Shown: positions 1 through 64,000 of the stretch, piece after piece
Layout: every line of letters begins with the position of its first letter
Position numbering within the stretch: the first letter of the stretch is position 1
Notes under the pieces: model-generated
What the model was told of the DNA's origin: nothing
Seen by the model: the letters and a program-made list of their open reading frames with translations, nothing else
Databases searched by the model: none
Source of the DNA: Nitrospiraceae bacterium
Lineage (GTDB): Bacteria > Nitrospirota > Nitrospiria > Nitrospirales > Nitrospiraceae
Reading direction: 5' to 3'
Assembly (NCBI GenBank): GCA_019637075.1
Contig: JAHBWI010000006.1
Coordinates: 124,001-188,000, forward strand
DNA length: 64,000 nucleotides
Translations under genes and position numbers: made by a program

Positions 1-222
1 TCGTGCGTTAGAGGTCTCGTACTTATCGATGAGGTACGCATCGAGGACGACCCGGTGCTGCGATTCGTCCGCATGCTCGCTGCTCCCCATCATAAATTCG
101 CCTTTGGGTATGAGCACCATGTCCTTTTCAGTTGTCGTCGACTCACCTGCCTGCGCCAGCGAGAGGGTCCCCGCCACAAGCGCCACCCCCATTCCAATCT
201 GCAATCCCGTTCGACTCCGCAT
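1..222 (-). CDS. Formylglycine-generating-enzyme-like (SUMF1/FGE) secreted protein, 5' part only
   Basis: The reading frame runs off the left edge, so only the first 74 codons are present. The start ATG (222-220) follows a GAGGAGG ribosome binding site at 229-235. Residues 1-25 form a signal peptide (MRSRTG, a hydrophobic stretch, then AQAG). The next segment, VLIPKGEFMMGSSEHADES followed by HRVVLDAYLIDKYETSN, is the typical opening of the FGE-sulfatase fold: a V-x-I-P-x-G-x-F-x-M-G-S strand and a D-x-Y-x-I-D-x-x-E-T-x-N segment. Family members include formylglycine generators and many catalytically uncharacterised relatives; the catalytic cysteines would lie outside the window, so the activity cannot be judged. 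Confidence 0.75.
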   Translation of the reverse strand, partial: MRSRTGLQIGMGVALVAGTLSLAQAGESTTTEKDMVLIPKGEFMMGSSEHADESQHRVVLDAYLIDKYETSNAR

Positions 223-284
223 GTGAAACCTCCTCGTTAAAGTGACCGGGCTACACCCGGTGGGTTGTTCATCTCATTCCGCCG

Positions 285-566
285 TTACTGACACCCGACC
301 ATTCCGGTCGCGTTGAGCCCAGGCCGGCGGGGCTCTCGATGGACCAGCCGGTTCCGCAGAATGACTGGATCCACTACGTCGCCACACTGAACGCAGCGGC
401 TCGCCGCACATTCGATCTCTCCGGTGCTGTTGAAAAGATCCATGCAGTACTCCGTGACCAATAGCCCTCCGCAGCGGAGACAACCGGTCGATGGCATGAC
501 CGCTGCGAAGGCCTTGTGAATTCCGTACCGCCCTTCCATCCGCTCTGCCTCTGCCGTGATTGCCAT
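285..566 (-). CDS. Small protein with paired CxxC motifs
   Basis: A 93-residue protein starting at ATG 566 behind a GGAGGG ribosome binding site. Two CxxC pairs (CLRCGG near residue 29-34 and CVQCGD near residue 58-63) suggest a small zinc ribbon; no family name is recognised. It is transcribed divergently from the CarH-type regulator at 702. Its promoter at 614-642 carries the same CATTGGACA box in its spacer as the regulator's own promoter, so it is probably a direct target of that regulator. No membrane segment or signal peptide is visible. Function unknown. Confidence 0.7.
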   Translation of the reverse strand: MAITAEAERMEGRYGIHKAFAAVMPSTGCLRCGGLLVTEYCMDLFNSTGEIECAASRCVQCGDVVDPVILRNRLVHREPRRPGLNATGMVGCQ

Positions 567-604
567 TGCTCCCTCCCTGCACCGCGTCCAATGATTGTAA
601 AATG

Positions 605-680
605 TATGTCTAATGTATAGCGCTATTTGTCCAATGTGTCAAGGCCTGCTTATATTTTTATTTGACAAACATTGGACAAG
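605..680. promoter_or_regulatory. Putative operator boxes for the CarH-type regulator
   Basis: Three related boxes are visible: ATGTCTAATGTAT (605-617), TTGTCCAATGTGTC (627-640) and, in inverted orientation, ACATTGGACAA (669-679). The last two form an inverted repeat TTGTCCAATGT / ACATTGGACAA, and each sits in the spacer just downstream of a -35 box. Position inside both promoters is what is expected for a repressor that blocks RNA polymerase, as known for CarH. Binding is inferred. Confidence 0.6.
614..642 (-). promoter_or_regulatory. Sigma-70-type promoter of the CxxC protein gene
   Basis: On the minus strand TTGACA (642-637), a 17-bp spacer and TATACA (619-614) form a near-consensus promoter. 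The spacer begins with CATTGGACA, which recurs in the divergent promoter. Confidence 0.75.
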
Positions 681-690
681 GCCATATACT
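662..690 (+). promoter_or_regulatory. Sigma-70-type promoter of the CarH-type regulator gene
   Basis: TTGACA (662-667), a 17-bp spacer and TATACT (685-690), 12 bp before the ATG at 702. The spacer carries the CATTGGACA box, which suggests autoregulation. Confidence 0.75.
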
Positions 691-701
691 AGAATCACCA
701 T

Positions 702-1616
702 ATGAATACACATAGAATTCATAGGGTTGCAAGACTGACTGGGCTGAGCCGTGACGTGATTCGGGTATGGGAGCGGCGATACGGGATTGTCCAACCTTCG
801 AGAAGTGTGAATCGCTATCGTGTCTATAGCGATGAGGATGTCGCGCTCCTGAGGTTCCTGAAATCTGAGCAGGACAAGGGCCGTTCCATTGGGGAACTCG
901 CGTCGGAAGGGCGCGAACTCTTATTGATGCGAATGCGGACGACGCCGGCGCCGAGCGCGCCGGCTCAGCCGTTTGATCGGCTCCTCGATGAACTCATCGC
1001 CACACTCGAGCCCCTCGATCGCGCAGAATTTGAGCGGCGTCTCAATGGCGCCGTCGCGGTGATTCCATTCGAAGAAGCACTGCAATGCCTGCTGCTGCCA
1101 TTACAGCATCGGATCGGCGAATTGTGGCATCAGGGCCGACTCAACGTCGGGGTCGAACATTACGTCACAAAGCTCATTCAACAGAAGTTGTTCTCAGTCA
1201 TGAATCAGCTTCCGCTCAATGAGAATGGACCGCGTGTCGTGGTGGGCTGCCCGGCGGGAGAATTCCATGAGCTTGGGGCGCAGGCCGTGGCCTATCACTG
1301 CGCCATGCGGGGGTGCCAGATTTATTACCTCGGCCCGAACATTCCTATCGCGGACCTCCAGGCTTTCTGCCAACGCGTGGGCCCCGACCTCATTCTGCTG
1401 TCGATCGTCGAATACCAGACAGACGAGGAAGCCGAACGCTTCCTGCAGTCTTTGGAGATGATCGCAACGACCTGGCCCGTGGTGATCGGCGGCCAAGGGG
1501 CCAGCGCGATGAGCCATTTGATCGGGTCCCGGCATGTTGAGGTGCTCGACGATTCCGCCGCGCTCAACGCGCGCGTGCAAAACCTGCTTGCTCGACGCCT
1601 TCCGGCGAAAGCCTAG
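702..1616 (+). CDS. MerR-family regulator with cobalamin-binding domain, CarH/LitR type
   Basis: 304 residues. Residues 4-72 are a MerR winged helix (SRDVIRVWERRYGIVQPSR then NRYRVYSDEDV). Residues 90-170 form the helical B12-cap domain and 177-300 the B12-binding Rossmann domain. All signature residues of the adenosylcobalamin photoreceptor CarH are present: W142 followed by H143, the W-x9-EH motif ending in E152-H153, and the lower axial ligand H189 in GEFHELG (the D/E-x-H-x-x-G motif). In CarH, dark AdoCbl tetramers repress and light breaks the complex. The gene overlaps no neighbour and has its own promoter with operator-like boxes shared with the divergent small gene. The family call is strong; light versus plain B12 sensing is inferred. 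Confidence 0.88.
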   Translation: MNTHRIHRVARLTGLSRDVIRVWERRYGIVQPSRSVNRYRVYSDEDVALLRFLKSEQDKGRSIGELASEGRELLLMRMRTTPAPSAPAQPFDRLLDELIATLEPLDRAEFERRLNGAVAVIPFEEALQCLLLPLQHRIGELWHQGRLNVGVEHYVTKLIQQKLFSVMNQLPLNENGPRVVVGCPAGEFHELGAQAVAYHCAMRGCQIYYLGPNIPIADLQAFCQRVGPDLILLSIVEYQTDEEAERFLQSLEMIATTWPVVIGGQGASAMSHLIGSRHVEVLDDSAALNARVQNLLARRLPAKA

Positions 1617-1721
1617 ACGGCATTTCCTCGCACTTCGTTCAGCCACTCTCCGCCCTTATTCCCAGACGCACGAATTTCCGGTATGGTTCGCTTGGCAGCG
1701 CTCAGCGGCGGAGTATCCCAG

Positions 1722-3254
1722 ATGGCAATCGACAGCGCGCACTACTACCGGCTCACCACTCGCATCTCGGGAAAAGATCTTGCGCTCGACGTGTCGCCCG
1801 ACCAATCGGTGCGTCCTGTCCTTCGTGCCCCGGCGGATGTGAGCGGGCAATATTGGCGGTTCGTACCGGCCGGCGCAGGCCACCAGGCCCTGCGCAACGC
1901 CTATCTGGGAGAAGCGTTCAGCCTCGAGATGAACCAGCCGGCGGCGATCCGTCTGGCACCGACGAACCCCTCGCCGAAACAGGTGTGGATGGTTCAGCAA
2001 AGCAGCGCGACCTGCGCGCTCATCAATCAGGAAGGCGGTTCGCACTGCTGTCTTCGCGTGAAGGGAGGGGGGTTGACCGTCAGTCGTTCGACAGCAGCCA
2101 AGCCGAGACACCTTCGTTGGAGCGCGACGTCCCTCGCCACGGTGCCTCAGCCGGTTGCCATCCCGCCGCTCCAGCAGGCCGGCGACGTGTATTGCCCGGA
2201 AGGGCCAACCGATTTCAACTTCTATGCGCGCCCCGAAGGCACAGTCAGTGCCGTCATGATCTTCGTGGACTTTCCCGATGCAGAGGCCGGGTCCCTCTCC
2301 GCATCAGATTGTGCGGCACACCTGCTCGGGGAAGGCCGGGCTCAAGGTTTGTTCGAAGAACAAAGCTACGGGCATTGCCGATTGGCCGTCGACGTGCGAT
2401 CCGACCTCGGCTGGAAACGGGTAACGCAACCATCCACGGCCTATGACTGTCACAATTTCCTCTCGCATCGGCAGTACGTGGCCGATGCCGCCGCGCGCTT
2501 CGCCGGCGAGATCGAGTTTTCCCAGTATCAGTTTGTCTTGATCGTGGCACCACCGAGCGCAGCATTCCTCGACTCGCCGGCGTTCAATGCACGTCCCGGC
2601 GAGGGAGTACCTCTGCCGAATGGAGAAATCAGGCTCGGGGTGACCTTCGGACGAGACAGTTACCGCAACAGCTACATCAATCTGGTGCACGAAGTCTCGC
2701 ACCTGATGGGCCTGCCTGATCTGTATCCCTATGGCGGCGGGGTCGACAGTTCACGCGCCGGCTGCTGGGACATCATGTCCGACATTTTCCACTGCGAAGC
2801 CTTCATTGGATGGCATCGGCACAAAAACGGCTGGCTGCGCGCAGAAAGAAGCCATTACCTTCCGGAAGCCCCACAAGAACGCTACCTGACCCTCAGCCCG
2901 CTCTCGACCGGCTTCGGGACTTCCATGATTGTGGTGCCGATCGATGATGCACAACAACCGGGAAAAATTTTTGTGGTGGAGCTGGCGCAGCCAAGGGCAG
3001 GCACGGCGGCAGGCCCTCGACGAGATGGGGTGCTGGTCTATACGGTCAATGCGTCGATCCCAACCGGTCACTCACCCGTTGCGGTGCAGGCACGTCTCGT
3101 GAGCAACAGCCAGGAGCACGGCTACTTGTGCGAAGCAGCTTATCGGCCCGGCGATAGCGCGACGTTCACGGAGGATCACACCAGCCTGACCCTCGCGGTG
3201 TTGCAGCAATTCGGCGACTGTTTCCACGTGAAGCTGGCGATAACGCGGGCATAG
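1722..3254 (+). CDS. M6-family zinc metalloprotease with N-terminal ricin-type lectin-like domain
   Basis: About 510 residues from ATG 1722, chosen because GGCGGAG lies 8-9 bp upstream; an in-frame ATG at 1683 has no ribosome binding site. Residues 1-130 resemble a beta-trefoil ricin-like domain (RISGKDLALDV, YWRFVPAG, QVWMVQQ). From about residue 165 a peptidase M6 (immune inhibitor A-like) domain follows, with the zinc site HEVSHLMGLPD (H323, E324, H327 and a downstream D) and the trailing WDIMSD. No convincing signal peptide is seen, so export is unclear. Family members are usually extracellular proteases; the substrate is unknown. Confidence 0.8.
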   Translation: MAIDSAHYYRLTTRISGKDLALDVSPDQSVRPVLRAPADVSGQYWRFVPAGAGHQALRNAYLGEAFSLEMNQPAAIRLAPTNPSPKQVWMVQQSSATCALINQEGGSHCCLRVKGGGLTVSRSTAAKPRHLRWSATSLATVPQPVAIPPLQQAGDVYCPEGPTDFNFYARPEGTVSAVMIFVDFPDAEAGSLSASDCAAHLLGEGRAQGLFEEQSYGHCRLAVDVRSDLGWKRVTQPSTAYDCHNFLSHRQYVADAAARFAGEIEFSQYQFVLIVAPPSAAFLDSPAFNARPGEGVPLPNGEIRLGVTFGRDSYRNSYINLVHEVSHLMGLPDLYPYGGGVDSSRAGCWDIMSDIFHCEAFIGWHRHKNGWLRAERSHYLPEAPQERYLTLSPLSTGFGTSMIVVPIDDAQQPGKIFVVELAQPRAGTAAGPRRDGVLVYTVNASIPTGHSPVAVQARLVSNSQEHGYLCEAAYRPGDSATFTEDHTSLTLAVLQQFGDCFHVKLAITRA

Positions 3255-3308
3255 GGCGGGCAAGAGACCATCGGCGAGCGACACCTGTTCATTCGGCTGC
3301 AGGCAAAT

Positions 3309-3509
3309 TTACTGCGCGGGGGTCTCGACCCACTGCTGAGACACGATGAATCGTTGGATCGCCTCGCCTTCCGGAGATGTGCGGGCGACATTTGTGCTGC
3401 GAATGTTGTGTCCTTCTCCGAAGTGGAGGATGTAGTCTTCGCGCTCTTCGTGGATAAACTGCAGGTAGGCAAGGTTAATATGGAAGCGCCCCACCTTCAG
3501 CAGCTGCAT
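3309..3509 (-). CDS. Small conserved-looking protein overlapping the end of rnhA
   Basis: A 66-residue ORF starting at ATG 3509 behind AGAAAGGA, overlapping the last 35 bp of rnhA in another frame, so the two are probably translationally coupled. The sequence (KVGRFHINLAYLQFI, a charged loop, ILHFGEGHNI, then EGEAIQRFI) alternates short beta strands and ends in a helix. It resembles small all-beta proteins with an I-N-L..I..I....I-x-F pattern, but I cannot name a family. The overlap and good ribosome binding site argue that it is real. Confidence 0.6.
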   Translation of the reverse strand: MQLLKVGRFHINLAYLQFIHEEREDYILHFGEGHNIRSTNVARTSPEGEAIQRFIVSQQWVETPAQ

Positions 3510-3969
3510 AGGGTCCTTTCTGAACCAGCCCTCCGCGCAAGCTGCTCGCGACGGAGGCGGCTCGTTGGGCAAGAGCATCGCAGGCCTCGTTTTCCGGATG
3601 GCCGTCATGGCCCCGCACCCATTGCCAATCAATCCGATGGATCGCCGTGAGCCGGTCCAGTTCGGCCCACAGGTCTTGGTTCTTCTTCCGTTTCCATCCC
3701 AGCGTCATGGTTTTGATCAGGAGCTGAGAATCCGAATAAAGAACGACGCGGTACGACATGTCGAGAGTCTTCAACGCCTCGATGGCTGCCGCCATTTCCA
3801 TGCGGTTGTTGGTGGTGTGACGCTCGTGCCCGGCCGCCTCGCGGCGGTCGGCCCCACGCTGAATGATATAGGCCCAGCCGCCGGGCCCCGGATTACCGAG
3901 ACAACTGCCGTCGGTCCAGATGAGAATCTGCTCTATGGTCGAACTCTGTGGACGAGGAGGAGCGGACAT
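3475..3969 (-). CDS. rnhA: Ribonuclease HI
   Basis: 164 residues; degrades the RNA strand of RNA-DNA hybrids in replication and R-loop removal. The four catalytic carboxylates are visible in order: D in IWTDGSCLGNPG, E in NNRMEMAAAIEAL, D in VLYSDSQ, and D in NEACDALA. The basic-protrusion region (GWKRKKNQDLW) and the WQWVRGHDGHPENE segment with the conserved His are also present. The start ATG at 3969 is preceded by a GA-rich segment. The C-terminal tail after residue 145 is longer than in E. coli and overlaps the small downstream gene. Confidence 0.93.
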   Translation of the reverse strand: MSAPPRPQSSTIEQILIWTDGSCLGNPGPGGWAYIIQRGADRREAAGHERHTTNNRMEMAAAIEALKTLDMSYRVVLYSDSQLLIKTMTLGWKRKKNQDLWAELDRLTAIHRIDWQWVRGHDGHPENEACDALAQRAASVASSLRGGLVQKGPYAAAEGGALPY

Positions 3970-4185
3970 ACGATGTGCCAGGGTACACCATTAAGCGGAT
4001 GGGCGTAAGAGGGAAAGTACGAATCCAGCAACTATCGTCGAATATGCGCGAGCGGTGGGCGCTAGGCCTTCATGGACCGATGAGCTTGCAGATCATCTTC
4101 CGTCATCGCCAAGCCACAAGACTGCTCCTGCAATCCTACCCGCACCGGTGTAGAATCCGCTGCAAACATTGAGGCCTGGGGGGAC

Positions 4186-4299
4186 ATGGCTCACGATTTT
4201 AATAAGCGTGTGCGCCGAACCGAACGCTTGTTCAAGTGGCTGGCACTGATTGCCTTTGTCTCCCTTATCCTCATTTGGATATTCGCGCTCGTGAAGTGA
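4186..4299 (+). CDS. Possible 37-residue single-pass membrane peptide
   Basis: A short ORF, too short for routine calling, starts at ATG 4186 just after a GGGGGG run. It encodes a basic N-terminus (MAHDFNKRVRRTERLF) followed by one strongly hydrophobic helix (about residues 17-35: WLALIAFVSLILIWIFALV) and a terminal Lys. The positive-inside layout fits a small inner-membrane protein. A short GC hairpin (4407-4421) lies downstream. No family is recognised; it could be spurious. Confidence 0.45.
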   Translation: MAHDFNKRVRRTERLFKWLALIAFVSLILIWIFALVK

Positions 4300-4690
4300 T
4301 GCGGACGGCTGTCCGCTCACGATCAGACCCACCTGGGACAGGTAACGTTCGACCTTGTGCCTGGCCGAATGCGAGCGATGCAGGAATGGAGGCCACCAGC
4401 ATTGAGAGGCTCCAGGAGCCTTTCTCGGCGGGGCTATGCCTACGCCGGTACGGCGTTACAACGGACAGAGTCGACGCGGCCATGGCCAGCATTGACAGGC
4501 GGGAAACCGCTGCACCACGCCAAGTCTCTGAAATCGTTGCAGGTTGAGGTGGGTGGTGCCGAAGCCGGGGTACGGGGGAACTTTTCATTGTGAAAATGAC
4601 ACCGCATCCCCCCGACACCTCCTTCCCTCAAAAAGCCAGCCCTCAAAATTTCTCGGCCATAAAAGTCCTTGGCGAAAGGAGTACCACTTC
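4300..4690. other. Intergenic stretch containing the left island junction
   Basis: No credible gene is seen. It holds a short hairpin AGGCTCCAGGAGCCT (4407-4421) followed by TTCT, perhaps a weak terminator, and the 16-bp copy of the tRNA-Leu 3' end at 4554-4569 that marks the island boundary. Base composition turns visibly AT-richer after about 4580. Confidence 0.6.
4554..4569 (-). repeat. Island attachment repeat, distal copy
   Basis: TGGTGCCGAAGCCGGG is identical to the last 16 bases (including CCA) of tRNA-Leu at 11466-11481, in the same orientation. It lies at the far end of the low-GC segment from the integrase, as expected for the second attachment site of a tRNA-targeted island. Confidence 0.85.
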
Positions 4691-5827
4691 CTACTTTTTG
4701 AAAAGTTTCACATAGTCGGCAAAGATGAATAATCTATTTCTCTTTTGCCCTGTGAACTCTTTTAATATTCCTAGCTTTACGAAATCATCTATTAGTGTCG
4801 CGGCGGTATTCGTCTGCGCTCCAATCAGGCTCACTACTGCTTTTATGCTCACCATTGGTCGCTGATATAAACAGCGCATAAGAGTTTGAGCATTTTCCTG
4901 CCGGCGCACATGAAACGTCGGCATTAGTTTTCGCTCGATTCTCTCTTTAAGGGCAAGAATGTCCTTGAAAACCTGAATCGATAACGCTGTTGTCTCTCGC
5001 ATACCAAGAAGAAAGAAACGCACCCATTCTCCTAGCTTATGAGCGGATCGTACCGATGTTAACTGGTCGTAATATTCGCCTTTGTGGCGTTCGAAAAAAT
5101 CCGATAGGTACAACGCAGGTTTATCAAGTAAGCGGAAACTTACCAGATAGAGCACAATGAGGAGGCGTCCCAATCGGCCATTGCCATCCAAGAAGGGGTG
5201 AATAGTTTCGAATTGATAGTGGATAAGTGCGATTTTCAATAGATGGGGAACATGGATTTCCTCATTATGCATAAACTTCTCTAGGTCACTCATCAGGTCT
5301 TCCACATGCCGATGATGCGGAGGAATGAAGGTGGCATGTTTGAGACTAACGCCTATCCAATTTTGGCTTGTTCTGAATTGTCCTGGCTGTTTATGCTTTC
5401 CTCTCACACCTTTCAGTAATACGGCATGCGTGTCACGCAGCAAGCGATTTGAAAGTGGCATGCGAGGCAAGCGCTCAATTGCAAAATTGATAGCTTGAAT
5501 ATAATTTTGTATTTCCTGCCAATCATTTCTCTTTTCTGGGTCGAGATCCTTCTTTTCTAACAGAGCCTCTTCAATGTTAGTTTGAGTCCCTTCTATCCGA
5601 CTGGAAGTCGTGGCCTCCTTTCGTATGTGCATACCTATGAAGAAATCCACATCTGGAATCAGCTGAGAATATGCGTTTAGCTCCCCAAGAAGACGATTCG
5701 CTTCCTCCAATAGCGTCAATGTCTCTGGTTCCGTTAAAGTCCACTCCCTGTTAATTAGAACGGGTAAAAAGCTCTTATATTCATACTGCTGCTCTAGCTC
5801 CCCAGATTTAAAGTCACTGATATTCAT
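4691..5827 (-). CDS. Fic-domain protein with N-terminal inhibitory motif
   Basis: 378 residues. Fic proteins usually transfer AMP from ATP to hydroxyl side chains of targets. The catalytic motif HPFLDGNGRLGR starts at H210 and is intact. An inhibitory helix motif S-x-x-x-E-G (S75 to G80, in SSRIEGT) lies upstream, the arrangement of class II Fic proteins that autoinhibit. The N-terminal 60 residues resemble the Fic_N region, and residues about 300-370 look like a winged helix (MVSIKAVVSLIGAQTNTAATLIDDFVKLGIL). No separate antitoxin gene is adjacent. It is the outermost gene at the left end of the island and is markedly AT-rich. Target unknown; toxin, regulator or defence roles are all possible. 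Confidence 0.9.
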   Translation of the reverse strand: MNISDFKSGELEQQYEYKSFLPVLINREWTLTEPETLTLLEEANRLLGELNAYSQLIPDVDFFIGMHIRKEATTSSRIEGTQTNIEEALLEKKDLDPEKRNDWQEIQNYIQAINFAIERLPRMPLSNRLLRDTHAVLLKGVRGKHKQPGQFRTSQNWIGVSLKHATFIPPHHRHVEDLMSDLEKFMHNEEIHVPHLLKIALIHYQFETIHPFLDGNGRLGRLLIVLYLVSFRLLDKPALYLSDFFERHKGEYYDQLTSVRSAHKLGEWVRFFLLGMRETTALSIQVFKDILALKERIERKLMPTFHVRRQENAQTLMRCLYQRPMVSIKAVVSLIGAQTNTAATLIDDFVKLGILKEFTGQKRNRLFIFADYVKLFKK

Positions 5828-6069
5828 AGTCTTTTAGTCCTGCCCAAAGGCGATTTGATGTAACGAAATCTCTTATGTCAATTAGCGACGATAAATTGAT
5901 ATATATAAAAACGAATGTCAAATGGCAATTACATAAGGTTCTTCTTAGGGACTAGGCCTCAGCCAGGCTTATTGAAAGCAAAGTATGGACCTATCAGCAC
6001 CGACAACTGAAACGCAGAAGATCACCGAATTACCTATAACGCGCAGACACAAAAGGCTTGCATCAGACT

Positions 6070-7107
6070 ATGCCACCACCCGAGCGATCAGAGTTACTGG
6101 CAATTGCTAGTATCCACGCAACGATTCTTGCAATAACGGTCGCTGTTTTAGGAATTTCAGCTTCTTTGCTGAATGACAAGAAATTAGACCTTCTAAGGGA
6201 TCTGGCGGAAGATCAAAGAAAGGTCGAGGTACGGTTTCCAATTGGGGACGCACGCAACTTTAAATGGGATGACCCGGCGTTTGCTACAGGGCACAACCAA
6301 ACCCGTGACAGCGCAGTGAAAGCCATGTTAGATGCAGCGCGAACACCGATTTGCGGAGAAGGCATTACACAGAAATGCGAAACCGCCAGTAAACTGGGAG
6401 AAATCGCTTTCCCGAGGCTAGTGGCACTTGTTCACCATTACCCTTTCTCAAATGTTCGTGGCCCGCAAGCCATCATAAGGCGTCCTTTCAACACATCTCG
6501 TGCCCTCGCAGGTTGGAATACTGGACAGTACAAGAAGTGGCGAGACGACGTAATCAAGGTTGTTTCCATAACAGATGAGCCATATTGGGTCGGAGCATTA
6601 GAGAGTCAGGCTAAGGCATACCAAGCTAGTCTCGGCATCCCCACCAATCCGGATAGGGAGCGCGCCGTTGCGGAAGCCGGGCAGTTTATCAAGGATTTAG
6701 AGGAAAGGCTGCACGCCCTGCCTGATCAGAGAGGAACGGAAGCCAGAGATTTGCTCTTCCACATTGAAACGCAGCGAAGGTATTACAGGGACTTGGTCAG
6801 CACTACTCCGCCTAACTATGTCAGAACAATAAGAGACATTGTCGCGGAATTTATTTGGACGAGGGAGCTTCTTGATTCATCGGCAAGCTTTGGACTCCTC
6901 GACCATTATGGAGCTATAGACAGTCACAGCAAGAATGAGATTGCTTTCTATACAGTGCTCGGCACGTTCTTCTTTGGCGTTTTCCTTCCTTTAGTTGCTT
7001 GTCAACGAGTCTCGCAAAGCTCGTGGTGGTTTGTGCTGTTTATTGTCCTACCTTTAGCAGGGCACATTCTGACCGCAACCGTAGCTCGTGAGATGCTTGG
7101 TTTCTAA
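6070..7107 (+). CDS. Membrane protein of unknown function
   Basis: 345 residues from ATG 6070; an in-frame TTG at 6058 adds four residues and neither start has a clear ribosome binding site. One membrane helix is near the N-terminus (about residues 10-32), and two are at the C-terminus (about 290-310 and 318-340). They enclose a large, mostly helical, charged soluble domain of about 250 residues with a DLEERLHAL segment that may be coiled coil. No enzymatic motif or family is recognised. It is island cargo, transcribed away from the Fic gene, and AT-rich. An AGGAGGT sequence just after its stop suggests that another gene once followed, before the IS insertion. Confidence 0.65.
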   Translation: MPPPERSELLAIASIHATILAITVAVLGISASLLNDKKLDLLRDLAEDQRKVEVRFPIGDARNFKWDDPAFATGHNQTRDSAVKAMLDAARTPICGEGITQKCETASKLGEIAFPRLVALVHHYPFSNVRGPQAIIRRPFNTSRALAGWNTGQYKKWRDDVIKVVSITDEPYWVGALESQAKAYQASLGIPTNPDRERAVAEAGQFIKDLEERLHALPDQRGTEARDLLFHIETQRRYYRDLVSTTPPNYVRTIRDIVAEFIWTRELLDSSASFGLLDHYGAIDSHSKNEIAFYTVLGTFFFGVFLPLVACQRVSQSSWWFVLFIVLPLAGHILTATVAREMLGF

Positions 7108-7185
7108 GGCAGGAGGTCCCTCGTCACTTTCTGACTGCGGAGTAATCTGAGGGTTCTACCCCATTTCCACGTGTAAGCTTCCCTG

Positions 7186-8049
7186 TCAACGCGACAGTGC
7201 CAATGGAGAACTTCGGGCTTCAAGATTGGCCCGATACGTGGCCGGCGGGAGTCCCGCCAGCGCGTCGTGCGGCCGCTCCTCGTTGTAACTCTGTAACCAT
7301 TCCGCTGTGATCTCCCGGACCTGTTCGAGCGACTCGAACACGTAGGTATTGAGGACTTCCGTGCGATAGGTCCGATTGAATCGCTCGATAAAGGCATTCT
7401 GGTCCGGCTTGCCGGGCTGGATGTACCGCAGTTCAATGCCGCGCTTCGCACATCAGGTGATGAAGCGCTCGGCAAGCAGTTCGGGGCCGTTATCGAGCCG
7501 AATCGCCTGCGGTCGTCCGCGCCAGGCCACCACTTGCTCCAAGACGCGAATCACCCGGTCCGCGGGCAGCGACGTGTCGACGTCGATCGCCAAGCCTTCC
7601 CGCACGCCCTCATCCAGCACATTGAAGGTCCGAAACCGGCGGCCGCCGTAGAGCGTGTCGCGCATGAAGTCCACGGCCCACGTGGTATTCGGCTGTGGCA
7701 CCACGACCAACGGTTGGCGTAGCCGAACCGGAAGCCGCTTCTTCGTCCGCCGTGGCAAATTCAGCCGCAACTGACAGTACACGCGCCAGAGCCGCTTATG
7801 GTGCCAGGGATGGCCGAGGTTCCGCAGCCGATCGCAACACTTCCAGAATCCTCAGCGACTCTTGGCCGCCACGAGCGTGGTCAGGGCCGCAATCACCGGC
7901 GCATCCCGCCGCGCCCAATCCACAAGCGGCTGATAGTACGTGGCGCGGCTCAATCCCACTGCACGGCAGGCCCGCTGAACCGGAAGGCCGTTCACCGTCA
8001 CCAAATGCGTGACGACCTCCCGTCGGTCAGCAGGCCCTAGAGCTTTTTT
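7186..8049 (-). pseudogene. IS3-family transposase OrfB (DDE integrase) with two TGA interruptions
   Basis: The frame entered by -1 slippage at the A6G heptamer (8049-8043) encodes the HTH_21 region (VQRACRAVGLSRATYY), then the rve integrase core (NTTWAVDFM, RLDNGPE) and the terminal segment with IQPGKPDQNAFIERFNRTYR, SYNEERPHDAL and a normal stop at 7188-7186. The same frame is broken by TGA at 7854-7852 (before GFWK) and at 7455-7453 (before CAKRG). At both places family members as I recall them have Trp, so both look like TGG-to-TGA changes. Otherwise the sequence is well preserved, which points to recent decay. Confidence 0.85.
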
Positions 8050-8303
8050 GCGAGGACATCCTTGAGGGCCAGATTCTCCAACGACAGGTCGGCATACATC
8101 CGTTTGAGCCGGCTGTTTTCGTGCTCCAGCTCTTTGAGCCGCTTCACATCCGAGGCCTCCAGCCCCCCGTACTTGGCTTTCCACTTGTAGTACGTGGCGG
8201 AGCTGATGCCGTCGTGCCGCCAGATCTCGTTGACCGGACGGCCGGCATCGGCCTCTTTCAGAATGGAGACAATCTGCGTTTCAGTGAACTTCGACTGGCG
8301 CAT
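8037..8303 (-). CDS. IS3-family transposase OrfA
   Basis: 88 residues, intact. Residues 5-50 are the HTH_Tnp_1 domain (FTETQIVSILKEADAG, then GISSATYYKWKAKYGG) and residues 55-85 a leucine-zipper-like helix (RLKELEHENSRLKRMYADL). The gene ends in the A6G programmed-frameshift heptamer followed by a TAG stop, as in other IS3 elements where slippage gives the OrfAB transposase. Here OrfB is broken, so only OrfA and truncated fusions can be made; such products can act as inhibitors of related elements. Confidence 0.88.
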   Translation of the reverse strand: MRQSKFTETQIVSILKEADAGRPVNEIWRHDGISSATYYKWKAKYGGLEASDVKRLKELEHENSRLKRMYADLSLENLALKDVLAKKL

Positions 8304-8342
8304 GGGAACTGCCTGGCTGAGGGTGACTATTGTGCCAGAAAG

Positions 8343-8581
8343 TTCTCCGTTTGACTGTCTACGGTTTCGGGGAGCTTACAGGCTGGCGTGTGTTAGAGGA
8401 AGACGACCATCGATGGGGTATCCATAGTTTTGTGGTCGAGGATGAAGGAAGGACTGTGATCGAGTCAGGTGGGAGTTTGCCGGATGGTGCGCCAGCGGTG
8501 TACCTGGCAATTGCGTGGAATGTTGAAATCGTGGAGCAGTTGAAGAGGAATGCAGAAAGGGAAGCAATACTCTTGCAGTGA
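8343..8581 (+). pseudogene. 3' fragment of an unidentified gene next to the IS end
   Basis: An open frame of about 79 codons begins at the IS border and ends at TGA 8579-8581. The translation (LTVYGFGELTGWRVLEEDDH and SFVVEDEGRTVIESGG) looks protein-like, with alternating strands and an acidic composition. The frame can technically begin at TTG 8330 inside the IS end. I read it as the surviving end of a gene cut by the IS, whose ribosome binding site may be the AGGAGGT at 7111-7117. No family is recognised. Confidence 0.35.
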
Positions 8582-8645
8582 TGGCGCAGATGTGGGGCAA
8601 ACCCTTATGATGGGGCAGCTTGTCTATGTAGCAGGTTGCCCCCCT

Positions 8646-8966
8646 TTATTTTGTGCCACAAGCAAATGTTCTGTTGTATCTGACAATTCCGACACTCATT
8701 GCTTGTGCATTGGCCGACCTGCCGTAGAATTGGCCGTTAGCATTAGTATAGGTACCGACGGTTGTCTCATCCATCGCAAGCAGTGTAGCTGGTCCGCGAC
8801 AATACTCATCGGCAGCTTCCTGATAATTCGCATCACTGGCCCACTTTCCCCCCTGGACAGTGACAGTGTTCTGCCTCTTATCAAAAGAAACGATCTTGAT
8901 ATGCGAGCAACCAGACAAAGCAACAAAACAAAAGAAGGTCGCAACACCAAACACACCTCTCAACAT
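8646..8966 (-). CDS. Small lipoprotein
   Basis: 106 residues starting at ATG 8966 after GAGAGAGG. The signal peptide ends in a lipobox (VALSGC, Cys20), so the mature protein is lipid-anchored. The mature part has short beta segments (IKIVSFDKRQNTVTVQGG) and two further Cys, which may form a disulfide. It is island cargo. No family is recognised. Confidence 0.7.
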   Translation of the reverse strand: MLRGVFGVATFFCFVALSGCSHIKIVSFDKRQNTVTVQGGKWASDANYQEAADEYCRGPATLLAMDETTVGTYTNANGQFYGRSANAQAMSVGIVRYNRTFACGTK

Positions 8967-8999
8967 ACGCCCTCTCTCTCGAATGGATGTTTGGATTAT

Positions 9000-9263
9000 T
9001 CATTTGAACAACAATGAGAAGACGGAAACTGCAAGGGAAGCAACTGAGATGAAGATCGCTAAGTACGATCTGTAGGCATTATTCAAGTCAGCCCGTTGTC
9101 TGAGTTCGACATCTGCGGCAATGTACAGCGGAGAGCCCTTGTCCTGAGATCGAAGCAGAGAAAGCAGGTTGTCATCGGGTGCATACCTGATTTTGTTCTG
9201 GTCCGGCATATGCTTGTATCCTTCAAGCATATCCAGGTCTTCTCTTATCTCATCCGCGTTCAT
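9000..9263 (-). CDS. Small tail-anchored membrane protein
   Basis: 87 residues from ATG 9263 with AGAGGCAG upstream. The first 60 residues are soluble and charged (EIREDLDMLEGYKHMP, then LLSLLRSQDKGSPLYIAADVELRQR). Residues 66-86 form one C-terminal membrane helix (YLAIFISVASLAVSVFSLLF). The gene lies just upstream of the lipoprotein gene on the same strand, separated by 33 bp, so the two may be co-transcribed. Function unknown. Confidence 0.65.
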   Translation of the reverse strand: MNADEIREDLDMLEGYKHMPDQNKIRYAPDDNLLSLLRSQDKGSPLYIAADVELRQRADLNNAYRSYLAIFISVASLAVSVFSLLFK

Positions 9264-9340
9264 TCAGGCTGCCTCTGGTAGCCTCGTTAGAATTGTCAGA
9301 TGATGTATACAATAACCGTTGACAAAGATTATTGACATGC

Positions 9341-9381
9341 AATAAAAGGAAAGCCCCTGGAGTTCGTGGCTCCAGAGGCCT
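9341..9381 (-). terminator. Rho-independent terminator after the small integrase-linked gene
   Basis: On the minus strand GCCTCTGGAG, a loop and CTCCAGGGGC form a strong stem, followed by TTTCCTTTTATT. It lies just downstream of the 9396-9560 gene. Confidence 0.75.
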
Positions 9382-9395
9382 CCCCGTCCTAAGCT

Positions 9396-9560
9396 CTACC
9401 TTCCCTTGCGCCGGTCTCTAAGGCGAAATGCCTTGAGGCCGTATTGAGAAGCGTAGATACGCTTTCCGTTCCGCAGCGTAATGTACTTGACGTACACATA
9501 ATCGCCGGGGACTTCAGGTCTTCCCTTTTCCACGGGCCTTGCTCCTTTCTGGGGCACCAT
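9396..9560 (-). CDS. Small basic protein downstream of the integrase
   Basis: 54 residues from ATG 9560 (GGCGGGG upstream); a TTG at 9605 would add 15 residues without a ribosome binding site. The sequence (DYVYVKYITLRNGKRIYASQYGLKAFRLRDRRKGR) is very basic and forms a probable beta hairpin. It is followed by a good terminator. The position between integrase and cargo suggests an excisionase-like or regulatory role, but no helix-turn-helix is evident; this is a guess from context only. Confidence 0.5.
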   Translation of the reverse strand: MVPQKGARPVEKGRPEVPGDYVYVKYITLRNGKRIYASQYGLKAFRLRDRRKGR

Positions 9561-9685
9561 CGCCCCGCCGTTAGGCGAGTGATGCCTGTAAGGAGTGCCA
9601 GTCAAAAGGGATGCTTCGGACGGCGTTTATGTATCAAGTTTGCCGGAACGTGTCAAACAAAAATCATGCCAGTCTTTGCTCCCTG

Positions 9686-10747
9686 CTAGTTTCGCAGGAA
9701 CGGCCTCAGGTTGACCCGTTCAAGATGCTGCTTGAGGACCGCCAAGGGAGGCCCCAGGTACACTGCCTCGTGAACATCCTTACCGCTATGCCCTAGCAAT
9801 TCCCTTCTGGTCTCCCCATCTACACCAGCCTCGTAAAGCTTCGTTGTCATGGTCGGACGAAAGGAATGCAGACTCTTTTCCCCTGGTATGTTGAGTTTGA
9901 GCAACAGACGATGAAACCACTTTGCAACCAAGTCACCGGCAGTCCCTCGACCCATGCCACGACCTTTCTTCTTCAGAGCGAGATGCTTCGGGAACAGCAA
10001 CAACTCACCCTGCGCCTTCATCGAGTCTACGTACTTCAGGAAACCAAGTTCAATCAGGTGCGAGTGGATCGGGACACGCCTTCGGCTCGCCTTGTTCTTG
10101 AGTCTTCGGCCTCTGCCTGGATCAGGCGCAATGTCGAAACAGTTCAGGCCCTCTTCGTCCTTGATGTCAGAGAGGGCAAGATTGGCAACTTCTTCGCGCC
10201 GAGCACCAGTGAGAAGGAGAAGCAGGGGCAACCAGTACCGAGCGGCGGAAGTCACCTGAGCATGTTCCCCATCCTTCAACTGCCTCCTGTACTCGCTGCT
10301 TGTGAACACCGCCTTGATGTCAGCATCCGAGAATGTCTCAGTCTGCTTCGCTTCGATGCCTTGGTAGGTCAGGCCGTCAACCGGATTGGTTTCAGAGTAT
10401 TTTCCTTCGTTGATTAGCCATGAGAAAAAGTGCGTCAGATGGGTCAGGTCTTGGTTGATCGTCTGCTTCGACAGCAAGTCCTTCTCCGGCCACCCCGGAT
10501 GGCGGCCATCACCTTGAGCACGCTTCAGGACATCCTTGAGCGCCATCCCAGGGAACTTCTTCGAGGCATTGCTAGGGAGCTTCCTGATGGTGTCACGATA
10601 GGTGATGCAGTCCTGTTTCGTGATGGTGTGAATAGGCTTGTCACCACCGAGTTCCAAGAACCTCTTCAGGACATTCCGCTTGGCTTCGATGGTGCCCGGC
10701 GCTCTGTGCTCGAAGTGCTTCAGGTATGCAGGGATGGCTTCTGACAA
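9686..10747 (-). pseudogene. Tyrosine recombinase (integrase), catalytic part, separated by frameshift
   Basis: This frame holds the SAM-like N-terminal domain and the complete tyrosine-recombinase catalytic domain: Arg in TGARREEVANL, the H-x-x-R box HSFRPT, the second His in LLGHSG, and the nucleophile Tyr in EAVYLGPPL. It can start at TTG 10747, but coding similarity continues upstream in the same frame (PEPATIRDPEAVFH), so the real N-terminus is in the fragment at 10801-11382. The gene sits between the tRNA-Leu attachment site and the cargo, as integrases of such islands do. If only this part is translated, arm-type DNA binding would be missing. Confidence 0.85.
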
Positions 10748-10800
10748 ATGGAAGACCGCCTCCGGATCACGAATGGTGGCCGGTTCCGGTGTAGTTGGAC

Positions 10801-11382
10801 TTATGCGATCTGTCGGACCATCGAGGGGCTCACCATACTCTTCTCCATAGTTGCCCTGTACTCAACCTTGATCTTGCCAGCAATGACGCTCTCAGCCTTC
10901 AGCAGTTCGCGGCAGAGCAGCTTGTGAGTCTGCGAGCCTTCCTGAAGATCCTTGATGTCGTACCGTCGAAGGAACTCTTTGAGCGTAGCCGAAGGCAATG
11001 CCTTCAGGTTGTTCTCTCGGAGGCCTCTGGCGTAGTCCTCAAGGTTGCTTCGGGAGAAGTCTGAAAGACGATCTTGCCACTGCCCGTTGACCTCGTTGGT
11101 GAGATCAGTCGAAGCGATAGACTCCTCCCACTCATCCAACCTTTCCTTGATGTATCGAAACACGAGGAAGCGAATCTGAGTGAGCGTCATCGAATGGCCG
11201 TGCCGTTGTAGATGAAGGAAGAGTGCCGAAGCGTTTCCCTCGACCACCCTTGATCTCAACTCTGCCACGGCCTGGTCAGATGTGCCGAGAGATTTCCAGA
11301 TTTCTTCCTTGCCGAGGAGTGACTTCAGATCAGCGGGAACGAAGATGCGAACGTAGATTGAGTGACGATTGGACCTTCGCAC
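10801..11382 (-). pseudogene. Integrase N-terminal part, broken by frameshift
   Basis: 193 codons starting with GTG 11382. The opening (SIYVRIFVPADLKSLLGKEEIWKSLGTSD) is the typical N-terminal domain of phage-type integrases (DUF6538-like). The frame ends at TAA 10801. The frame shifted by one base encodes GNYGEEYGEPLDGPTD and runs without stop into the downstream catalytic part, so a single-base insertion or deletion between about 10820 and 10870 explains the split. Sequencing error is an alternative. Confidence 0.8.
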
Positions 11383-11465
11383 AAGACGACGTACCGTAGC
11401 CAGTCACCTGGTCTACCGTAGCCACTGTACGTATCTGCTTGTTAGATCAGAACAGGAAGGAAAGC

Positions 11466-11481
11466 TGGTGCCGAAGCCGGG
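11466..11481 (-). repeat. Island attachment repeat, tRNA copy
   Basis: These are the last 16 bases of the tRNA-Leu gene including CCA (TGGTGCCGAAGCCGGG on the plus strand), identical to 4554-4569. Crossover here leaves the tRNA intact. Confidence 0.85.
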
Positions 11482-11552
11482 ATTTGAACCCGGACACCCT
11501 TGCGGGCGCTAGACCCTGAATCTAGTGCGTCTGCCAGTTCCGCCACTTCGGC
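11466..11552 (-). tRNA. tRNA-Leu (anticodon CAG)
   Basis: The minus strand folds as an 87-base class II tRNA: acceptor GCCGAAG / CTTCGGC, D arm, anticodon stem CTAGA / TCTAG with loop TTCAGGG (anticodon CAG), a variable arm, T arm with GGTTCAAATCC, and an encoded CCA. The long variable arm and anticodon identify leucine. Its 3' end serves as the island attachment site. Confidence 0.95.
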
Positions 11553-11555
11553 CCT

Positions 11556-11684
11556 AGGTGGATGCTGAAATAAGCCTACAACTGCGATCTCGCTTCACTT
11601 AAACCGTCGACATACAAAACCGGAGTACGCCTTCGGTTTTCGTGCGCTGCGGCCTTGTTCTAGGCTTGTTTGAGCATCCCCACC
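11556..11684. repeat. Palindromic intergenic repeat element
   Basis: The outer arms GGATGCTGAAATAAGCCTA (11560-11578) and TAGGCTTGTTTGAGCATCC (11661-11679) are imperfect inverted repeats about 80 bp apart. An inner perfect stem AAAACCG / CGGTTTT (11616-11622, 11634-11640) lies between them. The architecture (GGATGCTGAAA, then TGAGCATCC at the other end) matches a dispersed palindromic repeat I recall from Nitrospira-type genomes. It has no coding content. It directly abuts tRNA-Leu on the side away from the island. Confidence 0.6.
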
Positions 11685-11776
11685 GGAGAATCGCTCAATT
11701 CTTTGTCAGCTCGCTCCAGCTCAGTGCGAACTACCTGCTAAGCGAACGCGGATTATCGCTGATCGTCATTCACCCG

Positions 11777-13243
11777 TCAAGGTGAGGGAATGACGATGCT
11801 CCAGGGACCGTCCGGCGTGACGGTACGAAGGTCGCCGCTCAGGACGATGCGCTCACGGACCAAGCCTGCGCTGGCCAGCAACCAGGGCCGCCGGATCAGG
11901 GGCGCTTCGTCGGCCAGCAGCAGGTCGAAGCGAATCTTCTTGAACAGAGGATCGGCCGCCACCCGAGCCGCAGTCGTGACGACGACGCGGCGATTCTGCA
12001 CGAACGCCTGGCGGTTAGTGTCCTCTTCGGCCGCCAGCAGCTCGCGAATCTTCTTGGTGCCGCCCAACTTCACGATCTCTTCCTTGAGTTCGGCAAATTC
12101 GGGCTTCATTTCCTTCGGCACCGCCGCCTCGGGAATCAGCTCGTCGATCCGCTGCTTTGCAATGTTGAGTTCCTTCATCAGGCCGGCGATCTGGCGGTCA
12201 TAGATCTGCTTATATTCACGCAAGGATTCGACGTTCTTCCCGACGGCCTGCATCGAGAGCCGCTTCCAAATGGGCAACTCTTCATACTGAGCGAGCGTAG
12301 CGTCGATTTCCTTGATCTTGCCCTGTAGCTCGCTCAAGTGGGTCAGCAGGCGCCATTCGAGGAGCCGCACTTCGTCCAGATCCTTTTGCTTCTGAGCCTT
12401 GTACGCCAACAACGGCGTCAGCTCGCGGAAACGCTCGTATTTCTTCCGCAAGGCGGCCTTTTCAGATCGAGCCTTGGCGTAGAATTGGTGCATCTGCGCC
12501 TCGAAACCCAGCTCGCCTAGAGGAATGCCGGCCTGTTCGCGACCCAACGCCACTTCATAGCGGCTGAGCCAGCTCCTATAGGTGAGGCCGGCGCCTTTCA
12601 TGGCGCGCGCCAATACCAGGGTGACCGCATCGGCGGATTGATGGTCCGGCGTGACCAACAGAATTCGCTTATTGGTTCGGGTGAGCTCGATCGCGAGGGT
12701 CGCAAGCTTTTGGCGTCGCGCCGCAAGATCCTCCTGCCACAGAAGCGTCAGAACCGTGGTGGATGCCATCGACTGCAGGGTGGCCACATCGCCCGATTGC
12801 GCTGCATCAAAAACCGGCAGCAGCCGCTCTGCCGGCCCCAGGCTGTAGGAGGCGCCGGTTCGGCTCATGTCGGCCAGCCGGCGGCCCACGGTTTGGGCAA
12901 ATCCGCTGGCGTCGGGTACCAGCGTCACGGACGGCACAAGATCCCCGATGGGATCGAAGAGCTGCAGCACAAGCCGGTCGCCGTGCTGCGACAACACGAC
13001 CCCTTCGGTCGGTTCCTCGTCATCCGGCAGCAAAACGGTGACCGGAAAGTCCACGCCGATCCGAACGTCGGGGGGCAACACAAACTCATACAGCTGCAAC
13101 GCCCCGACAGTCTGTAACCTCCGCCCCTGCGAGGCCGTCACCGGCTGATCCCGGCCTCGTTCGGCGTCGGAGGCCGCCTCCGCGTCCATTGCCATAGCCA
13201 TGTGCTCGAGCCATTGCTCGAGCGTTGCTGGGACCAGTGTCAC
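11777..13243 (-). CDS. Helicase-like protein lacking Walker A, with central coiled coil
   Basis: 488 residues. The C-terminal part (FDLLLADEAPLI, then LASAGLVRERIVLSGDLRTVTP) looks like motifs II and III of superfamily 1 DNA/RNA helicases of the AAA_11/AAA_12 type, and ILLVTPDHQSADAVTL resembles motif Ia. Where motif I (GxGKT) should be, the sequence reads STTVLTLLWQEDL, with no P-loop. Residues about 255-390 are a long charged coiled coil. The protein ends soon after motif III, so motifs IV-VI are absent. It is therefore probably not an active helicase; a scaffold or decoy role is conceivable. Monocistronic, divergent from rplI. Confidence 0.6.
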   Translation of the reverse strand: MTLVPATLEQWLEHMAMAMDAEAASDAERGRDQPVTASQGRRLQTVGALQLYEFVLPPDVRIGVDFPVTVLLPDDEEPTEGVVLSQHGDRLVLQLFDPIGDLVPSVTLVPDASGFAQTVGRRLADMSRTGASYSLGPAERLLPVFDAAQSGDVATLQSMASTTVLTLLWQEDLAARRQKLATLAIELTRTNKRILLVTPDHQSADAVTLVLARAMKGAGLTYRSWLSRYEVALGREQAGIPLGELGFEAQMHQFYAKARSEKAALRKKYERFRELTPLLAYKAQKQKDLDEVRLLEWRLLTHLSELQGKIKEIDATLAQYEELPIWKRLSMQAVGKNVESLREYKQIYDRQIAGLMKELNIAKQRIDELIPEAAVPKEMKPEFAELKEEIVKLGGTKKIRELLAAEEDTNRQAFVQNRRVVVTTAARVAADPLFKKIRFDLLLADEAPLIRRPWLLASAGLVRERIVLSGDLRTVTPDGPWSIVIPSP

Positions 13244-13421
13244 CGTGGGTGCTCCTCATGAGGCCGGCTGTTCAGGATTGCTGCACAGGCGGGACTCTGC
13301 CGTTGGGCCCCGTATCTTAATGAGTGCGCGGAGAGTCTGTCCAGGGACCTGCGCCCCTCAAAACCGCCTTCCACCCGGAATCGCCCCTCCGTCGATTCAT
13401 CCGGAATTTCACTCAGGCGAA

Positions 13422-13450
13422 TTGACTTTTCCCCAGGGCGCCAGTATGCT
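13422..13450 (+). promoter_or_regulatory. Promoter of the rplI operon
   Basis: TTGACT (13422-13427), 17-bp spacer, TATGCT (13445-13450), 30 bp before the rplI start codon; AAAGGAG serves as ribosome binding site. Confidence 0.7.
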
Positions 13451-13480
13451 TTTTCCCTTTCCACTCAAAGGAGTTGCAGT

Positions 13481-13957
13481 ATGAAGGTGATTCTACAGGA
13501 AACTCTCGAAGGCGTAGGCAATCTCGGCGACCTCTTGGATGTCTCGGATGGGTTCGCCCGAAACTATTTGCTGCCCCGCCGCAAGGCCGTGCTGGCGAAC
13601 GACCGGAACATCAAGGAATTCGAGCACACCAAGCGCGTCGCAGCGGAACGGGCCAAGAAGGAGCGGCAAGAGATCGAGGCTCACGGGAAGAAGATCTCTG
13701 CGGTGTCGTTGACGATCGAGGCGCAGGTCGGGAAGGACGACAAGATGTTCGGGTCGGTCACGGCCAAGGACATCGCAGAAGGGCTTGCCGAGAAAGGCTT
13801 CACGGTGGATCGCCGCAAGATCCAGCTGGCGCAGCCGATCAAGGAGTTGGGCACCTTTACGATTCCAATCAAGCTGCCGCGCGAAGTGACGGCGAGCATC
13901 GCCGTGCAGGTTGTGAAGAAGCAGGGCGCGGAACCGGAAGCGGAAGCCACGGCCTAG
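13481..13957 (+). CDS. rplI: 50S ribosomal protein L9
   Basis: 158 residues, the usual length with a short extra acidic tail. L9 binds 23S rRNA and spans the ribosome surface. The N-terminal signature MKVILQETLEGVGNLGDLLDV and VSDGFARNYLLPRRKAV is unmistakable, followed by the long central helix (EFEHTKRVAAERAKKERQEI) and the C-terminal domain (FGSVTAKDIAEGL). AAAGGAG precedes the ATG. First gene of a run rplI-glyA-nrdR-kinase-regulator on the plus strand. Confidence 0.97.
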   Translation: MKVILQETLEGVGNLGDLLDVSDGFARNYLLPRRKAVLANDRNIKEFEHTKRVAAERAKKERQEIEAHGKKISAVSLTIEAQVGKDDKMFGSVTAKDIAEGLAEKGFTVDRRKIQLAQPIKELGTFTIPIKLPREVTASIAVQVVKKQGAEPEAEATA

Positions 13958-14018
13958 TCGAGCCAGATCGAGCGCGGCCCTTCCCGGGCCGCAGCGCACC
14001 CGGAGGAATTGAGAAATA

Positions 14019-15296
<1,278 letters not shown>

Positions 15297-15311
15297 GCAG
15301 GATATGTCCCG

Positions 15312-15776
15312 GTGAAGTGCCCCTTCTGTGACGATGTAGAAGACAAGGTCGTCGATTCGCGTATGGCGAAGGAGGGCGAGGTCATCCGACGCCGGCGCGA
15401 ATGCCTGTCCTGCAAGCGCCGCTACACCACCTACGAACGGGTTGAAGAGACGATGCCGGTGGTCGTGAAGAAGGACGGCCGCCGCGAGCCGTTCGACCGG
15501 GGCAAGATCGTCGCCGGACTGAAGAAAGCCTGCGAGAAGCGGCCGATCAGCACCGCCACGATCGAAACCGTCACCGATCGAATCGAAAAGCGCATCCAAG
15601 AACTCGGCGAAACCGAAATCGACAGCACCGCAGTGGGCGAGGAAGTCATGCGGGAACTGTCGCAGTTGGATCAGGTGGCGTACGTCCGGTTCGCATCGGT
15701 ATACCGCGAGTTCAAAGACATCGACCAGTTCATGGACGAGATCAAGGCGCTCGCCCAACAGCGCCGGGAACGCTAG
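15312..15776 (+). CDS. nrdR: Transcriptional repressor NrdR
   Basis: 154 residues from GTG 15312. NrdR represses ribonucleotide reductase genes in response to bound ATP/dATP. The N-terminal zinc ribbon (MKCPFC, then [13 protein letters not shown]) is followed by the ATP-cone ([24 protein letters not shown]). The C-terminal part has the usual [19 protein letters not shown]. Length and order after glyA are typical. No NrdR-box pair was noticed in this window. Confidence 0.96.
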
Positions 15777-15900
15777 TTGGCCGTTCCGGTGTGCTCGAGG
15801 GTTCTTCCCCTCCCCTCCCTCTGCTCTCGTCCTTCCCGACGGTTCGTGTCTGATACGATAAACCACCGCCGGCTTTCCGGTACGAGGGGTGTCTGAGACT

Positions 15901-17022
15901 ATGGCCGCGACAACAGCGAAACGAGACCGCCGGCGCACCGGCCGCTCTCGCGGAAAAGGCCTTCCGGGAACGACCAAGGTCGCGATCATCGGCGCGGGCC
16001 GCGGCGGCACCGCCCTGATGGAAATCTTCGCGACCGATCCCTTGGTCCGGATCGTCGGGGTCGCGGAAATCAACCCGAATGCACCGGGGCTGGGGCTGGC
16101 CAAGCGCCTGAAGATTCCCGTCACCCGCAATTATCGCCGGCTACTGAGCCTGGAACGGATCGACCTGGTCATCGACGTCTCCGGCAACGCCGAGATCGGC
16201 GAGTACTTGATGGACTTCCATCGCATGGGCGTGACCGTGATCGGCGGCGCCAGCGCCAAGTTCATGTGGCAGCTTATCGAGGCACGAATTCGCGCCACCG
16301 CCGAAATCGAGAAGACGTTGAACAAGTATCAGTCCCTGTACCGGTTGTACGTGAAGGAAACCGGGGCCGCCGTGACCGAAGAACGGACCAGGATCGCCTG
16401 CGAGATCCACGACGGCCTGGTGCAGAGCTTGGCGGGGGTGAACTTCAAACTGGAGCTGTGCCAGGAACTACACCGGAAAGACCCGAAGGAAAGTCTTGCG
16501 ACGTTGCGTGAATCGAAAGCGCAACTGAAGCTGGCCATCCAAGAAGCCCGTCAGGTCATTTTCAATCTGCGCCCCCTCCATTACGACAAGATGGAGTTGG
16601 TCCCGGCCCTGACCAACTATCTTCGATCCTACGAGACCCAGTACCACATCAAGACGGAATTCTCGGCGGCCGGCGACGAGAAGATCCTCTTTCCGCGCAC
16701 CAAGATTTTCCTCTTCCGCATCGTCCAGGAAGCCTTGAGCAACGTCCAGAAGCATGCAAAGGCCGATCGGGTGTCGGTACGGCTGGATATTCAGCTGGAC
16801 CTGCTTCAGGTGACCATTACGGACAATGGCATCGGGTTCGACATGGAGGCGGTGCTGCGGGACCCCGAAAAGTGGGATCACTTCGGGGTCAAGGGAATCG
16901 TCGAGCGCGCCCGTTTAGTGGGGGGCGAAGCGACGATCGAGTCCAAGAAGGGGCGTGGCACACGCATCGTGCTCAAAGTCCCGCTAGCCGACAAGGAGAC
17001 GATTCGCAATGGAAAAGATTAA
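15901..17022 (+). CDS. NarL-type sensor histidine kinase with N-terminal Rossmann (NAD-binding-like) domain
   Basis: 373 residues from ATG 15901 (GAGGGG 11 bp upstream; a GTG at 15889 lacks a site). Residues 24-140 look like a dinucleotide-binding fold: VAIIGAGRGGTALMEIF (glycine motif about residues 31-36), VVGVAEIN-like second strand, IDLVIDVSGN and VTVIGGASAKFMW. A helical linker leads to a HisKA_3 dimerisation box (ACEIHDGLVQSLAGV, phospho-acceptor about His170) and a HATPase domain (EALSNVQKHAKA, DNGIGFD, GRGTRI). There is no transmembrane segment, so it is a cytosolic sensor. It overlaps the response regulator gene by 14 bp. Sensing of NAD(H) or a related ligand is inferred. Confidence 0.85.
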   Translation: MAATTAKRDRRRTGRSRGKGLPGTTKVAIIGAGRGGTALMEIFATDPLVRIVGVAEINPNAPGLGLAKRLKIPVTRNYRRLLSLERIDLVIDVSGNAEIGEYLMDFHRMGVTVIGGASAKFMWQLIEARIRATAEIEKTLNKYQSLYRLYVKETGAAVTEERTRIACEIHDGLVQSLAGVNFKLELCQELHRKDPKESLATLRESKAQLKLAIQEARQVIFNLRPLHYDKMELVPALTNYLRSYETQYHIKTEFSAAGDEKILFPRTKIFLFRIVQEALSNVQKHAKADRVSVRLDIQLDLLQVTITDNGIGFDMEAVLRDPEKWDHFGVKGIVERARLVGGEATIESKKGRGTRIVLKVPLADKETIRNGKD

Positions 17023-17680
17023 GGTCCTGATTGCCGATGATCACCGCGTCGTCCGAGAAGGATTGGCCGCGATCCTGAAGACGAAAGACGACATCAACGT
17101 CGTCGGGGAAGCACAGGATGGCGTCGAAGCGGTCGAGAAGACGCGGACGCTGCTCCCGGATGTGGTGCTCATGGATGTGAGCATGCCGCGCATGGGCGGT
17201 GTGGAAGCCACCCGGCAGATCAAACGGGAATTTCCCCACATCGGCATCGTGGCCCTGACCATGTATGAAGAACAACAATATATCTTCGACTTGGTTCGCG
17301 CCGGAGCGACCGGCTATCTCCTGAAAGACTCCGAGTCTTCCCAAATCGTCGCCGCCATTCGAGCGATCTATCGCGGCGAATCCCTGATCCATCCGTCGGT
17401 CGCGAGCAAGATCCTCGCGGAGTTTTCCCTCATGTCCCAGAAGAAGGGAAAGAAACCGGCCTGGGTCGAGCATGACCTCACCGAACGTGAAATCACGGTC
17501 CTGCGCCTGGTCGCCGACGGCAAGACCAACAAGGAAATCGCCAACAGCCTCGACCTGAGCGAGAAGACCGTGAAGAACCACGTGCGCAACATCTTCCACA
17601 AGCTTCAGGTCTATGACCGGACGCAAGCCGCGATTCTGGCTATCCGTAAGGGCCTCATCGAGCTGGAACCAAGGCCGTAA
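17009..17680 (+). CDS. NarL/FixJ-family response regulator
   Basis: 223 residues. The receiver domain (residues 1-120) has the acidic pair in IADDHRVVREGL, the phospho-acceptor Asp in DVVLMDVSMPRMGG, Thr in VALTMYEE and Lys in GYLLKDSE. The C-terminal LuxR helix-turn-helix (LTEREITVLRLVADGKTNKEIA, then EKTVKNHVRNIFHKL) binds DNA. The 14-bp overlap with the preceding kinase gene shows that they form a two-component pair. Target genes are unknown. Confidence 0.95.
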   Translation: MEKIKVLIADDHRVVREGLAAILKTKDDINVVGEAQDGVEAVEKTRTLLPDVVLMDVSMPRMGGVEATRQIKREFPHIGIVALTMYEEQQYIFDLVRAGATGYLLKDSESSQIVAAIRAIYRGESLIHPSVASKILAEFSLMSQKKGKKPAWVEHDLTEREITVLRLVADGKTNKEIANSLDLSEKTVKNHVRNIFHKLQVYDRTQAAILAIRKGLIELEPRP

Positions 17681-17909
17681 GGGAGCGACCTGACATTAAA
17701 GTTGTAGACATATCCCCATAGAGGCAGTGCTGCCTACTGACGACCTCTTCACCAAATCTCACTCCTCCTGGTGGCGGACCTATCGCAGCCTGGCCGCCGG
17801 GATTGGGCCCTTCGGGGAGGGTGGCAGCTTCAACTATCACATCCAACTCGCCGCGGTGGGAACGGTGTTACGGCTCCAGATGCCGGACTTCACAACAAGA
17901 AAAGGGCGC

Positions 17910-18123
17910 GGGAGTCTTTTCTTGAGGCGGATGGACGGCTTCAGGTAGAAGGGCCGCATGCCCCGCCGTCCGCGCCTTCCTACTGGAGACTTCGTGTACC
18001 ATGTCCTGAACCGGCGTGTGGGGCGGCTTCCCCTGTTCGACAAGCCCACCGCTATGCGGCCTTCGAGAAGATCCTGGCGGAGGCCCACGCGGCCACCCAC
18101 ATTCGTCGCAAGAAAAGACTCCC
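17910..18123. repeat. Perfect 15-bp inverted repeats flanking a RAYT remnant
   Basis: GGGAGTCTTTTCTTG (17910-17924) and its exact reverse complement CAAGAAAAGACTCCC (18109-18123) enclose 184 bp containing the transposase fragment. REP-associated transposases act at hairpin-forming repeats, so this may be a decayed mobile unit that lost most of its gene. Confidence 0.65.
17958..18108 (+). pseudogene. REP-associated tyrosine transposase (RAYT, Y1_Tnp) fragment
   Basis: The start ATG and MPRRPRLPTGDFVYHVLNRR are the characteristic N-terminus of RAYT proteins. After VGRLPLFDKP the frame shifts by one base and continues as YAAFEKILAEAHAATHIR, also typical. The sequence then stops resembling the family just at the right inverted repeat. 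The HUH motif and catalytic Tyr are missing, so this is a dead remnant. Confidence 0.8.
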
Positions 18124-18367
18124 ACCCCTGTTCTCTCTTTGGCCCCTCCTGGAAATCTCATCTCACCACAGTGGAGAGAACGTCGAGGACGCATTCTTTC
18201 TAGACTCGAGGCAATATGCTATAGATACGAACACGTAACTATAGGACGCAGACATTAAGAGTGCATGCTTCGGTCACAGTTTGCAAACTGGAGAAATCTT
18301 GTAAGGTGCTCTCGTAAATCGCACGACGAATCAGGTGTTCACGCACAGCTCATGAAAGGGTAACGGC

Positions 18368-20296
18368 ATGCAAGATATGGGCAGACATAGCATTCCCGGG
18401 GCGCTACTCTCCTTCTGGATCATGGCGCTCCTATTGATTTCTGGGAGTGGCTGTACTGTCCCGCTGTATAAAGACTCATTCAACAAACAATATGAACAAC
18501 AACAAGCCGAAGCACTACGGTTTTTGAACGCTCCGCCCAATCAGCCGTCCAGACCAGACGAGATTCTTGCGAGCACTGTTTCAGAGCTGACGGAGCGATC
18601 GATGAAGGAACTCGGCTCACGAAACGATATTGTGCTCGTGATGTTTGTGGCCCAAAATGAGGTGACGACCACACTCTATAAAATCAGGGACACCATGCGG
18701 TCCAGGGATCCGAAGTCGTCCTTAAACCCCTATTGGGTGATTGATGTCCCCGGATTAGTCGGAGACCCACAAACGAATTGCGGTGTTGTGGTCGGTCACT
18801 GGTATGCGTACGAGAAATATCCATATCGTGCGCCATGGGAACGAATTGTGGATGCGGTCTTAGAACGGGAAGCGACGTATGGCACATACCTTTACTCGCA
18901 CAACGGGAAATTTCTCCTGACCGAAGATGGCCAACCCGAGATGGAGGCGCTACAAGAGGTTTGCTTCCCAGGTCACGCATTAGCCTCGACTCGTTTCGAT
19001 TCGTTTGGGGCGGCCAAACAGAGCCGTCCGGCCTTGGCGCGGTGGAGGCCGACATCTACGTCAGATGAATTTGCCACTGTGCAGACGACGACAAAAGATG
19101 TGGTTGCCAAGACACTCATGGGCGACACGCTAGTGGGACAGGCATGCGTCAACACCGTGAATATTAACCTGAGGATCACCGATGTCTTTCTCAATAATCG
19201 CGCTGAGCAGAATGACCCGATGTACTTAATGAAGGGGGTCTTGAAGGTCTCTCGCAATGCACAGACTTCCCCGGAGATTGCCTTGGTAGGAGCCATTTCA
19301 CGAGTAAATGGCGTCGTGAATCTCGCGGCCTCAAGCGAAGAGCCCAATCCCCGTTACAGAAACACCATCATTTCGCTTTTTAGAGATGATGCGGACAGTG
19401 GATTGGAAGGAATGATTGAGGGCATGGAGGAAACTGAGACTGCGGGGTGCGACGATGTTCGGCTCACGAGCAAGAATGGGACGAAATTGACTGCGTTTCC
19501 CAAGATGACGGCCCAGGTTGCGTTCTTCTTCTCCAACCCCCAAATGGCCCCTCGATCCAAACTTTATTCAGTCTACTGGCTCAAAGTCGCGGAGGCCCGT
19601 GACAGTATTGATGCACCGTATTACCTTGGATCTCGCTACGAACAGCGCGGCGCGACGGACCCGAATTACTATGCCCTCGCAGTGCAGTATTACTTAGCAG
19701 CGACCACCGCCTACGATGATGCAAGGGCACAAGCCGCTTTAGGGCGCATGTATGAGAAGGGGCAAGGAACAAAGAGAGACCCGGAGAAAGCCGAGCAGTG
19801 GAGCAGCGTGGCAAAGACCACCCGCCAAGGCGCTACGCGCATATGTGCGTCCCCGCAAGTGAGAGAAGTGATTCAACGTCTTCTTACGCAGGTCTATCTC
19901 CAGAACAAGGCTGGGTCTGAGGCGATGAACGCTCTGACCGGGATTCGTCCAGACCGAGGGGAGATCACGATCAGCAAAGTGACGGCTGAAGACGTGTTAT
20001 CGTTGAACCACGCGTTTATCTGCCGCGCTAAAGGCGGGTTTGATAATCCCAATTTTCAGATGGAGATGCCTGAGACAAAGATTACCGTTTGGAGAGACCA
20101 ATACGGCAACGTAACTACTACGGACAATTCAATGGAACAGTTTTCGTCGCAAGCAGGACCCGCACTGATGAACGAAGCTGCCAGAAACGTGGTGAACTAT
20201 CTCACGTTTAAGCTGACGCCATTAGGCAATAGTCGTTTCAAAATAACCTACCGAGGCCCAAGAGGCATTCAGTCGGAGGAGCTCCAGGTAAACTAG
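18368..20296 (+). CDS. Large lipoprotein with Sel1-like repeats
   Basis: 642 residues from ATG 18368. The signal peptide ends in a lipobox (LLISGSGC, about Cys29), so it is membrane-anchored outside the cytoplasm. Residues 30-400 have no recognised domain and contain mixed beta segments. Residues about 415-480 match Sel1/TPR-like repeats (APYYLGSRYEQRG, YYLAATTAYDDARAQAALGRMYEKGQGTKRDPEKAEQW), which usually mediate protein-protein contacts. The gene and its small follower have lower GC and different codon use than the neighbouring core genes, consistent with an acquired patch beside the RAYT remnant. Confidence 0.75.
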   Translation: MQDMGRHSIPGALLSFWIMALLLISGSGCTVPLYKDSFNKQYEQQQAEALRFLNAPPNQPSRPDEILASTVSELTERSMKELGSRNDIVLVMFVAQNEVTTTLYKIRDTMRSRDPKSSLNPYWVIDVPGLVGDPQTNCGVVVGHWYAYEKYPYRAPWERIVDAVLEREATYGTYLYSHNGKFLLTEDGQPEMEALQEVCFPGHALASTRFDSFGAAKQSRPALARWRPTSTSDEFATVQTTTKDVVAKTLMGDTLVGQACVNTVNINLRITDVFLNNRAEQNDPMYLMKGVLKVSRNAQTSPEIALVGAISRVNGVVNLAASSEEPNPRYRNTIISLFRDDADSGLEGMIEGMEETETAGCDDVRLTSKNGTKLTAFPKMTAQVAFFFSNPQMAPRSKLYSVYWLKVAEARDSIDAPYYLGSRYEQRGATDPNYYALAVQYYLAATTAYDDARAQAALGRMYEKGQGTKRDPEKAEQWSSVAKTTRQGATRICASPQVREVIQRLLTQVYLQNKAGSEAMNALTGIRPDRGEITISKVTAEDVLSLNHAFICRAKGGFDNPNFQMEMPETKITVWRDQYGNVTTTDNSMEQFSSQAGPALMNEAARNVVNYLTFKLTPLGNSRFKITYRGPRGIQSEELQVN

Positions 20297-20334
20297 TCCC
20301 CCACGTCTACCATCTTGGTGAGAGCTGTCCCTCC

Positions 20335-20640
20335 ATGGAGTGCATTCACGGGGCAGGTCGCAACGCCGAGCCAACTCTCTTCATTGATGGAGTCCCCGTT
20401 AAAGACGGATCACGCATCATCAAAGTGGAAGGCAATATTACCGTTATGGGATTTCTAGTGAAAAGCCCTGAGTTATTGAAAGAGGGGGCCGCGCTGGAGG
20501 TGCGCATGCCAGATCAGCCCAGCACGAAAGCTACAGTGCCTGGCGAGCTACAGAAAAATAACATTCGACCTCTCTCAGAAGATGCCGCAAGACGACCGAA
20601 TATATCGTCCTTTAAAGAGTGGCTAGAACGGGGCAAGTGA
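20335..20640 (+). CDS. Small hypothetical protein following the Sel1 lipoprotein
   Basis: 101 residues. It begins 38 bp after the lipoprotein stop on the same strand and probably shares its transcript. The sequence (PTLFIDGVPVKDGSRIIKVEGNITVMGFLV) suggests a small beta domain; no family is recognised. There is no clear ribosome binding site at ATG 20335, so the start is uncertain. The 290 bp after it show nothing recognisable. Confidence 0.5.
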   Translation: MECIHGAGRNAEPTLFIDGVPVKDGSRIIKVEGNITVMGFLVKSPELLKEGAALEVRMPDQPSTKATVPGELQKNNIRPLSEDAARRPNISSFKEWLERGK

Positions 20641-20930
20641 CCTTCACCGGATTGGATTTCAATAGAGAAAAGAAAAAGGATCGTAAACACAAACTCCCGC
20701 CCCCTTTCTCTTCCTCCCCAAGCAGGGTCCCACTCTCGGCTTGCCGAATGGCCTAGACGATCTGCTCTTCGGAGAATCGTGACTGCTTCAACGATCCGCT
20801 CCTTTCGTCGAGGACCGCCGAAGCCGGTATCGTACTCTGGATTTGACTTGCCGCCGTTTTCGGGGGAGACGTCACTCAGAGGAGCGGAGAATTTATCTGC
20901 AACTTTAATGGCAGCTCACAAGGGACCGCG

Positions 20931-22868
20931 TCAAGACGCCGCTCGCCGCTGGGAAGAGGCGGATGAAGCAGTGGAGATGTAGTCGCACAACCGGCGGGCG
21001 ATGATGCCGTTGGACAGCCAGGGATAGTGGCCTTCCGAAGCTTGATGACCGATTTCCGCCACGAGTTGGTCCTCGTTGCTTCCTCCGAGTTCGTGGATCA
21101 TCGGGGCAAGACGGCGTTGCGCTTGCCTGAATACCTGATCGACCAACTCCCAAGCCCGATCGTCACCCTCCGTCCGCACGAACGATTCCGCCGATATCGC
21201 GCTTGCCGCAACGGTCAGCAGTTCTTCACCGATTGCTTCGATCCTGGCCTGTCGACCTTGATCGTCGCGGAGCCCTTTGCCATGGCGGACCATCGCCCAG
21301 AAGATGGCGCGCGCCAGCCGGCGGCTGCTCCGTTCCACCTGACGCAAGATGGTTTCGAGCCGGGGATCGCACGACCCGTTAATACCGCGCAGCGACTGCC
21401 GGCGCCAGAGACTCAGGTACCAAGGGACATAGAAGCAAACCAGCTTCAGCCATTCCCAGAGCCGCTGGGTCTTGCCGACTTCCGTGCCGAGGTATCGCTG
21501 GGCCCGATCCAGGTGGGGACTCAATCCTTCCCTCGCCACGAAGGGTCGGAGAATATCCGTCGCGCCTTCGCCGATGCGGTACATTTCGGCATCCCGCACC
21601 AACTGTTCGATCCCGAATGCCGGCTCCCCTCGGCGTCCCTTCGAATCCGCCGTTTCATACCCCATCCCCCCGAAGATGACCTGCGCATCCTTCAGGAAAC
21701 GAATCGTGGTCTCCGAACAAAAGATCTTGGCGACGGCGGCCTCGATACGAACGTCGTAGCTATGTTGTTCCGCCATCCGCCAGACCGTCGAGGCCAGCGC
21801 CTCCATGGCCCAGAGGTTGGCAGCCATCCGCCCCAGCCTGACACGTTGCGTCTGGCGTTGGCTCAGGGGCCGTTGAAAGGTCAGGCGTTGATTGGCCCGG
21901 TCGAGCGTCGGCTGCCACGCCTGTTTCGCCATGCCGAGACAAATGGCCGGGATGCTGACGGCTCGCCCTACGTTGAGAATGGTAAGGGCATACTTCAGGC
22001 CTCGCCCGACCTCACCGATCAGGTCGTCAGCCGGAATCTTCACATTGGAAAACGTCATGTAGGCGTTCTCAATGCCGCGACAGCCTTCGAACTGACAACG
22101 CTGCCGGACCAGCACCCCCGGCGACCTCATATCCAATACGAAGGCGGTGTGCACCAGCTCCTCCGCTCCTTGGCCATCTGGACAGGCAACCCAGCGGGTC
22201 TGCTCTCTTTGTCGTTCGCGCCTTGCCGGGACCCTGGCAATCAACGTGACATAACGGGCGATCGAGCCGTTCGTGCACCAGAGCTTCTCGCCGTTGACGA
22301 GAAACGTGGTGCCGCTGGGATCCAACACCGCCTCGGTTTGAATGTGCGCGGCATCCGACCCCGTGATGGATTCCGTGAGCGCAAAAGCCGAGACGGCCTC
22401 CCTGGCCACGACCGGTAGGTATTTGCGTTTCTGTTCTTCGTTTCCGAACAGCAGCAGCGGCATGGCGATTCCGATCGACTGCGGTACCGCCACGGTCAGG
22501 GCGAGAATGTTGCTCCAACTCGCCATCAACACGAGGGCCCGGCCATAGTTGCTGTAGGACAAACCGAGGCCTCCATACTGCGTGGGAATTTTCATCCCGA
22601 AGGCCCCGAGTGCAAAGAGCCCCTGAAGCACGGAGTCCGGGATTTTTGCGGTACGTTCAATTTCGTCGGGATCGACTTCCGTGCGCAGAAACGTTTCCAG
22701 CCGGGGACGGAATCGTTCCCACAGTTCCTGTTGCTCCGGCGGCTCCTCCGGAGCGAGCAAGAGGGAGAAATCCGGCTTCCCGACGAAGAGGCCGGCCATG
22801 AAGCTGCGACCGCTCAGCCGCTCGCGCGCTTCTTCGATCCGTTCCAAGCCTTTGAACAGATGTCCCAC
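20931..22868 (-). CDS. Large acyl-CoA dehydrogenase
   Basis: 645 residues from GTG 22868, chosen because GAGGGGGG lies just upstream and it clears the previous gene; a GTG at 22895 is possible. FAD-dependent dehydrogenation of acyl-CoA to enoyl-CoA. Conserved blocks: KIPTQYGGLGLSYSNYGR, the FAD/substrate segment AFALTESITGSDAA, NGEKLWCTNG, and VGRAVSIPAICLGMA. The segment around VIFGGMGYETADSKGRR precedes the usual catalytic-base region, and the protein has a C-terminal extension of about 200 residues compared with short-chain enzymes. Last gene of the leftward unit; could oxidise butyryl-CoA or longer acyls made by the divergent unit. Confidence 0.85.
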   Translation of the reverse strand: MGHLFKGLERIEEARERLSGRSFMAGLFVGKPDFSLLLAPEEPPEQQELWERFRPRLETFLRTEVDPDEIERTAKIPDSVLQGLFALGAFGMKIPTQYGGLGLSYSNYGRALVLMASWSNILALTVAVPQSIGIAMPLLLFGNEEQKRKYLPVVAREAVSAFALTESITGSDAAHIQTEAVLDPSGTTFLVNGEKLWCTNGSIARYVTLIARVPARRERQREQTRWVACPDGQGAEELVHTAFVLDMRSPGVLVRQRCQFEGCRGIENAYMTFSNVKIPADDLIGEVGRGLKYALTILNVGRAVSIPAICLGMAKQAWQPTLDRANQRLTFQRPLSQRQTQRVRLGRMAANLWAMEALASTVWRMAEQHSYDVRIEAAVAKIFCSETTIRFLKDAQVIFGGMGYETADSKGRRGEPAFGIEQLVRDAEMYRIGEGATDILRPFVAREGLSPHLDRAQRYLGTEVGKTQRLWEWLKLVCFYVPWYLSLWRRQSLRGINGSCDPRLETILRQVERSSRRLARAIFWAMVRHGKGLRDDQGRQARIEAIGEELLTVAASAISAESFVRTEGDDRAWELVDQVFRQAQRRLAPMIHELGGSNEDQLVAEIGHQASEGHYPWLSNGIIARRLCDYISTASSASSQRRAAS

Positions 22869-22879
22869 CGTATCCCCCC

Positions 22880-24283
22880 TCAGGTGGCGCGGCACAGTGC
22901 CGCCGGTTGTTGCACCGCTTCAAAACGTGCGGTGAAATGCCGCAAGACCGGTGCTTCGTACGTCATGGTCAAGCCCTGCACACGGTCTCGTTGCCGATAG
23001 AGTTCGGCGATCGATTCAGCGACGTACGCGATCTGCATGCTCGTATAGACCCGTCGAGGAATCGCGAGCCGCACCAATTCCAGTTCGGGATGAATCGTCC
23101 GGCCGGTGGCAGGGTCTTTTTTCCCGAACATCACCGTGCCGACTTCAACGCCGCGAATGCCATACTCTCGGTAGAGCGCGACGGCCAGCGACTGGGCAGG
23201 AAACTGTTCACGCTCGAGATGCGGGAGAAACTCCTTGGCATTCACATACACCGCATGGCCACCGATGGGCTTGAGGATCGGTACGCCCGCCTGCTCCAGC
23301 ATCTCACCCAGATACCGAACCTGGCCGATCCGAAAACTCAGATAGGCCTCGTCCAGCACCTCGCGCAACCCGCGCGCCATCGCCTCCAAGTCGCGGCCGG
23401 CGAGGCCCCCGTAGGTTGGGAAACCTTCGACCAGAATCAACATGTTGGTAATGTCCTCGGCCCACCGGTCATGGTTGAGGCTCAGAAACCCTCCGATGTT
23501 CACCAGCCCGTCCTTCTTGGCCGACATCGTACAGCCGTCCCCGTACGAGAAGAGTTCTCGGGCAATCTCCAGGACGGATTTGTCGGCATACCCCGGCTCA
23601 CGCTCTTTGATGAAAAAACAATTTTCGGCGAATCGGCAGGCATCGAAAAAGAGGGGAATACCGTATCGATCCAGCAACGCTTTGGTCCAACGGACATTCT
23701 CCATCGCCACGGGCTGACCACCGCCGCTGTTGTTCGTGATCGTCAGCATGACGAACGGGATGCGTTCCCGGCCGATATGCTCGATCGTATCCTCCAGTCG
23801 CACCAAATCCATGTTGCCCTTGAACGGCACCTCGCAGTGAGGGTCGTACGCTTCCTTAATCACGAGGTCGAGCGGATAGGCCCCCTGATGCTCGATGTTG
23901 GCGCGGGTGGTGTCGAAATGGATGTTGTTCGGCACGCACATGCCGCTCTTGACGACGGTGGAAAACAACAGGTGTTCGGCCATGCGGCCTTGGTGGGTGG
24001 GGATCACATGCCGATAGCCGAAGATCGAACGGACCGTGTCCTCGAAATGGTAGTAGTTCTTGCTCCCGGCGTAGGACTCGTCCCCAAGCATCAACCCGGC
24101 CCACTGCATGTCGCTCATGGCCGAGGTACCGCTGTCGCTCAGCAGGTCTACATACACGCTTTCGGCGGGAACTCGAAAAAGATTGTAACCGGCTTGGCGC
24201 AGGAGACGCTCTCGCTCCTCCCTTGTAGTCAATCGAATGGGCTCAACGACTTTGATCTTGAACGGCTCCGAGGGAAATTTCAT
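22880..24283 (-). CDS. tnaA: Tryptophanase (PLP beta-eliminating lyase)
   Basis: 467 residues. Predicted reaction: L-Trp to indole, pyruvate and ammonia. The PLP lysine is K257 in MSAKKDGLVNIGG. Overall sequence is close to tyrosine phenol-lyase (GLAGRDLEAMARGLRE, GVPILKPIGGHAVY), but two residues point to tryptophanase. The position of TPL Arg381, which holds the phenol hydroxyl, is Val (GIRGVEVGT), and the C-terminal box reads RHFTARF with His where TPL has Phe, as in E. coli TnaA. Start ATG 24283 follows CGGAGG and overlaps the regulator gene by 41 bp. Substrate preference remains an inference from these residues. Confidence 0.8.
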   Translation of the reverse strand: MKFPSEPFKIKVVEPIRLTTREERERLLRQAGYNLFRVPAESVYVDLLSDSGTSAMSDMQWAGLMLGDESYAGSKNYYHFEDTVRSIFGYRHVIPTHQGRMAEHLLFSTVVKSGMCVPNNIHFDTTRANIEHQGAYPLDLVIKEAYDPHCEVPFKGNMDLVRLEDTIEHIGRERIPFVMLTITNNSGGGQPVAMENVRWTKALLDRYGIPLFFDACRFAENCFFIKEREPGYADKSVLEIARELFSYGDGCTMSAKKDGLVNIGGFLSLNHDRWAEDITNMLILVEGFPTYGGLAGRDLEAMARGLREVLDEAYLSFRIGQVRYLGEMLEQAGVPILKPIGGHAVYVNAKEFLPHLEREQFPAQSLAVALYREYGIRGVEVGTVMFGKKDPATGRTIHPELELVRLAIPRRVYTSMQIAYVAESIAELYRQRDRVQGLTMTYEAPVLRHFTARFEAVQQPAALCRAT

Positions 24284-25241
24284 GGGATGACCTCCGGAAA
24301 CGAGCCAATTCCGCCTTGAAGGCTTTTGGGCCGGCGTATTCGAAGACGTACCGGGTCATGTCGAAGAGCGGAGCAGGATCGAGGTCACGCAGCAGTTCCG
24401 GCTTCCAGGTGATCTCGAGTTGATTGATCATCGTGATCGGCGTCATGGGCCCGACCATGCCGAGCTGCACCTGGCCGTATGATCGGGAGAAGATGAGAAT
24501 TTCGCGGTCGAAACAGGCGGTGTTCAAATCGCTGGCTGCGCCCTGCTGTCGATAGTCTTCTTCGAACCGTTGGAACGCGGGCGCCCGTTCCAGTTCATCT
24601 CGAAATGCAAAGAAGATCGCGATGCCGGCACGTTGCTGGTCGTCCATGACCTGAACGGCATCCGCGACGACCCCCTCCTCCTGCATCTGCTCGCGCGTGA
24701 GCACCAACAGACGTCGGATGGCGACCCCGCGTTTGACGGCGCCTTGATTGGCCAGGAGATAACTGGGATAGAGGGCTTCTCCTTTCTTCCAAATATTCCA
24801 TCGTTCCATGATGGCGTCGATGGAAGTGGTCGCGGTTTGAACGAGTCGAACCGCCTCCGCGTTCGCCTCGGCTCCTTCATAGAGAAGGGTCTGGGTCTCG
24901 AGCTGACGCAGTTCACGACCTATCGCTTCCACCTTACGCGGAATGTATTTGGGGGATTTCGGGACATGGAGCATCACGTCAACTGCCGTAAGCGCCAGCG
25001 TCCAATATTCCTTCGCCTGCCTGGGAGCCTTATCCTTCTGCGCAATCAGCAGCAACTCAACGGGATTCTTGTCCAGCAACTTCGCCATCTTGATGCAGAG
25101 TTCAGGCTTGGGGATCTTCAGGCCCCGCCGCATCAAATTCGCCTCGGGTTGCGCAATGCCAAGCTTTCCGGCCAGCGCGTAATCGCTGGTAAGTTCGTAC
25201 CGCTCCTTGATCGCATCAAAATAGGAAGCAATCTCTGCCAT
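24243..25241 (-). CDS. XRE-family regulator with C-terminal sensory domain
   Basis: 332 residues from ATG 25241 after AGGAGCGAGGA. Residues 5-65 are a helix-turn-helix (SDYALAGKLGIAQPEANLMRRGLKIPKPELCIKMAKLL). Residues about 140-330 form an alpha/beta domain (AVKRGVAIRRLLVLTREQM, AGIAIFFAFRDELERAP, REILIFSRSYGQVQLGMVG), reminiscent of sensory domains fused to such HTHs but not assignable with certainty. It lies between the HemeO-like gene and tnaA and overlaps tnaA, so it is a likely local regulator of the divergent catabolic units. The palindrome at 26257 is a candidate target. Confidence 0.7.
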   Translation of the reverse strand: MAEIASYFDAIKERYELTSDYALAGKLGIAQPEANLMRRGLKIPKPELCIKMAKLLDKNPVELLLIAQKDKAPRQAKEYWTLALTAVDVMLHVPKSPKYIPRKVEAIGRELRQLETQTLLYEGAEANAEAVRLVQTATTSIDAIMERWNIWKKGEALYPSYLLANQGAVKRGVAIRRLLVLTREQMQEEGVVADAVQVMDDQQRAGIAIFFAFRDELERAPAFQRFEEDYRQQGAASDLNTACFDREILIFSRSYGQVQLGMVGPMTPITMINQLEITWKPELLRDLDPAPLFDMTRYVFEYAGPKAFKAELARFRRSSHEISLGAVQDQSR

Positions 25242-25290
25242 TCCTCGCTCCTCTCAGCACATGCTTTCGTGGCGTACCGACCGCCCCATA

Positions 25291-26022
25291 TCAGGCTGCG
25301 TGCGGATGGACCTCGTGTGGCGTGAAGTCCGGAGACCGCCGCCGGTCCAACCCCACCCAAAACCCTTCGAGATAATCGAGGACGGCTATGACTCCCTTGC
25401 GAAAATCCTCGTTCCCCTGATCGGCAGCCTTCAGGCTGGACGTTCCTTGAACCGCCGCCACGGCATGTTCCATCGCCTCCTCGTGCGTCGCTTCGAGCTC
25501 ACGATGGTAAGTGAAATAGGTCAGATCGAGGCTGGGATGGCGGGTGAATTTCACGTGGGTCAGGCCGGGGATCAACTGATCCCACATGCTGATGGCCATG
25601 TTTTCCAGCCCGAAGCTGGCACCCAGAGCCAACGCATGATTGCCGTCGCTGTAGAGCCGTTCCATCCCTTCGATGTATGCGCGGGTGGAAGGCAGCATCG
25701 GACTCGTCATCGCCTCATGGATATCGACGCCGAGGGAACGCAGAAAATCTCGATAGAGCAACTCGTGACGCCGTCGAGCCTCGCCGTCGCCCAGCTCTGA
25801 ATACAGCACCTTGGTCAGTTCATCCGCTACCTGTTCATCCTCGGTGTTCACAAGCTGCGCCACCAGAATGCGGGGAAAGAACCGGGCAAAGCTGTAAAAC
25901 TCCACAGCGAACTCTTTGAGCTCACTGTCGCTGAGATCCCCGAGGCCAAACCGGTCGAGATAGGAATTATTGATGGCTCCGTGGCGAAGCACCAGGTTCC
26001 GCATGTCTTGATAAAAGCTCAT
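25291..26022 (-). CDS. Heme-oxygenase-like diiron oxidase family protein (TenA/PqqC-like fold)
   Basis: 243 residues from ATG 26022, preferred over GTG 26028 because GGGAGG lies at ideal distance. The all-helical sequence has the pattern of the heme-oxygenase-like diiron superfamily: E in VAQLVNTEDEQVADELTK, H-E in RRRHELLYRDFL, a central GASFGLENMAISMWDQLIP, and H/E-rich LDLTYFTYHRELEATHEEAMEHAV. Such proteins bind two irons and oxidise small amines, fatty acids or amino-acid derivatives. It is the first gene of the leftward unit with the regulator and tryptophanase, so an amino-acid-derived substrate is plausible but unproven. Confidence 0.7.
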   Translation of the reverse strand: MSFYQDMRNLVLRHGAINNSYLDRFGLGDLSDSELKEFAVEFYSFARFFPRILVAQLVNTEDEQVADELTKVLYSELGDGEARRRHELLYRDFLRSLGVDIHEAMTSPMLPSTRAYIEGMERLYSDGNHALALGASFGLENMAISMWDQLIPGLTHVKFTRHPSLDLTYFTYHRELEATHEEAMEHAVAAVQGTSSLKAADQGNEDFRKGVIAVLDYLEGFWVGLDRRRSPDFTPHEVHPHAA

Positions 26023-26256
26023 GGGCACCTCCCGATTCCTGGTCGATATATCCCGGCGGTCTTTCAGCGCGAGTACGACTCTGAATCGGAATGATATAGT
26101 TTTGTTATTGCCATATCAATAGGCAGTCTCCTCTTATCCATCTTTATCTATAATGCTTTCCTCCACTCATGGCACGAGCACATGGCCGCCAGACCTCCTC
26201 CATGACCATAAATAATATTTTCGCCCTATCATTTGATATTTCTCTTATGTTATCTT

Positions 26257-26270
26257 TTGCCTATTGGCAA
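26257..26270. promoter_or_regulatory. Palindromic operator candidate between the divergent catabolic units
   Basis: TTGCC-TATT-GGCAA is a perfect 14-bp palindrome. A looser copy, TTGCC-N9-GGCA, lies at 26108-26125. Both are in the AT-rich 317-bp gap between the HemeO-like and VOC genes, which otherwise shows no gene. A site for the XRE regulator is a reasonable guess. No convincing -35/-10 pair was identified. Confidence 0.4.
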
Positions 26271-26339
26271 GAGTCGAAGACTCGGATCCCTCGGCAGATC
26301 GCTCCTCACTCCCGTCCCGCAAGCAGAGGAGGCTTCGCC

Positions 26340-26927
26340 ATGCACGTCACAACCGGGATCGATCACATCACTCTCTGCGTGGAGAATCTCGATGCAGCGG
26401 AGTTCCTTTTCACCAAAGTGCTGGGCTTCGATCTCTTGTGGTCGGCGCGCGATGTCGGCAGCGAGAAATCCTCGATGGATACGGTGGTCGTGCAGCGGGG
26501 AACCGCCCGGATCGCGCTCATGCAGGGCCGCGACAAGGTGTTGCGCTCCCAGATCAACGAATTCATCGGCCGGTTCGGGCAGGGCGTCCAGCACTTCGCG
26601 CTCGAGGTGGAAGACATCGAAGCCGTGTGCCGTGAGTGGGAGGAGCACGGCGTCAAATTCAGCGGCCCGCTGAAAGAAGGGCGAGACGGTTTCGGGCCGC
26701 TCAAGCAACGATTCACGTACCCGCTCTTTCCGGCCAGCGGGCTTTTTATCGAGCTCACGCAGCGGGAACAGGGCGGAGAAAAATCCCAAACGTTTGTCCG
26801 CAGCACCGTCGAATCCCTCTATCGAGACATTGAGCGGGATCAGGCACTGGGCGTCGAGCGCACGATCATCGATTACGGCTCGCCCGCTGCTCCGAAAAAG
26901 CGCAGACCGTTGAAGCACGCGTCCTGA
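26340..26927 (+). CDS. VOC-family dioxygenase-like protein (half-size 4-hydroxyphenylpyruvate dioxygenase relative)
   Basis: 195 residues from ATG 26340, chosen for the GAGGAGG 7 bp upstream rather than the longer open frame from 26169. It is a single vicinal-oxygen-chelate module. Metal ligands of the 2-His-1-Glu type are visible: H in TGIDHITLCV, H in GVQHFALEV and E in LFIELTQRE. The second half resembles the catalytic VOC domain of 4-hydroxyphenylpyruvate dioxygenase (RFTYPLFPASGLF). Standing directly before homogentisate dioxygenase and fumarylacetoacetase genes, it may produce homogentisate, although known HPPDs have two VOC domains and about 350 residues. Confidence 0.7.
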   Translation: MHVTTGIDHITLCVENLDAAEFLFTKVLGFDLLWSARDVGSEKSSMDTVVVQRGTARIALMQGRDKVLRSQINEFIGRFGQGVQHFALEVEDIEAVCREWEEHGVKFSGPLKEGRDGFGPLKQRFTYPLFPASGLFIELTQREQGGEKSQTFVRSTVESLYRDIERDQALGVERTIIDYGSPAAPKKRRPLKHAS

Positions 26928-26962
26928 CGATCACATCGCGCCTCCGGCAAGGGGGGTCGGCC

Positions 26963-28072
26963 ATGTATCTCACAAAGAAGGGCAAGGCGCCTCACCAGGC
27001 CCACGTCGGGATCCCCGAGGGACTCTGCGAAGAAGAGCATGGACGGGAAGGGTTCGCGGGGGCGGTCTCGCACCTCTATCGAACGCATCCCCCGACGGCC
27101 TGGGTCAGGATCGAGGGGCCGCTCAAACCGCGCGCCTTTGCCTACCGTAAGATTCGCGGAACGGATTCCCCGACCCGCTCCAACCTTCCCATCCCCATCA
27201 TGCAGAGCCGGGACGCAGTGCTTTCTGCTTGGTGCCGGCTCGACAGCATGCCGCACTTCATCCGGAACGCAGACGGCGATGAGGTGCACTTCGTCCACCA
27301 AGGCACGGGACGTTGCGAGACTGATTACGGCACGCTGCACTATGAACCGGGCGACTATCTGCTGATTCCCAAAGGCACCACCTACCGCATCCATGTGGAC
27401 GCCGGTCCTTCATTGCTCTTGATCATTGAGACGCCGACGGCAGTGGCCTTGCCGGAGCGGGGGCCGCTTGGACAGCACGCCCTCTTCGATAAAGGGGTGA
27501 TTGCCGCCCCGGAGCTGGGCATGGGAGATGCTCCGGACCTCGAGGGTTGCGAATGGGAAGTGGCCATCAAACGCCACAACGAATACACCAGGGTGTTTTA
27601 TCCCTTCTATCCGATGGACGTGGTCGGCTGGAAAGGCGATCTCTGGGCGGCCAAGCTGAATGTACGGGACATCCGACCGGTCACCAGCCCTCGGTATCAC
27701 TTGCCGCCCAGCGTTCACGGGACATTCCAGGCGGGAGGCTGCCTGATTTCGACATTCGTTCCGCGGCCGCTCGAAAGCGATCCGGACGCGTTGCGCGTGC
27801 CGTTCTACCATCGAAACATGGACTATGACGAGGTGCTGTTCTATCACGACGGAGAATTCTTCAGTCGCGCCGGCATTCAACCAGGCATGTTGACGCTACA
27901 CCCGCAAGGCATCCATCACGGCCCGCAGCCGCAAGCCGTCCAGGCCAGCAAAGGAAAGACCCATACGAACGAGATCGCCGTCATGATCGAATCCAAGAGC
28001 CCGTTCATGGTGACACCTGAGCTAGAGGCCGCGGAGATCGACGGCTACGCCTTGAGTTGGAGCAGGCCATGA
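26963..28072 (+). CDS. hmgA: Homogentisate 1,2-dioxygenase-like protein
   Basis: 369 residues; opens the homogentisate ring to maleylacetoacetate. It is a cupin-fold protein with the family's signature YHRNMDYDEVLFYHDGEF (metal His and Glu) and TLHPQGIHHGPQP (third ligand His). Upstream blocks DEVHFVHQGTG and YEPGDYLLIPKGTTY are the N-terminal cupin. It is shorter than human HGD (445) but similar to short bacterial versions. Its TGA overlaps the ATG of the next gene (ATGA), so the two are translationally coupled. The short size leaves a small chance of another aromatic ring dioxygenase. Confidence 0.85.
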   Translation: MYLTKKGKAPHQAHVGIPEGLCEEEHGREGFAGAVSHLYRTHPPTAWVRIEGPLKPRAFAYRKIRGTDSPTRSNLPIPIMQSRDAVLSAWCRLDSMPHFIRNADGDEVHFVHQGTGRCETDYGTLHYEPGDYLLIPKGTTYRIHVDAGPSLLLIIETPTAVALPERGPLGQHALFDKGVIAAPELGMGDAPDLEGCEWEVAIKRHNEYTRVFYPFYPMDVVGWKGDLWAAKLNVRDIRPVTSPRYHLPPSVHGTFQAGGCLISTFVPRPLESDPDALRVPFYHRNMDYDEVLFYHDGEFFSRAGIQPGMLTLHPQGIHHGPQPQAVQASKGKTHTNEIAVMIESKSPFMVTPELEAAEIDGYALSWSRP

Positions 28073-29058
28073 AATTGGTCACGTTCCAGGTGCGCACTCC
28101 GGTGGGAAACTTCGCGCGTGTGGGAGCCATGCACAATGGGGCATTCGTGGACCTCAACATGGCATATGCGCGGCTGCTGGCGGACGAATGTGAAACCCAG
28201 CCTCGGCGACTGGCCGACGCTCACGTTCCGGCCACCATGCTGGAGTTTCTTGAAGGCGGCCCCTCCGCGATGGCCGCGGCGCGGAAGGCCGTGGAACATG
28301 TGAGTACGCTGGGCTCCACCACCGAGGGTCCGGAGGGAGAGGCTGTGTTTTATTCTCCGACCTCCGTGCGACTGGCTCCGCCATTGCCGAATCCACCCTC
28401 GCTCCGCGACTTTATCGCCTTCGAAGAACACATCGCCGCGACATCGACGCGGCGAGGCCAGCCGATTCCGCCGGAATGGTACAAGATGCCGGTCTACTAT
28501 AAGGGCAACCCCCGCACGATTATCGGTCCTGAACAGGACCTGGCCTGGCCGCTCGACACGACGAAGCTGGACTATGAGCTGGAACTAGCCTGTGTCATCG
28601 GTCGGAAGGGAAAGGATATCGCCGAACAGGACGCGCCGAACTACGTCGCCGGCTACACGATCATGAACGACTTCAGCGCCCGGGATATCCAATTTCAGGA
28701 AATGGCCTGCCGGCTGGGCCCGGCGAAGGGAAAGGATTTTGCGACCGCCATCGGACCCTGCCTCGTCACGCCGGATGAAATCCCTGACCTGAGCAGGCTG
28801 ACGATGGTGGCGCGGGTCAACGGAGAAGAATGGTCGCGCGGGCGATTCGGCACGATCCATTGGTCCTTCCCGCAGATGATCGCACACGTGTCCCGCGGTG
28901 AGTCGATCTATCCTGGAGACCTGTTCGGCTCGGGAACCGTGGGCGGGGGATGTGGGCTCGAACTGGACCGCTACTTGAAGCCAGGCGATGTGGTGCAATT
29001 GGAAATTCAACCGATCGGGGTGCTGACAACCAGGGTGGTGGGCGTTTCGTCCCACTAG
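28069..29058 (+). CDS. Fumarylacetoacetate hydrolase family protein
   Basis: 329 residues from ATG 28069, overlapping hmgA by ATGA. FAH hydrolyses fumarylacetoacetate (or maleylacetoacetate in short pathways) to fumarate and acetoacetate. Features: FEEHIAAT with the catalytic His, YYKGNPRTIIGP, the metal-binding acidic residues in LDYELELACVIGRKGKD, YTIMNDFSARDIQ, GPCLVTPDEIPD and FGSGTVGGGCGLE. No maleylacetoacetate isomerase gene is nearby. The acetoacetate formed could feed the thiolase further down the unit. Confidence 0.88.
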   Translation: MKLVTFQVRTPVGNFARVGAMHNGAFVDLNMAYARLLADECETQPRRLADAHVPATMLEFLEGGPSAMAAARKAVEHVSTLGSTTEGPEGEAVFYSPTSVRLAPPLPNPPSLRDFIAFEEHIAATSTRRGQPIPPEWYKMPVYYKGNPRTIIGPEQDLAWPLDTTKLDYELELACVIGRKGKDIAEQDAPNYVAGYTIMNDFSARDIQFQEMACRLGPAKGKDFATAIGPCLVTPDEIPDLSRLTMVARVNGEEWSRGRFGTIHWSFPQMIAHVSRGESIYPGDLFGSGTVGGGCGLELDRYLKPGDVVQLEIQPIGVLTTRVVGVSSH

Positions 29059-29076
29059 CCGCAACGAGGTCGGATC

Positions 29077-29829
29077 ATGAGCCTCATCCTCGATGAACGG
29101 GCTCTCGCCGAGCTGGTGCAACAGCAGCGTGAGATCTACGATGATCCGGCGTTCGACAGCAAGCTGGAAGCGATCATTCGTGACGGCTCCGAGACCAAGC
29201 TGAGCGGCTGGGAAATCCTCAGGATCTTGCACACCTCCCGCTGCGTCTACTTCGACACCCACGTGGAGGTGGTGTCGGGTCATCACACCGCGACCTACCT
29301 TCGGTTTGACTCGATCGCCCGTTACCCCCATCTGATCAAGCTGCTGGCGGCCGACATGGCCGACTGGATCCGGCGGGCATTCCGTCAGGCGCCGCCGACC
29401 GGCATCCTGACCACCGCCTCTGCTGCGCAGTCTCTCGCCCATGGGATCGCGGAGGAACTGCGCCACACGATGCCCCTGCGCGTAACCCTCACACCCTACA
29501 GTCACGAAACTGGACGCATCGGGACCGACATTGCTGTCGGCACAGTACACAAGGGCGAACGGTTTGTGGCGCTCAACGACGTCACGACGCGGGGGAATTG
29601 CGTCGGCAAGCTCGGCAAGGTCGTGACAGATCAGGGCGGCCAGCTCGTCGGCATGATGGTCTTCGCGCGTCGCGACAGCGGTCAGTTCCCGCTCATGAAA
29701 GAGCTCACGACGCAATACCCGTTTTACTACACGACGGATCTCGACATGCCCCAATGGGAACCGGCTCAGTGTCCGCCATGCCGGGCGCTGAAGCCCCTGT
29801 TAGCCTGGAGAGATATGCCCGAACTCTGA
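29077..29829 (+). CDS. Phosphoribosyltransferase-fold protein of unknown role
   Basis: 250 residues. Residues about 85-200 resemble type I phosphoribosyltransferases such as PyrE: TGILTTASAAQSLAHGIAEEL, then FVALNDVTTRGNCVGKLGKVV in place of the PRPP-binding motif VxxxDDVxTTG, with the first acidic residue replaced by Asn. A C-terminal CPPCRALKPLLAW could be a small metal site, as in some archaeal PyrE-like proteins. It lies in the middle of the catabolic unit between fumarylacetoacetase and E1-alpha, where no nucleotide enzyme is expected. The catalytic role is unclear because of the altered motif. Confidence 0.6.
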   Translation: MSLILDERALAELVQQQREIYDDPAFDSKLEAIIRDGSETKLSGWEILRILHTSRCVYFDTHVEVVSGHHTATYLRFDSIARYPHLIKLLAADMADWIRRAFRQAPPTGILTTASAAQSLAHGIAEELRHTMPLRVTLTPYSHETGRIGTDIAVGTVHKGERFVALNDVTTRGNCVGKLGKVVTDQGGQLVGMMVFARRDSGQFPLMKELTTQYPFYYTTDLDMPQWEPAQCPPCRALKPLLAWRDMPEL

Positions 29830-29855
29830 TCCTGCTACCCTGCGAGGAGGCGCCT

Positions 29856-30854
29856 ATGGACTTGGCAGAGGCGACGAAAGCCATCAAGCGAGCAGATCTC
29901 CTGCAGATGTACTACTACCTCCGGCTCACCCGATCACTGGAAGACCGCATCACGGCCCTCTATCGTCAGGGGCGCATCGTCGGCGGCGTCTATACGAGCC
30001 ACGGCATGGAAGCCATCGCCGTGGGCTATGCATCCGCGCTCGAGCGCGATGACGTGATCGCGCCGTTCCATCGGGACATGGGCGCCTTCCTGATCCGGGG
30101 ATTCTCTCCGGGCGAAATCATCGCGCAATATCTGGGAAAGCGCACCGGCCCGACCAAAGGCAAGGACGGCAACGTGCACATGGGGGATTTGAAACGTGGC
30201 GTCATCGGCTTCGTCAGCCATCTGGCCGACAACATGCCGGTTGCGACCGGCCTCGCGCTCGCGTTCAAGATCCGAGGGGAATCGCGGGTCGCCATTGCCG
30301 GTACCGGCGACGGAGGTTCCAGCCGCGGCGATTTCCACGAGGCAATGAACTTTGCAGCGGTGCGCAAGTTGCCGGTCGTGTTCTTCTGCACCAACAACCA
30401 GTACGCCTATTCGACGCCCATGCGGCTGCAGATGGCGATCACCGATGTCGTGGAGCGGGCCAAGGCCTACGGCATGCCGGGAGAAATCGTGGACGGGAAC
30501 GACGTCGCCGCAGTGTATCTGTCATCCAAGCAGGCGATTGCCCAGGCGCGTTCCGGTGGGGGCCCAACGTTTCTCGAATTCAAAACGATGCGGATGCACG
30601 GCCATTCGGAACACGACCCCGCCAAGTATGTGCCCCGTGAGTTGCTGGAGGAATGGAAGAAGAAAGATCCGATCCTCAAAGCGGAACGGTTGCTCACGGA
30701 GCTTGGGTACGGCAATGAGTCGTACTTTCACGATGTGGAAGAGCGGGCGAAGAAAGACATAGAGGCCGGCCTTGAGTTCGCCGAGCACAGCCCGCTGCCT
30801 GATGGCCCCGAAGTGCTGGAGGGAGTCTTCGCAGACACAGCGGAAAGCCATTAA
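29856..30854 (+). CDS. 2-oxoacid dehydrogenase E1 component, alpha subunit
   Basis: 332 residues from ATG 29856 with GAGGAGG upstream; the longer open frame to 29598 overlaps the previous gene and is not used. Thiamine-diphosphate-dependent decarboxylation of a 2-oxoacid. The ThDP motif GDGGSSRGDFHEAMNFAAVRK...NN and the activation-loop segment RMHGHSEHD are present. It forms an operon with E1-beta and E2. The neighbouring leucine, valine and propionate genes favour a branched-chain 2-oxoacid dehydrogenase, but pyruvate or acetoin substrates cannot be excluded by sequence alone. Confidence 0.9.
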   Translation: MDLAEATKAIKRADLLQMYYYLRLTRSLEDRITALYRQGRIVGGVYTSHGMEAIAVGYASALERDDVIAPFHRDMGAFLIRGFSPGEIIAQYLGKRTGPTKGKDGNVHMGDLKRGVIGFVSHLADNMPVATGLALAFKIRGESRVAIAGTGDGGSSRGDFHEAMNFAAVRKLPVVFFCTNNQYAYSTPMRLQMAITDVVERAKAYGMPGEIVDGNDVAAVYLSSKQAIAQARSGGGPTFLEFKTMRMHGHSEHDPAKYVPRELLEEWKKKDPILKAERLLTELGYGNESYFHDVEERAKKDIEAGLEFAEHSPLPDGPEVLEGVFADTAESH

Positions 30855-30880
30855 CCGGCCCGGCTCGGGAAGGAGTACCC

Positions 30881-31876
30881 ATGACGACGACGGCGGCAGC
30901 TACCGGCGAAGTGACCTACCTGGAAGCGATCTCCCAAGCCCTGGACGAAGAAATGACGCGCGACGAGCGGGTCTTTCTCTTGGGCGAGGACATCGGCATC
31001 TACGGCGGGGCCTTCAAGATTACCGAGGGCTTTCTCCAGAAGTACGGGGAATGGCGGGTGATCGACACGCCCTTGGCGGAATCCGGGTTCGTGGGAGCCG
31101 CCATCGGCGCGGCGATGATGGGTCTGCGTCCGGTGGTGGAAATGCAGTTCGCCGACTTCATCTCCTGCGCCTTCGACCAGATCACCGAGGTTGCGGCAAA
31201 AAATCACTACCGCTGGGGAGCGGCCGTGCCGATGGTGATCCGCGCGCCGTTCGGAGGCGGTGTCCACGGCGGCCCCTTCCATTCGGAATGTCCAGAAGGC
31301 TGGTTCTTCCATTCACCCGGATTGAAGCTGGTGGCTCCGTCCACTCCCTACGATGCCAAGGGTCTCCTGAAGGCAGCGATCCGCGACCCCAACCCGGTCA
31401 TTTATTTCGAACACAAGTTTCTCTATCGGCGGATCAAGGCCGCCCTGCCGGCTGAGGATTACGTGGTCCCGATCGGCCAGGCCGATATCAAGCGATCTGG
31501 CACCGACCTCTCCGTCATCACCTATGGCGCCATGGTGCACCTGGCGCTGGAGGCGGCCCAACTCTTGGCCAAGGACGGCATCGACGTGGAAGTGATCGAT
31601 CTGCGCACGCTGATCCCCCTCGACGGGGAGACGATCTACCACTCGGTGCGCAAGACCAGCAAGGCCATCCTGCTGCATGAGGACAACAAGACCGGCGGAA
31701 TCGGGGCCGAAATCGCCGCGCGATTGGCCGAAGACTGCTTCGACTGTTTGGACGGGCCGATCGTGCGAATCGCGGCGCCGGATACGCCGATCCCGTTCAG
31801 CACGCCGTTGGAAGAGTATTTTCTGCCGAAGACGAGCGACATCGTCGCGGCCGCCCATAAATTGGCAGCGTATTGA
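30881..31876 (+). CDS. 2-oxoacid dehydrogenase E1 component, beta subunit
   Basis: 331 residues from ATG 30881 (GGAAGGAG upstream). Partner of E1-alpha; residues VFLLGEDIGIYGGAFKITEG, VIDTPLAESGFVGAAIGAAMMGLRP and RAPFGGGVHGGPFHSE are classic E1-beta blocks. The C-terminal domain has VEVIDLRTLIPLD and LLHEDNKTGGIGAEIAA. 26 bp separate it from E1-alpha and 64 bp from E2. No E3 (dihydrolipoamide dehydrogenase) gene is in the window, so E3 must come from another locus. Confidence 0.93.
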   Translation: MTTTAAATGEVTYLEAISQALDEEMTRDERVFLLGEDIGIYGGAFKITEGFLQKYGEWRVIDTPLAESGFVGAAIGAAMMGLRPVVEMQFADFISCAFDQITEVAAKNHYRWGAAVPMVIRAPFGGGVHGGPFHSECPEGWFFHSPGLKLVAPSTPYDAKGLLKAAIRDPNPVIYFEHKFLYRRIKAALPAEDYVVPIGQADIKRSGTDLSVITYGAMVHLALEAAQLLAKDGIDVEVIDLRTLIPLDGETIYHSVRKTSKAILLHEDNKTGGIGAEIAARLAEDCFDCLDGPIVRIAAPDTPIPFSTPLEEYFLPKTSDIVAAAHKLAAY

Positions 31877-31940
31877 AGATCGAGGGACGCATCCTCATTT
31901 GCCGTTTCACGTCTGACAGCTGACGTCCGACGAGGCTCCA

Positions 31941-33083
31941 ATGGCGACCGAAATCATCATGCCTCAGCTTGGAGAAAGCATCGCCGAAGGCACCGTCGTC
32001 AAATGGCTGTTCCCGGTGGGAGACCTCGTCCAGAAAGACCAGCCGCTGCTCGAGGTGGAAACCGAAAAGGTGACGCTGGAGATTCCCTCACCGGCGACGG
32101 GCCGATTGACCGAGGTCCTGGTGAAACAGGGAGCCACCGTTCCGGTCGGCACTCTGCTGGCACGGATCGACAGCGCCCCCCCGAGCGAGGTGATCAACCG
32201 GGTCGGTGGCGTCGTGGTCCGTCAAGCGGCAGGGATGACTGGAAGCCCTGAACACCACTCACCGGCTGTTCGCCAGTTGGCAAAGGAACATGGGGTGGAC
32301 CTCGCTCAGCTAAAGGGAAGCGGGACCGGCGGACGAGTCACCAAGAAAGATGTGCTGGATTTCGTCGCCGCTCATGCATCTTCGACCGATCAAAGCCGAC
32401 CCTCGCCACCGAAGGCAGCCGACGACGAAGTCCTGCCTTTGACGCCCATGCGAAGGACGATCGCCGAACGAATGGTGAACAGTCGTCACACGGCAGCCCA
32501 CGTAACCACGGTGTTCGAAGCCGACTTCTCGCACGTCGCGAAGGTCCGAGACGGGCACAGCTTGACGTACCTGCCTTTCGTCATTCGAGCCGTGGGCCAA
32601 AGCCTCCACGACGTGCCGCTCCTGAACTCCTCATGGAGAGACGACGGTATCATCCTCAAAAAGGACATCCATGTCGGAATCGCGACGGCCTTGGACGACG
32701 GACTGCTGGTGCCGGTAGTCAGACATGCAGACCGCAAGGGGGTGAAAGAACTGGCGGATGCCGTGGCGGATCTGGCGGAACGGGCGCGGTCCAAACAGTT
32801 GCAGCCAGACGAAACGCAGGGAGGGACCTTCACGATCACCAATCACGGAGGGTTCGGCAGTCTTTTCAGCGCACCGATCATCCACCAACCACAGATCGCC
32901 ATCCTCGGGGTCGGCGCCATCCAGAAGCGGGCCGTGGTAATCAATGACGCCATCGCGATCAGACCGATGGGATACTTGAGCCTATCCTTCGATCATCGTG
33001 TGATCGACGGTGCGACGGCCGACCGGTTCATGGCCAAGGTCAAAACACGTCTTGAGCAGAGCGATTGGGAGAAGCAGCTGTGA
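31941..33083 (+). CDS. 2-oxoacid dehydrogenase E2 component (dihydrolipoyl acyltransferase)
   Basis: 380 residues. Residues 1-78: one lipoyl domain with the lipoylated Lys in VETEKVTLEIPSP. A linker follows, then the peripheral-subunit-binding domain (SPAVRQLAKEHGVDLAQLKGSGTGGRVTKKDV, about residues 105-145). The catalytic domain has the terminal HRVIDGATADRFM (H-x-x-x-D-G). It transfers the acyl group from E1 to CoA. Overlaps the thiolase start by GTGA. Specificity is not readable, but context suggests branched-chain acyl groups. Confidence 0.93.
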   Translation: MATEIIMPQLGESIAEGTVVKWLFPVGDLVQKDQPLLEVETEKVTLEIPSPATGRLTEVLVKQGATVPVGTLLARIDSAPPSEVINRVGGVVVRQAAGMTGSPEHHSPAVRQLAKEHGVDLAQLKGSGTGGRVTKKDVLDFVAAHASSTDQSRPSPPKAADDEVLPLTPMRRTIAERMVNSRHTAAHVTTVFEADFSHVAKVRDGHSLTYLPFVIRAVGQSLHDVPLLNSSWRDDGIILKKDIHVGIATALDDGLLVPVVRHADRKGVKELADAVADLAERARSKQLQPDETQGGTFTITNHGGFGSLFSAPIIHQPQIAILGVGAIQKRAVVINDAIAIRPMGYLSLSFDHRVIDGATADRFMAKVKTRLEQSDWEKQL

Positions 33084-34270
33084 GCAGAACAGAACGGGTG
33101 GTCATCGTGAGCGCAGCGCGAACACCGATGGGCAGTTTCAACGGTATGTTCAGCTCCGTGCCTGCTACCAAGCTGGGCAGTATCGCCATCGCCGAGGCGT
33201 TGAAGCGGATCCATCTCGCGCCGGAACAGGTGGACGAGGTCTTGATGGGTTGCGTACTGACCGCAGGACTGGGGCAAGCGCCGGCCAGGCAAGCTTCCAT
33301 CGGCGCCGGCATTCCCAGTTCGGTCGGCGCCACGACAGTCAACAAGGTCTGCGGCTCCAGCCTGAAGACCGTCATCATGGCAGCCCAGGCGATCGCGCTG
33401 GGCGAGGCCGGCGTTGTTGTGGCAGGCGGCATGGAGAATATGACACGGGCACCCTACCTGTTGGAGAAGGCGCGACAGGGGTATCGGTTGGGACATGCTG
33501 AGCTGGTGGACAGCTTGATTAAAGACGGCCTGTGGGACGTGTACAACCAATTCCACATGGGCATCGGGGGGGAACGCTGCGCCGCTCGATACCAATTGAC
33601 CAGGCAAGAGGTGGACGACTTTGCGTTGGAAAGTTACCGCCGCGCCAGAGCCGCGATGGCGATGGGGGCCTTCGCCCGGGAGATCGTGCCGGTGGCGGTG
33701 CCGCAGCGAAAGGGGGCGCCGCTCGTCATGTCGGTCGACGAGGAACCGAATCGCGTGGATCTCGGGAAGCTACGCGAGCTCAAGCCGGTCTTCCAGGATG
33801 ACGGCGTGCTGACCGTCGGCAACTCGCCTTCCTGCAATGACGGGGCTGCCGCATTGGTAGTCATGTCGGAGCACAAAGCCGCCCAGCTCGGGCTCGCTCC
33901 GCTGGCCCGCATCGTTGGATACGCCGGCGCGGCGCTGGCTCCCGAATGGTTCACGATTGCGCCCGTGGAAGCCATCAAGCTCGTGCTCAAGAAGACGGGG
34001 CTCTCGGTCGGAGAGATCGACCTGTTTGAAATCAATGAAGCGTTTTCCGCCGTCTCGCTGGCCGTCAATCGGGAGTTGGGGCTTGATGAAAAAACCGTCA
34101 ACGTGCACGGCGGCGCCGTTGCACTGGGGCACCCCATTGGCGCGACCGGAGCGCGCATCCTGACAACCCTGCTTTCCGCGATGGCAGCCCGGGGAGTCCG
34201 TCGAGGGTTAGCCAGCCTTTGCATCGGGGGCGGTGAAGCCTTGGCGATTATTGTCGAACGGGACGGGTGA
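33080..34270 (+). CDS. Acetyl-CoA C-acetyltransferase (thiolase)
   Basis: 396 residues from GTG 33080, overlapping the E2 stop (GTGA) with GGGAGAAG upstream. Cleaves acetoacetyl-CoA to two acetyl-CoA. The nucleophilic Cys is C91 in NKVCGSSLK; the C-terminal catalytic boxes are NVHGGAVALGHPIGATGAR (His) and CIGGGEA (second Cys). It would complete both the fumarylacetoacetate and the butyryl-CoA routes encoded around it. Full length and typical of the biodegradative type. Confidence 0.95.
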   Translation: MSRTERVVIVSAARTPMGSFNGMFSSVPATKLGSIAIAEALKRIHLAPEQVDEVLMGCVLTAGLGQAPARQASIGAGIPSSVGATTVNKVCGSSLKTVIMAAQAIALGEAGVVVAGGMENMTRAPYLLEKARQGYRLGHAELVDSLIKDGLWDVYNQFHMGIGGERCAARYQLTRQEVDDFALESYRRARAAMAMGAFAREIVPVAVPQRKGAPLVMSVDEEPNRVDLGKLRELKPVFQDDGVLTVGNSPSCNDGAAALVVMSEHKAAQLGLAPLARIVGYAGAALAPEWFTIAPVEAIKLVLKKTGLSVGEIDLFEINEAFSAVSLAVNRELGLDEKTVNVHGGAVALGHPIGATGARILTTLLSAMAARGVRRGLASLCIGGGEALAIIVERDG

Positions 34271-34324
34271 TCGGCAAGGAGTGATCGGTTCTACCGGTCT
34301 CACCCGACGCATCACGAGGCGAAT

Positions 34325-35227
34325 GTGACGCCGGACATCAGGACCATCGGCATCGTCGGAGCAGGTCAAATGGGCCGCGGCATCAGCCAGGTCTGCGCCG
34401 CAGCCGGGTTTGACGTGCTGCTCGTCGACGTGACGGAAGCGCTCCTCGGGGAAGCTCTCGTCAAAATGCAGGCCGCCGTGGACAAGGCCATCGAACGGGG
34501 CGGCCTCGGTCACCGGCAGGCCGATAGCGTCATGGCATCGATCCATCCGACCACACAGCTCGAGCGGTTGCAGGAAGCCCAGCTCGTCATCGAGGCGATT
34601 CCGGAAGACCTCCTGCGCAAAGAGAAACTCTTCGCCGCACTGCACTCCCTCTGTCGGCCGCAAACCGTCCTGGCCAGCAACACATCCTCCATCTCGATCA
34701 CGAAACTGGGCTCGGCCTCCGGGCGGTCGGGACGTGTAGTCGGGCTGCACTTCATGAACCCTGCGCCGGTGATGCAATTGGTGGAGATCGTCCGCGGTCT
34801 CGAGACCTCCGATGAGACGATGGCCGTGGCGCTCGACTTCGTGAAGCGGCTCGGGAAAATTTCCGTCGTGGCCAAAGACGTGCCGGGATTCATCGTCAAC
34901 CGGGTCCTCATGCCCATGATCAATGAAGCCGTGTTCGCGTTCGAAGAAGGCGTCGCGTCAGCCGAAGATATCGATCTCGCCATGAGGACCGGCGCGAACC
35001 ATCCGGTGGGGCCCCTGGCGCTGGCCGACCGCATCGGATTGGATACGGTCCTTGCCATCTGCGACGTGTTGCTCAGAGACCTCGGTGATCCCAAATTTCG
35101 CGCCGCTCCCCTGCTTCGTCGATACGTCGAAGCGGGCTGGCTGGGGCGTAAAACGGGCCGTGGCTTTTACGACTATCGGGAGCAGGAAGCCGGCAGCCCT
35201 CAATTCTCGGCGCAAGCAAGACGCTGA
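34325..35227 (+). CDS. 3-hydroxybutyryl-CoA dehydrogenase
   Basis: 300 residues from GTG 34325. NAD(P)-dependent oxidation of 3-hydroxybutyryl-CoA to acetoacetyl-CoA. The Rossmann motif [15 protein letters not shown], catalytic His in [18 protein letters not shown], Glu in that same block, and [20 protein letters not shown] are all present. Length is typical of the short (Hbd) type rather than multifunctional FadB. The stop overlaps the mutase ATG by one base (TGATG), so the two are coupled. Confidence 0.95.
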
Positions 35228-36864
35228 TGACCTCATCGTCGCCGGCTTCTGTCTCCGCGGGGGAGACCATGCAGGAACGTCGATCTCGATTCAGCACCCT
35301 GTCGGGTCTCGAAATCAATCGCCTGTATACGGACCACGACCTCAAAGACTGGTCGCCTGAGAAGGATCTCGGGGCTCCGGGAGAATTTCCCTACACGCGA
35401 GGCGTGTATCCCTCCATGTACCGGAGCCGACTCTGGACGATGCGCCAGTTTGCCGGATTCGGCTCGCCCGAGGACACCAATCGACGATTCCAATACCTCC
35501 TGGAACAGGGACAGACCGGACTGAGCGTGGCATTCGACATGCCGACGCTGATGGGCATCGACGCCGACGATCCCCGTGCCCACGGCGAGGTCGGTCACTG
35601 CGGCGTGGCGATCTCGTCGCTGGCGGATATGGATCGCCTGTTCAAGGATATTCCCCTCGATGGCATCACCACGTCCATGACCATCAATGGCCCGGCCGCG
35701 GTGCTCTTCGCGATGTATGTGGCCGTCGCCGAAAAGCGGGGTATTCCCATCGAGCGGCTCGGCGGGACTCTACAGAACGACATTCTAAAGGAATACATCG
35801 CGCAGAAAGAGTGGCTCTTTCCTCCGACCCCTTCCCTTCGCCTCATCACGGATCTCATCGCGTACTGCGTCAAGCAGGTTCCCAAATGGCATCCGATCAG
35901 CATCAGCGGCTACCACATCCGCGAGGCAGGATCGAACGCCGTGCAGGAACTGGCCTTCACGCTCTATGACGGCCTGACCTATGTCGATGCAGCGGTGAAG
36001 GCCGGGCTGGCGGTCGACAATTTCGCGCCCCAGTTATCGTTCTTTTTCAACGCTCATAACGACTTTTTCGAGGAGATCGCCAAGTTCCGGGCGGCGCGCC
36101 GGCTCTGGGCCCGCGAGATGACACGCCGCCACCGTCCAAGCGATCCGAGGTCGGTCCAGCTTCGCTGCCATGCCCAGACCGCCGGCTGTTCGTTGACCGC
36201 ACAGCAACCGATGAACAATGTGGTCCGCACCACGGTTCAAGCACTTGCGGCCGTGCTCGGCGGTGTGCAGTCACTGCACACCAATTCCATGGACGAAACC
36301 CTCGCGCTGCCGTCGGAGGACGCGGTGAAGCTGGCGCTCCGAACACAGCAAGTCCTTGCTCAGGAGAGCGAGGTTGCGAACTGCGTGGACCCGCTGGGCG
36401 GCTCCTATTATGTCGAGGCGCTGACCAACCGGCTGGAGGACGGAGCGCAGGACTACTTCCGCCGGCTGGATGAATTCGGCGGGATGGTGAAGGCGATCGA
36501 AAGCGGCTATCCGCAACGGGAGATCCTCGACACATCGCAGCGGTATCAGCGCGAAGTGGAGCAGAAAGAGCGGGTCATCGTGGGCATCAACGAGTATGTC
36601 GAATCGGGCGCGAGACCCATACCGATCCTCAAGGTCGGCCCGGACGTCGAACAGCGGCAAATCGCACAGCTCGCCGATCTCCGGAAATCGCGCGATCCGT
36701 TCAGAATGGCGGGAGCGATCGAGGAACTGCAGGAAGCCGCTTCCTGCAGCGAGAACGTCATGCCGTACTTGGTTGCGTCGGTGAAGGCCAAGGCCACGCT
36801 GGGCGAGATTTGTTCGGCGCTCCAGGAAGTGTTCGGGACGTATCGGGAGCCGGTGGTGCTGTAG
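35227..36864 (+). CDS. icmA: Isobutyryl-CoA mutase large subunit (methylmalonyl-CoA mutase family)
   Basis: 545 residues: the TIM-barrel substrate domain only, with the B12 domain encoded separately (37794). It interconverts isobutyryl-CoA and n-butyryl-CoA. Substrate-specificity residues are decisive. Methylmalonyl-CoA mutase uses Tyr89 and Arg207 to bind the substrate carboxylate; the aligned residues here are F75 (TMRQFAGFG) and Q193 ([11 protein letters not shown]), 118 residues apart as in MCM, and Phe/Gln is the pair known for IcmA. Other family blocks: [41 protein letters not shown]. Many pipelines will label it methylmalonyl-CoA mutase. Neighbours (MBL protein, B12 subunit, MeaB-like GTPase, Hbd, thiolase) fit valine to butyryl-CoA to acetyl-CoA. 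Confidence 0.88.
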
Positions 36865-36954
36865 CCGATTTCGGCAATCAGCTCTCAGCGGGAAGTATCG
36901 AGGGAGACACGCAAGCCGGCCACTGAAACCTAACGTCTATTGCTTGGTGATGAG

Positions 36955-37803
36955 ATGAAGCTCGGCGGCTACGACATCTACCCGGTCTCCGACGGCCGGT
37001 TCCGGCTCGATGGAGGAGCCATGTTCGGGGTCGTTCCCAAAGTACTGTGGGAACGCTGTTGCGAAGCCGACGGATTGAACCGCATCCCTCTCAGCCTCAC
37101 TTGCCTGCTGATTCGCGCGAGAGGCCGGAACATCCTGGTGGACACGGGGCTGGGGCCGAAGGAAGACGAACGATTTCACCGGATGTTCGCCGTTGAGCGG
37201 ACCCCGACATTACTGGAATCCTTGAAGCGGCTTGGAGTCGGTCCGGACGACATCCATCTGGTGATCAATACCCATCTCCATTTCGACCACGCGGGCGGCA
37301 ATACCCTGAGGGGGGACAACGGAGCGTTGAACCCGACGTTCCCCAAAGCCCGCTACGTCGTCCAGCGCGGCGAGTTCGAAGATGCGGCCGGCGCGAACGA
37401 ACGGACCAAGGCCAGTTATCGCTCCGAGAATTTCTCGCCGATCGCCCAGCTGAATCAGTGGGAATTCCTGGATGGCGACACCGAGATCGCCCCGGGGATC
37501 ACCGCCGTCGTCACAGCCGGCCATACTCGCTACCATCAAGGCGTCAGGATCGAATCGCAAGGACAGGTGGCCTTCTTCCTCGGGGACTTGATTCCCACCG
37601 CGTCTCACCTTCCGCTCCCCTACATCATGGGTTACGACCTCTTCCCGATCCAAACCCTGGAGGCCAAGCGCCGGCTGTTGGATCGCGCCGCCGAGGAACG
37701 CTGGCTGTTGTTGTTCGAGCACGACCCGCAGATCCAGGCTGGGCTGGTCATGAAGGATCACGACGGCAAGTACCTGCTCCAGAAGGTGAACATATGGCAG
37801 TAG
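36955..37803 (+). CDS. Metallo-beta-lactamase-fold hydrolase
   Basis: 282 residues from ATG 36955. The metal-binding motif is intact: [13 protein letters not shown], then His in [11 protein letters not shown], Asp in FFLGDLIPT and a terminal His in LFEHDP. MBL-fold proteins in catabolic operons often hydrolyse thioesters or lactones, but nothing here fixes the substrate. The gene is inserted between the mutase large subunit and its B12-binding subunit and overlaps the latter by 10 bp, so it is co-translated with the mutase; a role in hydrolysing a side-product CoA ester is one guess. Confidence 0.88.
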
Positions 37804-38201
37804 CGACGAAGCCACTTCGCATCCTGATCGGCAAGGTCGGACTCGACGGGCATGACCGCGGCGTGAAGCTCATTGCCCGCGCGCTACGGGACGCCGGGAT
37901 GGAAGTCATTTACACGGGACTGCACCAGATGCCGGAAGTCGTGGTCAGCACGGCCATTCAGGAGGACGTGGATGCCATCGGCCTGAGCATTCTCTCCGGA
38001 GCCCACAATACGCTGTTTCTTCGGGTGCTGGAATTACTGAAAGACCAGGGCGCGGAAGACATCGTGTTGTTTGGGGGCGGGATCATTCCGGATGAGGACA
38101 TGCCGGGGCTCAAAGCAGCAGGGGTCAAAGCGCTCTTTAGGCCTGGCACTGCCATGCAAGACATCGTCGAGTTCGTCAAAGAACTTCAACCGCGCGACTG
38201 A
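37794..38201 (+). CDS. icmB: Mutase small, cobalamin-binding subunit
   Basis: 135 residues from ATG 37794. A stand-alone B12-binding Rossmann domain with the D-x-H-x-x-G motif in [16 protein letters not shown] (His is the lower axial cobalt ligand), SILSGAHNT and [12 protein letters not shown], as in IcmB/McmA2. It pairs with the large subunit at 35227 to make adenosylcobalamin-dependent mutase. Overlaps the MBL gene in a different frame. Confidence 0.9.
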
Positions 38202-38207
38202 GGGACC

Positions 38208-39812
38208 ATGCGTACCCTTTCTACCGCCGTGGTCGGCACCGGCGATGACTTCGCCGCAAACCGGCTTCACTATGAAGGACTGATCGCGGACCTCCGGAAG
38301 CATCTTGCCCTTGCAAGGGCGGGAGGGCCTGCCGAGGCCGTCACGTTGCACAAACAGCGCGGTAAGCTGACCGCCCGCGAACGCATCACGGCGTTGCTCG
38401 ATCCGAATAGGCCTTGGTTGGAGTTGAGTCCCCTCGCCGCCACGGGGACCCACGACGAGCAGGTCGCAGCCGGAGGTCTGATCACCGGCATCGGCTATGT
38501 GTCCGGTCGGCCCTGCCTCATCGCCGCGAACGACGCGACCGTCAAGGGCGGCACGTACTTTCCGATCACGATCAAGAAGCACCTGCGAGCCCAGGAGATC
38601 GCATTGGAGAATCGCTTGCCGGCGATCTATCTGGTCGATTCCGGAGGAATCTTCCTCCCCCTGCAGGCGGAGGTCTTCGCCGACAAGGACCACTTCGGGC
38701 GCATCTTTTACAACCAGGCGCGCCTGTCCGCGCTCGGCATTCCTCAGATCGCGGTGGTGATGGGCATGTGTACGGCAGGCGGCGCCTACGTTCCGGCGAT
38801 GTGCGACGAAAACGTCATCGTGAAGGGGACCGGTACGATTTATCTGGGAGGTCCGCCGCTGGTTAAGGCGGCCACCGGCGAAGACGTGACGGCCGAAGAA
38901 CTCGGCGGAGCCGACCTCCACACCAGGCTCTCCGGCGTCAGCGATCATCTCGCCGAGAACGATCAGGATGCATTGGACATCTGCCGTTCGATCGTGGAGA
39001 CATTGCCTCGGCGGCCGCCAACGCGAAAACCAGAGCCGATCGAGGAACCTTGCTACCAGGCTCGCGATCTCTACGGGCTGATCCCGAGCAACCCTCGCCA
39101 GACCTTCGACGTGCGGGAGGTCATTGCCCGGCTTGTGGACGGAAGCCGATTCCACGAATTCAAGGCTCGATACGGCCGTACCCTGGTTTGCGGGTTTGCC
39201 CGCTGGGTGGGGCATCAGGTCGGGATCGTCGCCAACAACGGAGTGCTGTTGTCTGAAGCTGCCTTGAAGGGTGCGCATTTCGTCCAGTTGTGCAACCAAC
39301 GGCGCCTGCCGCTCGTGTTCCTGCAGAACATCACCGGGTTCATGGTCGGGAAGGACTACGAAGCCCGTGGAATCATCAAGGACGGGGCCAAAATGGTGCA
39401 GGCCGTCGCGACCGCGGACGTCCCGAAATTCACCGTCATCATCGGGGCCTCTCATGGAGCGGGAAACTATGCCATGTGCGGACGCGGCTATGGTCCTCGA
39501 TTCCTATTCCTATGGCCGAATGCCAGGACCTCCGTGATGGGAGCGCAACAGGCGGCCGAAGTGCTGGTGACCGTCAAGCAGCAGCAGCGAACCCGTGAGC
39601 AAGCCGCCTTCTCGATTGAGGAACAACGCAAGCTGCGCGAGGCCACCCTGGCTCAGTACGAACAAGAAAGCAGCGCCTATTTCAGCACCGCCCGTCTCTG
39701 GGACGACGGGATCATCGATCCTCTGGAGACGAGGCGCATCATCGGCCTATGTTTGAACGTGGCCCCGACCACTCCGATGCGCGGGTCGCAGGCACCTGTC
39801 TTTCGCATGTGA
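38208..39812 (+). CDS. Acyl-CoA carboxylase carboxyltransferase subunit, methylcrotonyl-CoA type
   Basis: 534 residues. Carboxyltransferase half of a biotin-dependent carboxylase; the sequence resembles MccB/Liu[87 protein letters not shown] and [17 protein letters not shown]. This predicts carboxylation of 3-methylcrotonyl-CoA in leucine breakdown, consistent with the hydratase and HMG-CoA lyase that follow. The biotin carboxylase/biotin carrier subunit is not in the window, an unusual separation. Confidence 0.88.
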
Positions 39813-39819
39813 GGGATCC

Positions 39820-40665
39820 ATGCAGGCATGCAGCTCGATTCTCGTTCAGTCGAACAAGGGCCTCGTGAGAGTGACGCTCAATCGGCCCCACCGCCGGAAC
39901 GCGTTTGATGCCGGGATGGTCGCCGAACTCTGCGAAACATTCCGCCGGTTGGGAGCGGAGTCTTCCGTGCGCGCGATCGTGCTGACCGGCGCCGGATCAG
40001 TCTTTTGTGCAGGTGCCGACCTCCGTTGGATGGGGACGGAACGAACCGTTTCACCACCAGAAGCGCGCCAGGATGCGGAGGATTTGTCGGCCATGTATCG
40101 AGCGATCGAGGCTTGTCCCTGTCCGGTGATCGGGCGAATCCAAGGGGCCGCCTTCGGAGGCGGGGTCGGATTGATCTCAGTCTGCGATATCGCGGTGGCG
40201 GCGGCGGACGCGACGTTTGGTCTCAGCGAGGTCCGTCTGGGATTGATCCCGGCCGTCATCGGCCCGTTCCTTCTTCGGAAGTGCGGTCTGTCGTTCGTGC
40301 ATCGGTACAGTTTGACCGGGGAGCCGTTCTCTGCCGCAACGGCCAAGGCAGCAGGCCTCGTCCATGACCTGCTCGAAGCGACGGCGTTGGACGCCAGAGT
40401 CGATGAACTGTCGGACATGGTCCTGCGGCTCGCGCCTCACGCGGCGCGGGAAACCAAGGCTCTGTTCCGTCGTCTGCCGAGCCTTCCCGACGACCAGCAG
40501 TGGAAGCTCTGCATCGACAAGAACGTCCAGGCCCGCCTCTCGGCGGAAGCACGCGAAGGGCTCCGGGCCTTCCACGAACGACGCCCGCCGGTCTGGGACG
40601 AACAGGGTGACGCGACGCAACTCGCTCAAGGAACCTTGCGCGATGCCGAACCACAACGGACATAA
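39820..40665 (+). CDS. Enoyl-CoA hydratase/isomerase (probable methylglutaconyl-CoA hydratase)
   Basis: 281 residues, crotonase fold. Oxyanion-hole segments SVFCAGADLRWM and GAAFGGGVGLISVCDIAVAAADATFGLSEVRLGLIPAVIGPFLLRK are intact, with the catalytic Glu in FGLSEVRLG. Its place between the MCC-type carboxyltransferase and HMG-CoA lyase argues for hydration of 3-methylglutaconyl-CoA. It ends 22 bp inside the lyase gene. General crotonase activity is certain; the substrate is inferred from context. Confidence 0.85.
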   Translation: MQACSSILVQSNKGLVRVTLNRPHRRNAFDAGMVAELCETFRRLGAESSVRAIVLTGAGSVFCAGADLRWMGTERTVSPPEARQDAEDLSAMYRAIEACPCPVIGRIQGAAFGGGVGLISVCDIAVAAADATFGLSEVRLGLIPAVIGPFLLRKCGLSFVHRYSLTGEPFSAATAKAAGLVHDLLEATALDARVDELSDMVLRLAPHAARETKALFRRLPSLPDDQQWKLCIDKNVQARLSAEAREGLRAFHERRPPVWDEQGDATQLAQGTLRDAEPQRT

Positions 40666-41581
40666 CCCGGTCCCGCCCGCGATTCGAATCATTGAAGTGG
40701 GTCCGCGGGACGGGTTGCAGCATGAATCGACCCACGTGCCGACGGCAACCAAGGTTTCATTCGTCGACGCCCTTTCGCGGACCGGCGTGACGGAAATCGA
40801 GGTGGGGTCGTTCGTGTCCTCGCGGGCGATCCAGCAGTTGGCGGATTCCGACGAGGTGTTCCGGATGATCCCGCGTCGGCCGGGAGTGATCTACTCCGCG
40901 CTCGTGCCGAATGAGCGGGGGCTCGAGCGGGCCAGGGCCGCGTCGGTGAGCAAGATCGCCGTATTCACCGCCGCGTCGGAGTCGTTCACTCAACGCAACA
41001 TCAATTGCAGCATTCGCGAATCGATCGAACGATTCAAGCCGGTCGTCTCCCGCGCCAAACAGGACGGAATGATCGTGCGGGGATACATTTCCACCGTCAC
41101 CCATTGCCCCTTCGAGGGCCTGCTTCCGCCCTCGCGCGTCGTCGACGTGATGCGGCACCTCCTGGACCTGGGGGTGGATGAGATCTCCCTGGGAGACACG
41201 ATCGGGAAGGCTGCGCCTCCAGACGTTCGCAGGCTGCTGGATGCCGTCGTGCCGCACGTGTCGACGACTCGTCTCTCGCTGCACCTTCATGACACCTACG
41301 GCATGGCAATCGCCAATGTCTTAGTCGCGTGGACGGAGTACCGGATCGCGGCCTTCGATACCTCTGCCGGCGGGCTTGGCGGCTGCCCCTATGCCCCAGG
41401 CGCTTCGGGAAACGTTGCGACCGAAGACGTGGTGTATGCGTTGAAGGCATCCGGTGCAGCCGTCAGCGTGAACGAGTGGATGGCGGCGGCGGCGGCCAGA
41501 CGGTTGGAAAGCGTCTTGATGCATCCCCTCTCGTCCCGCCTCTCGCGGCTATCGCCGGCACAGGCTGGTGTGAGCGTGTGA
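40643..41581 (+). CDS. Hydroxymethylglutaryl-CoA lyase
   Basis: 312 residues from ATG 40643 (AAGGAA upstream), overlapping the hydratase gene by 23 bp. Cleaves HMG-CoA to acetoacetate and acetyl-CoA, the last leucine step. TIM-barrel lyase blocks: IIEVGPRDGLQHE (catalytic Arg-Asp), TEIEVGSFVSS, FTAASESFTQRNINCSI, LSLHLHDTYGMAIAN (metal His pair), and the flexible-loop Cys in GGLGGCPYAPGASGNVATED. Full length. Confidence 0.93.
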   Translation: MPNHNGHNPVPPAIRIIEVGPRDGLQHESTHVPTATKVSFVDALSRTGVTEIEVGSFVSSRAIQQLADSDEVFRMIPRRPGVIYSALVPNERGLERARAASVSKIAVFTAASESFTQRNINCSIRESIERFKPVVSRAKQDGMIVRGYISTVTHCPFEGLLPPSRVVDVMRHLLDLGVDEISLGDTIGKAAPPDVRRLLDAVVPHVSTTRLSLHLHDTYGMAIANVLVAWTEYRIAAFDTSAGGLGGCPYAPGASGNVATEDVVYALKASGAAVSVNEWMAAAAARRLESVLMHPLSSRLSRLSPAQAGVSV

Positions 41582-41583
41582 AC

Positions 41584-42372
41584 ATGACTATTGCCGCACA
41601 GCAACAGGAACCACGAGCCTACTCGGCCTTCGCCCTGGCGGAGCAGGTCAAGTCCGGCCAGGTTCGAGCCGTCTCCCGCCTGATCAGCTTGCTGGAGGAT
41701 CAGCATCCGCACGGCACCGCGGCACTGCACCACCTGGCCCCACCGGGTGAGGCCGCTGCGGTAGTCGGAATTACAGGGTATCCGGGTGCGGGAAAGAGCA
41801 GCCTCATCAACCGACTGGTCGGCGCGTATCGCCGCCTCGGCATGAAAGTCGGAGTCCTGGCGGTCGACATCAGCAGCCGTGTGACGGGCGGTGCCTTACT
41901 GGGCGATCGGATCAGAATGCAAGACCATGCCCTGGATCGCGACGTCTACATCCGCAGCATGGCGACACGTGGTCATCCCGGAGGCTTGGCTCGCACCACG
42001 GGCGATGCCGCGAAGGTCTTGGAGGCGGCGGGCTATATGATGATCCTGATCGAGACGATCGGCGTCGGTCAGAACGAAGTGGACGTGATGGACGTGGCCC
42101 ACACCGTCTTGGCCGTCGTGGCGCCGGGACTGGGGGACGAGGTGCAGGCCATGAAGGCGGGATTGCTGGAGATGGCGCACATTGTCGTGGTGAATAAGGG
42201 CGACCAGGCCGGAGCGGACGCCACGTTGCACGATCTCCGCGAATGGTGTCCGACCGTGCTCCGCACCGTGGCCACGACCGGTGAGGGGCTGACAGATCTC
42301 CTCACCGCGATCGCCGCGCATCAACGGCTGCGGGATCTCGGCCGCGATGTCGTTCCGATTGTACGCACCTGA
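41584..42372 (+). CDS. meaB: MeaB-type GTPase chaperone of the B12 mutase
   Basis: 262 residues from ATG 41584. G3E-family P-loop GTPase that loads and protects AdoCbl mutases. Motifs: Walker A GYPGAGKSSLINRL, the SIMIBI segment VDISSRVTGGALLGDRIRM, ETIGVGQNEVDV (switch and Asp/Glu) and NKGDQAG for guanine. It is somewhat shorter than typical MeaB (about 320), lacking the C-terminal dimerisation arm. Presence in the same unit as the mutase subunits supports an IcmA/IcmB partner role. Confidence 0.92.
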   Translation: MTIAAQQQEPRAYSAFALAEQVKSGQVRAVSRLISLLEDQHPHGTAALHHLAPPGEAAAVVGITGYPGAGKSSLINRLVGAYRRLGMKVGVLAVDISSRVTGGALLGDRIRMQDHALDRDVYIRSMATRGHPGGLARTTGDAAKVLEAAGYMMILIETIGVGQNEVDVMDVAHTVLAVVAPGLGDEVQAMKAGLLEMAHIVVVNKGDQAGADATLHDLREWCPTVLRTVATTGEGLTDLLTAIAAHQRLRDLGRDVVPIVRT

Positions 42373-42399
42373 ACCGGGCCCTGCACAGCGAGGGACGTT

Positions 42400-43173
42400 A
42401 TGCCGCACCAATTGCTCACGATCTCACACCATCTCGCACGGATTACGCTGCACAACCCCCCGGCCAATGTGCTCAACCTGGCCTTGCTCAAAGAACTGGA
42501 CCACGTGTTGAGTGAGCTTGAAGAAGACGAATACGTGCGTGTGGTGATCATCACCGGGACCGGACGGTTGTTTTGCGCCGGAGCCGACGTGAACGAACTG
42601 GCCCACCTGAACAGCGCGCACGGGGGCGCGGAGTTCGCGCTACGGGGGCAGTCGCTGTTCAATCGGATCGAACGGCTGAATAAACCGGTCCTCGCCGCGA
42701 TCAACGGCGCCTGCCTCGGCGGCGGGCTCGAATTGGCTCTGGCCTGCCACGTCCGCATCGCCGCAGAAAGCATCCAACTCGGACTCCCGGAAGTGAAACT
42801 TGGGCTCATCCCCGGCTTCGGCGGGACGCAGCGATTGCCGCGTGTCGTCGGAGCCTCGAACGCGGCGGAGATGATTCTGACGGGGGAAAGCCTCTCGGCG
42901 GAGGAGGCGCGGCGCATCGGCTTGGTCAGTCGAGTGGTACCGTTACAGAACTTGCTCAGCGAGGCGGCAGCGATTGCCGCGCGGATGACCGCCAGGGGAA
43001 AGAACGCCATCGAAGCCGCGCTCCATGCAATCAGAGGGGGCCTCGACATACCGCTCTCGGAAGGATTGGCACGGGAGGCGGAACTGTTCGGCCGGTTATG
43101 TACGACGCCGGAAAAACAGGAAGCCGTACAAGCCTTTCTCGAGAAACGTCAGGCCAAGTTGGTGGATGTGTAA
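42400..43173 (+). CDS. Enoyl-CoA hydratase (crotonase type)
   Basis: 257 residues. A standard crotonase with the oxyanion-hole blocks GRLFCAGADVNEL and NGACLGGGLELALACHVRIAAESIQLGLPEVKLGLIPGFGGTQRLPRVVG. Both catalytic Glu are present (in GGLELALAC and LPEVKLG), as in short-chain enoyl-CoA hydratase. It would hydrate crotonyl-CoA formed from butyryl-CoA, giving the substrate of the Hbd-type dehydrogenase at 34325. It follows meaB by 27 bp. Confidence 0.92.
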   Translation: MPHQLLTISHHLARITLHNPPANVLNLALLKELDHVLSELEEDEYVRVVIITGTGRLFCAGADVNELAHLNSAHGGAEFALRGQSLFNRIERLNKPVLAAINGACLGGGLELALACHVRIAAESIQLGLPEVKLGLIPGFGGTQRLPRVVGASNAAEMILTGESLSAEEARRIGLVSRVVPLQNLLSEAAAIAARMTARGKNAIEAALHAIRGGLDIPLSEGLAREAELFGRLCTTPEKQEAVQAFLEKRQAKLVDV

Positions 43174-43194
43174 GAACCGACAGCGAGGGGCGCA

Positions 43195-44589
43195 ATGCTG
43201 ACGGATCGACTGGTTCGATACGGTCATGCCCTCTGCTTCGACGAGTTGCCGGACGCGGTCTGCCATGAGGTGAAGCGCCGGGTACTGGACAGCCTGGCCT
43301 GCGCGTTCGGGGGCTGGAACGCACCGCCTTGCCGGATTGCTCGGAAAGCGGCCGCATCGACCACGATGCGAGGCGGCGCCACCGTCTGGGGCACACATCA
43401 CCGGACGCTCCCCGAGCTCGCAACCTTCGCGAACGGCACGGCGGTTCGCTATCTCGACTACAACGATACCTACCTCGCCAAGGAACCGGCCCACCCCTCC
43501 GACAACCTGGCGGCGGTCCTGGCCGCCGGGGAAGTGGCTCATGCGTCCGGCAAACGCGTGATCCAAGCCATCGCCTTGGCCTATGAAATCCAATGCCGTC
43601 TCTGTGACGCCGCGGCCCTGCGCCCGCGCGGCTGGGACCACGTGACCTACGGCCCCTTCTCCTCGGCGCTTGCCGTGGCTAAAGTCATGAAGCTCACCGA
43701 GGACCAGACTCGGCACGCGATCAATCTGGCCGGTGTCGCGAACGTCGCGCTGCGGCAGACCCGCGTCGGCGACCTGTCCCTGTGGAAAGCCTGCGCCTTT
43801 GCGAACGCCGCGCGCAACGCGGTGTTCGCGGCCCGGTTGGCGCAACACGGCATGACAGGGCCCTCTCCTATTTTTGAAGGGGAAAAGGGGTTTATGAAAC
43901 TCGTCTCGGGACCGTTCGAGCTCCCGGCCCTCGGAGGCGAGCAGAGCTCGAATGCCCCCGTGCCCTTTAAGATTGTGGACACCTACATCAAACACTACCC
44001 CGTCGAATACCACGCCCAAACAGCCGTGGAGGCGGCGCTGGCGATCCGGGAACGCCTCCTCAAGACGGAACAGGGTGATGTGCAGGCCGCGATCGCCGAA
44101 ATTGAAATCGGGAGCTACGACGTGGCGGTCGAAATCATCGGCCGAGACCCGGAGAAGTGGGCCCCGCAGACGCGGGAAACCGCCGATCACAGTTTTCCCT
44201 ACTGTGTGGCGGTCGCATTGTTGGACGGCGCCATCACGCTGGATTCGTTCTCCGAGAAACGGATGGCCGACGAAGCCGTGACTACACTAATGCAGAAGAT
44301 TCGCGTGGTGACCGTCCCGGCGTTCACCGGCTGTTATCCCCACAGCATGCCGACGCGCATCACCCTTCGGACGACGGACGGTCAGACCTACGTGCAGGAG
44401 GTCGACCATCCCCTCGGACATCCCAAACACCCCATGTCTGATGCTGACCTCGAAGAGAAGTTTCGCCGGTTGGCATCGAGGAAATTGGACCGGGCTGGGA
44501 TCTCACGACTCATCGACCGGGTTTGGACGCTCGAACAGGTGAAAGACATCGGCCGGTTGATGCCGCTCTTGCAGATCAATCGAAGGTGA
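43195..44589 (+). CDS. prpD: 2-methylcitrate dehydratase (MmgE/PrpD family)
   Basis: 464 residues. Dehydrates 2-methylcitrate to 2-methyl-cis-aconitate in propionyl-CoA oxidation. Family blocks: DSLACAFGGWNAPP, NGTAVRYLDYNDTYLAKEPAHPSDNLAAVLA, DHVTYGPFSSALAVAKVMKL, GEKGFMKLVSG, KHYPVEYHAQTAVEAAL and DHSFPYCVAVALLDG. It begins the methylcitrate trio prpD-prpB-prpC and is separated from prpB by only 2 bp. Confidence 0.92.
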   Translation: MLTDRLVRYGHALCFDELPDAVCHEVKRRVLDSLACAFGGWNAPPCRIARKAAASTTMRGGATVWGTHHRTLPELATFANGTAVRYLDYNDTYLAKEPAHPSDNLAAVLAAGEVAHASGKRVIQAIALAYEIQCRLCDAAALRPRGWDHVTYGPFSSALAVAKVMKLTEDQTRHAINLAGVANVALRQTRVGDLSLWKACAFANAARNAVFAARLAQHGMTGPSPIFEGEKGFMKLVSGPFELPALGGEQSSNAPVPFKIVDTYIKHYPVEYHAQTAVEAALAIRERLLKTEQGDVQAAIAEIEIGSYDVAVEIIGRDPEKWAPQTRETADHSFPYCVAVALLDGAITLDSFSEKRMADEAVTTLMQKIRVVTVPAFTGCYPHSMPTRITLRTTDGQTYVQEVDHPLGHPKHPMSDADLEEKFRRLASRKLDRAGISRLIDRVWTLEQVKDIGRLMPLLQINRR

Positions 44590-44591
44590 CC

Positions 44592-45506
44592 ATGCCGCTG
44601 AAACAGCCCATCGGTCGAGCGCGTCGTCTGCGCGAACTGATCGAAAAGCAAACGGTGGCGATGCCCGGCGCGTTCAATGCCTTGACCGCGTTGCAGATCG
44701 AACGAGCCGGCTTCCAGGGGGTCTATGTCTCCGGTGCCGGTCTCTCGGCCTCTCGCGGTCTGCCGGATATCGGACTGCTCTCGCTGACCGAGGTGGCCGC
44801 CGATGCCGCCGCAATCGCCGGAGTGGTGGCGATCCCGGCGATTGTGGATGCCGACACGGGCTTCGGCCCGCCGCTTTCGGTGGCGCGCGCCGTAAGGCTG
44901 TTCGAGCAGGCCGATTTAGCCGGGATGCAGATCGAGGATCAGGAGCTACCGAAGAAATGTGGACATCTTCCCGGCAAGCGACTCGTCGAGACCGGCGAGA
45001 TGACGAGCAAGATTCGCGCGGCCTGCGATGCCAGGCGGGATCGAGATTTTGTCATCATCGCGCGCACGGATGCCCGCGCCGTCGGAGGCCTTGAGGAAGC
45101 GGTGCACCGGGCGAAGGCCTATGTGGATGCCGGAGCCGACGCGATTTTCCCGGAAGCCTTGGAGTCCGCCGATGAGTTTCGCTCGTTCGCCAGACGATTG
45201 ACCGGCAAGGGAGGAACGCTCCCGCTGGTGGCCAACATGACCGAGTACGGAAAGACCCCGTATTTGAGTCTCTCCGAATTCGAGGATCTTGGCTACCGCG
45301 TGGTTCTGTTCCCCGTCACGGCGCTTCGGGTCGCAACCCATGCTGTCGAGCAGGCGCTTCAAGAACTCAAAATACTCGGCACGCAACATGGGTTCGTGGA
45401 CCGGATGCAAACCAGGCAACAGTTGTACGACCTGCTTCGCTATGACGCCTTTGGCGAACGCGACCTGCACTACCAATCGGAGGATCGCCACCATGCCGAC
45501 CATTGA
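44592..45506 (+). CDS. prpB: 2-methylisocitrate lyase
   Basis: 304 residues from ATG 44592. Splits 2-methylisocitrate to succinate and pyruvate. PEP-mutase/isocitrate-lyase fold with the catalytic loop KKCGHLPGKRLV, metal ligands in VDADTGFGPP and IEDQELP, and IIARTDARAVGG. The C-terminal RQQLYDLLRYDAF is typical of PrpB. Overlaps prpC by 14 bp. Confidence 0.94.
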   Translation: MPLKQPIGRARRLRELIEKQTVAMPGAFNALTALQIERAGFQGVYVSGAGLSASRGLPDIGLLSLTEVAADAAAIAGVVAIPAIVDADTGFGPPLSVARAVRLFEQADLAGMQIEDQELPKKCGHLPGKRLVETGEMTSKIRAACDARRDRDFVIIARTDARAVGGLEEAVHRAKAYVDAGADAIFPEALESADEFRSFARRLTGKGGTLPLVANMTEYGKTPYLSLSEFEDLGYRVVLFPVTALRVATHAVEQALQELKILGTQHGFVDRMQTRQQLYDLLRYDAFGERDLHYQSEDRHHADH

Positions 45507-46650
45507 GACAAGCAAGAGGGGAACCTACAGCCCCGGCTTGGACGGAGTCATCGCAGGAGAAACGGAGCTGTGCCATGTCGACGAAGGAGAAGCCGGGCTT
45601 ACCTACCGCGGATACGCCATCACTGATCTGGCGGAGCATGGTTCGTTCGAAGAAGTGGCCCATCTGTTATTGATCGGCTCGTTGCCGAATCGAAAAGAGC
45701 TGGAAGAATTTCATGCGCGGCTCACGTCGGAATCCCATCTGCCTCGGCCGATTGACGCCTTTCTGCATGCCGTTCCGGCCGCGGCGCACCCGATGGATGT
45801 GCTCCGGACCGGCGTCTCCCTGCTCGGGCTGACCGATCCCGATGAGGCCGACCACTCCCATGAGGCCAACCTGCGCAAATCGATTCGCTTGCTCGGGCAG
45901 ATCCCGCTGGTAATCGCGACGGCGCACCGGTTGAGGCACGGGATGCCCCTGGCGCAACCCCGGCCGGATCTGACCTTCGCCGCCAACCTCCTGTACCTCG
46001 TGACCGACCGAAGAGGTGACGCCACTGCCGCCGCCATGGCCCGCGTGTTGGACTTGTCGCTTACGCTCTACGCGGAGCATGAATTCAATGCCTCCACGTT
46101 TTCGGCTCGCGTCACGGCATCGACGATGACGGATCTTCATTCCGCCGTCACCTCGGCGATTGGAACGTTGAAGGGACCGCTTCACGGAGGCGCCAACGAG
46201 GCCGTCGCTGACATGTTCTTGGCGATTGGCCGACCTGATCGGGCCGAGCCTTGGCTACATGACAGATTGGCGGGCAAACAGCGGATCATGGGGTTCGGGC
46301 ATCGAGTGCTCAAACAGGGCGATTCCCGTTCAGCAATCATTCAACGGCATGCCGAGACGCTCAGCAGCCTGTGCGGCGATCGCCGCTGGTATGAGATTGC
46401 GCGCATCGTCGACCGTGCCATGCAACAAGAAAAGGGCCTGTACCCCAACCTCGATTTCTATACGGCCGTAGCCTATCTCCTTATGGGGATTCCGCGGGAC
46501 CTGTATACACCGCTCTTCGTCTGCTCCCGCATCACCGGCTGGTGCGCACATGTGACGGAACAGCAAGACCACAATCGGCTGATCCGTCCCAGGGCCCTCT
46601 ATACGGGACCTCCGTTGCAAACCTATGTACCAATCGAGCTCCGTCGCTGA
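45493..46650 (+). CDS. prpC: 2-methylcitrate synthase / citrate synthase family
   Basis: 385 residues from ATG 45493. Condenses propionyl-CoA (or acetyl-CoA) with oxaloacetate. Catalytic residues of citrate synthases are visible: first His in GPLHGGANEAVADM, second His in IMGFGHRVLK, and Asp in YPNLDFYTAVAY. The opening GLDGVIAGETELCHVDEGEAGLTYRGYAITDL is typical of the short type II enzymes. Location after prpD and prpB favours methylcitrate synthase. Overlaps the ligase gene by 26 bp. Confidence 0.92.
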   Translation: MPTIETSKRGTYSPGLDGVIAGETELCHVDEGEAGLTYRGYAITDLAEHGSFEEVAHLLLIGSLPNRKELEEFHARLTSESHLPRPIDAFLHAVPAAAHPMDVLRTGVSLLGLTDPDEADHSHEANLRKSIRLLGQIPLVIATAHRLRHGMPLAQPRPDLTFAANLLYLVTDRRGDATAAAMARVLDLSLTLYAEHEFNASTFSARVTASTMTDLHSAVTSAIGTLKGPLHGGANEAVADMFLAIGRPDRAEPWLHDRLAGKQRIMGFGHRVLKQGDSRSAIIQRHAETLSSLCGDRRWYEIARIVDRAMQQEKGLYPNLDFYTAVAYLLMGIPRDLYTPLFVCSRITGWCAHVTEQQDHNRLIRPRALYTGPPLQTYVPIELRR

Positions 46651-48337
46651 CCATATTGCCCAGGCTCGGGAGCAGGACAGTGGATCGTGGACGCTCCCCT
46701 GGAATTCCTTCGCGGAGTTTTTCGACTCCCGTGTCGGCGATTCCGCCTTGGCTTCACATCCCTGCCTCACCTACAACGACGAAGATCTCGCCACCCGCCG
46801 GGAATATCGCTACGCGGAATTCGGAGCGGCGGTGGAACGGATGACCGCCTTTCTCCGTGACCGGGCCGGGCTCCACCGGGGAGAACGCCTGGCCACGGTC
46901 CTGTTCAACCATGATCTGACGGCAATCTTGTACTTTGCGGCCTGGCGGATGGGCATCGCGATCGTTCCCATCAATATCGAGGAGTCGACGGACAAGATAC
47001 GGTTCATTCTCGAGGATGCGGAATGTTCAGCCCTGTGCTGCTGGCATGATCGGAGGGACGAACTCCTGGATCTTCAATCGACGCTGCCCGGTCTCCGGCA
47101 AATCATGATCTTCACGGACACCGGCTACCGGGTACAGGCTGACGCCAATCCAATCAGCGAGAGGCAGCCGGCAACTGCCGCTGCCGCAGACCTCCGCCCC
47201 TGCTCGTTAGACCACGAGGCTCTCATCGTATATACCTCGGGGACGACGGGGCCGCCGAAGGGGGTGGTCCTGACCATGCGGAATCTGCTGATCGACGCGG
47301 ATGCCATCGCGGACTGGCATCGGCTTGGCACGAACGACCGGCTGATGTGCGTCCTGCCGATTCACCATGTGAACGGTACTGTGGTGACGCTCGTGACTCC
47401 ATTCTACTGCAAGGGAAGCATCCTGCTGAATCGCCGTTTCAAGAGCGCGGGTTTTTGGCGGACGTTGGAAGCGGAACAGATCACCTGTGTGAGCGTGGTG
47501 CCGACCCTGCTCGAATTCCTCCTCGATGCGGACGAAGACGTCTCGCGTTATCGGCTCAACCGGTTCGACGGCTTCATTTGCGGTGCGGGGCCGCTCCTCA
47601 GGGAAACGGCCGCGCGTTTCGAAGACCGCTTTCATTTCCCCATTCGACATGGGTATGGGCTGTCGGAAACCACCTGTTACTGTTGCTTCCTGCCGAACGA
47701 TTTGTCGGTCGAGGAACACCGGCACTGGCTGAGGGACCATGAGTTCCCCTCCATCGGCGTCGCACTGCGGCACAACCGAATGGCCATCCTGGACCAAGAG
47801 GGCCGGGTCCTTCCGGAATCCGCGCGAGGAGAAATTTGTATCCGTGGCGGCACTGTCTGTGCCGGATATTTCAAGCGGGAGGACGCCAACCAGGCCGCCT
47901 TTCAGTGGGGCTGGTTCCGGTCCGGAGACGAGGGGTTCTATCAACGGGATGGAAAAGGCCGCCCGTTCTTCTTCGTGTCGGGGCGCCTCAAGGAGCTGAT
48001 CATTCGCGGCGGTGTGAACATCTCACCCCTGGAGATCGACGACGCCCTGAAAAGTCACCCCCTGGTCCGCTTCGCCATGGCGGTGCCATTCGACAACCGC
48101 TACTACGGCGAGGAGATCGCCGCTTACGTCGTCCCCCGTGATACGGTTTCACCGCCGACGGAGACGGACGTGCTTCTGCATTGTCGACGGTCTCTTCCCT
48201 TTTCTAAATGTCCCAAAGTGGTGATCTTCGGTACGGAGGTTCCCTATACCTCCACCGGCAAACCCAAACGACTGGAGCTCAAAGGGCGTCTCGCACCGAG
48301 TCTTGCTTCGTACCAGGATCACCAGTTCAGGGAATAG
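46625..48337 (+). CDS. AMP-forming acyl-CoA synthetase
   Basis: 570 residues. ANL-superfamily ligase that activates a carboxylic acid as acyl-AMP and then acyl-CoA. Motifs: the P-loop YTSGTTGPPKGVVLT, the aromatic/adenine region HGYGLSETTCYCC, the hinge Asp in GWFRSGDEGFYQ, GRLKELIIRGGVNISPLEID, and the catalytic Lys in YTSTGKPKR. Chain-length preference is not readable; propionate, isobutyrate or a related short acid would fit. Last gene of the rightward unit. Confidence 0.9.
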   Translation: MYQSSSVADHIAQAREQDSGSWTLPWNSFAEFFDSRVGDSALASHPCLTYNDEDLATRREYRYAEFGAAVERMTAFLRDRAGLHRGERLATVLFNHDLTAILYFAAWRMGIAIVPINIEESTDKIRFILEDAECSALCCWHDRRDELLDLQSTLPGLRQIMIFTDTGYRVQADANPISERQPATAAAADLRPCSLDHEALIVYTSGTTGPPKGVVLTMRNLLIDADAIADWHRLGTNDRLMCVLPIHHVNGTVVTLVTPFYCKGSILLNRRFKSAGFWRTLEAEQITCVSVVPTLLEFLLDADEDVSRYRLNRFDGFICGAGPLLRETAARFEDRFHFPIRHGYGLSETTCYCCFLPNDLSVEEHRHWLRDHEFPSIGVALRHNRMAILDQEGRVLPESARGEICIRGGTVCAGYFKREDANQAAFQWGWFRSGDEGFYQRDGKGRPFFFVSGRLKELIIRGGVNISPLEIDDALKSHPLVRFAMAVPFDNRYYGEEIAAYVVPRDTVSPPTETDVLLHCRRSLPFSKCPKVVIFGTEVPYTSTGKPKRLELKGRLAPSLASYQDHQFRE

Positions 48338-48660
48338 GAGCCCATAGGCTCATCGGTCGGACCTTTCCCGCAGCGACCTACTCACCCCTGCCACACAACC
48401 TTTTGCTTTTCTTGTGTTGAGTAAACCCACCGTGTAGTGCTATCAAGATCGCACGGTTCTCTAGTCATTAATGAGAGCCGGGCAGTCTCAGGAGACTACA
48501 ATGGGCGTCAGTCCGCGATGGTTGCGCTCGTGACTTCAAGGACAATGTTCCAGTTGTTCTTGTTAAAAGCAACAGATGTAAGATTTATGCAACATATCCC
48601 CTACCCGCCATACACACAAATTTAATCACGTTATCAATCAGTTACGATAATGATCCGATT
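48338..48660. other. Intergenic region upstream of lpxC
   Basis: No gene is supported. Near its start CACACAA and TTGTGTTG (about 48395-48420) could form a hairpin ending the catabolic transcript, but no T-run follows. An AT-rich stretch with loose inverted repeat ATCACGTTATC / GATAATGAT (about 48625-48655) lies just upstream of the sigma-54 promoter and could bind an activator. Confidence 0.4.
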
Positions 48661-48677
48661 TGGCACGGGCATTGCTT
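48661..48677 (+). promoter_or_regulatory. Sigma-54 promoter of lpxC
   Basis: TGGCACGGGCATTGCTT matches the sigma-54 consensus TGGCACG-N4-TTGC with the -24 GG and -12 GC exactly 10 bp apart. It lies 32 bp before the lpxC start codon. Confidence 0.8.
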
Positions 48678-48708
48678 AACTTACAGCTCGCGTCACAGAG
48701 GAGGCACC

Positions 48709-49635
48709 GTGCGGTTCCAGCAAACAATCGGCTCACCAGTCACCTGTTCAGGCGTAGGACTTCACTCGGGCCACGCAGTCACGATGACGCTCCGCCCAGC
48801 TCCCCCGAATACGGGAATCGTGTTTGTCTATCGGAATGGTTCCGGCGAAACATTGTTGCCGGCAGCCGTATCGAATAAAGTTCCCACGGAACTATGCACC
48901 GCCATCAGCGTTAACGGTCAGCAGGTCAAGACGATCGAACATCTCTTGGCGGCTTTGGCCGGCATGGAAATCGACAACGCCTACGTCGAAGTGGACGCCG
49001 GAGAAGTACCGGTGCTCGACGGCAGCGCTGGTCCCTTCGTTCGCTTGATCCGCTCCGCCGGTGTTATTCAGCAGGCTCGCCGGCAAGCGTACGTCAAGAT
49101 CATGCAGCCCATCGAAGTGGTCGATGGAGCCCGCCGCGTCAGGATCGAACCATCCTCAACGCCGCGGATTACATACTCCATTCACTACAACCATCCGCTG
49201 ATCCAGACACAGTCCTATACGTTTAACTGCTCTGCCGCGGCGTTCGAACAAGAAATCGCAGAAGCACGAACCTTCGGCTTCCTCCACGAGGTTCAGGCCT
49301 TGTGGGCGAGGGGATTGGGCAAGGGCGGCACGCTGGATAACACCGTCGTACTATCCGAGCAGGGCGTCGTGAATCAGACTGGACTCCGCTTCCCCAACGA
49401 ATTCGTCCGCCACAAGGTGCTCGATCTCATCGGCGACATCGCGCTCTTGGGATTCCCCTTCATCGGGCACGTGATTGCGGAACGATCGGGACACGCGATG
49501 CACACCAAGCTCGTCGAGCAGATCCTGGCTCAGCGAGACAAGTGGGTGCTCTTGACCGCAGAAAACCCGACGCCGTCATCCGACAGTCGGTCGTCGCTTG
49601 GCTTGCTGCGCCCGGTTCCGTCACTCGCCGTCTAA
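48709..49635 (+). CDS. lpxC: UDP-3-O-acyl-N-acetylglucosamine deacetylase
   Basis: 308 residues from GTG 48709 after GAGGAGG. Zinc enzyme of the committed lipid A step, so the cell makes lipopolysaccharide. Zinc ligands: His in TIEHLLAALAGMEIDNAYVEVD, and the H-x3-D motif in RHKVLDLIGD; the general base Glu is in the ALAGMEIDN segment, and the second His in SGHAMHTKL. FRHEVLD-type signature and length are normal. Unusually, its promoter is of the sigma-54 type. Confidence 0.95.
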   Translation: MRFQQTIGSPVTCSGVGLHSGHAVTMTLRPAPPNTGIVFVYRNGSGETLLPAAVSNKVPTELCTAISVNGQQVKTIEHLLAALAGMEIDNAYVEVDAGEVPVLDGSAGPFVRLIRSAGVIQQARRQAYVKIMQPIEVVDGARRVRIEPSSTPRITYSIHYNHPLIQTQSYTFNCSAAAFEQEIAEARTFGFLHEVQALWARGLGKGGTLDNTVVLSEQGVVNQTGLRFPNEFVRHKVLDLIGDIALLGFPFIGHVIAERSGHAMHTKLVEQILAQRDKWVLLTAENPTPSSDSRSSLGLLRPVPSLAV

Positions 49636-49762
49636 CTCTTTTACCATTCTCCCGTCAGCGGTGAGACTTCTCTCCTGCAGCATCAGGGCTGCGAGTGCTA
49701 TTCCCTTTGTTCACGTCCACAGGGCGTGACCACCCCTAATTCTTCGCCAAACAGTCGCCTCA

Positions 49763-49802
49763 AAAAAGAAACGCCGGAGGCAAGTGGCCTTACCCCCGGC
49801 GT
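49763..49802 (-). terminator. Rho-independent terminator
   Basis: Read on the minus strand, ACGCCGG and CCGGCGT form the stem base, followed by TTTCTTTTTT. It ends the transcript of the HARE-HTH gene and the Lys-rich mini-ORF, and is convergent to lpxC. Confidence 0.85.
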
Positions 49803-49823
49803 GTAAATCCTGGTGGGACTTAC

Positions 49824-49862
49824 TTACTTCTTCTTCTTCTTCGCTGCCTTCTTCGTTGCCAA
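49824..49862 (-). CDS. Possible 12-residue Lys/Ala peptide
   Basis: A mini-ORF with TTG start at 49862, preceded by GGGAGGTGAG at ideal distance, encodes (f)MATKKAAKKKKK and stops at TAA 49826-49824. The composition resembles the tails of bacterial histone-H1-like proteins. It lies between the HARE-HTH gene and the terminator. The perfect ribosome binding site is the main support; it may instead be a decayed tail of a longer Lys-rich gene. Confidence 0.4.
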   Translation of the reverse strand: MATKKAAKKKKK

Positions 49863-49899
49863 GACTCTCACCTCCCTTCACACATTAAGTGGTCCTGCA

Positions 49900-50409
49900 C
49901 TACACTGCTTCGGTCAACTGCTCCGTCAGAAGCTCAAACGTGTTCGGCCCAACCTTGCGGAACCGCTTGTCCCGCTTCAACGAGGTGGCAACCGAGGTCA
50001 ACGGGGTTTTCCCCTTAATCTGCAGCCCGCCCTCGAGCAGCCGCTGCAGCAGCTCTTTGGCATGCATCGCACGGTTGGCCTCTCGAAGTATTTGATATGC
50101 CGCTTCCGGCACGCTCTTGCCCACGTATTTGCTTTTTCCAAGGAGAATTTCCCGTGATTGATCCGTCACATCCGTGACCGGCAGGGGGCGAACGCCCTTT
50201 TCGTCGGTGATGATTTGGCTGGAAAGGCTGGCCAGTTTGGCTTTGTCGGCTTCAACGCGATACAGCGTTTCCGCCAACTCGAGGTATTTCTTGATCGTGG
50301 CAATTTCGTCATCAAGCCGGCGCCGCTTTTTCTCCAGTTCCTGAAAGCGATTGCGGTACGCGCTGATGCGCTGCTCGAGGCCGACCAGAATGTCTGTCAA
50401 TTCTTCCAC
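49900..50409 (-). CDS. HARE-HTH domain protein with N-terminal coiled coil
   Basis: 169 residues from GTG 50409, preferred because GAGG lies 8 bp upstream; an ATG at 50457 is possible. Residues 1-60 are a coiled coil (LVGLEQRISAYRNRFQELEKKRRRLDDEIATIKKYLELAETL). Residues about 95-165 match the HB1/ASXL/restriction-endonuclease HTH: VPEAAYQILREANRAMHAKELLQRLLEGGLQIKGKTPLTSVATSLKRDKRFRKVG. Such domains bind DNA and are often linked to modified-base recognition. Regulator role inferred. Confidence 0.75.
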   Translation of the reverse strand: MEELTDILVGLEQRISAYRNRFQELEKKRRRLDDEIATIKKYLELAETLYRVEADKAKLASLSSQIITDEKGVRPLPVTDVTDQSREILLGKSKYVGKSVPEAAYQILREANRAMHAKELLQRLLEGGLQIKGKTPLTSVATSLKRDKRFRKVGPNTFELLTEQLTEAV

Positions 50410-50644
50410 AAGCAAGACCTCAACAAAGCATACTTGCTTATTAGCAAAGCTTTCCAATTATGTCAAGCACTCATAGTATTTACTTTGATCGCACATCCCG
50501 CGTATATGCCTCGTGTGCAATCAATTGCAAACAAAGCCTTGCCTAGCAAGATCAAGCAGACATTACCATTCATAATTTCAATGTCTTAGATAGCTTCCCG
50601 AAATGAACGCCATGGCCATCCCCGACCTATGGTAGGATGGCCGC

Positions 50645-51466
50645 ATGAGCACCCCACTGATTGTCACCACCGAGAAACGCGCTGCTTTGCTCACCGTTGC
50701 GGTCGATGCAGCCCAAAAGGCAGGGGCAGTCCTGCTGGATCACGCCAAAAAAGGCTTCAATATCGACTACAAGAACGTGGTCAACCTGGTGACCGACGCC
50801 GATCGGGGAGCGGAGGACTGCATCGTCGCCGCGATCCGCGCCAGCTTTCCGGATCACCGCATTCTTGCGGAGGAACGCGGCCGCGACGGAGAATCGGATT
50901 CTCCGTTTCTTTGGGTCATCGATCCGCTGGACGGCACAACCAACTTTGCGCATGGCTTTCCGTTTTATTCCGTGTCGATCGGCCTGGAGCATGACGGGGA
51001 GGGCCTGCTGGGAGTGGTGCTCGATCCGGTCCGGCAAGAACTATTCACCGCTCAAACCGGTGGGGGGGCGTTTCTAAACGGCACACCGATTCGGGTCTCC
51101 TCGGTGCGGCAACTCGAAAAGGCATTACTCGTGACCGGATTTGCCTATGACATCCGGGAAACCGCCGACAACAACCTCGATCACTTTTCAAGAATCTCGT
51201 TGCGCGCGCAAGGAGTCCGGCGCACCGGCTCGGCCGCGCTGGATCTTTGTTACGTCGCGACCGGGAGACTGGACGGGTATTGGGAAGTCAAGCTGAGCCC
51301 GTGGGACATGGCCGCCGGCGCGGTCATTCTGCAGGAGGCGGGGGGTCTGGTGTCGGGATTTCCCGCAGGCCGATTCTCTCTCTACGATAAGGAACTGGTC
51401 GCGACGAACGGGCACATCCACCACGAGTTGCTGGCTGCACTGAACCACCACGCCAACGAATCCTGA
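50645..51466 (+). CDS. suhB: Inositol monophosphatase family protein
   Basis: 273 residues. Mg-dependent phosphatase of sugar or inositol phosphates; the bacterial SuhB also acts in rRNA transcription. Metal-binding motifs: ILAEERG, WVIDPLDGTTNFAHGFPF and the C-terminal WDMAAGAVILQEAGG. Length is typical. Whether it is inositol, fructose-bisphosphate or histidinol phosphatase cannot be decided from sequence. Confidence 0.88.
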   Translation: MSTPLIVTTEKRAALLTVAVDAAQKAGAVLLDHAKKGFNIDYKNVVNLVTDADRGAEDCIVAAIRASFPDHRILAEERGRDGESDSPFLWVIDPLDGTTNFAHGFPFYSVSIGLEHDGEGLLGVVLDPVRQELFTAQTGGGAFLNGTPIRVSSVRQLEKALLVTGFAYDIRETADNNLDHFSRISLRAQGVRRTGSAALDLCYVATGRLDGYWEVKLSPWDMAAGAVILQEAGGLVSGFPAGRFSLYDKELVATNGHIHHELLAALNHHANES

Positions 51467-51571
51467 TACGGCGCTTCTTCCGGGCTCACGCGCCGATCCC
51501 CCATATACAGCCTCGAATCCGATGGAGTATCATGCCCATTCTGTAAGATTTTTGTGAAGGAGTAGAGGACC

Positions 51572-51841
51572 ATGGCCAGCCAAGTTCCCCCATCGAAACC
51601 GCCGACACCCTCGCCCAACCAACAAGAGGTGTGGGACGTTGAGCTGCTGCACGTCAACGTGTCCCGCAAGGGCAAGCTCGTCAATGCGGAGTGGGCGATT
51701 CATCCCCAGATCAAAGCGGACCTGAGCCCGGATGAATGGAAGGAAATCGGCGATCTGATGGGGAAAGTTACCTCCATCGTCGGCAATCGCTTTTCCCAAA
51801 CCTTGAGCGACGTCGAACCAGACCCACCAGGGAATGCCTGA
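51572..51841 (+). CDS. Small hypothetical protein
   Basis: 89 residues from ATG 51572 behind AAGGAG. A Pro-rich N-terminus (SQVPPSKPPTPSPNQQE) is followed by a folded-looking segment (WDVELLHVNVSRKGKLVNAEWAIHPQIKADLSPDEWKEIGDLMGKVTSIVGNRFSQTL). It is 22 bp before the AhpD-like gene and likely co-transcribed. No family is recognised. It lacks the Gly-Gly or Cys/Ser-rich core expected of a modified-peptide precursor, though it stands near a radical SAM enzyme. Confidence 0.65.
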   Translation: MASQVPPSKPPTPSPNQQEVWDVELLHVNVSRKGKLVNAEWAIHPQIKADLSPDEWKEIGDLMGKVTSIVGNRFSQTLSDVEPDPPGNA

Positions 51842-51863
51842 AAGTTCCGGTGAAGGAGCCTGC

Positions 51864-52196
51864 ATGGACACCTACTATCATCCCAAGGACCTGGGCAAGT
51901 TCGGTGACATCGGGAAGGGCAACAAGGAACTCTGGGAAAAATTCATGAGCTACTACAGCGCCGTCTTCGCGGAAGGGGCGCTGACCGAGCGGGAAAAGGC
52001 CTTGATCGCGCTCGGCGTCGCTCATGCGGTGCAGTGCCCCTATTGCATCGACGCCTATACGCAGGCCTGTTTGGAAAAGGGTTCGAATACCGAAGAGATG
52101 ACGGAAGCGGTACACGTCGCCTGCGCGATCCGCGGCGGCGCCTCACTCGTCCACGGGGTGCAAATGCGCAACGTGGCCGAGAAACTTTCCATGTGA
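51864..52196 (+). CDS. Carboxymuconolactone decarboxylase/AhpD-like CxxC protein
   Basis: 110 residues from ATG 51864 behind AAGGAG. AhpD-type helical fold with the redox pair in VAHAVQCPYCIDAYTQACLEKG and the signature ALIALGVAHAV. The sequence strongly recalls the group named arsenosugar biosynthesis-associated peroxidase-like protein. No arsM or arsS is visible, but a radical SAM enzyme is encoded convergently next door. Probably a small peroxidase or thiol-disulfide reductant; substrate unknown. Confidence 0.85.
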   Translation: MDTYYHPKDLGKFGDIGKGNKELWEKFMSYYSAVFAEGALTEREKALIALGVAHAVQCPYCIDAYTQACLEKGSNTEEMTEAVHVACAIRGGASLVHGVQMRNVAEKLSM

Positions 52197-52293
52197 ACCC
52201 GCCGCGGGACTCGTGAAGCGTCGCTCGTATCCCGCAGGGAAGCCGAGCAACGCTCTTCTCCAACAGATACGCTTCACGAACGCCGGTCGACGG

Positions 52294-54156
52294 TCAGTAG
52301 TAGGGGTGTTCGGGGATAGCGAGGGTGAAATACTTCCCCCGCTCTTCGTAGAGAATTCGTTTCGCAGTGAGTGCCTGGAGTACCTCCCCGAGTTGTGCAT
52401 GATCCACAGCCGACTCGGCCCGCTCTTCCGCAATGGCCTTCCGCAGTTGATCGACCGATTTTGGTGCTTCATTGCACAGATCGATGACCCAGGAGGCCGG
52501 CGCATCGAACCGCTCACGCGTGGGCGCGGCGGGATTCCGTCCGTCATAAACCGTCACGTACTCGAAGGCCTTTGAGTAATACAGAAACGGCCGATCCGAC
52601 GATGTGGTACGTCGCTGCCACTCGATCACGACATCCGACAGTTCCTGGTAGAGGTGGGGATCGACGTTCCAATCGTCCAGCTCATACTCGAAATCGTACG
52701 CGATCTTGCTCAAATCCACCTGCCTGCCGTCATACACATACTCGTAGGCCATGCCGGGACCGGTGATCCGCACCCCGTAGTTCTGCGGCCTGGTGTAATA
52801 CGGGCTGAACCGTTCGAGCCAAAATTTCCCAGAGGCTTCGGGCGGCTGTAGATGGAAGAGAGAAGGGATAAGATCGATCTGGCGCCGGTAATCCTCATTC
52901 GTTTCTCCGGGAAACCCAAGGAGAATATTCCAGGACACCGCGACGCGATAGTAAAAGCTCCATTTTAGACAGACGATGTTCTGCATGGGCGTGACGCCCT
53001 TGTCCATGGCCCGCAACTGAGTCTGGCTGAGACTTTCCAGCCCGGGCTGCATGCATTTCACTCCGCCGACTGCGAGGGTCCGAATTTGCGGCTTCTGCAG
53101 ATTACTCTTCGTCTCGATGAACACATCCAAATCGCGACGATCCTCCGCGAACTTGCCAAACAACTGTTCGACGTATTTCATGTCGATGATGTTGTCCACC
53201 AGCCGGAATCGCGTCGTATCGTAGCGGCTCGAGAGATGGGCCATTTCGTCTGCGACCTGTTCGGGAGACTTGGCGCGAAACTTCATGCTCTGCGCGTTCA
53301 ACCCGCAGAAGGTGCAATGGTGCTTTTCCCCCCACCAACAGCCGCGCGACCCCTCGTACAGAAGAATCCGATCCAACCCCCGCGATGCTTCTGTGCCGAG
53401 TTCGGCCAGTAAGTGGTAGTAATCGTCGTAGTCTGGGGGACCGGTCTTGGCGAAATCCGTAAACAGCGCAGTATTGGGCTCGAACCGAATTTTCCCTTGC
53501 TCTCTATATGTGACACCTTTGATATCGGCAACAGGCTGACCCGTCAGCACCTGCTCGACCAGAGCGGGAAACGTGACTTCTCCTTCGCCCACCACCACAT
53601 GGTCGATAAAGGGGAACGCCCGAAAATGCTCCAGTCCCATCTCGCCGTCGAAATTGGCGCCGCCGAAGACGATCTTGACCTGCGGATACAGGTCCTTGAT
53701 CAATTTGGCCATCGTGAGGCTCGCGACATTTTGATCGAAGGTCGACGTGAATCCCACGATCTTATACTGCCCCCAGTCGATGGCCGTGAGGGCCCACATC
53801 AAGAACTGCGGCGCGGTCCTTGTGGCCATGTCTTCGAAAAAGCCCATCGGATGTCCGCTCTCCCGGGCGATCTGTTCGAACACGGGCTTGAAGACGCGAG
53901 GGTACTCGCTCCGCTTCGGGTTCTCGCGGAACAACAGGTAGGAAAACAGCCACTCGCCGAACAGCGCACGCTTCTCACAGATCGATTCGTACAGCGGCAC
54001 GCCGATCCGATGCGCAAACCGCACGTTCAAATGGTGGCAATCGACGCCGACCCCCTTCGCTTTCAGCAAAGCCGATAGGGTGCCTAGCTGAATGGACGGA
54101 TACTTCGAATAGCTGAAGGGCATGTTGACGAGCGCCACCGGAGCCATGTCGCTCAT
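52294..54156 (-). CDS. Cobalamin-binding radical SAM enzyme of the RiPP-maturase type
   Basis: 620 residues from ATG 54156 (GAGG 6 bp upstream). Residues 1-200: B12-binding-like domain (VALVNMPFSYSKYPSIQLGTLSALLKAKG, KIVGFTSTFDQN, VKIVFGGANFDGEMG, HVVVGEGEVTFP). Radical SAM core from about residue 265: YEGSRGCWWGEKHHCTFCGLN, giving an unusual C-x7-C-x2-C spacing typical of RiPP maturation radical SAM protein 1. The C-terminus holds an extra domain. The family methylates or modifies ribosomal peptides; no obvious precursor gene was found beside it, so the substrate is open. Confidence 0.85.
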   Translation of the reverse strand: MSDMAPVALVNMPFSYSKYPSIQLGTLSALLKAKGVGVDCHHLNVRFAHRIGVPLYESICEKRALFGEWLFSYLLFRENPKRSEYPRVFKPVFEQIARESGHPMGFFEDMATRTAPQFLMWALTAIDWGQYKIVGFTSTFDQNVASLTMAKLIKDLYPQVKIVFGGANFDGEMGLEHFRAFPFIDHVVVGEGEVTFPALVEQVLTGQPVADIKGVTYREQGKIRFEPNTALFTDFAKTGPPDYDDYYHLLAELGTEASRGLDRILLYEGSRGCWWGEKHHCTFCGLNAQSMKFRAKSPEQVADEMAHLSSRYDTTRFRLVDNIIDMKYVEQLFGKFAEDRRDLDVFIETKSNLQKPQIRTLAVGGVKCMQPGLESLSQTQLRAMDKGVTPMQNIVCLKWSFYYRVAVSWNILLGFPGETNEDYRRQIDLIPSLFHLQPPEASGKFWLERFSPYYTRPQNYGVRITGPGMAYEYVYDGRQVDLSKIAYDFEYELDDWNVDPHLYQELSDVVIEWQRRTTSSDRPFLYYSKAFEYVTVYDGRNPAAPTRERFDAPASWVIDLCNEAPKSVDQLRKAIAEERAESAVDHAQLGEVLQALTAKRILYEERGKYFTLAIPEHPYY

Positions 54157-54196
54157 CTGATGCCTCGGTGTCCCATGGTGCGGGCCTCGCCGCGTC

Positions 54197-54547
54197 TCAC
54201 GTCATCGCCGCCCTGAACGGCTCGAACTCGCGATCGGCTTTGGCAGCCAGGTAGAAATCGCTTTCGGTCAGGCCGTTGATCTTGTGCGTCCAGATCTCGA
54301 CTTTGCACTTCCCCCAGGCTACGTACAGATCGGGATGGTGCCCCTCGCTCTCGGCGACGGCGCCGACCTTGTTGGCAAAGGCCAAGGATTGGGCGAAATC
54401 CTTGAAGGTATACAACCGTTCAAGATGACCGGCCGGATTCAGCGTCCAGCCTCGCCCCAATTCCTTCAATAGCGACTGCGTGCGATCGGCGGGGAGGGGA
54501 GGGACGCCGCCTCGACAAGGCACGCACTTATTGTCCGCAAGACTCAT
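54197..54547 (-). CDS. 4a-hydroxytetrahydrobiopterin dehydratase (pterin carbinolamine dehydratase)
   Basis: 116 residues from ATG 54547 after AAGGAG. Recycles the pterin cofactor used by aromatic amino acid hydroxylases. Conserved: ERLYTFKDFAQSLAFANKVGAVAESEGHHPDLYVAWGKCKVEIWTHKINGLTESDF, including the catalytic HHPD box. No phenylalanine hydroxylase gene is in the window; if one exists elsewhere, this would link phenylalanine to the tyrosine pathway at 26340-29058. Some members serve molybdopterin or Moco-related roles instead. Confidence 0.92.
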   Translation of the reverse strand: MSLADNKCVPCRGGVPPLPADRTQSLLKELGRGWTLNPAGHLERLYTFKDFAQSLAFANKVGAVAESEGHHPDLYVAWGKCKVEIWTHKINGLTESDFYLAAKADREFEPFRAAMT

Positions 54548-54635
54548 GGCAACTCCTTATAGACGAATGCGGGGACGTCTGCCGCTTGTCCGCGGGTATT
54601 CTACGAGGGCCGCCTTCGCGCCCGCAACCGGATGA

Positions 54636-55124
54636 TCACCGGCGCACTCCAAGTTCCACGGATTCTCCTACCGGCGTCACATGCGCCCCCTGGAAGAACA
54701 ATCCGCGGTTGATATCTCCAACGCTGACGATGCCGACAAGCCGTCCCTTTTCCACCACCGGGATCCGCCGAAAATTCTTCAGCCCCATATAAGAGGCGGC
54801 CTCCAGCACCGGAACGGCCGGAGAGACCGTCAGCGGATTGAGGCTCATAATATCTTGAACTTTTTGTCCGAGGACGTCGGCATAACCCTCCTCCATTTCG
54901 ACGAAGTCTCGGCTGTGGACGTTGTCGTGAATGTATTCCCCGTAGTTGGGATATAGCGGGAGCAGGACGTCACGGAGCGTGACCATTCCCACCAGCAGAT
55001 TGTCCTCTTCGACGATGGGAATTGAGCCGCAATGCCGGCTCAGCATCTTGGTCACCACCGAACGAACCGAATCGGTCGGACGCGCCGTCACCACGCCGGT
55101 CGACATGACATCCTTTACGAGCAT
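54636..55124 (-). CDS. CBS-domain pair protein
   Basis: 162 residues from ATG 55124 behind AAGGAGG; the open frame extends upstream without a site. Two CBS modules: MLVKDVMSTGVVTARPTDSVRS...HCGSIPIVEEDNLLVGMVTLRDVLL and VQDIMSLNPLTVSPAVPVLEAASYMGLKNFRRIPVVEKGRLVGIVSVGDINR. Such pairs bind adenine nucleotides and signal energy state. No catalytic domain is attached, so it probably regulates a partner. Monocistronic. Confidence 0.9.
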   Translation of the reverse strand: MLVKDVMSTGVVTARPTDSVRSVVTKMLSRHCGSIPIVEEDNLLVGMVTLRDVLLPLYPNYGEYIHDNVHSRDFVEMEEGYADVLGQKVQDIMSLNPLTVSPAVPVLEAASYMGLKNFRRIPVVEKGRLVGIVSVGDINRGLFFQGAHVTPVGESVELGVRR

Positions 55125-55255
55125 GGCAGCCTCCTTGGGTGAAGGGCCGTGGCGCAGGGCCGCGGCTTCCAATGATGGGGGAAACGATGATGTATTCTGG
55201 TGCTCCGCGGAAATGCAATGCAAGCCCCGTCGCCAGCGAACCATCTTGCCGTGAA

Positions 55256-56254
55256 TCAGTCGCCCTCGTCGGGAGCCCCTCCGGATTTCGCAAGGTCATC
55301 CATCTTGATCTTGCCGGGATCGAACTTCGCCGCCGCCTTGCTCATCCGCTCCAGGGCCTCATCGAACGAGAGCAGCGGAGCCTCTTTGGATCGAAACCGG
55401 ATCGGATTGACCCGCGCGACCACAAAACTCTTGAGATAGGGACTCGTCAAGCCCTTCGCCTTCAAAGCCTCAACCTGTGTGACCACCAGATCATCCAGAT
55501 CCAGCAGCATGCGAGCCCGTTGTTGCCTCACTGAGATAGCGGTCCGCAGGGCTTGCGCAAGAAACGTGTCCACACGTTTCAACACGGGATGATACGCTCC
55601 GCCGCTGAAGCGAGGGCGCTCTTCATAGCAAAGCCCCAAGGTAATCAGAGCCGGTTCCTCGAACTCCAACGCATAGGTATCCTCGGTCGCCCCATCCAAC
55701 CGAGCCAGCTCTTTGTACATACGAATGACCTCGAGGGCCTTTTCACGGAGGTTGTGCGCCTTTTCCGTATTGAGTGCCAGGATCTGATAGGCCGCGGTCG
55801 CTTCCGGTACCACGATGGCCGTGATGCTCTTGGCGCCCAACGTCCGCATCGCCGAAAGGCGATGGTGTCCGTTCGGAGTCCAATACTTGGCGGCGCGGTC
55901 AGGCTGGTGGGCATGCACCGCAATAATCGGATCCAAGAATCGGCCCAGCTTGCTGATCACGGCTTCCAATTTCCGGACATGGGTATCCGACAGATTGCGC
56001 TGATAGGGGGTTGGTTCGACCAACTCGATCGGCAGGGCCGCGAGCAGGAGCCATCGCCCGCCGAACGGTTCACGGTAGGTGGCCAGCACCCGTCCCGCGT
56101 CTCCCTCAATCGTCCGTTGCAGGGCCACCACATCAGCCGGAGGCGAGACCCCCTGCAAATCTTTGGCAATCAGGCCTGTGGAGGCGCCGGCTGGTTTTCG
56201 CCGCCTCCTCGTCCCATCGGGCGGCTTGCTCGCTGTGACTTTCTTTGCAGACAT
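55256..56254 (-). CDS. ParB N-terminal-domain-like protein
   Basis: 332 residues. Central ParB/Srx-fold segment with PTPYQRNLSDTHVRKLEAVISKLGRFLDPIIAVH, TPNGHHRLSAMRTLGAKSITAIVV and NTEKAHNLREKALEVIRMYKELA; the GHHR box occupies the place of the ParB GERR CTP-binding motif. The N-terminus is basic (MSAKKVTASK, RRRRKPAG). There is no ParA nearby, so it is not a classical partition protein. It might be a CTP/ATP-dependent switch or DNA-associated nuclease; function unknown. Confidence 0.75.
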   Translation of the reverse strand: MSAKKVTASKPPDGTRRRRKPAGASTGLIAKDLQGVSPPADVVALQRTIEGDAGRVLATYREPFGGRWLLLAALPIELVEPTPYQRNLSDTHVRKLEAVISKLGRFLDPIIAVHAHQPDRAAKYWTPNGHHRLSAMRTLGAKSITAIVVPEATAAYQILALNTEKAHNLREKALEVIRMYKELARLDGATEDTYALEFEEPALITLGLCYEERPRFSGGAYHPVLKRVDTFLAQALRTAISVRQQRARMLLDLDDLVVTQVEALKAKGLTSPYLKSFVVARVNPIRFRSKEAPLLSFDEALERMSKAAAKFDPGKIKMDDLAKSGGAPDEGD

Positions 56255-56308
56255 ACGAGAAATATGGTAGGGAAGTGGCGGTTGAAAAGAAAGCCCCCGT
56301 CGCCAAGC

Positions 56309-57037
56309 ATGCCGGGATCATCGCCAGGGGCTCGCGCCGGAATATGCGCATTGGAGGTGGCTATCTCGTCTGTCCTCCGCATCGGTCATCGAGGAGCCTG
56401 CGGCCACGCCCCGGAGAACACGCTGGCGTCCATTTGGAAGGCTCGGGCCTGCCGCGCCGACCTCGTTGAAGTCGATCTCCGCGCCACATCAGACGGTCAT
56501 CTCGTCTTGATTCACGATGAGACCGTCGACCGGACTACGAACAAGACCGGTTTGGTGGCGGAGATGACCCTTGATCAATTGCAGCGGCTCAATGCCGGCA
56601 ACTGGCAACGCATTCCGACCTTGGAAGAGGCCTTGGAAATCGCCTCCGGTGCGCTCGGAATCATCCTTGAATTGAAGGCCGAGGGGATCGGCCCAGAAGC
56701 CGCGCTGATCGTCAAACGTACCGGCTTCACCGGCCCGCTCATCTATGCCTCATTCCTGATCCCGGAGCTGCAACGGGTCCGGCATACCCACGAAGCGGCG
56801 CAGCTCATGGTCCTGCTCGGAAACCCATTGCCCGCCGATCCGGTGGCCGATGCCGTAGCGGTCGGCGCCACATATATCGGCCTGCATTCTTGGACGATCA
56901 CCCCCGCTCTCCTGCAGACTTATCACAACCTCGACAGACGTGTCTTCGCCTACACCGTGAACGAACCTTCCGAGATCCGACGCCTGTGCGACCTTGGGGT
57001 GGACGGCATCATTTCCGACTACCCGGACCGTATATGA
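56309..57037 (+). CDS. Glycerophosphodiester phosphodiesterase
   Basis: 242 residues from ATG 56309; the start is uncertain (TTG 56351 and GTG 56357 are in frame, none has a good ribosome binding site). GDPD TIM barrel: RIGHRGACGHAPENTLAS (catalytic His-Arg), DLVEVDLRATSDGHLVLIHDETVDRTTNKTG (metal Glu/Asp and second His), ILELKAEG and the terminal VFAYTVNEPSEIRRLCDLGVDGIISDYPD. Releases glycerol-3-phosphate from deacylated phospholipids. No signal peptide is obvious, so it is probably cytosolic. Confidence 0.88.
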   Translation: MPGSSPGARAGICALEVAISSVLRIGHRGACGHAPENTLASIWKARACRADLVEVDLRATSDGHLVLIHDETVDRTTNKTGLVAEMTLDQLQRLNAGNWQRIPTLEEALEIASGALGIILELKAEGIGPEAALIVKRTGFTGPLIYASFLIPELQRVRHTHEAAQLMVLLGNPLPADPVADAVAVGATYIGLHSWTITPALLQTYHNLDRRVFAYTVNEPSEIRRLCDLGVDGIISDYPDRI

Positions 57038-57129
57038 AATCGACTGAGAGCAGATGGCGTATGGCCTAGGACCCTGAAAGGGAAGAGTCCCATCGCCGCC
57101 ATAGGCTATAAGCCATTTGCTATACGCTC

Positions 57130-57666
57130 CTACGCCGTCCCCAGTTTCACCACCACTTGGTTCGCCGCCACACTGTTCGGCACCACGATCATCCGCTGAT
57201 CGGCGGTGCGCACGACGATATAGCCCATCGTCATCTCATCGATCACACCGGTCTCCAATCCCGTGGGCGCCGAAAGTTGGACCCGGTCGCCGACCTCGAA
57301 GGGCTGATAGAACAAAAGCGCGAATCCGGAGACCAAATTACTCAAGGTGCTCTGTGCGGCCAATCCGAACAAGATAGACGCCACTCCCGCGCTGGCCAGC
57401 AGGGCTGTGCCCAAGGCATGCAGTTGCGGAATGGCATTCATGTAGAGGATCAACGCCAGCGTATAGACCACCACCTGGCCTAACCGCACCAGAAGCGTAG
57501 AGGCCGTATGGTCGATCAGCAGGTGCTCCACGCGCCGGACGGCCAACCGGATCAAGCGAGCCAGGAACCAAGCAATCAAGATGAACAAGAAGGCGTAGAA
57601 CGCCGCCCCGATCAGGGTGGCGGGATTCACAAAATCGCCCTGAACCAATTGCTCGAGAAAAGACAT
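57130..57666 (-). CDS. Small-conductance mechanosensitive channel (MscS family)
   Basis: 178 residues from ATG 57666 behind GGGAGG; an upstream start at 57708 is less likely. Two N-terminal membrane helices (about 12-40 and 62-85) and the pore-lining TM3 (LLASAGVASILFGLAAQSTLSNLVSGFALL), then the beta domain (PFEVGDRVQLSAPTGLETGVIDEMTMGYIVVRTADQRMIVVPNSV). It ends soon after the beta domain, so it is a minimal MscS lacking the C-terminal cage. Protects from hypo-osmotic shock, a theme shared with the trehalose genes at the right end. Confidence 0.88.
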   Translation of the reverse strand: MSFLEQLVQGDFVNPATLIGAAFYAFLFILIAWFLARLIRLAVRRVEHLLIDHTASTLLVRLGQVVVYTLALILYMNAIPQLHALGTALLASAGVASILFGLAAQSTLSNLVSGFALLFYQPFEVGDRVQLSAPTGLETGVIDEMTMGYIVVRTADQRMIVVPNSVAANQVVVKLGTA

Positions 57667-57770
57667 ATACACCTCCCTCACGCCGAACTCAGACGAGGAT
57701 ACGGACAATGAGGTCGACTATATGCCATGTGTGGAAGGAAACGGGAGCGGAAAAGAAGGGAGCAGATATG

Positions 57771-58175
57771 CCACGGGCGACCCTTCACTACGGTGGGAGG
57801 TCGCCCGTGGTTGGCGCTTAGGACGCCGAAGTGCGTTCAATTGTGCTATCGCAGAGACCCGCTCGAGAACGAGAGACGTGGGGTTTCTTGTCGGGGGATC
57901 AATAATCCCAGGTGCTTGTGTTCCTCACCGCTCGTGCCGCCTTCGTCATACGCACAGGCGATATTCCTGTTGGTCATGTGCCGTGAGGCACCACCGGAGA
58001 AGTGTGGGGAGCGATGACCGACGAGAAGCCCGCCCTCAGTTCGGCAGGCCGTTCTGGCCCGGTGGACTGCGTTCTTCCATTGTGAACCTCCCCGGTTGAG
58101 GAGTGGCGGGGAATTGGCGGGCGCGCGCCGCTGACAAACCCCGTCACAGTGAACGAACTCTTAACTGTGGACCAC
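57771..58175 (-). ncRNA. Small transcription unit A (tandem paralogue of unit B)
   Basis: A roughly 400-nt unit on the minus strand. Order: promoter (58209-58182), about 95-nt leader, strong ribosome binding site and 14-codon ORF (58080-58036), hairpin GTGCC-N4-GGCAC (57978-57991), diverged middle, a conserved 3' element ending GGCGTCCTAAGCGCC, and a 12-bp perfect stem CCACGGGCGACC / GGTCGCCCGTGG (57799-57810, 57771-57782). From the ORF start to the first hairpin it aligns without gaps to unit B (about 66 of 103 positions identical by hand count). Could be a dual-function sRNA or a mini-mRNA. Confidence 0.55.
58036..58080 (-). CDS. Mini-ORF of unit A (14 residues)
   Basis: ATG 58080, preceded by GGGGAGG six bases upstream, encodes MEERSPPGQNGLPN. 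The N-terminal pattern M-[ED]-[ED]-x-[ST]-P-P-G-x-x-G is shared with the unit B peptide. After the TGA, nucleotide similarity to unit B continues, so either the peptide or the RNA is what is conserved. Confidence 0.45.
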   Translation of the reverse strand: MEERSPPGQNGLPN

Positions 58176-58181
58176 GCGCGT

Positions 58182-58209
58182 ATCATACGCCTGCGAGAAA
58201 ATCTGTCAA
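58182..58209 (-). promoter_or_regulatory. Promoter of unit A
   Basis: On the minus strand TTGACA (58209-58204), 16-bp spacer, TATGAT (58187-58182). Confidence 0.75.
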
Positions 58210-58283
58210 CAGGGAATTCGGCCCTAGCCGATTTCCGAACATCGTCATCGGAAGAACTTGGTCGGGCTGGGCATGAGTCATCA

Positions 58284-58316
58284 ATACAAAACGGGCCCCT
58301 ATCCGGAAGGGGCCCG
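58284..58316 (-). terminator. Rho-independent terminator of unit B
   Basis: On the minus strand CGGGCCCC, loop TTCCGGATA and GGGGCCCG make an 8-bp GC stem followed by TTTTGTATT. Confidence 0.85.
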
Positions 58317-58536
58317 CTCGTGGCGCTTGGGACGCCGTGGTCGTTATCCAATTGTCGCGGCCCTGCGAGGGCCCGTCGAAGGAAGGGAACTGTACGCTTC
58401 AGTCTGTGTCAGCCATGCGCAAGAGAATGGGTGAACCACTCACAGTACCAGCGGAAGGCTCTCGAACTGGGGCGTCGAACACGAGTGAGGTTGAGTGCGT
58501 CGCGTGTGCCGGGCGGCACCGCCCATGGAGAACCGG

Positions 58537-58608
58537 CTAGTACGACCGACGAAGCGCCTGCCGTCTGATCGACGGGCCTAGCGGGCCAGGTGGAGTAGTA
58601 TCGTCCAT
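58537..58608 (-). CDS. Mini-ORF of unit B (23 residues)
   Basis: ATG 58608 follows GAGAGGAGGG at ideal spacing and encodes MDDTTPPGPLGPSIRRQALR plus RSY, ending at TAG 58539-58537. It shares the acidic start and PPG-x-x-G pattern with the unit A peptide but has a basic tail instead of an early stop. Confidence 0.5.
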   Translation of the reverse strand: MDDTTPPGPLGPSIRRQALRRSY

Positions 58609-58711
58609 CGTCTACCCTCCTCTCTGCTATGGGATTTCGTAGGGTGCCTGGGTGACAGCCGTACGGTCTGTCCGACGCCCCACAGCCATCCGAAATAGGG
58701 CCGCACTTCCT

Positions 58712-58740
58712 TCTGTACGCTCGTTAGAAGATTCTGTCAA
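58712..58740 (-). promoter_or_regulatory. Promoter of unit B
   Basis: On the minus strand TTGACA (58740-58735), 17-bp spacer, TACAGA (58717-58712). The TTGACAGA start matches that of unit A. Confidence 0.65.
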
Positions 58741-58797
58741 GCGCAGGCCGGCTGACTCCGCTGTCGGTCGACGCAGGATCACTCGACGTGATCAGCT

Positions 58798-59685
58798 CTA
58801 CTGGCCTCCCTGCTGCTGTTGTTTCTTCATCATTTCTTGCAGCTTCTTCATCATTTCCGCCGCCTCCGGCGGAGCCTCGCCGCCTGCTGCGGCGTCCCCG
58901 CTCCGCTGAGCCCGGCGCTGTTTGGCATCGCGCATCATCTTTTCGAAATCGGCTCCGCCTTGGCCCTGTTGCATCTGCTCGCGCCCCGCCTTCATCTTGT
59001 TCGCAATGTCACTCAAGTTCTGACGCGCATAGTCGGACGGCACGGTGAACAAATTGGCGTCGAGGCTTTTCCTCTCAACCCCCGTCACTTGGGACCGTGA
59101 CGATTCCTTGCCGTCCTCTCCAAAGTGGATGGTCCGCAGTCCGAACCCGCCTTCCTTGACCAGTTGCTTGACCCATGCAGGCTGTGAAGAATCCTGCACT
59201 CGCTTTGGATCCAGGAAGGCTGTGGCGCCGCGCCCAAATCCCTTCGCCACGCAGATTTCAAGTTCCAACTTTTTGGTCTCCTTATCGATCACGCGCCAGA
59301 CTTCACAGGAATAGCCGGCCACCTTATCGGTCTTTCCTGTGCGGTCGACTGATTTCTTGTCGATCTCCTCCTTCATGAGATCGCCCATTTTGTCGCTCGC
59401 GGCGTCCAGGTTGAATTCCATGGCGACTTTCTTCTCGGGCATCAACATGACCATGGTGCGCTTCTGCCCATCCATGATCATCACGTGATTCTGGCCCTCT
59501 TGCCGCTTACGTTCCATCCGCGCCATGTCGCCCTTGACATACCAATCCATGGCCGTGGGCTGACTCCCCATGTCGAAATGGGTCATCTTCATATGCAGGA
59601 TACCTTCAAAGTCCCCGGCCTTCGACAACCCCGGTACGCCCAGCATTCCGATCGCAAGGACGAACGCACTGGTGCGAATGTTCAT
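58798..59685 (-). CDS. DUF4412-type secreted protein
   Basis: 295 residues from ATG 59685 (GGAG upstream). A signal peptide (residues 1-23, ending SKAG) is followed by a beta-rich domain: FEGILHMKMTHFD, WYVKGDMARMERKRQ, HVMIMDGQKRTMVMLMPEKKVAMEFNL, VAGYSCEVWRV. This is the pattern of DUF4412, a lipoprotein-carrier-like fold (compare LolA/LolB). The last 90 residues are Gln/Met-rich and low complexity (KLQEMMKKQQQQGGQ). Probably periplasmic; ligand unknown. Unit B lies directly downstream on the same strand but has its own promoter. Confidence 0.8.
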   Translation of the reverse strand: MNIRTSAFVLAIGMLGVPGLSKAGDFEGILHMKMTHFDMGSQPTAMDWYVKGDMARMERKRQEGQNHVMIMDGQKRTMVMLMPEKKVAMEFNLDAASDKMGDLMKEEIDKKSVDRTGKTDKVAGYSCEVWRVIDKETKKLELEICVAKGFGRGATAFLDPKRVQDSSQPAWVKQLVKEGGFGLRTIHFGEDGKESSRSQVTGVERKSLDANLFTVPSDYARQNLSDIANKMKAGREQMQQGQGGADFEKMMRDAKQRRAQRSGDAAAGGEAPPEAAEMMKKLQEMMKKQQQQGGQ

Positions 59686-59777
59686 GGTGCAAGACTCCAG
59701 GTTAGAGTGACCGCGCTCAGGCCGGCTCTAGTGTACTCCAGCGTCTGAGGTGAATCCAGGAGCGCGCCGGATGAGGC

Positions 59778-60596
59778 TCAGCGTATCTTCAATCGATCGA
59801 AATCGACCCCTTCCGGGGCGGACGGCGTAGCAAGCTTCATCGCTTCAAGCGTCTTTACCACCACGTCGGCAACAACTAAATTGCGGTACCATTTTCTGTC
59901 GGCCGGCACGATATACCAAGGCGCCCAGTCCGTGCTGGTCGCGGAAATCACGTCATCGAAGGCCTCCATATACCGCCCCCACAATTTCCGTTCCTCCAGG
60001 TCACCCTCGCTGAACTTCCAGCGCTTCTCAGGGTCTCTGATGCGCTCCTCCAGCCGCTCCTTCTGTTCCTTCTTGGAAATATGGAGAAAGAATTTCACGA
60101 TGGCCGTCCCGTGCTCGGCCAGCAGCTCTTCGAACTCGCGAATCTGGTCGAACCGCCGCCCCACCTCCTTATCCGACACCCATCCATGCACCCGGGTAAT
60201 CAGCACATCCTCATAGTGCGAGCGGTTGAAAATCCCGATGAATCCCTTGGGAGGCACTTCCTGATGCACCCGCCAGAGAAAGTCATGGGCCAACTCCTTG
60301 GACGTGGGCGCCTTGAACGTCGCCACCCGGCAGCCTTGCGGATTCACGCCCGACATGACGCTCTTAATCGTCCCATCCTTGCCGCTCGTATCCATGCCCT
60401 GCAGGACGATCAGCAGGGCGCGGCTTCCGTTCGCATACAACCGCTCTTGCAGTTGGTCGAGTTTGGCGATCAATCCCGCCGCCGCCGCCTTGGCGTTATT
60501 TTTTCCATCTTCATTCTTTTTGTAGGAACCGGTGTCATCGGGATCCAGCGTGGCAAGGTGGACGCGGCTTCCTGGCTTCACGAGATAGCGTTTCAT
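59778..60596 (-). CDS. ppk2: Polyphosphate kinase 2 (PPK2) family protein
   Basis: 272 residues from ATG 60596 behind GGGAGG; the longer frame upstream is not used. Transfers phosphate between polyphosphate and nucleotides. Walker A VLQGMDTSGKDGTIKSVMSGVNPQGCRVATFK, Walker B-type IGIFNRSHYEDVLITRVH, and the lid KFFLHISKKEQKERLEERI...RWKFSEGDLEERKLW. The Asp in GMDTSGKDG and FNRSHYED are family signatures. Class I, II or III cannot be assigned with certainty by eye. Divergent from the macro-domain gene. Confidence 0.92.
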   Translation of the reverse strand: MKRYLVKPGSRVHLATLDPDDTGSYKKNEDGKNNAKAAAAGLIAKLDQLQERLYANGSRALLIVLQGMDTSGKDGTIKSVMSGVNPQGCRVATFKAPTSKELAHDFLWRVHQEVPPKGFIGIFNRSHYEDVLITRVHGWVSDKEVGRRFDQIREFEELLAEHGTAIVKFFLHISKKEQKERLEERIRDPEKRWKFSEGDLEERKLWGRYMEAFDDVISATSTDWAPWYIVPADRKWYRNLVVADVVVKTLEAMKLATPSAPEGVDFDRLKIR

Positions 60597-60819
60597 TTCA
60601 ACCTCCCTGGTCCAACACAACGTCTCTTGCTCACGATACGCTTCCGGGAAGGGTTTGGAAAGGCGGGGGTGGCGATCGGTGCGATCGGGGACTACAGGGG
60701 TCGGCGATAAAATTGCGCGATATTTCTCGGCTGATATTGATCCGGATTGCGCGCGGCTTATCTCTTTCGTAGACCGTTCGTTTCGCACCTCAGCCATTCA
60801 TTCAGGAAGGGAGTCCAGC

Positions 60820-61305
60820 ATGATCAAAGAAGTGACCGGTGACATTCTGCTTTCGAAAGCCGGCGCCATCGCCCACGGCATCGCGCCGAACGACGATTTC
60901 AAACAGGGCTTGGCGCTCGCATTGCGCGAGCAGTGGCCAGGCATGTACAAGGATTTTCGCCACTACTGTCAAACCTACCATCCCAAACCCGGAAGCCTTT
61001 GGTCGTGGAAAGGACCGAGTTCTCCCGTCATTTACAATCTGTTTACGCAGGAGCCGGCCGACGATCGGCAGGGGCGGCCCGGGAAGGCTTCGCTCCCGAA
61101 CGTGAACCACGCCTTACAGGCGCTCAAGCAGGAGTTGGCCGCCAACAAGGTCGCGAGTGTAGCCCTGCCGAAACTTGCCACAGGGGTAGGGGGCTTGAGC
61201 TGGGATGAGGTGGCACCGGTGTTGACGGCGCTCCTCAAGGATGCCGGCATTCCCGTCTACCTGTATACGACCTATCGAAAGGGAGTTGCGGCGCAGGAAG
61301 CCTAG
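60820..61305 (+). CDS. Macro-domain protein
   Basis: 161 residues from ATG 60820 behind GGAAGGGAG. Macro domains bind ADP-ribose and often remove it from proteins or hydrolyse ADP-ribose derivatives. Motifs: VTGDILLSKAGAIAHGIAPNDDFKQGLA, IYNLFTQE and VALPKLATGVGGLSWDEVAPVLTALL. The Asn/Asp ligand region is shortened compared with the MacroD type and closer to ALC1-like or DarG-like sequences. No DarT toxin partner is adjacent. Its 3' end overlaps the convergent otsB by 4 bp. Confidence 0.85.
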   Translation: MIKEVTGDILLSKAGAIAHGIAPNDDFKQGLALALREQWPGMYKDFRHYCQTYHPKPGSLWSWKGPSSPVIYNLFTQEPADDRQGRPGKASLPNVNHALQALKQELAANKVASVALPKLATGVGGLSWDEVAPVLTALLKDAGIPVYLYTTYRKGVAAQEA

Positions 61306-62075
61306 CGGGAGCGACCCGCGCTGTGCGCCTCGACGAGGTACTGAAGCAATGCCGCGGTCTCGGCCTGCCGCTCCAGATAGTAGCGGGCTGCAGACCGCAC
61401 CTTCTTCCCGATCCGCACGGTCATGATCCGGTCGTCCGGAATGGAAAACACGTCCTCATCGGTATCGTCGTCTCCGACGTAGAGCGCGGCCGAGCTCTTG
61501 AGTTGATGCATCAGCTCCAGCATCGCGGCGCCCTTGTGGGGTGTGCCGGAGGGAATGACGTTGACCACGGCCTTCCCCAATACCAGCCGAGGCGGCGGCA
61601 TGAGCTGCGCGATCGCTTGAAAGACGGCCTCGCGGGCTACCTTGGGTGAGCAGGCCTGTCGGTAATGAAAGGTGAGCGAATAGATCTTGTCCTCGAGCAC
61701 CACCCCGCTGTGCGTGAGCGTCTCTTCGAATTTTCCCACCGTGCGCTTCCAGGCCTGACAGCACTCCAACGCCTGCTGCATGACCTGAGCGGAGGTGTGG
61801 AGACCTTCCAGACCGTGGTTCCCCACCAGGTGGGCGGCAGCTCCATTGATGCGTGGGCGAAGATCCGCGAGGGAACGACCAGAAATGATCGCGGTCGCGG
61901 CGTGGGCGCTCAAGGCTTCGAGCGCGCTCCGAATCGGCTGCGACAGCTTGGGGGCGTCCCGATCCTGGACGATGCGCGCGAGCGTGCCGTCGAAGTCGAA
62001 CGCGTACAGAGTCGATGGCTCATCTACCAGGCGTTGCAATGCCCGTTTGCCTGGAGCTCGGAGAAGATACTGCAT
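61302..62075 (-). CDS. otsB: Trehalose-6-phosphate phosphatase
   Basis: 257 residues. HAD-superfamily phosphatase making trehalose, an osmo- and desiccation protectant. HAD motif I is DFDGTLARIV; motif II lies in TAIISGRSLADLRPRI; motifs III-IV in KGAAMLELM and ALYVGDDDTDEDVF. The substrate cap has GNHGLEG and HYRQACSP. It starts 8 bp after the otsA stop, so the two form an operon. Confidence 0.94.
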   Translation of the reverse strand: MQYLLRAPGKRALQRLVDEPSTLYAFDFDGTLARIVQDRDAPKLSQPIRSALEALSAHAATAIISGRSLADLRPRINGAAAHLVGNHGLEGLHTSAQVMQQALECCQAWKRTVGKFEETLTHSGVVLEDKIYSLTFHYRQACSPKVAREAVFQAIAQLMPPPRLVLGKAVVNVIPSGTPHKGAAMLELMHQLKSSAALYVGDDDTDEDVFSIPDDRIMTVRIGKKVRSAARYYLERQAETAALLQYLVEAHSAGRSR

Positions 62076-62083
62076 GGAGTCGG

Positions 62084-64000
62084 TCAGCGAACGATTCCGG
62101 CCGTTTGCCCTACTTGCTTCATCACGCGGAACCGGCGACGCATCCGAGCCGCATCCATGAGCATTCGTCCTGCCCAGCGGTAGACATTAAACTCCTGAAT
62201 GAGTCCGCGCATACTGCGCATGCGGGCCCGCTGCTCGCCGGGGCTCATGGTCAGCGCCAAATGCAGCGCCGCCGCGCACTGGTCGATGTCGTAGGGGTTG
62301 ACGACGACCGCCTCCGGAAGTTCCTGCACCGCGCCCGTGAACTGGCTGAGGATGAGGACTCCCTGCTCATCGTCACGAGCCGCGATAAATTCCTTCGCCA
62401 CCAAGTTCATCCCATCGTGAAGACTGCTCACGAAGCAGAGCTCCGACGCCCGATAGTACTCGTACACGTCCGGCGGCTCGTGGTGTTTCACCTTAAGCAC
62501 GATCGGCTCATAGCCCTCGCGCCCGAACCGCTTGTTGATCCGTTCGGTGAGCGCATAGACCTGGTCGTGGAAGTGCTGGTATTGATCGATGATGGTCCGG
62601 CTCGGCGCCGCGATTTGGATGAACGAAAATTTGCCGATCCACTCGGGCTGCAATTCGAACAACCGCTCCACGGCCAGGAACCGCTCGATGATCCCTTTCG
62701 TGTAATCCAGCCGATCGACTCCGATGCCCACGAGCCGATCCGGTCCCATCGCATGCCGCTCGCGGATGTGCTGCCGGCAATCAGGTACCGGCCGCTGCGT
62801 CTCGATCCAGCGCGAAGGCCACTCGATCGAGATCGGGTAATGATTCACCGCGGTCAACTTGCCGCCGTAGGAAACCGTGGACGTATCCCGATCGATGCGA
62901 GCCTCGAGGATCCGGTCGATGGAATAAATGAAATTATTGCAGTGCACCCGCGTGTGGAAACCCACGATGCTGCTGCCCAGCAACCCTTCCAGGATTTCCT
63001 TTCGCCAAGGACAAATGCCGTAGCTCTCGGCATTGGGCCAGGGAATATGCCAGAACATGATGATCGTGGCGTTTGGCAGTTTCTCCCGCACCATCTTAGG
63101 AAGCAGTGCGAAGTGATAATCCTGGACCAGCACGACGGGATCGTCGGTCGTGGCTTCCTCGATGACGGCCTGCGCGAACCGCTCATTGACCGAGACATAC
63201 CGTTCCCAATCCGACGTCCGAAACGTGGGTCGCACGTGCGCGTTGTGGCAGAGCGGCCACAGGCCCTCGTTGGCGAAGCCGTAGTAGTATCCCGCCTCTT
63301 CATCGGGAGTCAGCCAGATCCGCCGAATGTCGTAGGACGGGTGGTCGGGCGGCACCTTCACGTGGTCCCTCGCATCCACCACTTCCCGGTCAGCCGACCC
63401 ATTGCCATGGGCGATCCAGACACCGGAGCAGGCGCGCATGACCGGTTCCAAGGCCGATACGAGGCCGCTCGCCGGCGTCTGCACCTCGATCTTTTGTCCG
63501 CGCCGATTGTGGATGTACGGCTGCCGGTTGGAGACAATCAAGATTTCGTCGCCGGAGAGGTGTTCATGCAAAATGGTCTTGAGACTCGCGGGGCTCCATG
63601 TGATCTGGCTCTCGTCGCGCATGCGTCGATCCGCTTCAAGTTCTCGGACCAGTTCATGTAGGTCCTGCGCCACCGGGTGCAATTCCGACGAATGGACCTG
63701 GCCGCTCAGCGACGGCAATCCGCCTCGATTCAGCATCGCCCGGACGCCCAATACCCACCCGCGCCAACTGATATGGGCCACCATCACCGTGACCATGGAG
63801 ATGACCGCGGCGAGCCCGGCGAAGAGGTAGAAGATGTACCATTTCGTGTCGGTGCTGCGTTGATGCACGAAACTCATGTCGTGGACCAGCATCAACCGGC
63901 CATGGGCTTTCCCTCCGGCTTGAATCGTAGCCGCCACCACATGCAACGGTCCCTGCGCGAGGTTCACCACGTCGGACGTGCCGGCAGGAAGATCAGCCAG
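62084..64000 (-). CDS. otsA: Membrane-anchored trehalose-6-phosphate synthase, 5' end outside window
   Basis: The reading frame stays open to the right edge, so the N-terminus is missing (639 codons seen). The visible N-terminal part is unusual: a probable extracytoplasmic segment ([29 protein letters not shown]), a transmembrane helix ([23 protein letters not shown]), and a linker resembling that of membrane sensor kinases. The GT20 synthase domain follows: [60 protein letters not shown], and [14 protein letters not shown]. It makes trehalose-6-phosphate from UDP- or GDP-glucose and glucose-6-phosphate. The sensor-like anchor may couple synthesis to an external signal. Confidence 0.9.

Follow-up and report, generated by a model that had tools for sequence, protein, structure and literature searches.

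Tandem transcription units with a conserved Pro-Pro mini-ORF and a long-range RNA fold as members of a previously uncatalogued RNA family in Nitrospira and their order

Leader-peptide attenuators are probably the closest described counterparts of the RNAs reported here. In Salmonella, the elongation factor EF-P acts on the mgtA mRNA via proline codons in the leader ORF mgtL (PMC6460261). In Sinorhizobium, both the attenuator RNA rnTrpL and its 14-aa peptide, peTrpL, are able to act in trans (PMC7298713), and an upstream ORF of ilvB has been described in Corynebacterium (PMC11109978). The effect of proline codons on the ribosome depends on the residue that follows them and on the context: when E. 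coli lacks EF-P, PPD and PPN occur exclusively in the set of pausing PPX motifs, PPG belongs to the pauses that depend on EF-P, and strong pausing affects just 2.8% of the PPX motifs (PMC4140641). Furthermore, a polyproline stall raised downstream intrinsic termination in cells lacking EF-P (PMC5021804). RNA-based regulation is almost unstudied in Nitrospira, which drive nitrite oxidation worldwide as well as complete nitrification; in the preparation of the N. moscoviensis transcriptome small RNAs were removed, and sRNAs are unmentioned there (PMC6606698).

The window analysed here is a stretch of 64,000 nucleotides from a Nitrospiraceae genome. A preliminary description of it had reported two paralogous minus-strand units, each with its own promoter, leader, Shine-Dalgarno (SD) sequence, mini-ORF and hairpins, in a gap of about 1.1 kb between mscS and a DUF4412 gene. 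All these elements can be read directly from the DNA, and Pfam confirmed both neighbours, the first as a mechanosensitive channel gene. All the coordinates given below are on the minus strand. Unit A begins with a −35 box TTGACA (58735..58740) and, after a spacer of 17, a −10 box TACAGA (58712..58717), with GCGTA conserved in the alignment. The Shine-Dalgarno sequence GGAGG (58616..58620) precedes a mini-ORF of 23 aa, MDDTTPPGPLGPSIRRQALRRSY (58537..58608), which is followed by the hairpin GTGCC-GCCC-GGCAC (58506..58519; compensatory change in 4/5 pairs across the family), the near invariant 3′ hairpin P4, GGCGTCCCAAGCGCC (58322..58336; one compensatory variant), and a predicted intrinsic terminator with a T-run (58287..58316). 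Unit B has the boxes TTGACA (58204..58209) and TATGAT (58182..58187; spacer 16), the Shine-Dalgarno sequence GGGGAGG (58087..58093) and a mini-ORF of 14 aa, MEERSPPGQNGLPN (58036..58080). In the MFE fold, the Shine-Dalgarno sequence of unit B lies in a hairpin, CTCCTC-AACC-GGGGAG (58088..58103), whose sequence is conserved in the B-type copies of another genus. Further downstream are the covarying hairpin GTGCC-TCAC-GGCAC (57978..57991), P4, GGCGTCCTAAGCGCC (57813..57827), placed by sequence and by the family structure model, and a terminator-like stem (57771..57810). This stem is followed by CATATCTGCTCC, a poor U-tract, and the start of mscS is about 105 nt further.

The two units align by blastn with 67% identity over 115 nt (E 5e-10), close to the 64% estimated by hand in the preliminary description, and with 73% identity (E 2e-4) in the 3′ element. 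This element, ACAATTG and then GGCGTCC[CT]AAGCGCC before the terminator-like stem, was found in both units as reported. The distance of 89 nt between the ATG and the GTGCC-N4-GGCAC hairpin also holds in both, but it is the start of the hairpin, not its end, that lies 89 nt after the A of the ATG. As regards the promoters, the pattern TTGAC-N16..18-TA is present upstream of 56 of 74 family units, against ~1/74 in shuffled sequences and 9/74 in downstream control regions. This agrees with the claim that the units have promoters of their own. In many of the family genomes, a conserved gene near the units encodes a protein that Pfam does not match; in the window this protein has 332 aa and is encoded on the minus strand (55256-56254; cluster 3).

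Homologues occur far beyond this locus. Unit B alone, used as a blastn query, matched 69 of 148 related genomes, with a best E value of 4e-50 outside its own genome. R1, a covariance model built from alignment A2 for the 5′ module, found the family in 108 of the 148, spanning 24/37 genera, usually with 1-3 copies. A broader model (R2) was positive in 125 of 396 genomes of the phylum, all within three families of one order, and gave no match outside the order of the window. Coherently, when 84,980 species genomes were scanned for an exact pattern, 79 stretches were returned, 78 of them of Nitrospirales type and one a chance hit in Micromonospora; the source genomes of the 78 bear the names Nitrospira, Nitrospirae, Nitrospirota or Nitrospirales, with Nitrospira moscoviensis present twice. 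One of these source genomes is labelled Nitrospinota (L145 / L070, JACZVJ010000010.1), and this label looks wrong.

The preliminary description had been unable to match the units to a known class. Indeed, Rfam 15 gave nothing at the units with either gathering or relaxed thresholds, the best sub-threshold match being at chance level (16.5 bits vs a cut-off of 55), and a search of the open-licence literature found no existing description of the family. We are highly confident that the two units belong to a previously uncatalogued family of RNAs of ~400 nt in Nitrospira and their order, in which a conserved mini-ORF is combined with a structured RNA.

The mini-ORF follows the consensus M-x-[DE]-x-[ST]-P-P-[DG]; its C-terminus varies freely in length and sequence. 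All 80 covariance-model hits, which are less affected by the ORF selection pattern described below, have a start codon, and Pro-Pro follows in frame around residues 6-7. The residue before Pro-Pro is T in 59, S in 16 and another in the rest, and the residue after it is D in 36, G in 36, K in 4 and another in 4; PPK, PPI, PPF or PPR replace the usual motif in some copies. In 77 nonredundant units, the synonymous share of the codon differences in codons 2-8 was 41% in frame versus 7% and 15% in the other two frames, and it dropped to 8% in codons 9-15. The nonredundant set was picked by a pattern fixing GA in codon 3 and CC in codons 6-7, so that conservation is biased at these positions; codons 2, 4 and 8 are free of this bias, and codon 5 is partly affected (the genome scan fixed ASY). 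For Leu4, each of the six possible codons is in use (CTT, CTC, CTG, CTA, TTG and TTA), and Ser5 is encoded by AGT, AGC and TCC. A Shine-Dalgarno sequence lies upstream of the ORF in the nonredundant entries, for which an SD-like string was a selection requirement. Past codon 8 there are 0-35 unconserved residues, and the ORFs are mostly 8-35 codons long. The substitution pattern thus shows that selection at the start of the predicted ORF acts on the peptide M-x-[DE]-x-[ST]-P-P-[D/G], a constraint that ends at codon 8. In one genus (loci L012, L013, L014, L016, L018 and relatives), many B copies stop straight after PPD (MEELTPPD and stop), and in their sisters the ORF continues to MEELTPPDQNGPQT.

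The 3′ part of the ORF is also one strand of a long-range helix. In the family, P1 pairs nt 31-41 of the ORF (GGCCCGCCGAG) with a GCGGGUC strand located ~190 nt later, at about ATG+218 to +229, while P2 pairs nt ~50-64 (GGGCUUCUCGUCGG) with about ATG+186 to +200. In unit A, the strands of P1 are GGCCCGTCGA (58569..58578, within the ORF) and TCGACGGGCC (58370..58379), and in unit B they are GGCCTGC (58044..58050, within the ORF) and GCGGGTC (57856..57862). In single-sequence ensembles, P1 forms with a probability of 0.79-0.99 (0.91-0.95 in unit B). The 5′ strand of P2 in unit A is GCGCTTCGTCGGTC (58544..58557), whose partners GGCTGAC and GAAGCGT were located by inspection and by the MFE fold in 58394..58414; in unit B, GGGCTTCTCGTCGG (58018..58031) pairs with CCGACAAGAAACCC (57881..57894), with compensatory change. 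When each 5′ strand was compared with its own and with swapped partners, the z value was 4.0 for P1, for which an extension test gave p 0.0004, and 8.4 for P2, for which a four-region comparison has one weak control (z 2.2) and is otherwise flat; relatedness is only partly removed from these permutation tests.

More in general, a structure of 49 pairs was evaluated on an alignment of 49 sequences made without structural information (A4). Its cells were 88% paired, and compensatory change was present in 31 pairs and 154 cells versus 19 pairs and 60 (59.9) cells in shuffled alignments (0/500). Controls with slid partners had at most 69 cells with compensatory change; since the tested sequences also served to draw the model, its share of paired cells has an advantage over that of the slid models. 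Covariation is also present in 8/10 pairs of the terminator stem. Together, these comparisons show that a predicted domain of ~200 nt downstream, closed by the covarying helices P1 and P2, is under selection, and that the GGCGUCCYAAGCGCC hairpin and a putative intrinsic terminator end the RNA. The terminator stem of the B-type copies (window 57810-57771, and many other loci) is, with its loop CCUCCCACC, ~90% identical between genera, which is unusual for a mere terminator; the loop is C-rich and anti-SD-like.

A local hairpin, GGCCCGCC/GGCGGGC, competes with P1 for its 5′ strand. It was dominant when the 5′ module was folded with RNAalifold, and it is 91% paired in the family. It shows little covariation, and its equilibrium probability is ~0.02. 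As the main fold it was rejected, since the comparison of own with swapped partners gave z −0.6 locally vs 4.0 for the distal pairing. We thus retain it only as a possible competing fold. The preliminary description had proposed a selected family of small RNAs or micropeptides and a check to tell RNA from peptide. Its proposal of selection is borne out by the homologues, by the synonymous evolution of the ORF start and by the covariation of the helices, and both sides of the check were positive, in line with an RNA that carries a mini-ORF under coding selection. That description did not recognise the conserved Pro-Pro-Asp/Gly as a pause motif, the participation of the ORF's 3′ part in a long-range helix, or the leader-type copies described below.

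How could the mini-ORF and the fold be connected? EF-P is encoded in the same genome as the two units. Given the size of the ribosome footprint, a ribosome with its P-site at codon 7 (nt 19-21) has its leading edge at ~nt 34, which would be about four bases into P1, whose first base is nt 31. This geometry, the end of the peptide constraint at the pause site and the location of the ORF end within P1 together suggest a translation-gated folding. Each unit would be an autonomous gene for a structured RNA of ~400 nt, with a mini-ORF under coding selection in its 5′ part; a ribosome entering the mini-ORF would pause at Pro-Pro-Asp/Gly, and EF-P would relieve the pause. Pausing, completion of the ORF, or non-initiation could then lead to different folds, P1 or the local hairpin. 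In stand-alone copies the fold would set the activity or stability of the RNA and its termination, in leader copies (before ClpX-like, universal stress protein and CBS genes) the expression of the next gene, and the peptide would matter while nascent within the ribosome, rather than as a free product. We give this explanation as a whole, an autonomous RNA gene whose pause-gated fold sets its output, an even chance of being right. That Pro-Pro pausing gates the folding of P1 is plausible, and we propose it with a little less than even confidence. More speculatively, the family could represent free-standing riboregulators spread across the order, which would sense the translation of Pro-Pro (the state of EF-P, prolyl-tRNA or the general rate of elongation) by means of the pause peptide M-x-D-L-[ST]-P-P-[DG], and would switch a long-range helix to which their own ORF contributes: an "attenuator without a gene", tandem-duplicated and also placed in front of stress genes. 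A pause at codon 7, near the start, would also block re-initiation, and this may be its whole purpose, without any switch; a switch may be absent because the alternative local hairpin has little covariation and a low probability.

The position of the copies relative to genes bears on how they could act. Of the 57 copies bearing the 3′ element, 33 are followed by a gene in the opposite orientation and 24 by one in the same orientation; for the 15 copies lacking it, these figures are 3 and 12. The split is approximate, as the 3′ element was scored by a loose pattern ([CT]AAGCG), genes were taken as long ORFs, and some copies of family f3 counted as lacking the element have a different hairpin and terminator. 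Some copies without the element run straight into genes for ClpX-like proteins (L090, L092) or universal stress proteins (L087, L094); in all, a few copies are placed as leaders before ClpX-like, universal stress protein or CBS genes. The ClpX-like AAA protein of L090 and L092 has a weak zinc-finger match, and the leader-type copy that precedes it lacks a terminator. The module is therefore predicted to occur both as a stand-alone RNA, in most copies, and as a leader.

A first alternative is that the family consists of trans-acting, dual-function sRNAs, in which exposed loops (UUCUCC, UCCYAAG of P4, and CCUCCCACC of the B-type terminator) would pair with other mRNAs, the mini-ORF encoding an accessory peptide or keeping the RNA ribosome-bound and stable. 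The predicted promoter and terminator of each unit, the several conserved unpaired C-rich stretches that provide candidate loops, and the retention of both tandem copies are coherent with this reading, as are the 33 element-bearing copies next to convergent genes, which leave no cis target. Nevertheless, the constraint on the peptide extends up to PPX and no further, leaving the C-terminus free, which a nascent-chain pause explains better than an accessory peptide does, and leader-type copies ahead of genes exist. We consider this alternative unlikely, though a serious competitor to translation-gated folding.

Less probable still is a purely cis-acting transcription attenuator for the adjoining gene, with the stand-alone copies as relics. 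Units do lie ahead of mscS in the window, of FtsK (family f2), of a deaminase/ROK pair (f3) and of the ClpX-like, universal stress protein and CBS genes, and the poor U-tract of the unit B terminator before mscS would suit such a role. However, the genes that follow copies bearing the terminator element do not lie preferentially on the same strand, and this orientation rules out a strict leader model for all copies; moreover, what comes next after unit A is the promoter of unit B. The relics are also contradicted by phylogeny. In the 18 tandem loci (that of the window and 17 of another genus), the upstream copies form one clade and the downstream copies another without exception, which indicates that the duplication predates the split of the genera and that both copies were kept in place. 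Since A and B have been intact from before that split, they are not relics.

It is very improbable that the ORF is only apparent, with CCNCC kept as the anti-Shine-Dalgarno strand of a start-site hairpin and the start codon incidental. RNAalifold does pair the GG.GG of the Shine-Dalgarno sequence with the CC.CC of codons 6-7, and the GGUGGA of A-type copies is able to pair with UCCACC. Against this stands the in-frame constraint, with six codons for Leu4, four for Asp3/Glu3, and AGY, TCC or ACN for Ser/Thr5; codon usage also disfavours it, as the best anti-Shine-Dalgarno sequence, CCUCC, is rare (3/77) and CCACC dominates (codon 6 being CCA rather than CCT). A mobile repeat or chance similarity (a REP-like palindrome with a spurious ORF), to which the multiple copies per genome and the matches of the highly identical B-type terminator stem on both strands could point, is the least probable reading, as the copies number 1-4 per genome, are orthologous and often syntenic, split perfectly in the tree when in tandem, and carry compensatory changes throughout.

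Annotation is expected to miss this family, because its ORFs have mostly 8-35 codons and its RNA is absent from Rfam. It represents a deeply conserved, multi-copy and clade-specific family of RNA genes. The fixed Pro-Pro-Asp/Gly at codons 6-8, together with a covarying fold that begins at the point a paused ribosome would reach, allows a connection of EF-P-dependent pausing with RNA folding to be tested directly. Furthermore, a single module that is both free-standing and a leader of stress genes would show that attenuators and sRNAs can interconvert.

Among known RNAs, tmRNA is similar in being ~360-400 nt long with a short reading frame inside a structure, but the Nitrospira family has an ordinary Shine-Dalgarno sequence and ATG and no tRNA-like part. 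The identity with tmRNA was rejected, since there is no RF00023 match in the units and N. moscoviensis has a separate, normal tmRNA gene according to Rfam. This gene (L154:4163-4510) lies ~1.2 kb upstream of a family unit (L154:5737) on the same strand. 6S RNA was similarly rejected, as no RF00013 match occurs at the units and a 6S-like match is present elsewhere in the genome; this partial match (C1:338392-338466, 43 bits, just under the cut-off) is probably the genuine, divergent 6S RNA of the organism. OLE, GOLLD, raiA and HEARO are large structured bacterial RNAs that stand alone and whose function is unknown or long was, and the Nitrospira family is alike; to our knowledge, none of them has a conserved translated mini-ORF on its 5′ side.

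The layout of the dual-function sRNAs SgrS/SgrT, Spot 42/SpfP and VcdRP resembles that of this family: an independent transcript, a few hundred nt in length, that has its own promoter, Shine-Dalgarno sequence, small ORF and terminator, as predicted here from the conserved promoter pattern and the covarying terminator stem. The Nitrospira family differs from them in its shorter peptide, whose N-terminus is conserved and whose C-terminus is free, in an extensive closed, covarying domain of the RNA that takes in the end of the ORF, and in its confinement to Nitrospirales. A product with 8 conserved N-terminal residues and the rest free is more easily read as a nascent chain than as a released small protein.

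Leader-peptide attenuators (trpL/rnTrpL, the ilvB uORF and mgtL) have in common with the family a short ribosome-slowing ORF, alternative RNA pairings and an intrinsic terminator, the pausing being here a prediction and the competing local hairpin a candidate for the alternative pairing; the short ORF with its Shine-Dalgarno sequence is backed by the coding pattern of codons 2-8. In those attenuators the ORF carries codons of one amino acid, whereas in Nitrospira there is a fixed Pro-Pro-Asp/Gly, the 3′ part of the ORF is one strand of a helix with a range of 190 nt, and tandem copies with their own promoters are mostly without a cis gene. Indeed, a same-strand gene directly downstream, typical of attenuators, is missing in 33/57 copies with the 3′ element and present in 12/15 without it. 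We infer that the family works most like a leader-peptide attenuator; since most copies lack the cis gene, we do not file it as one. The family itself is novel, and its kind, the mini-ORF riboregulator, is already known.
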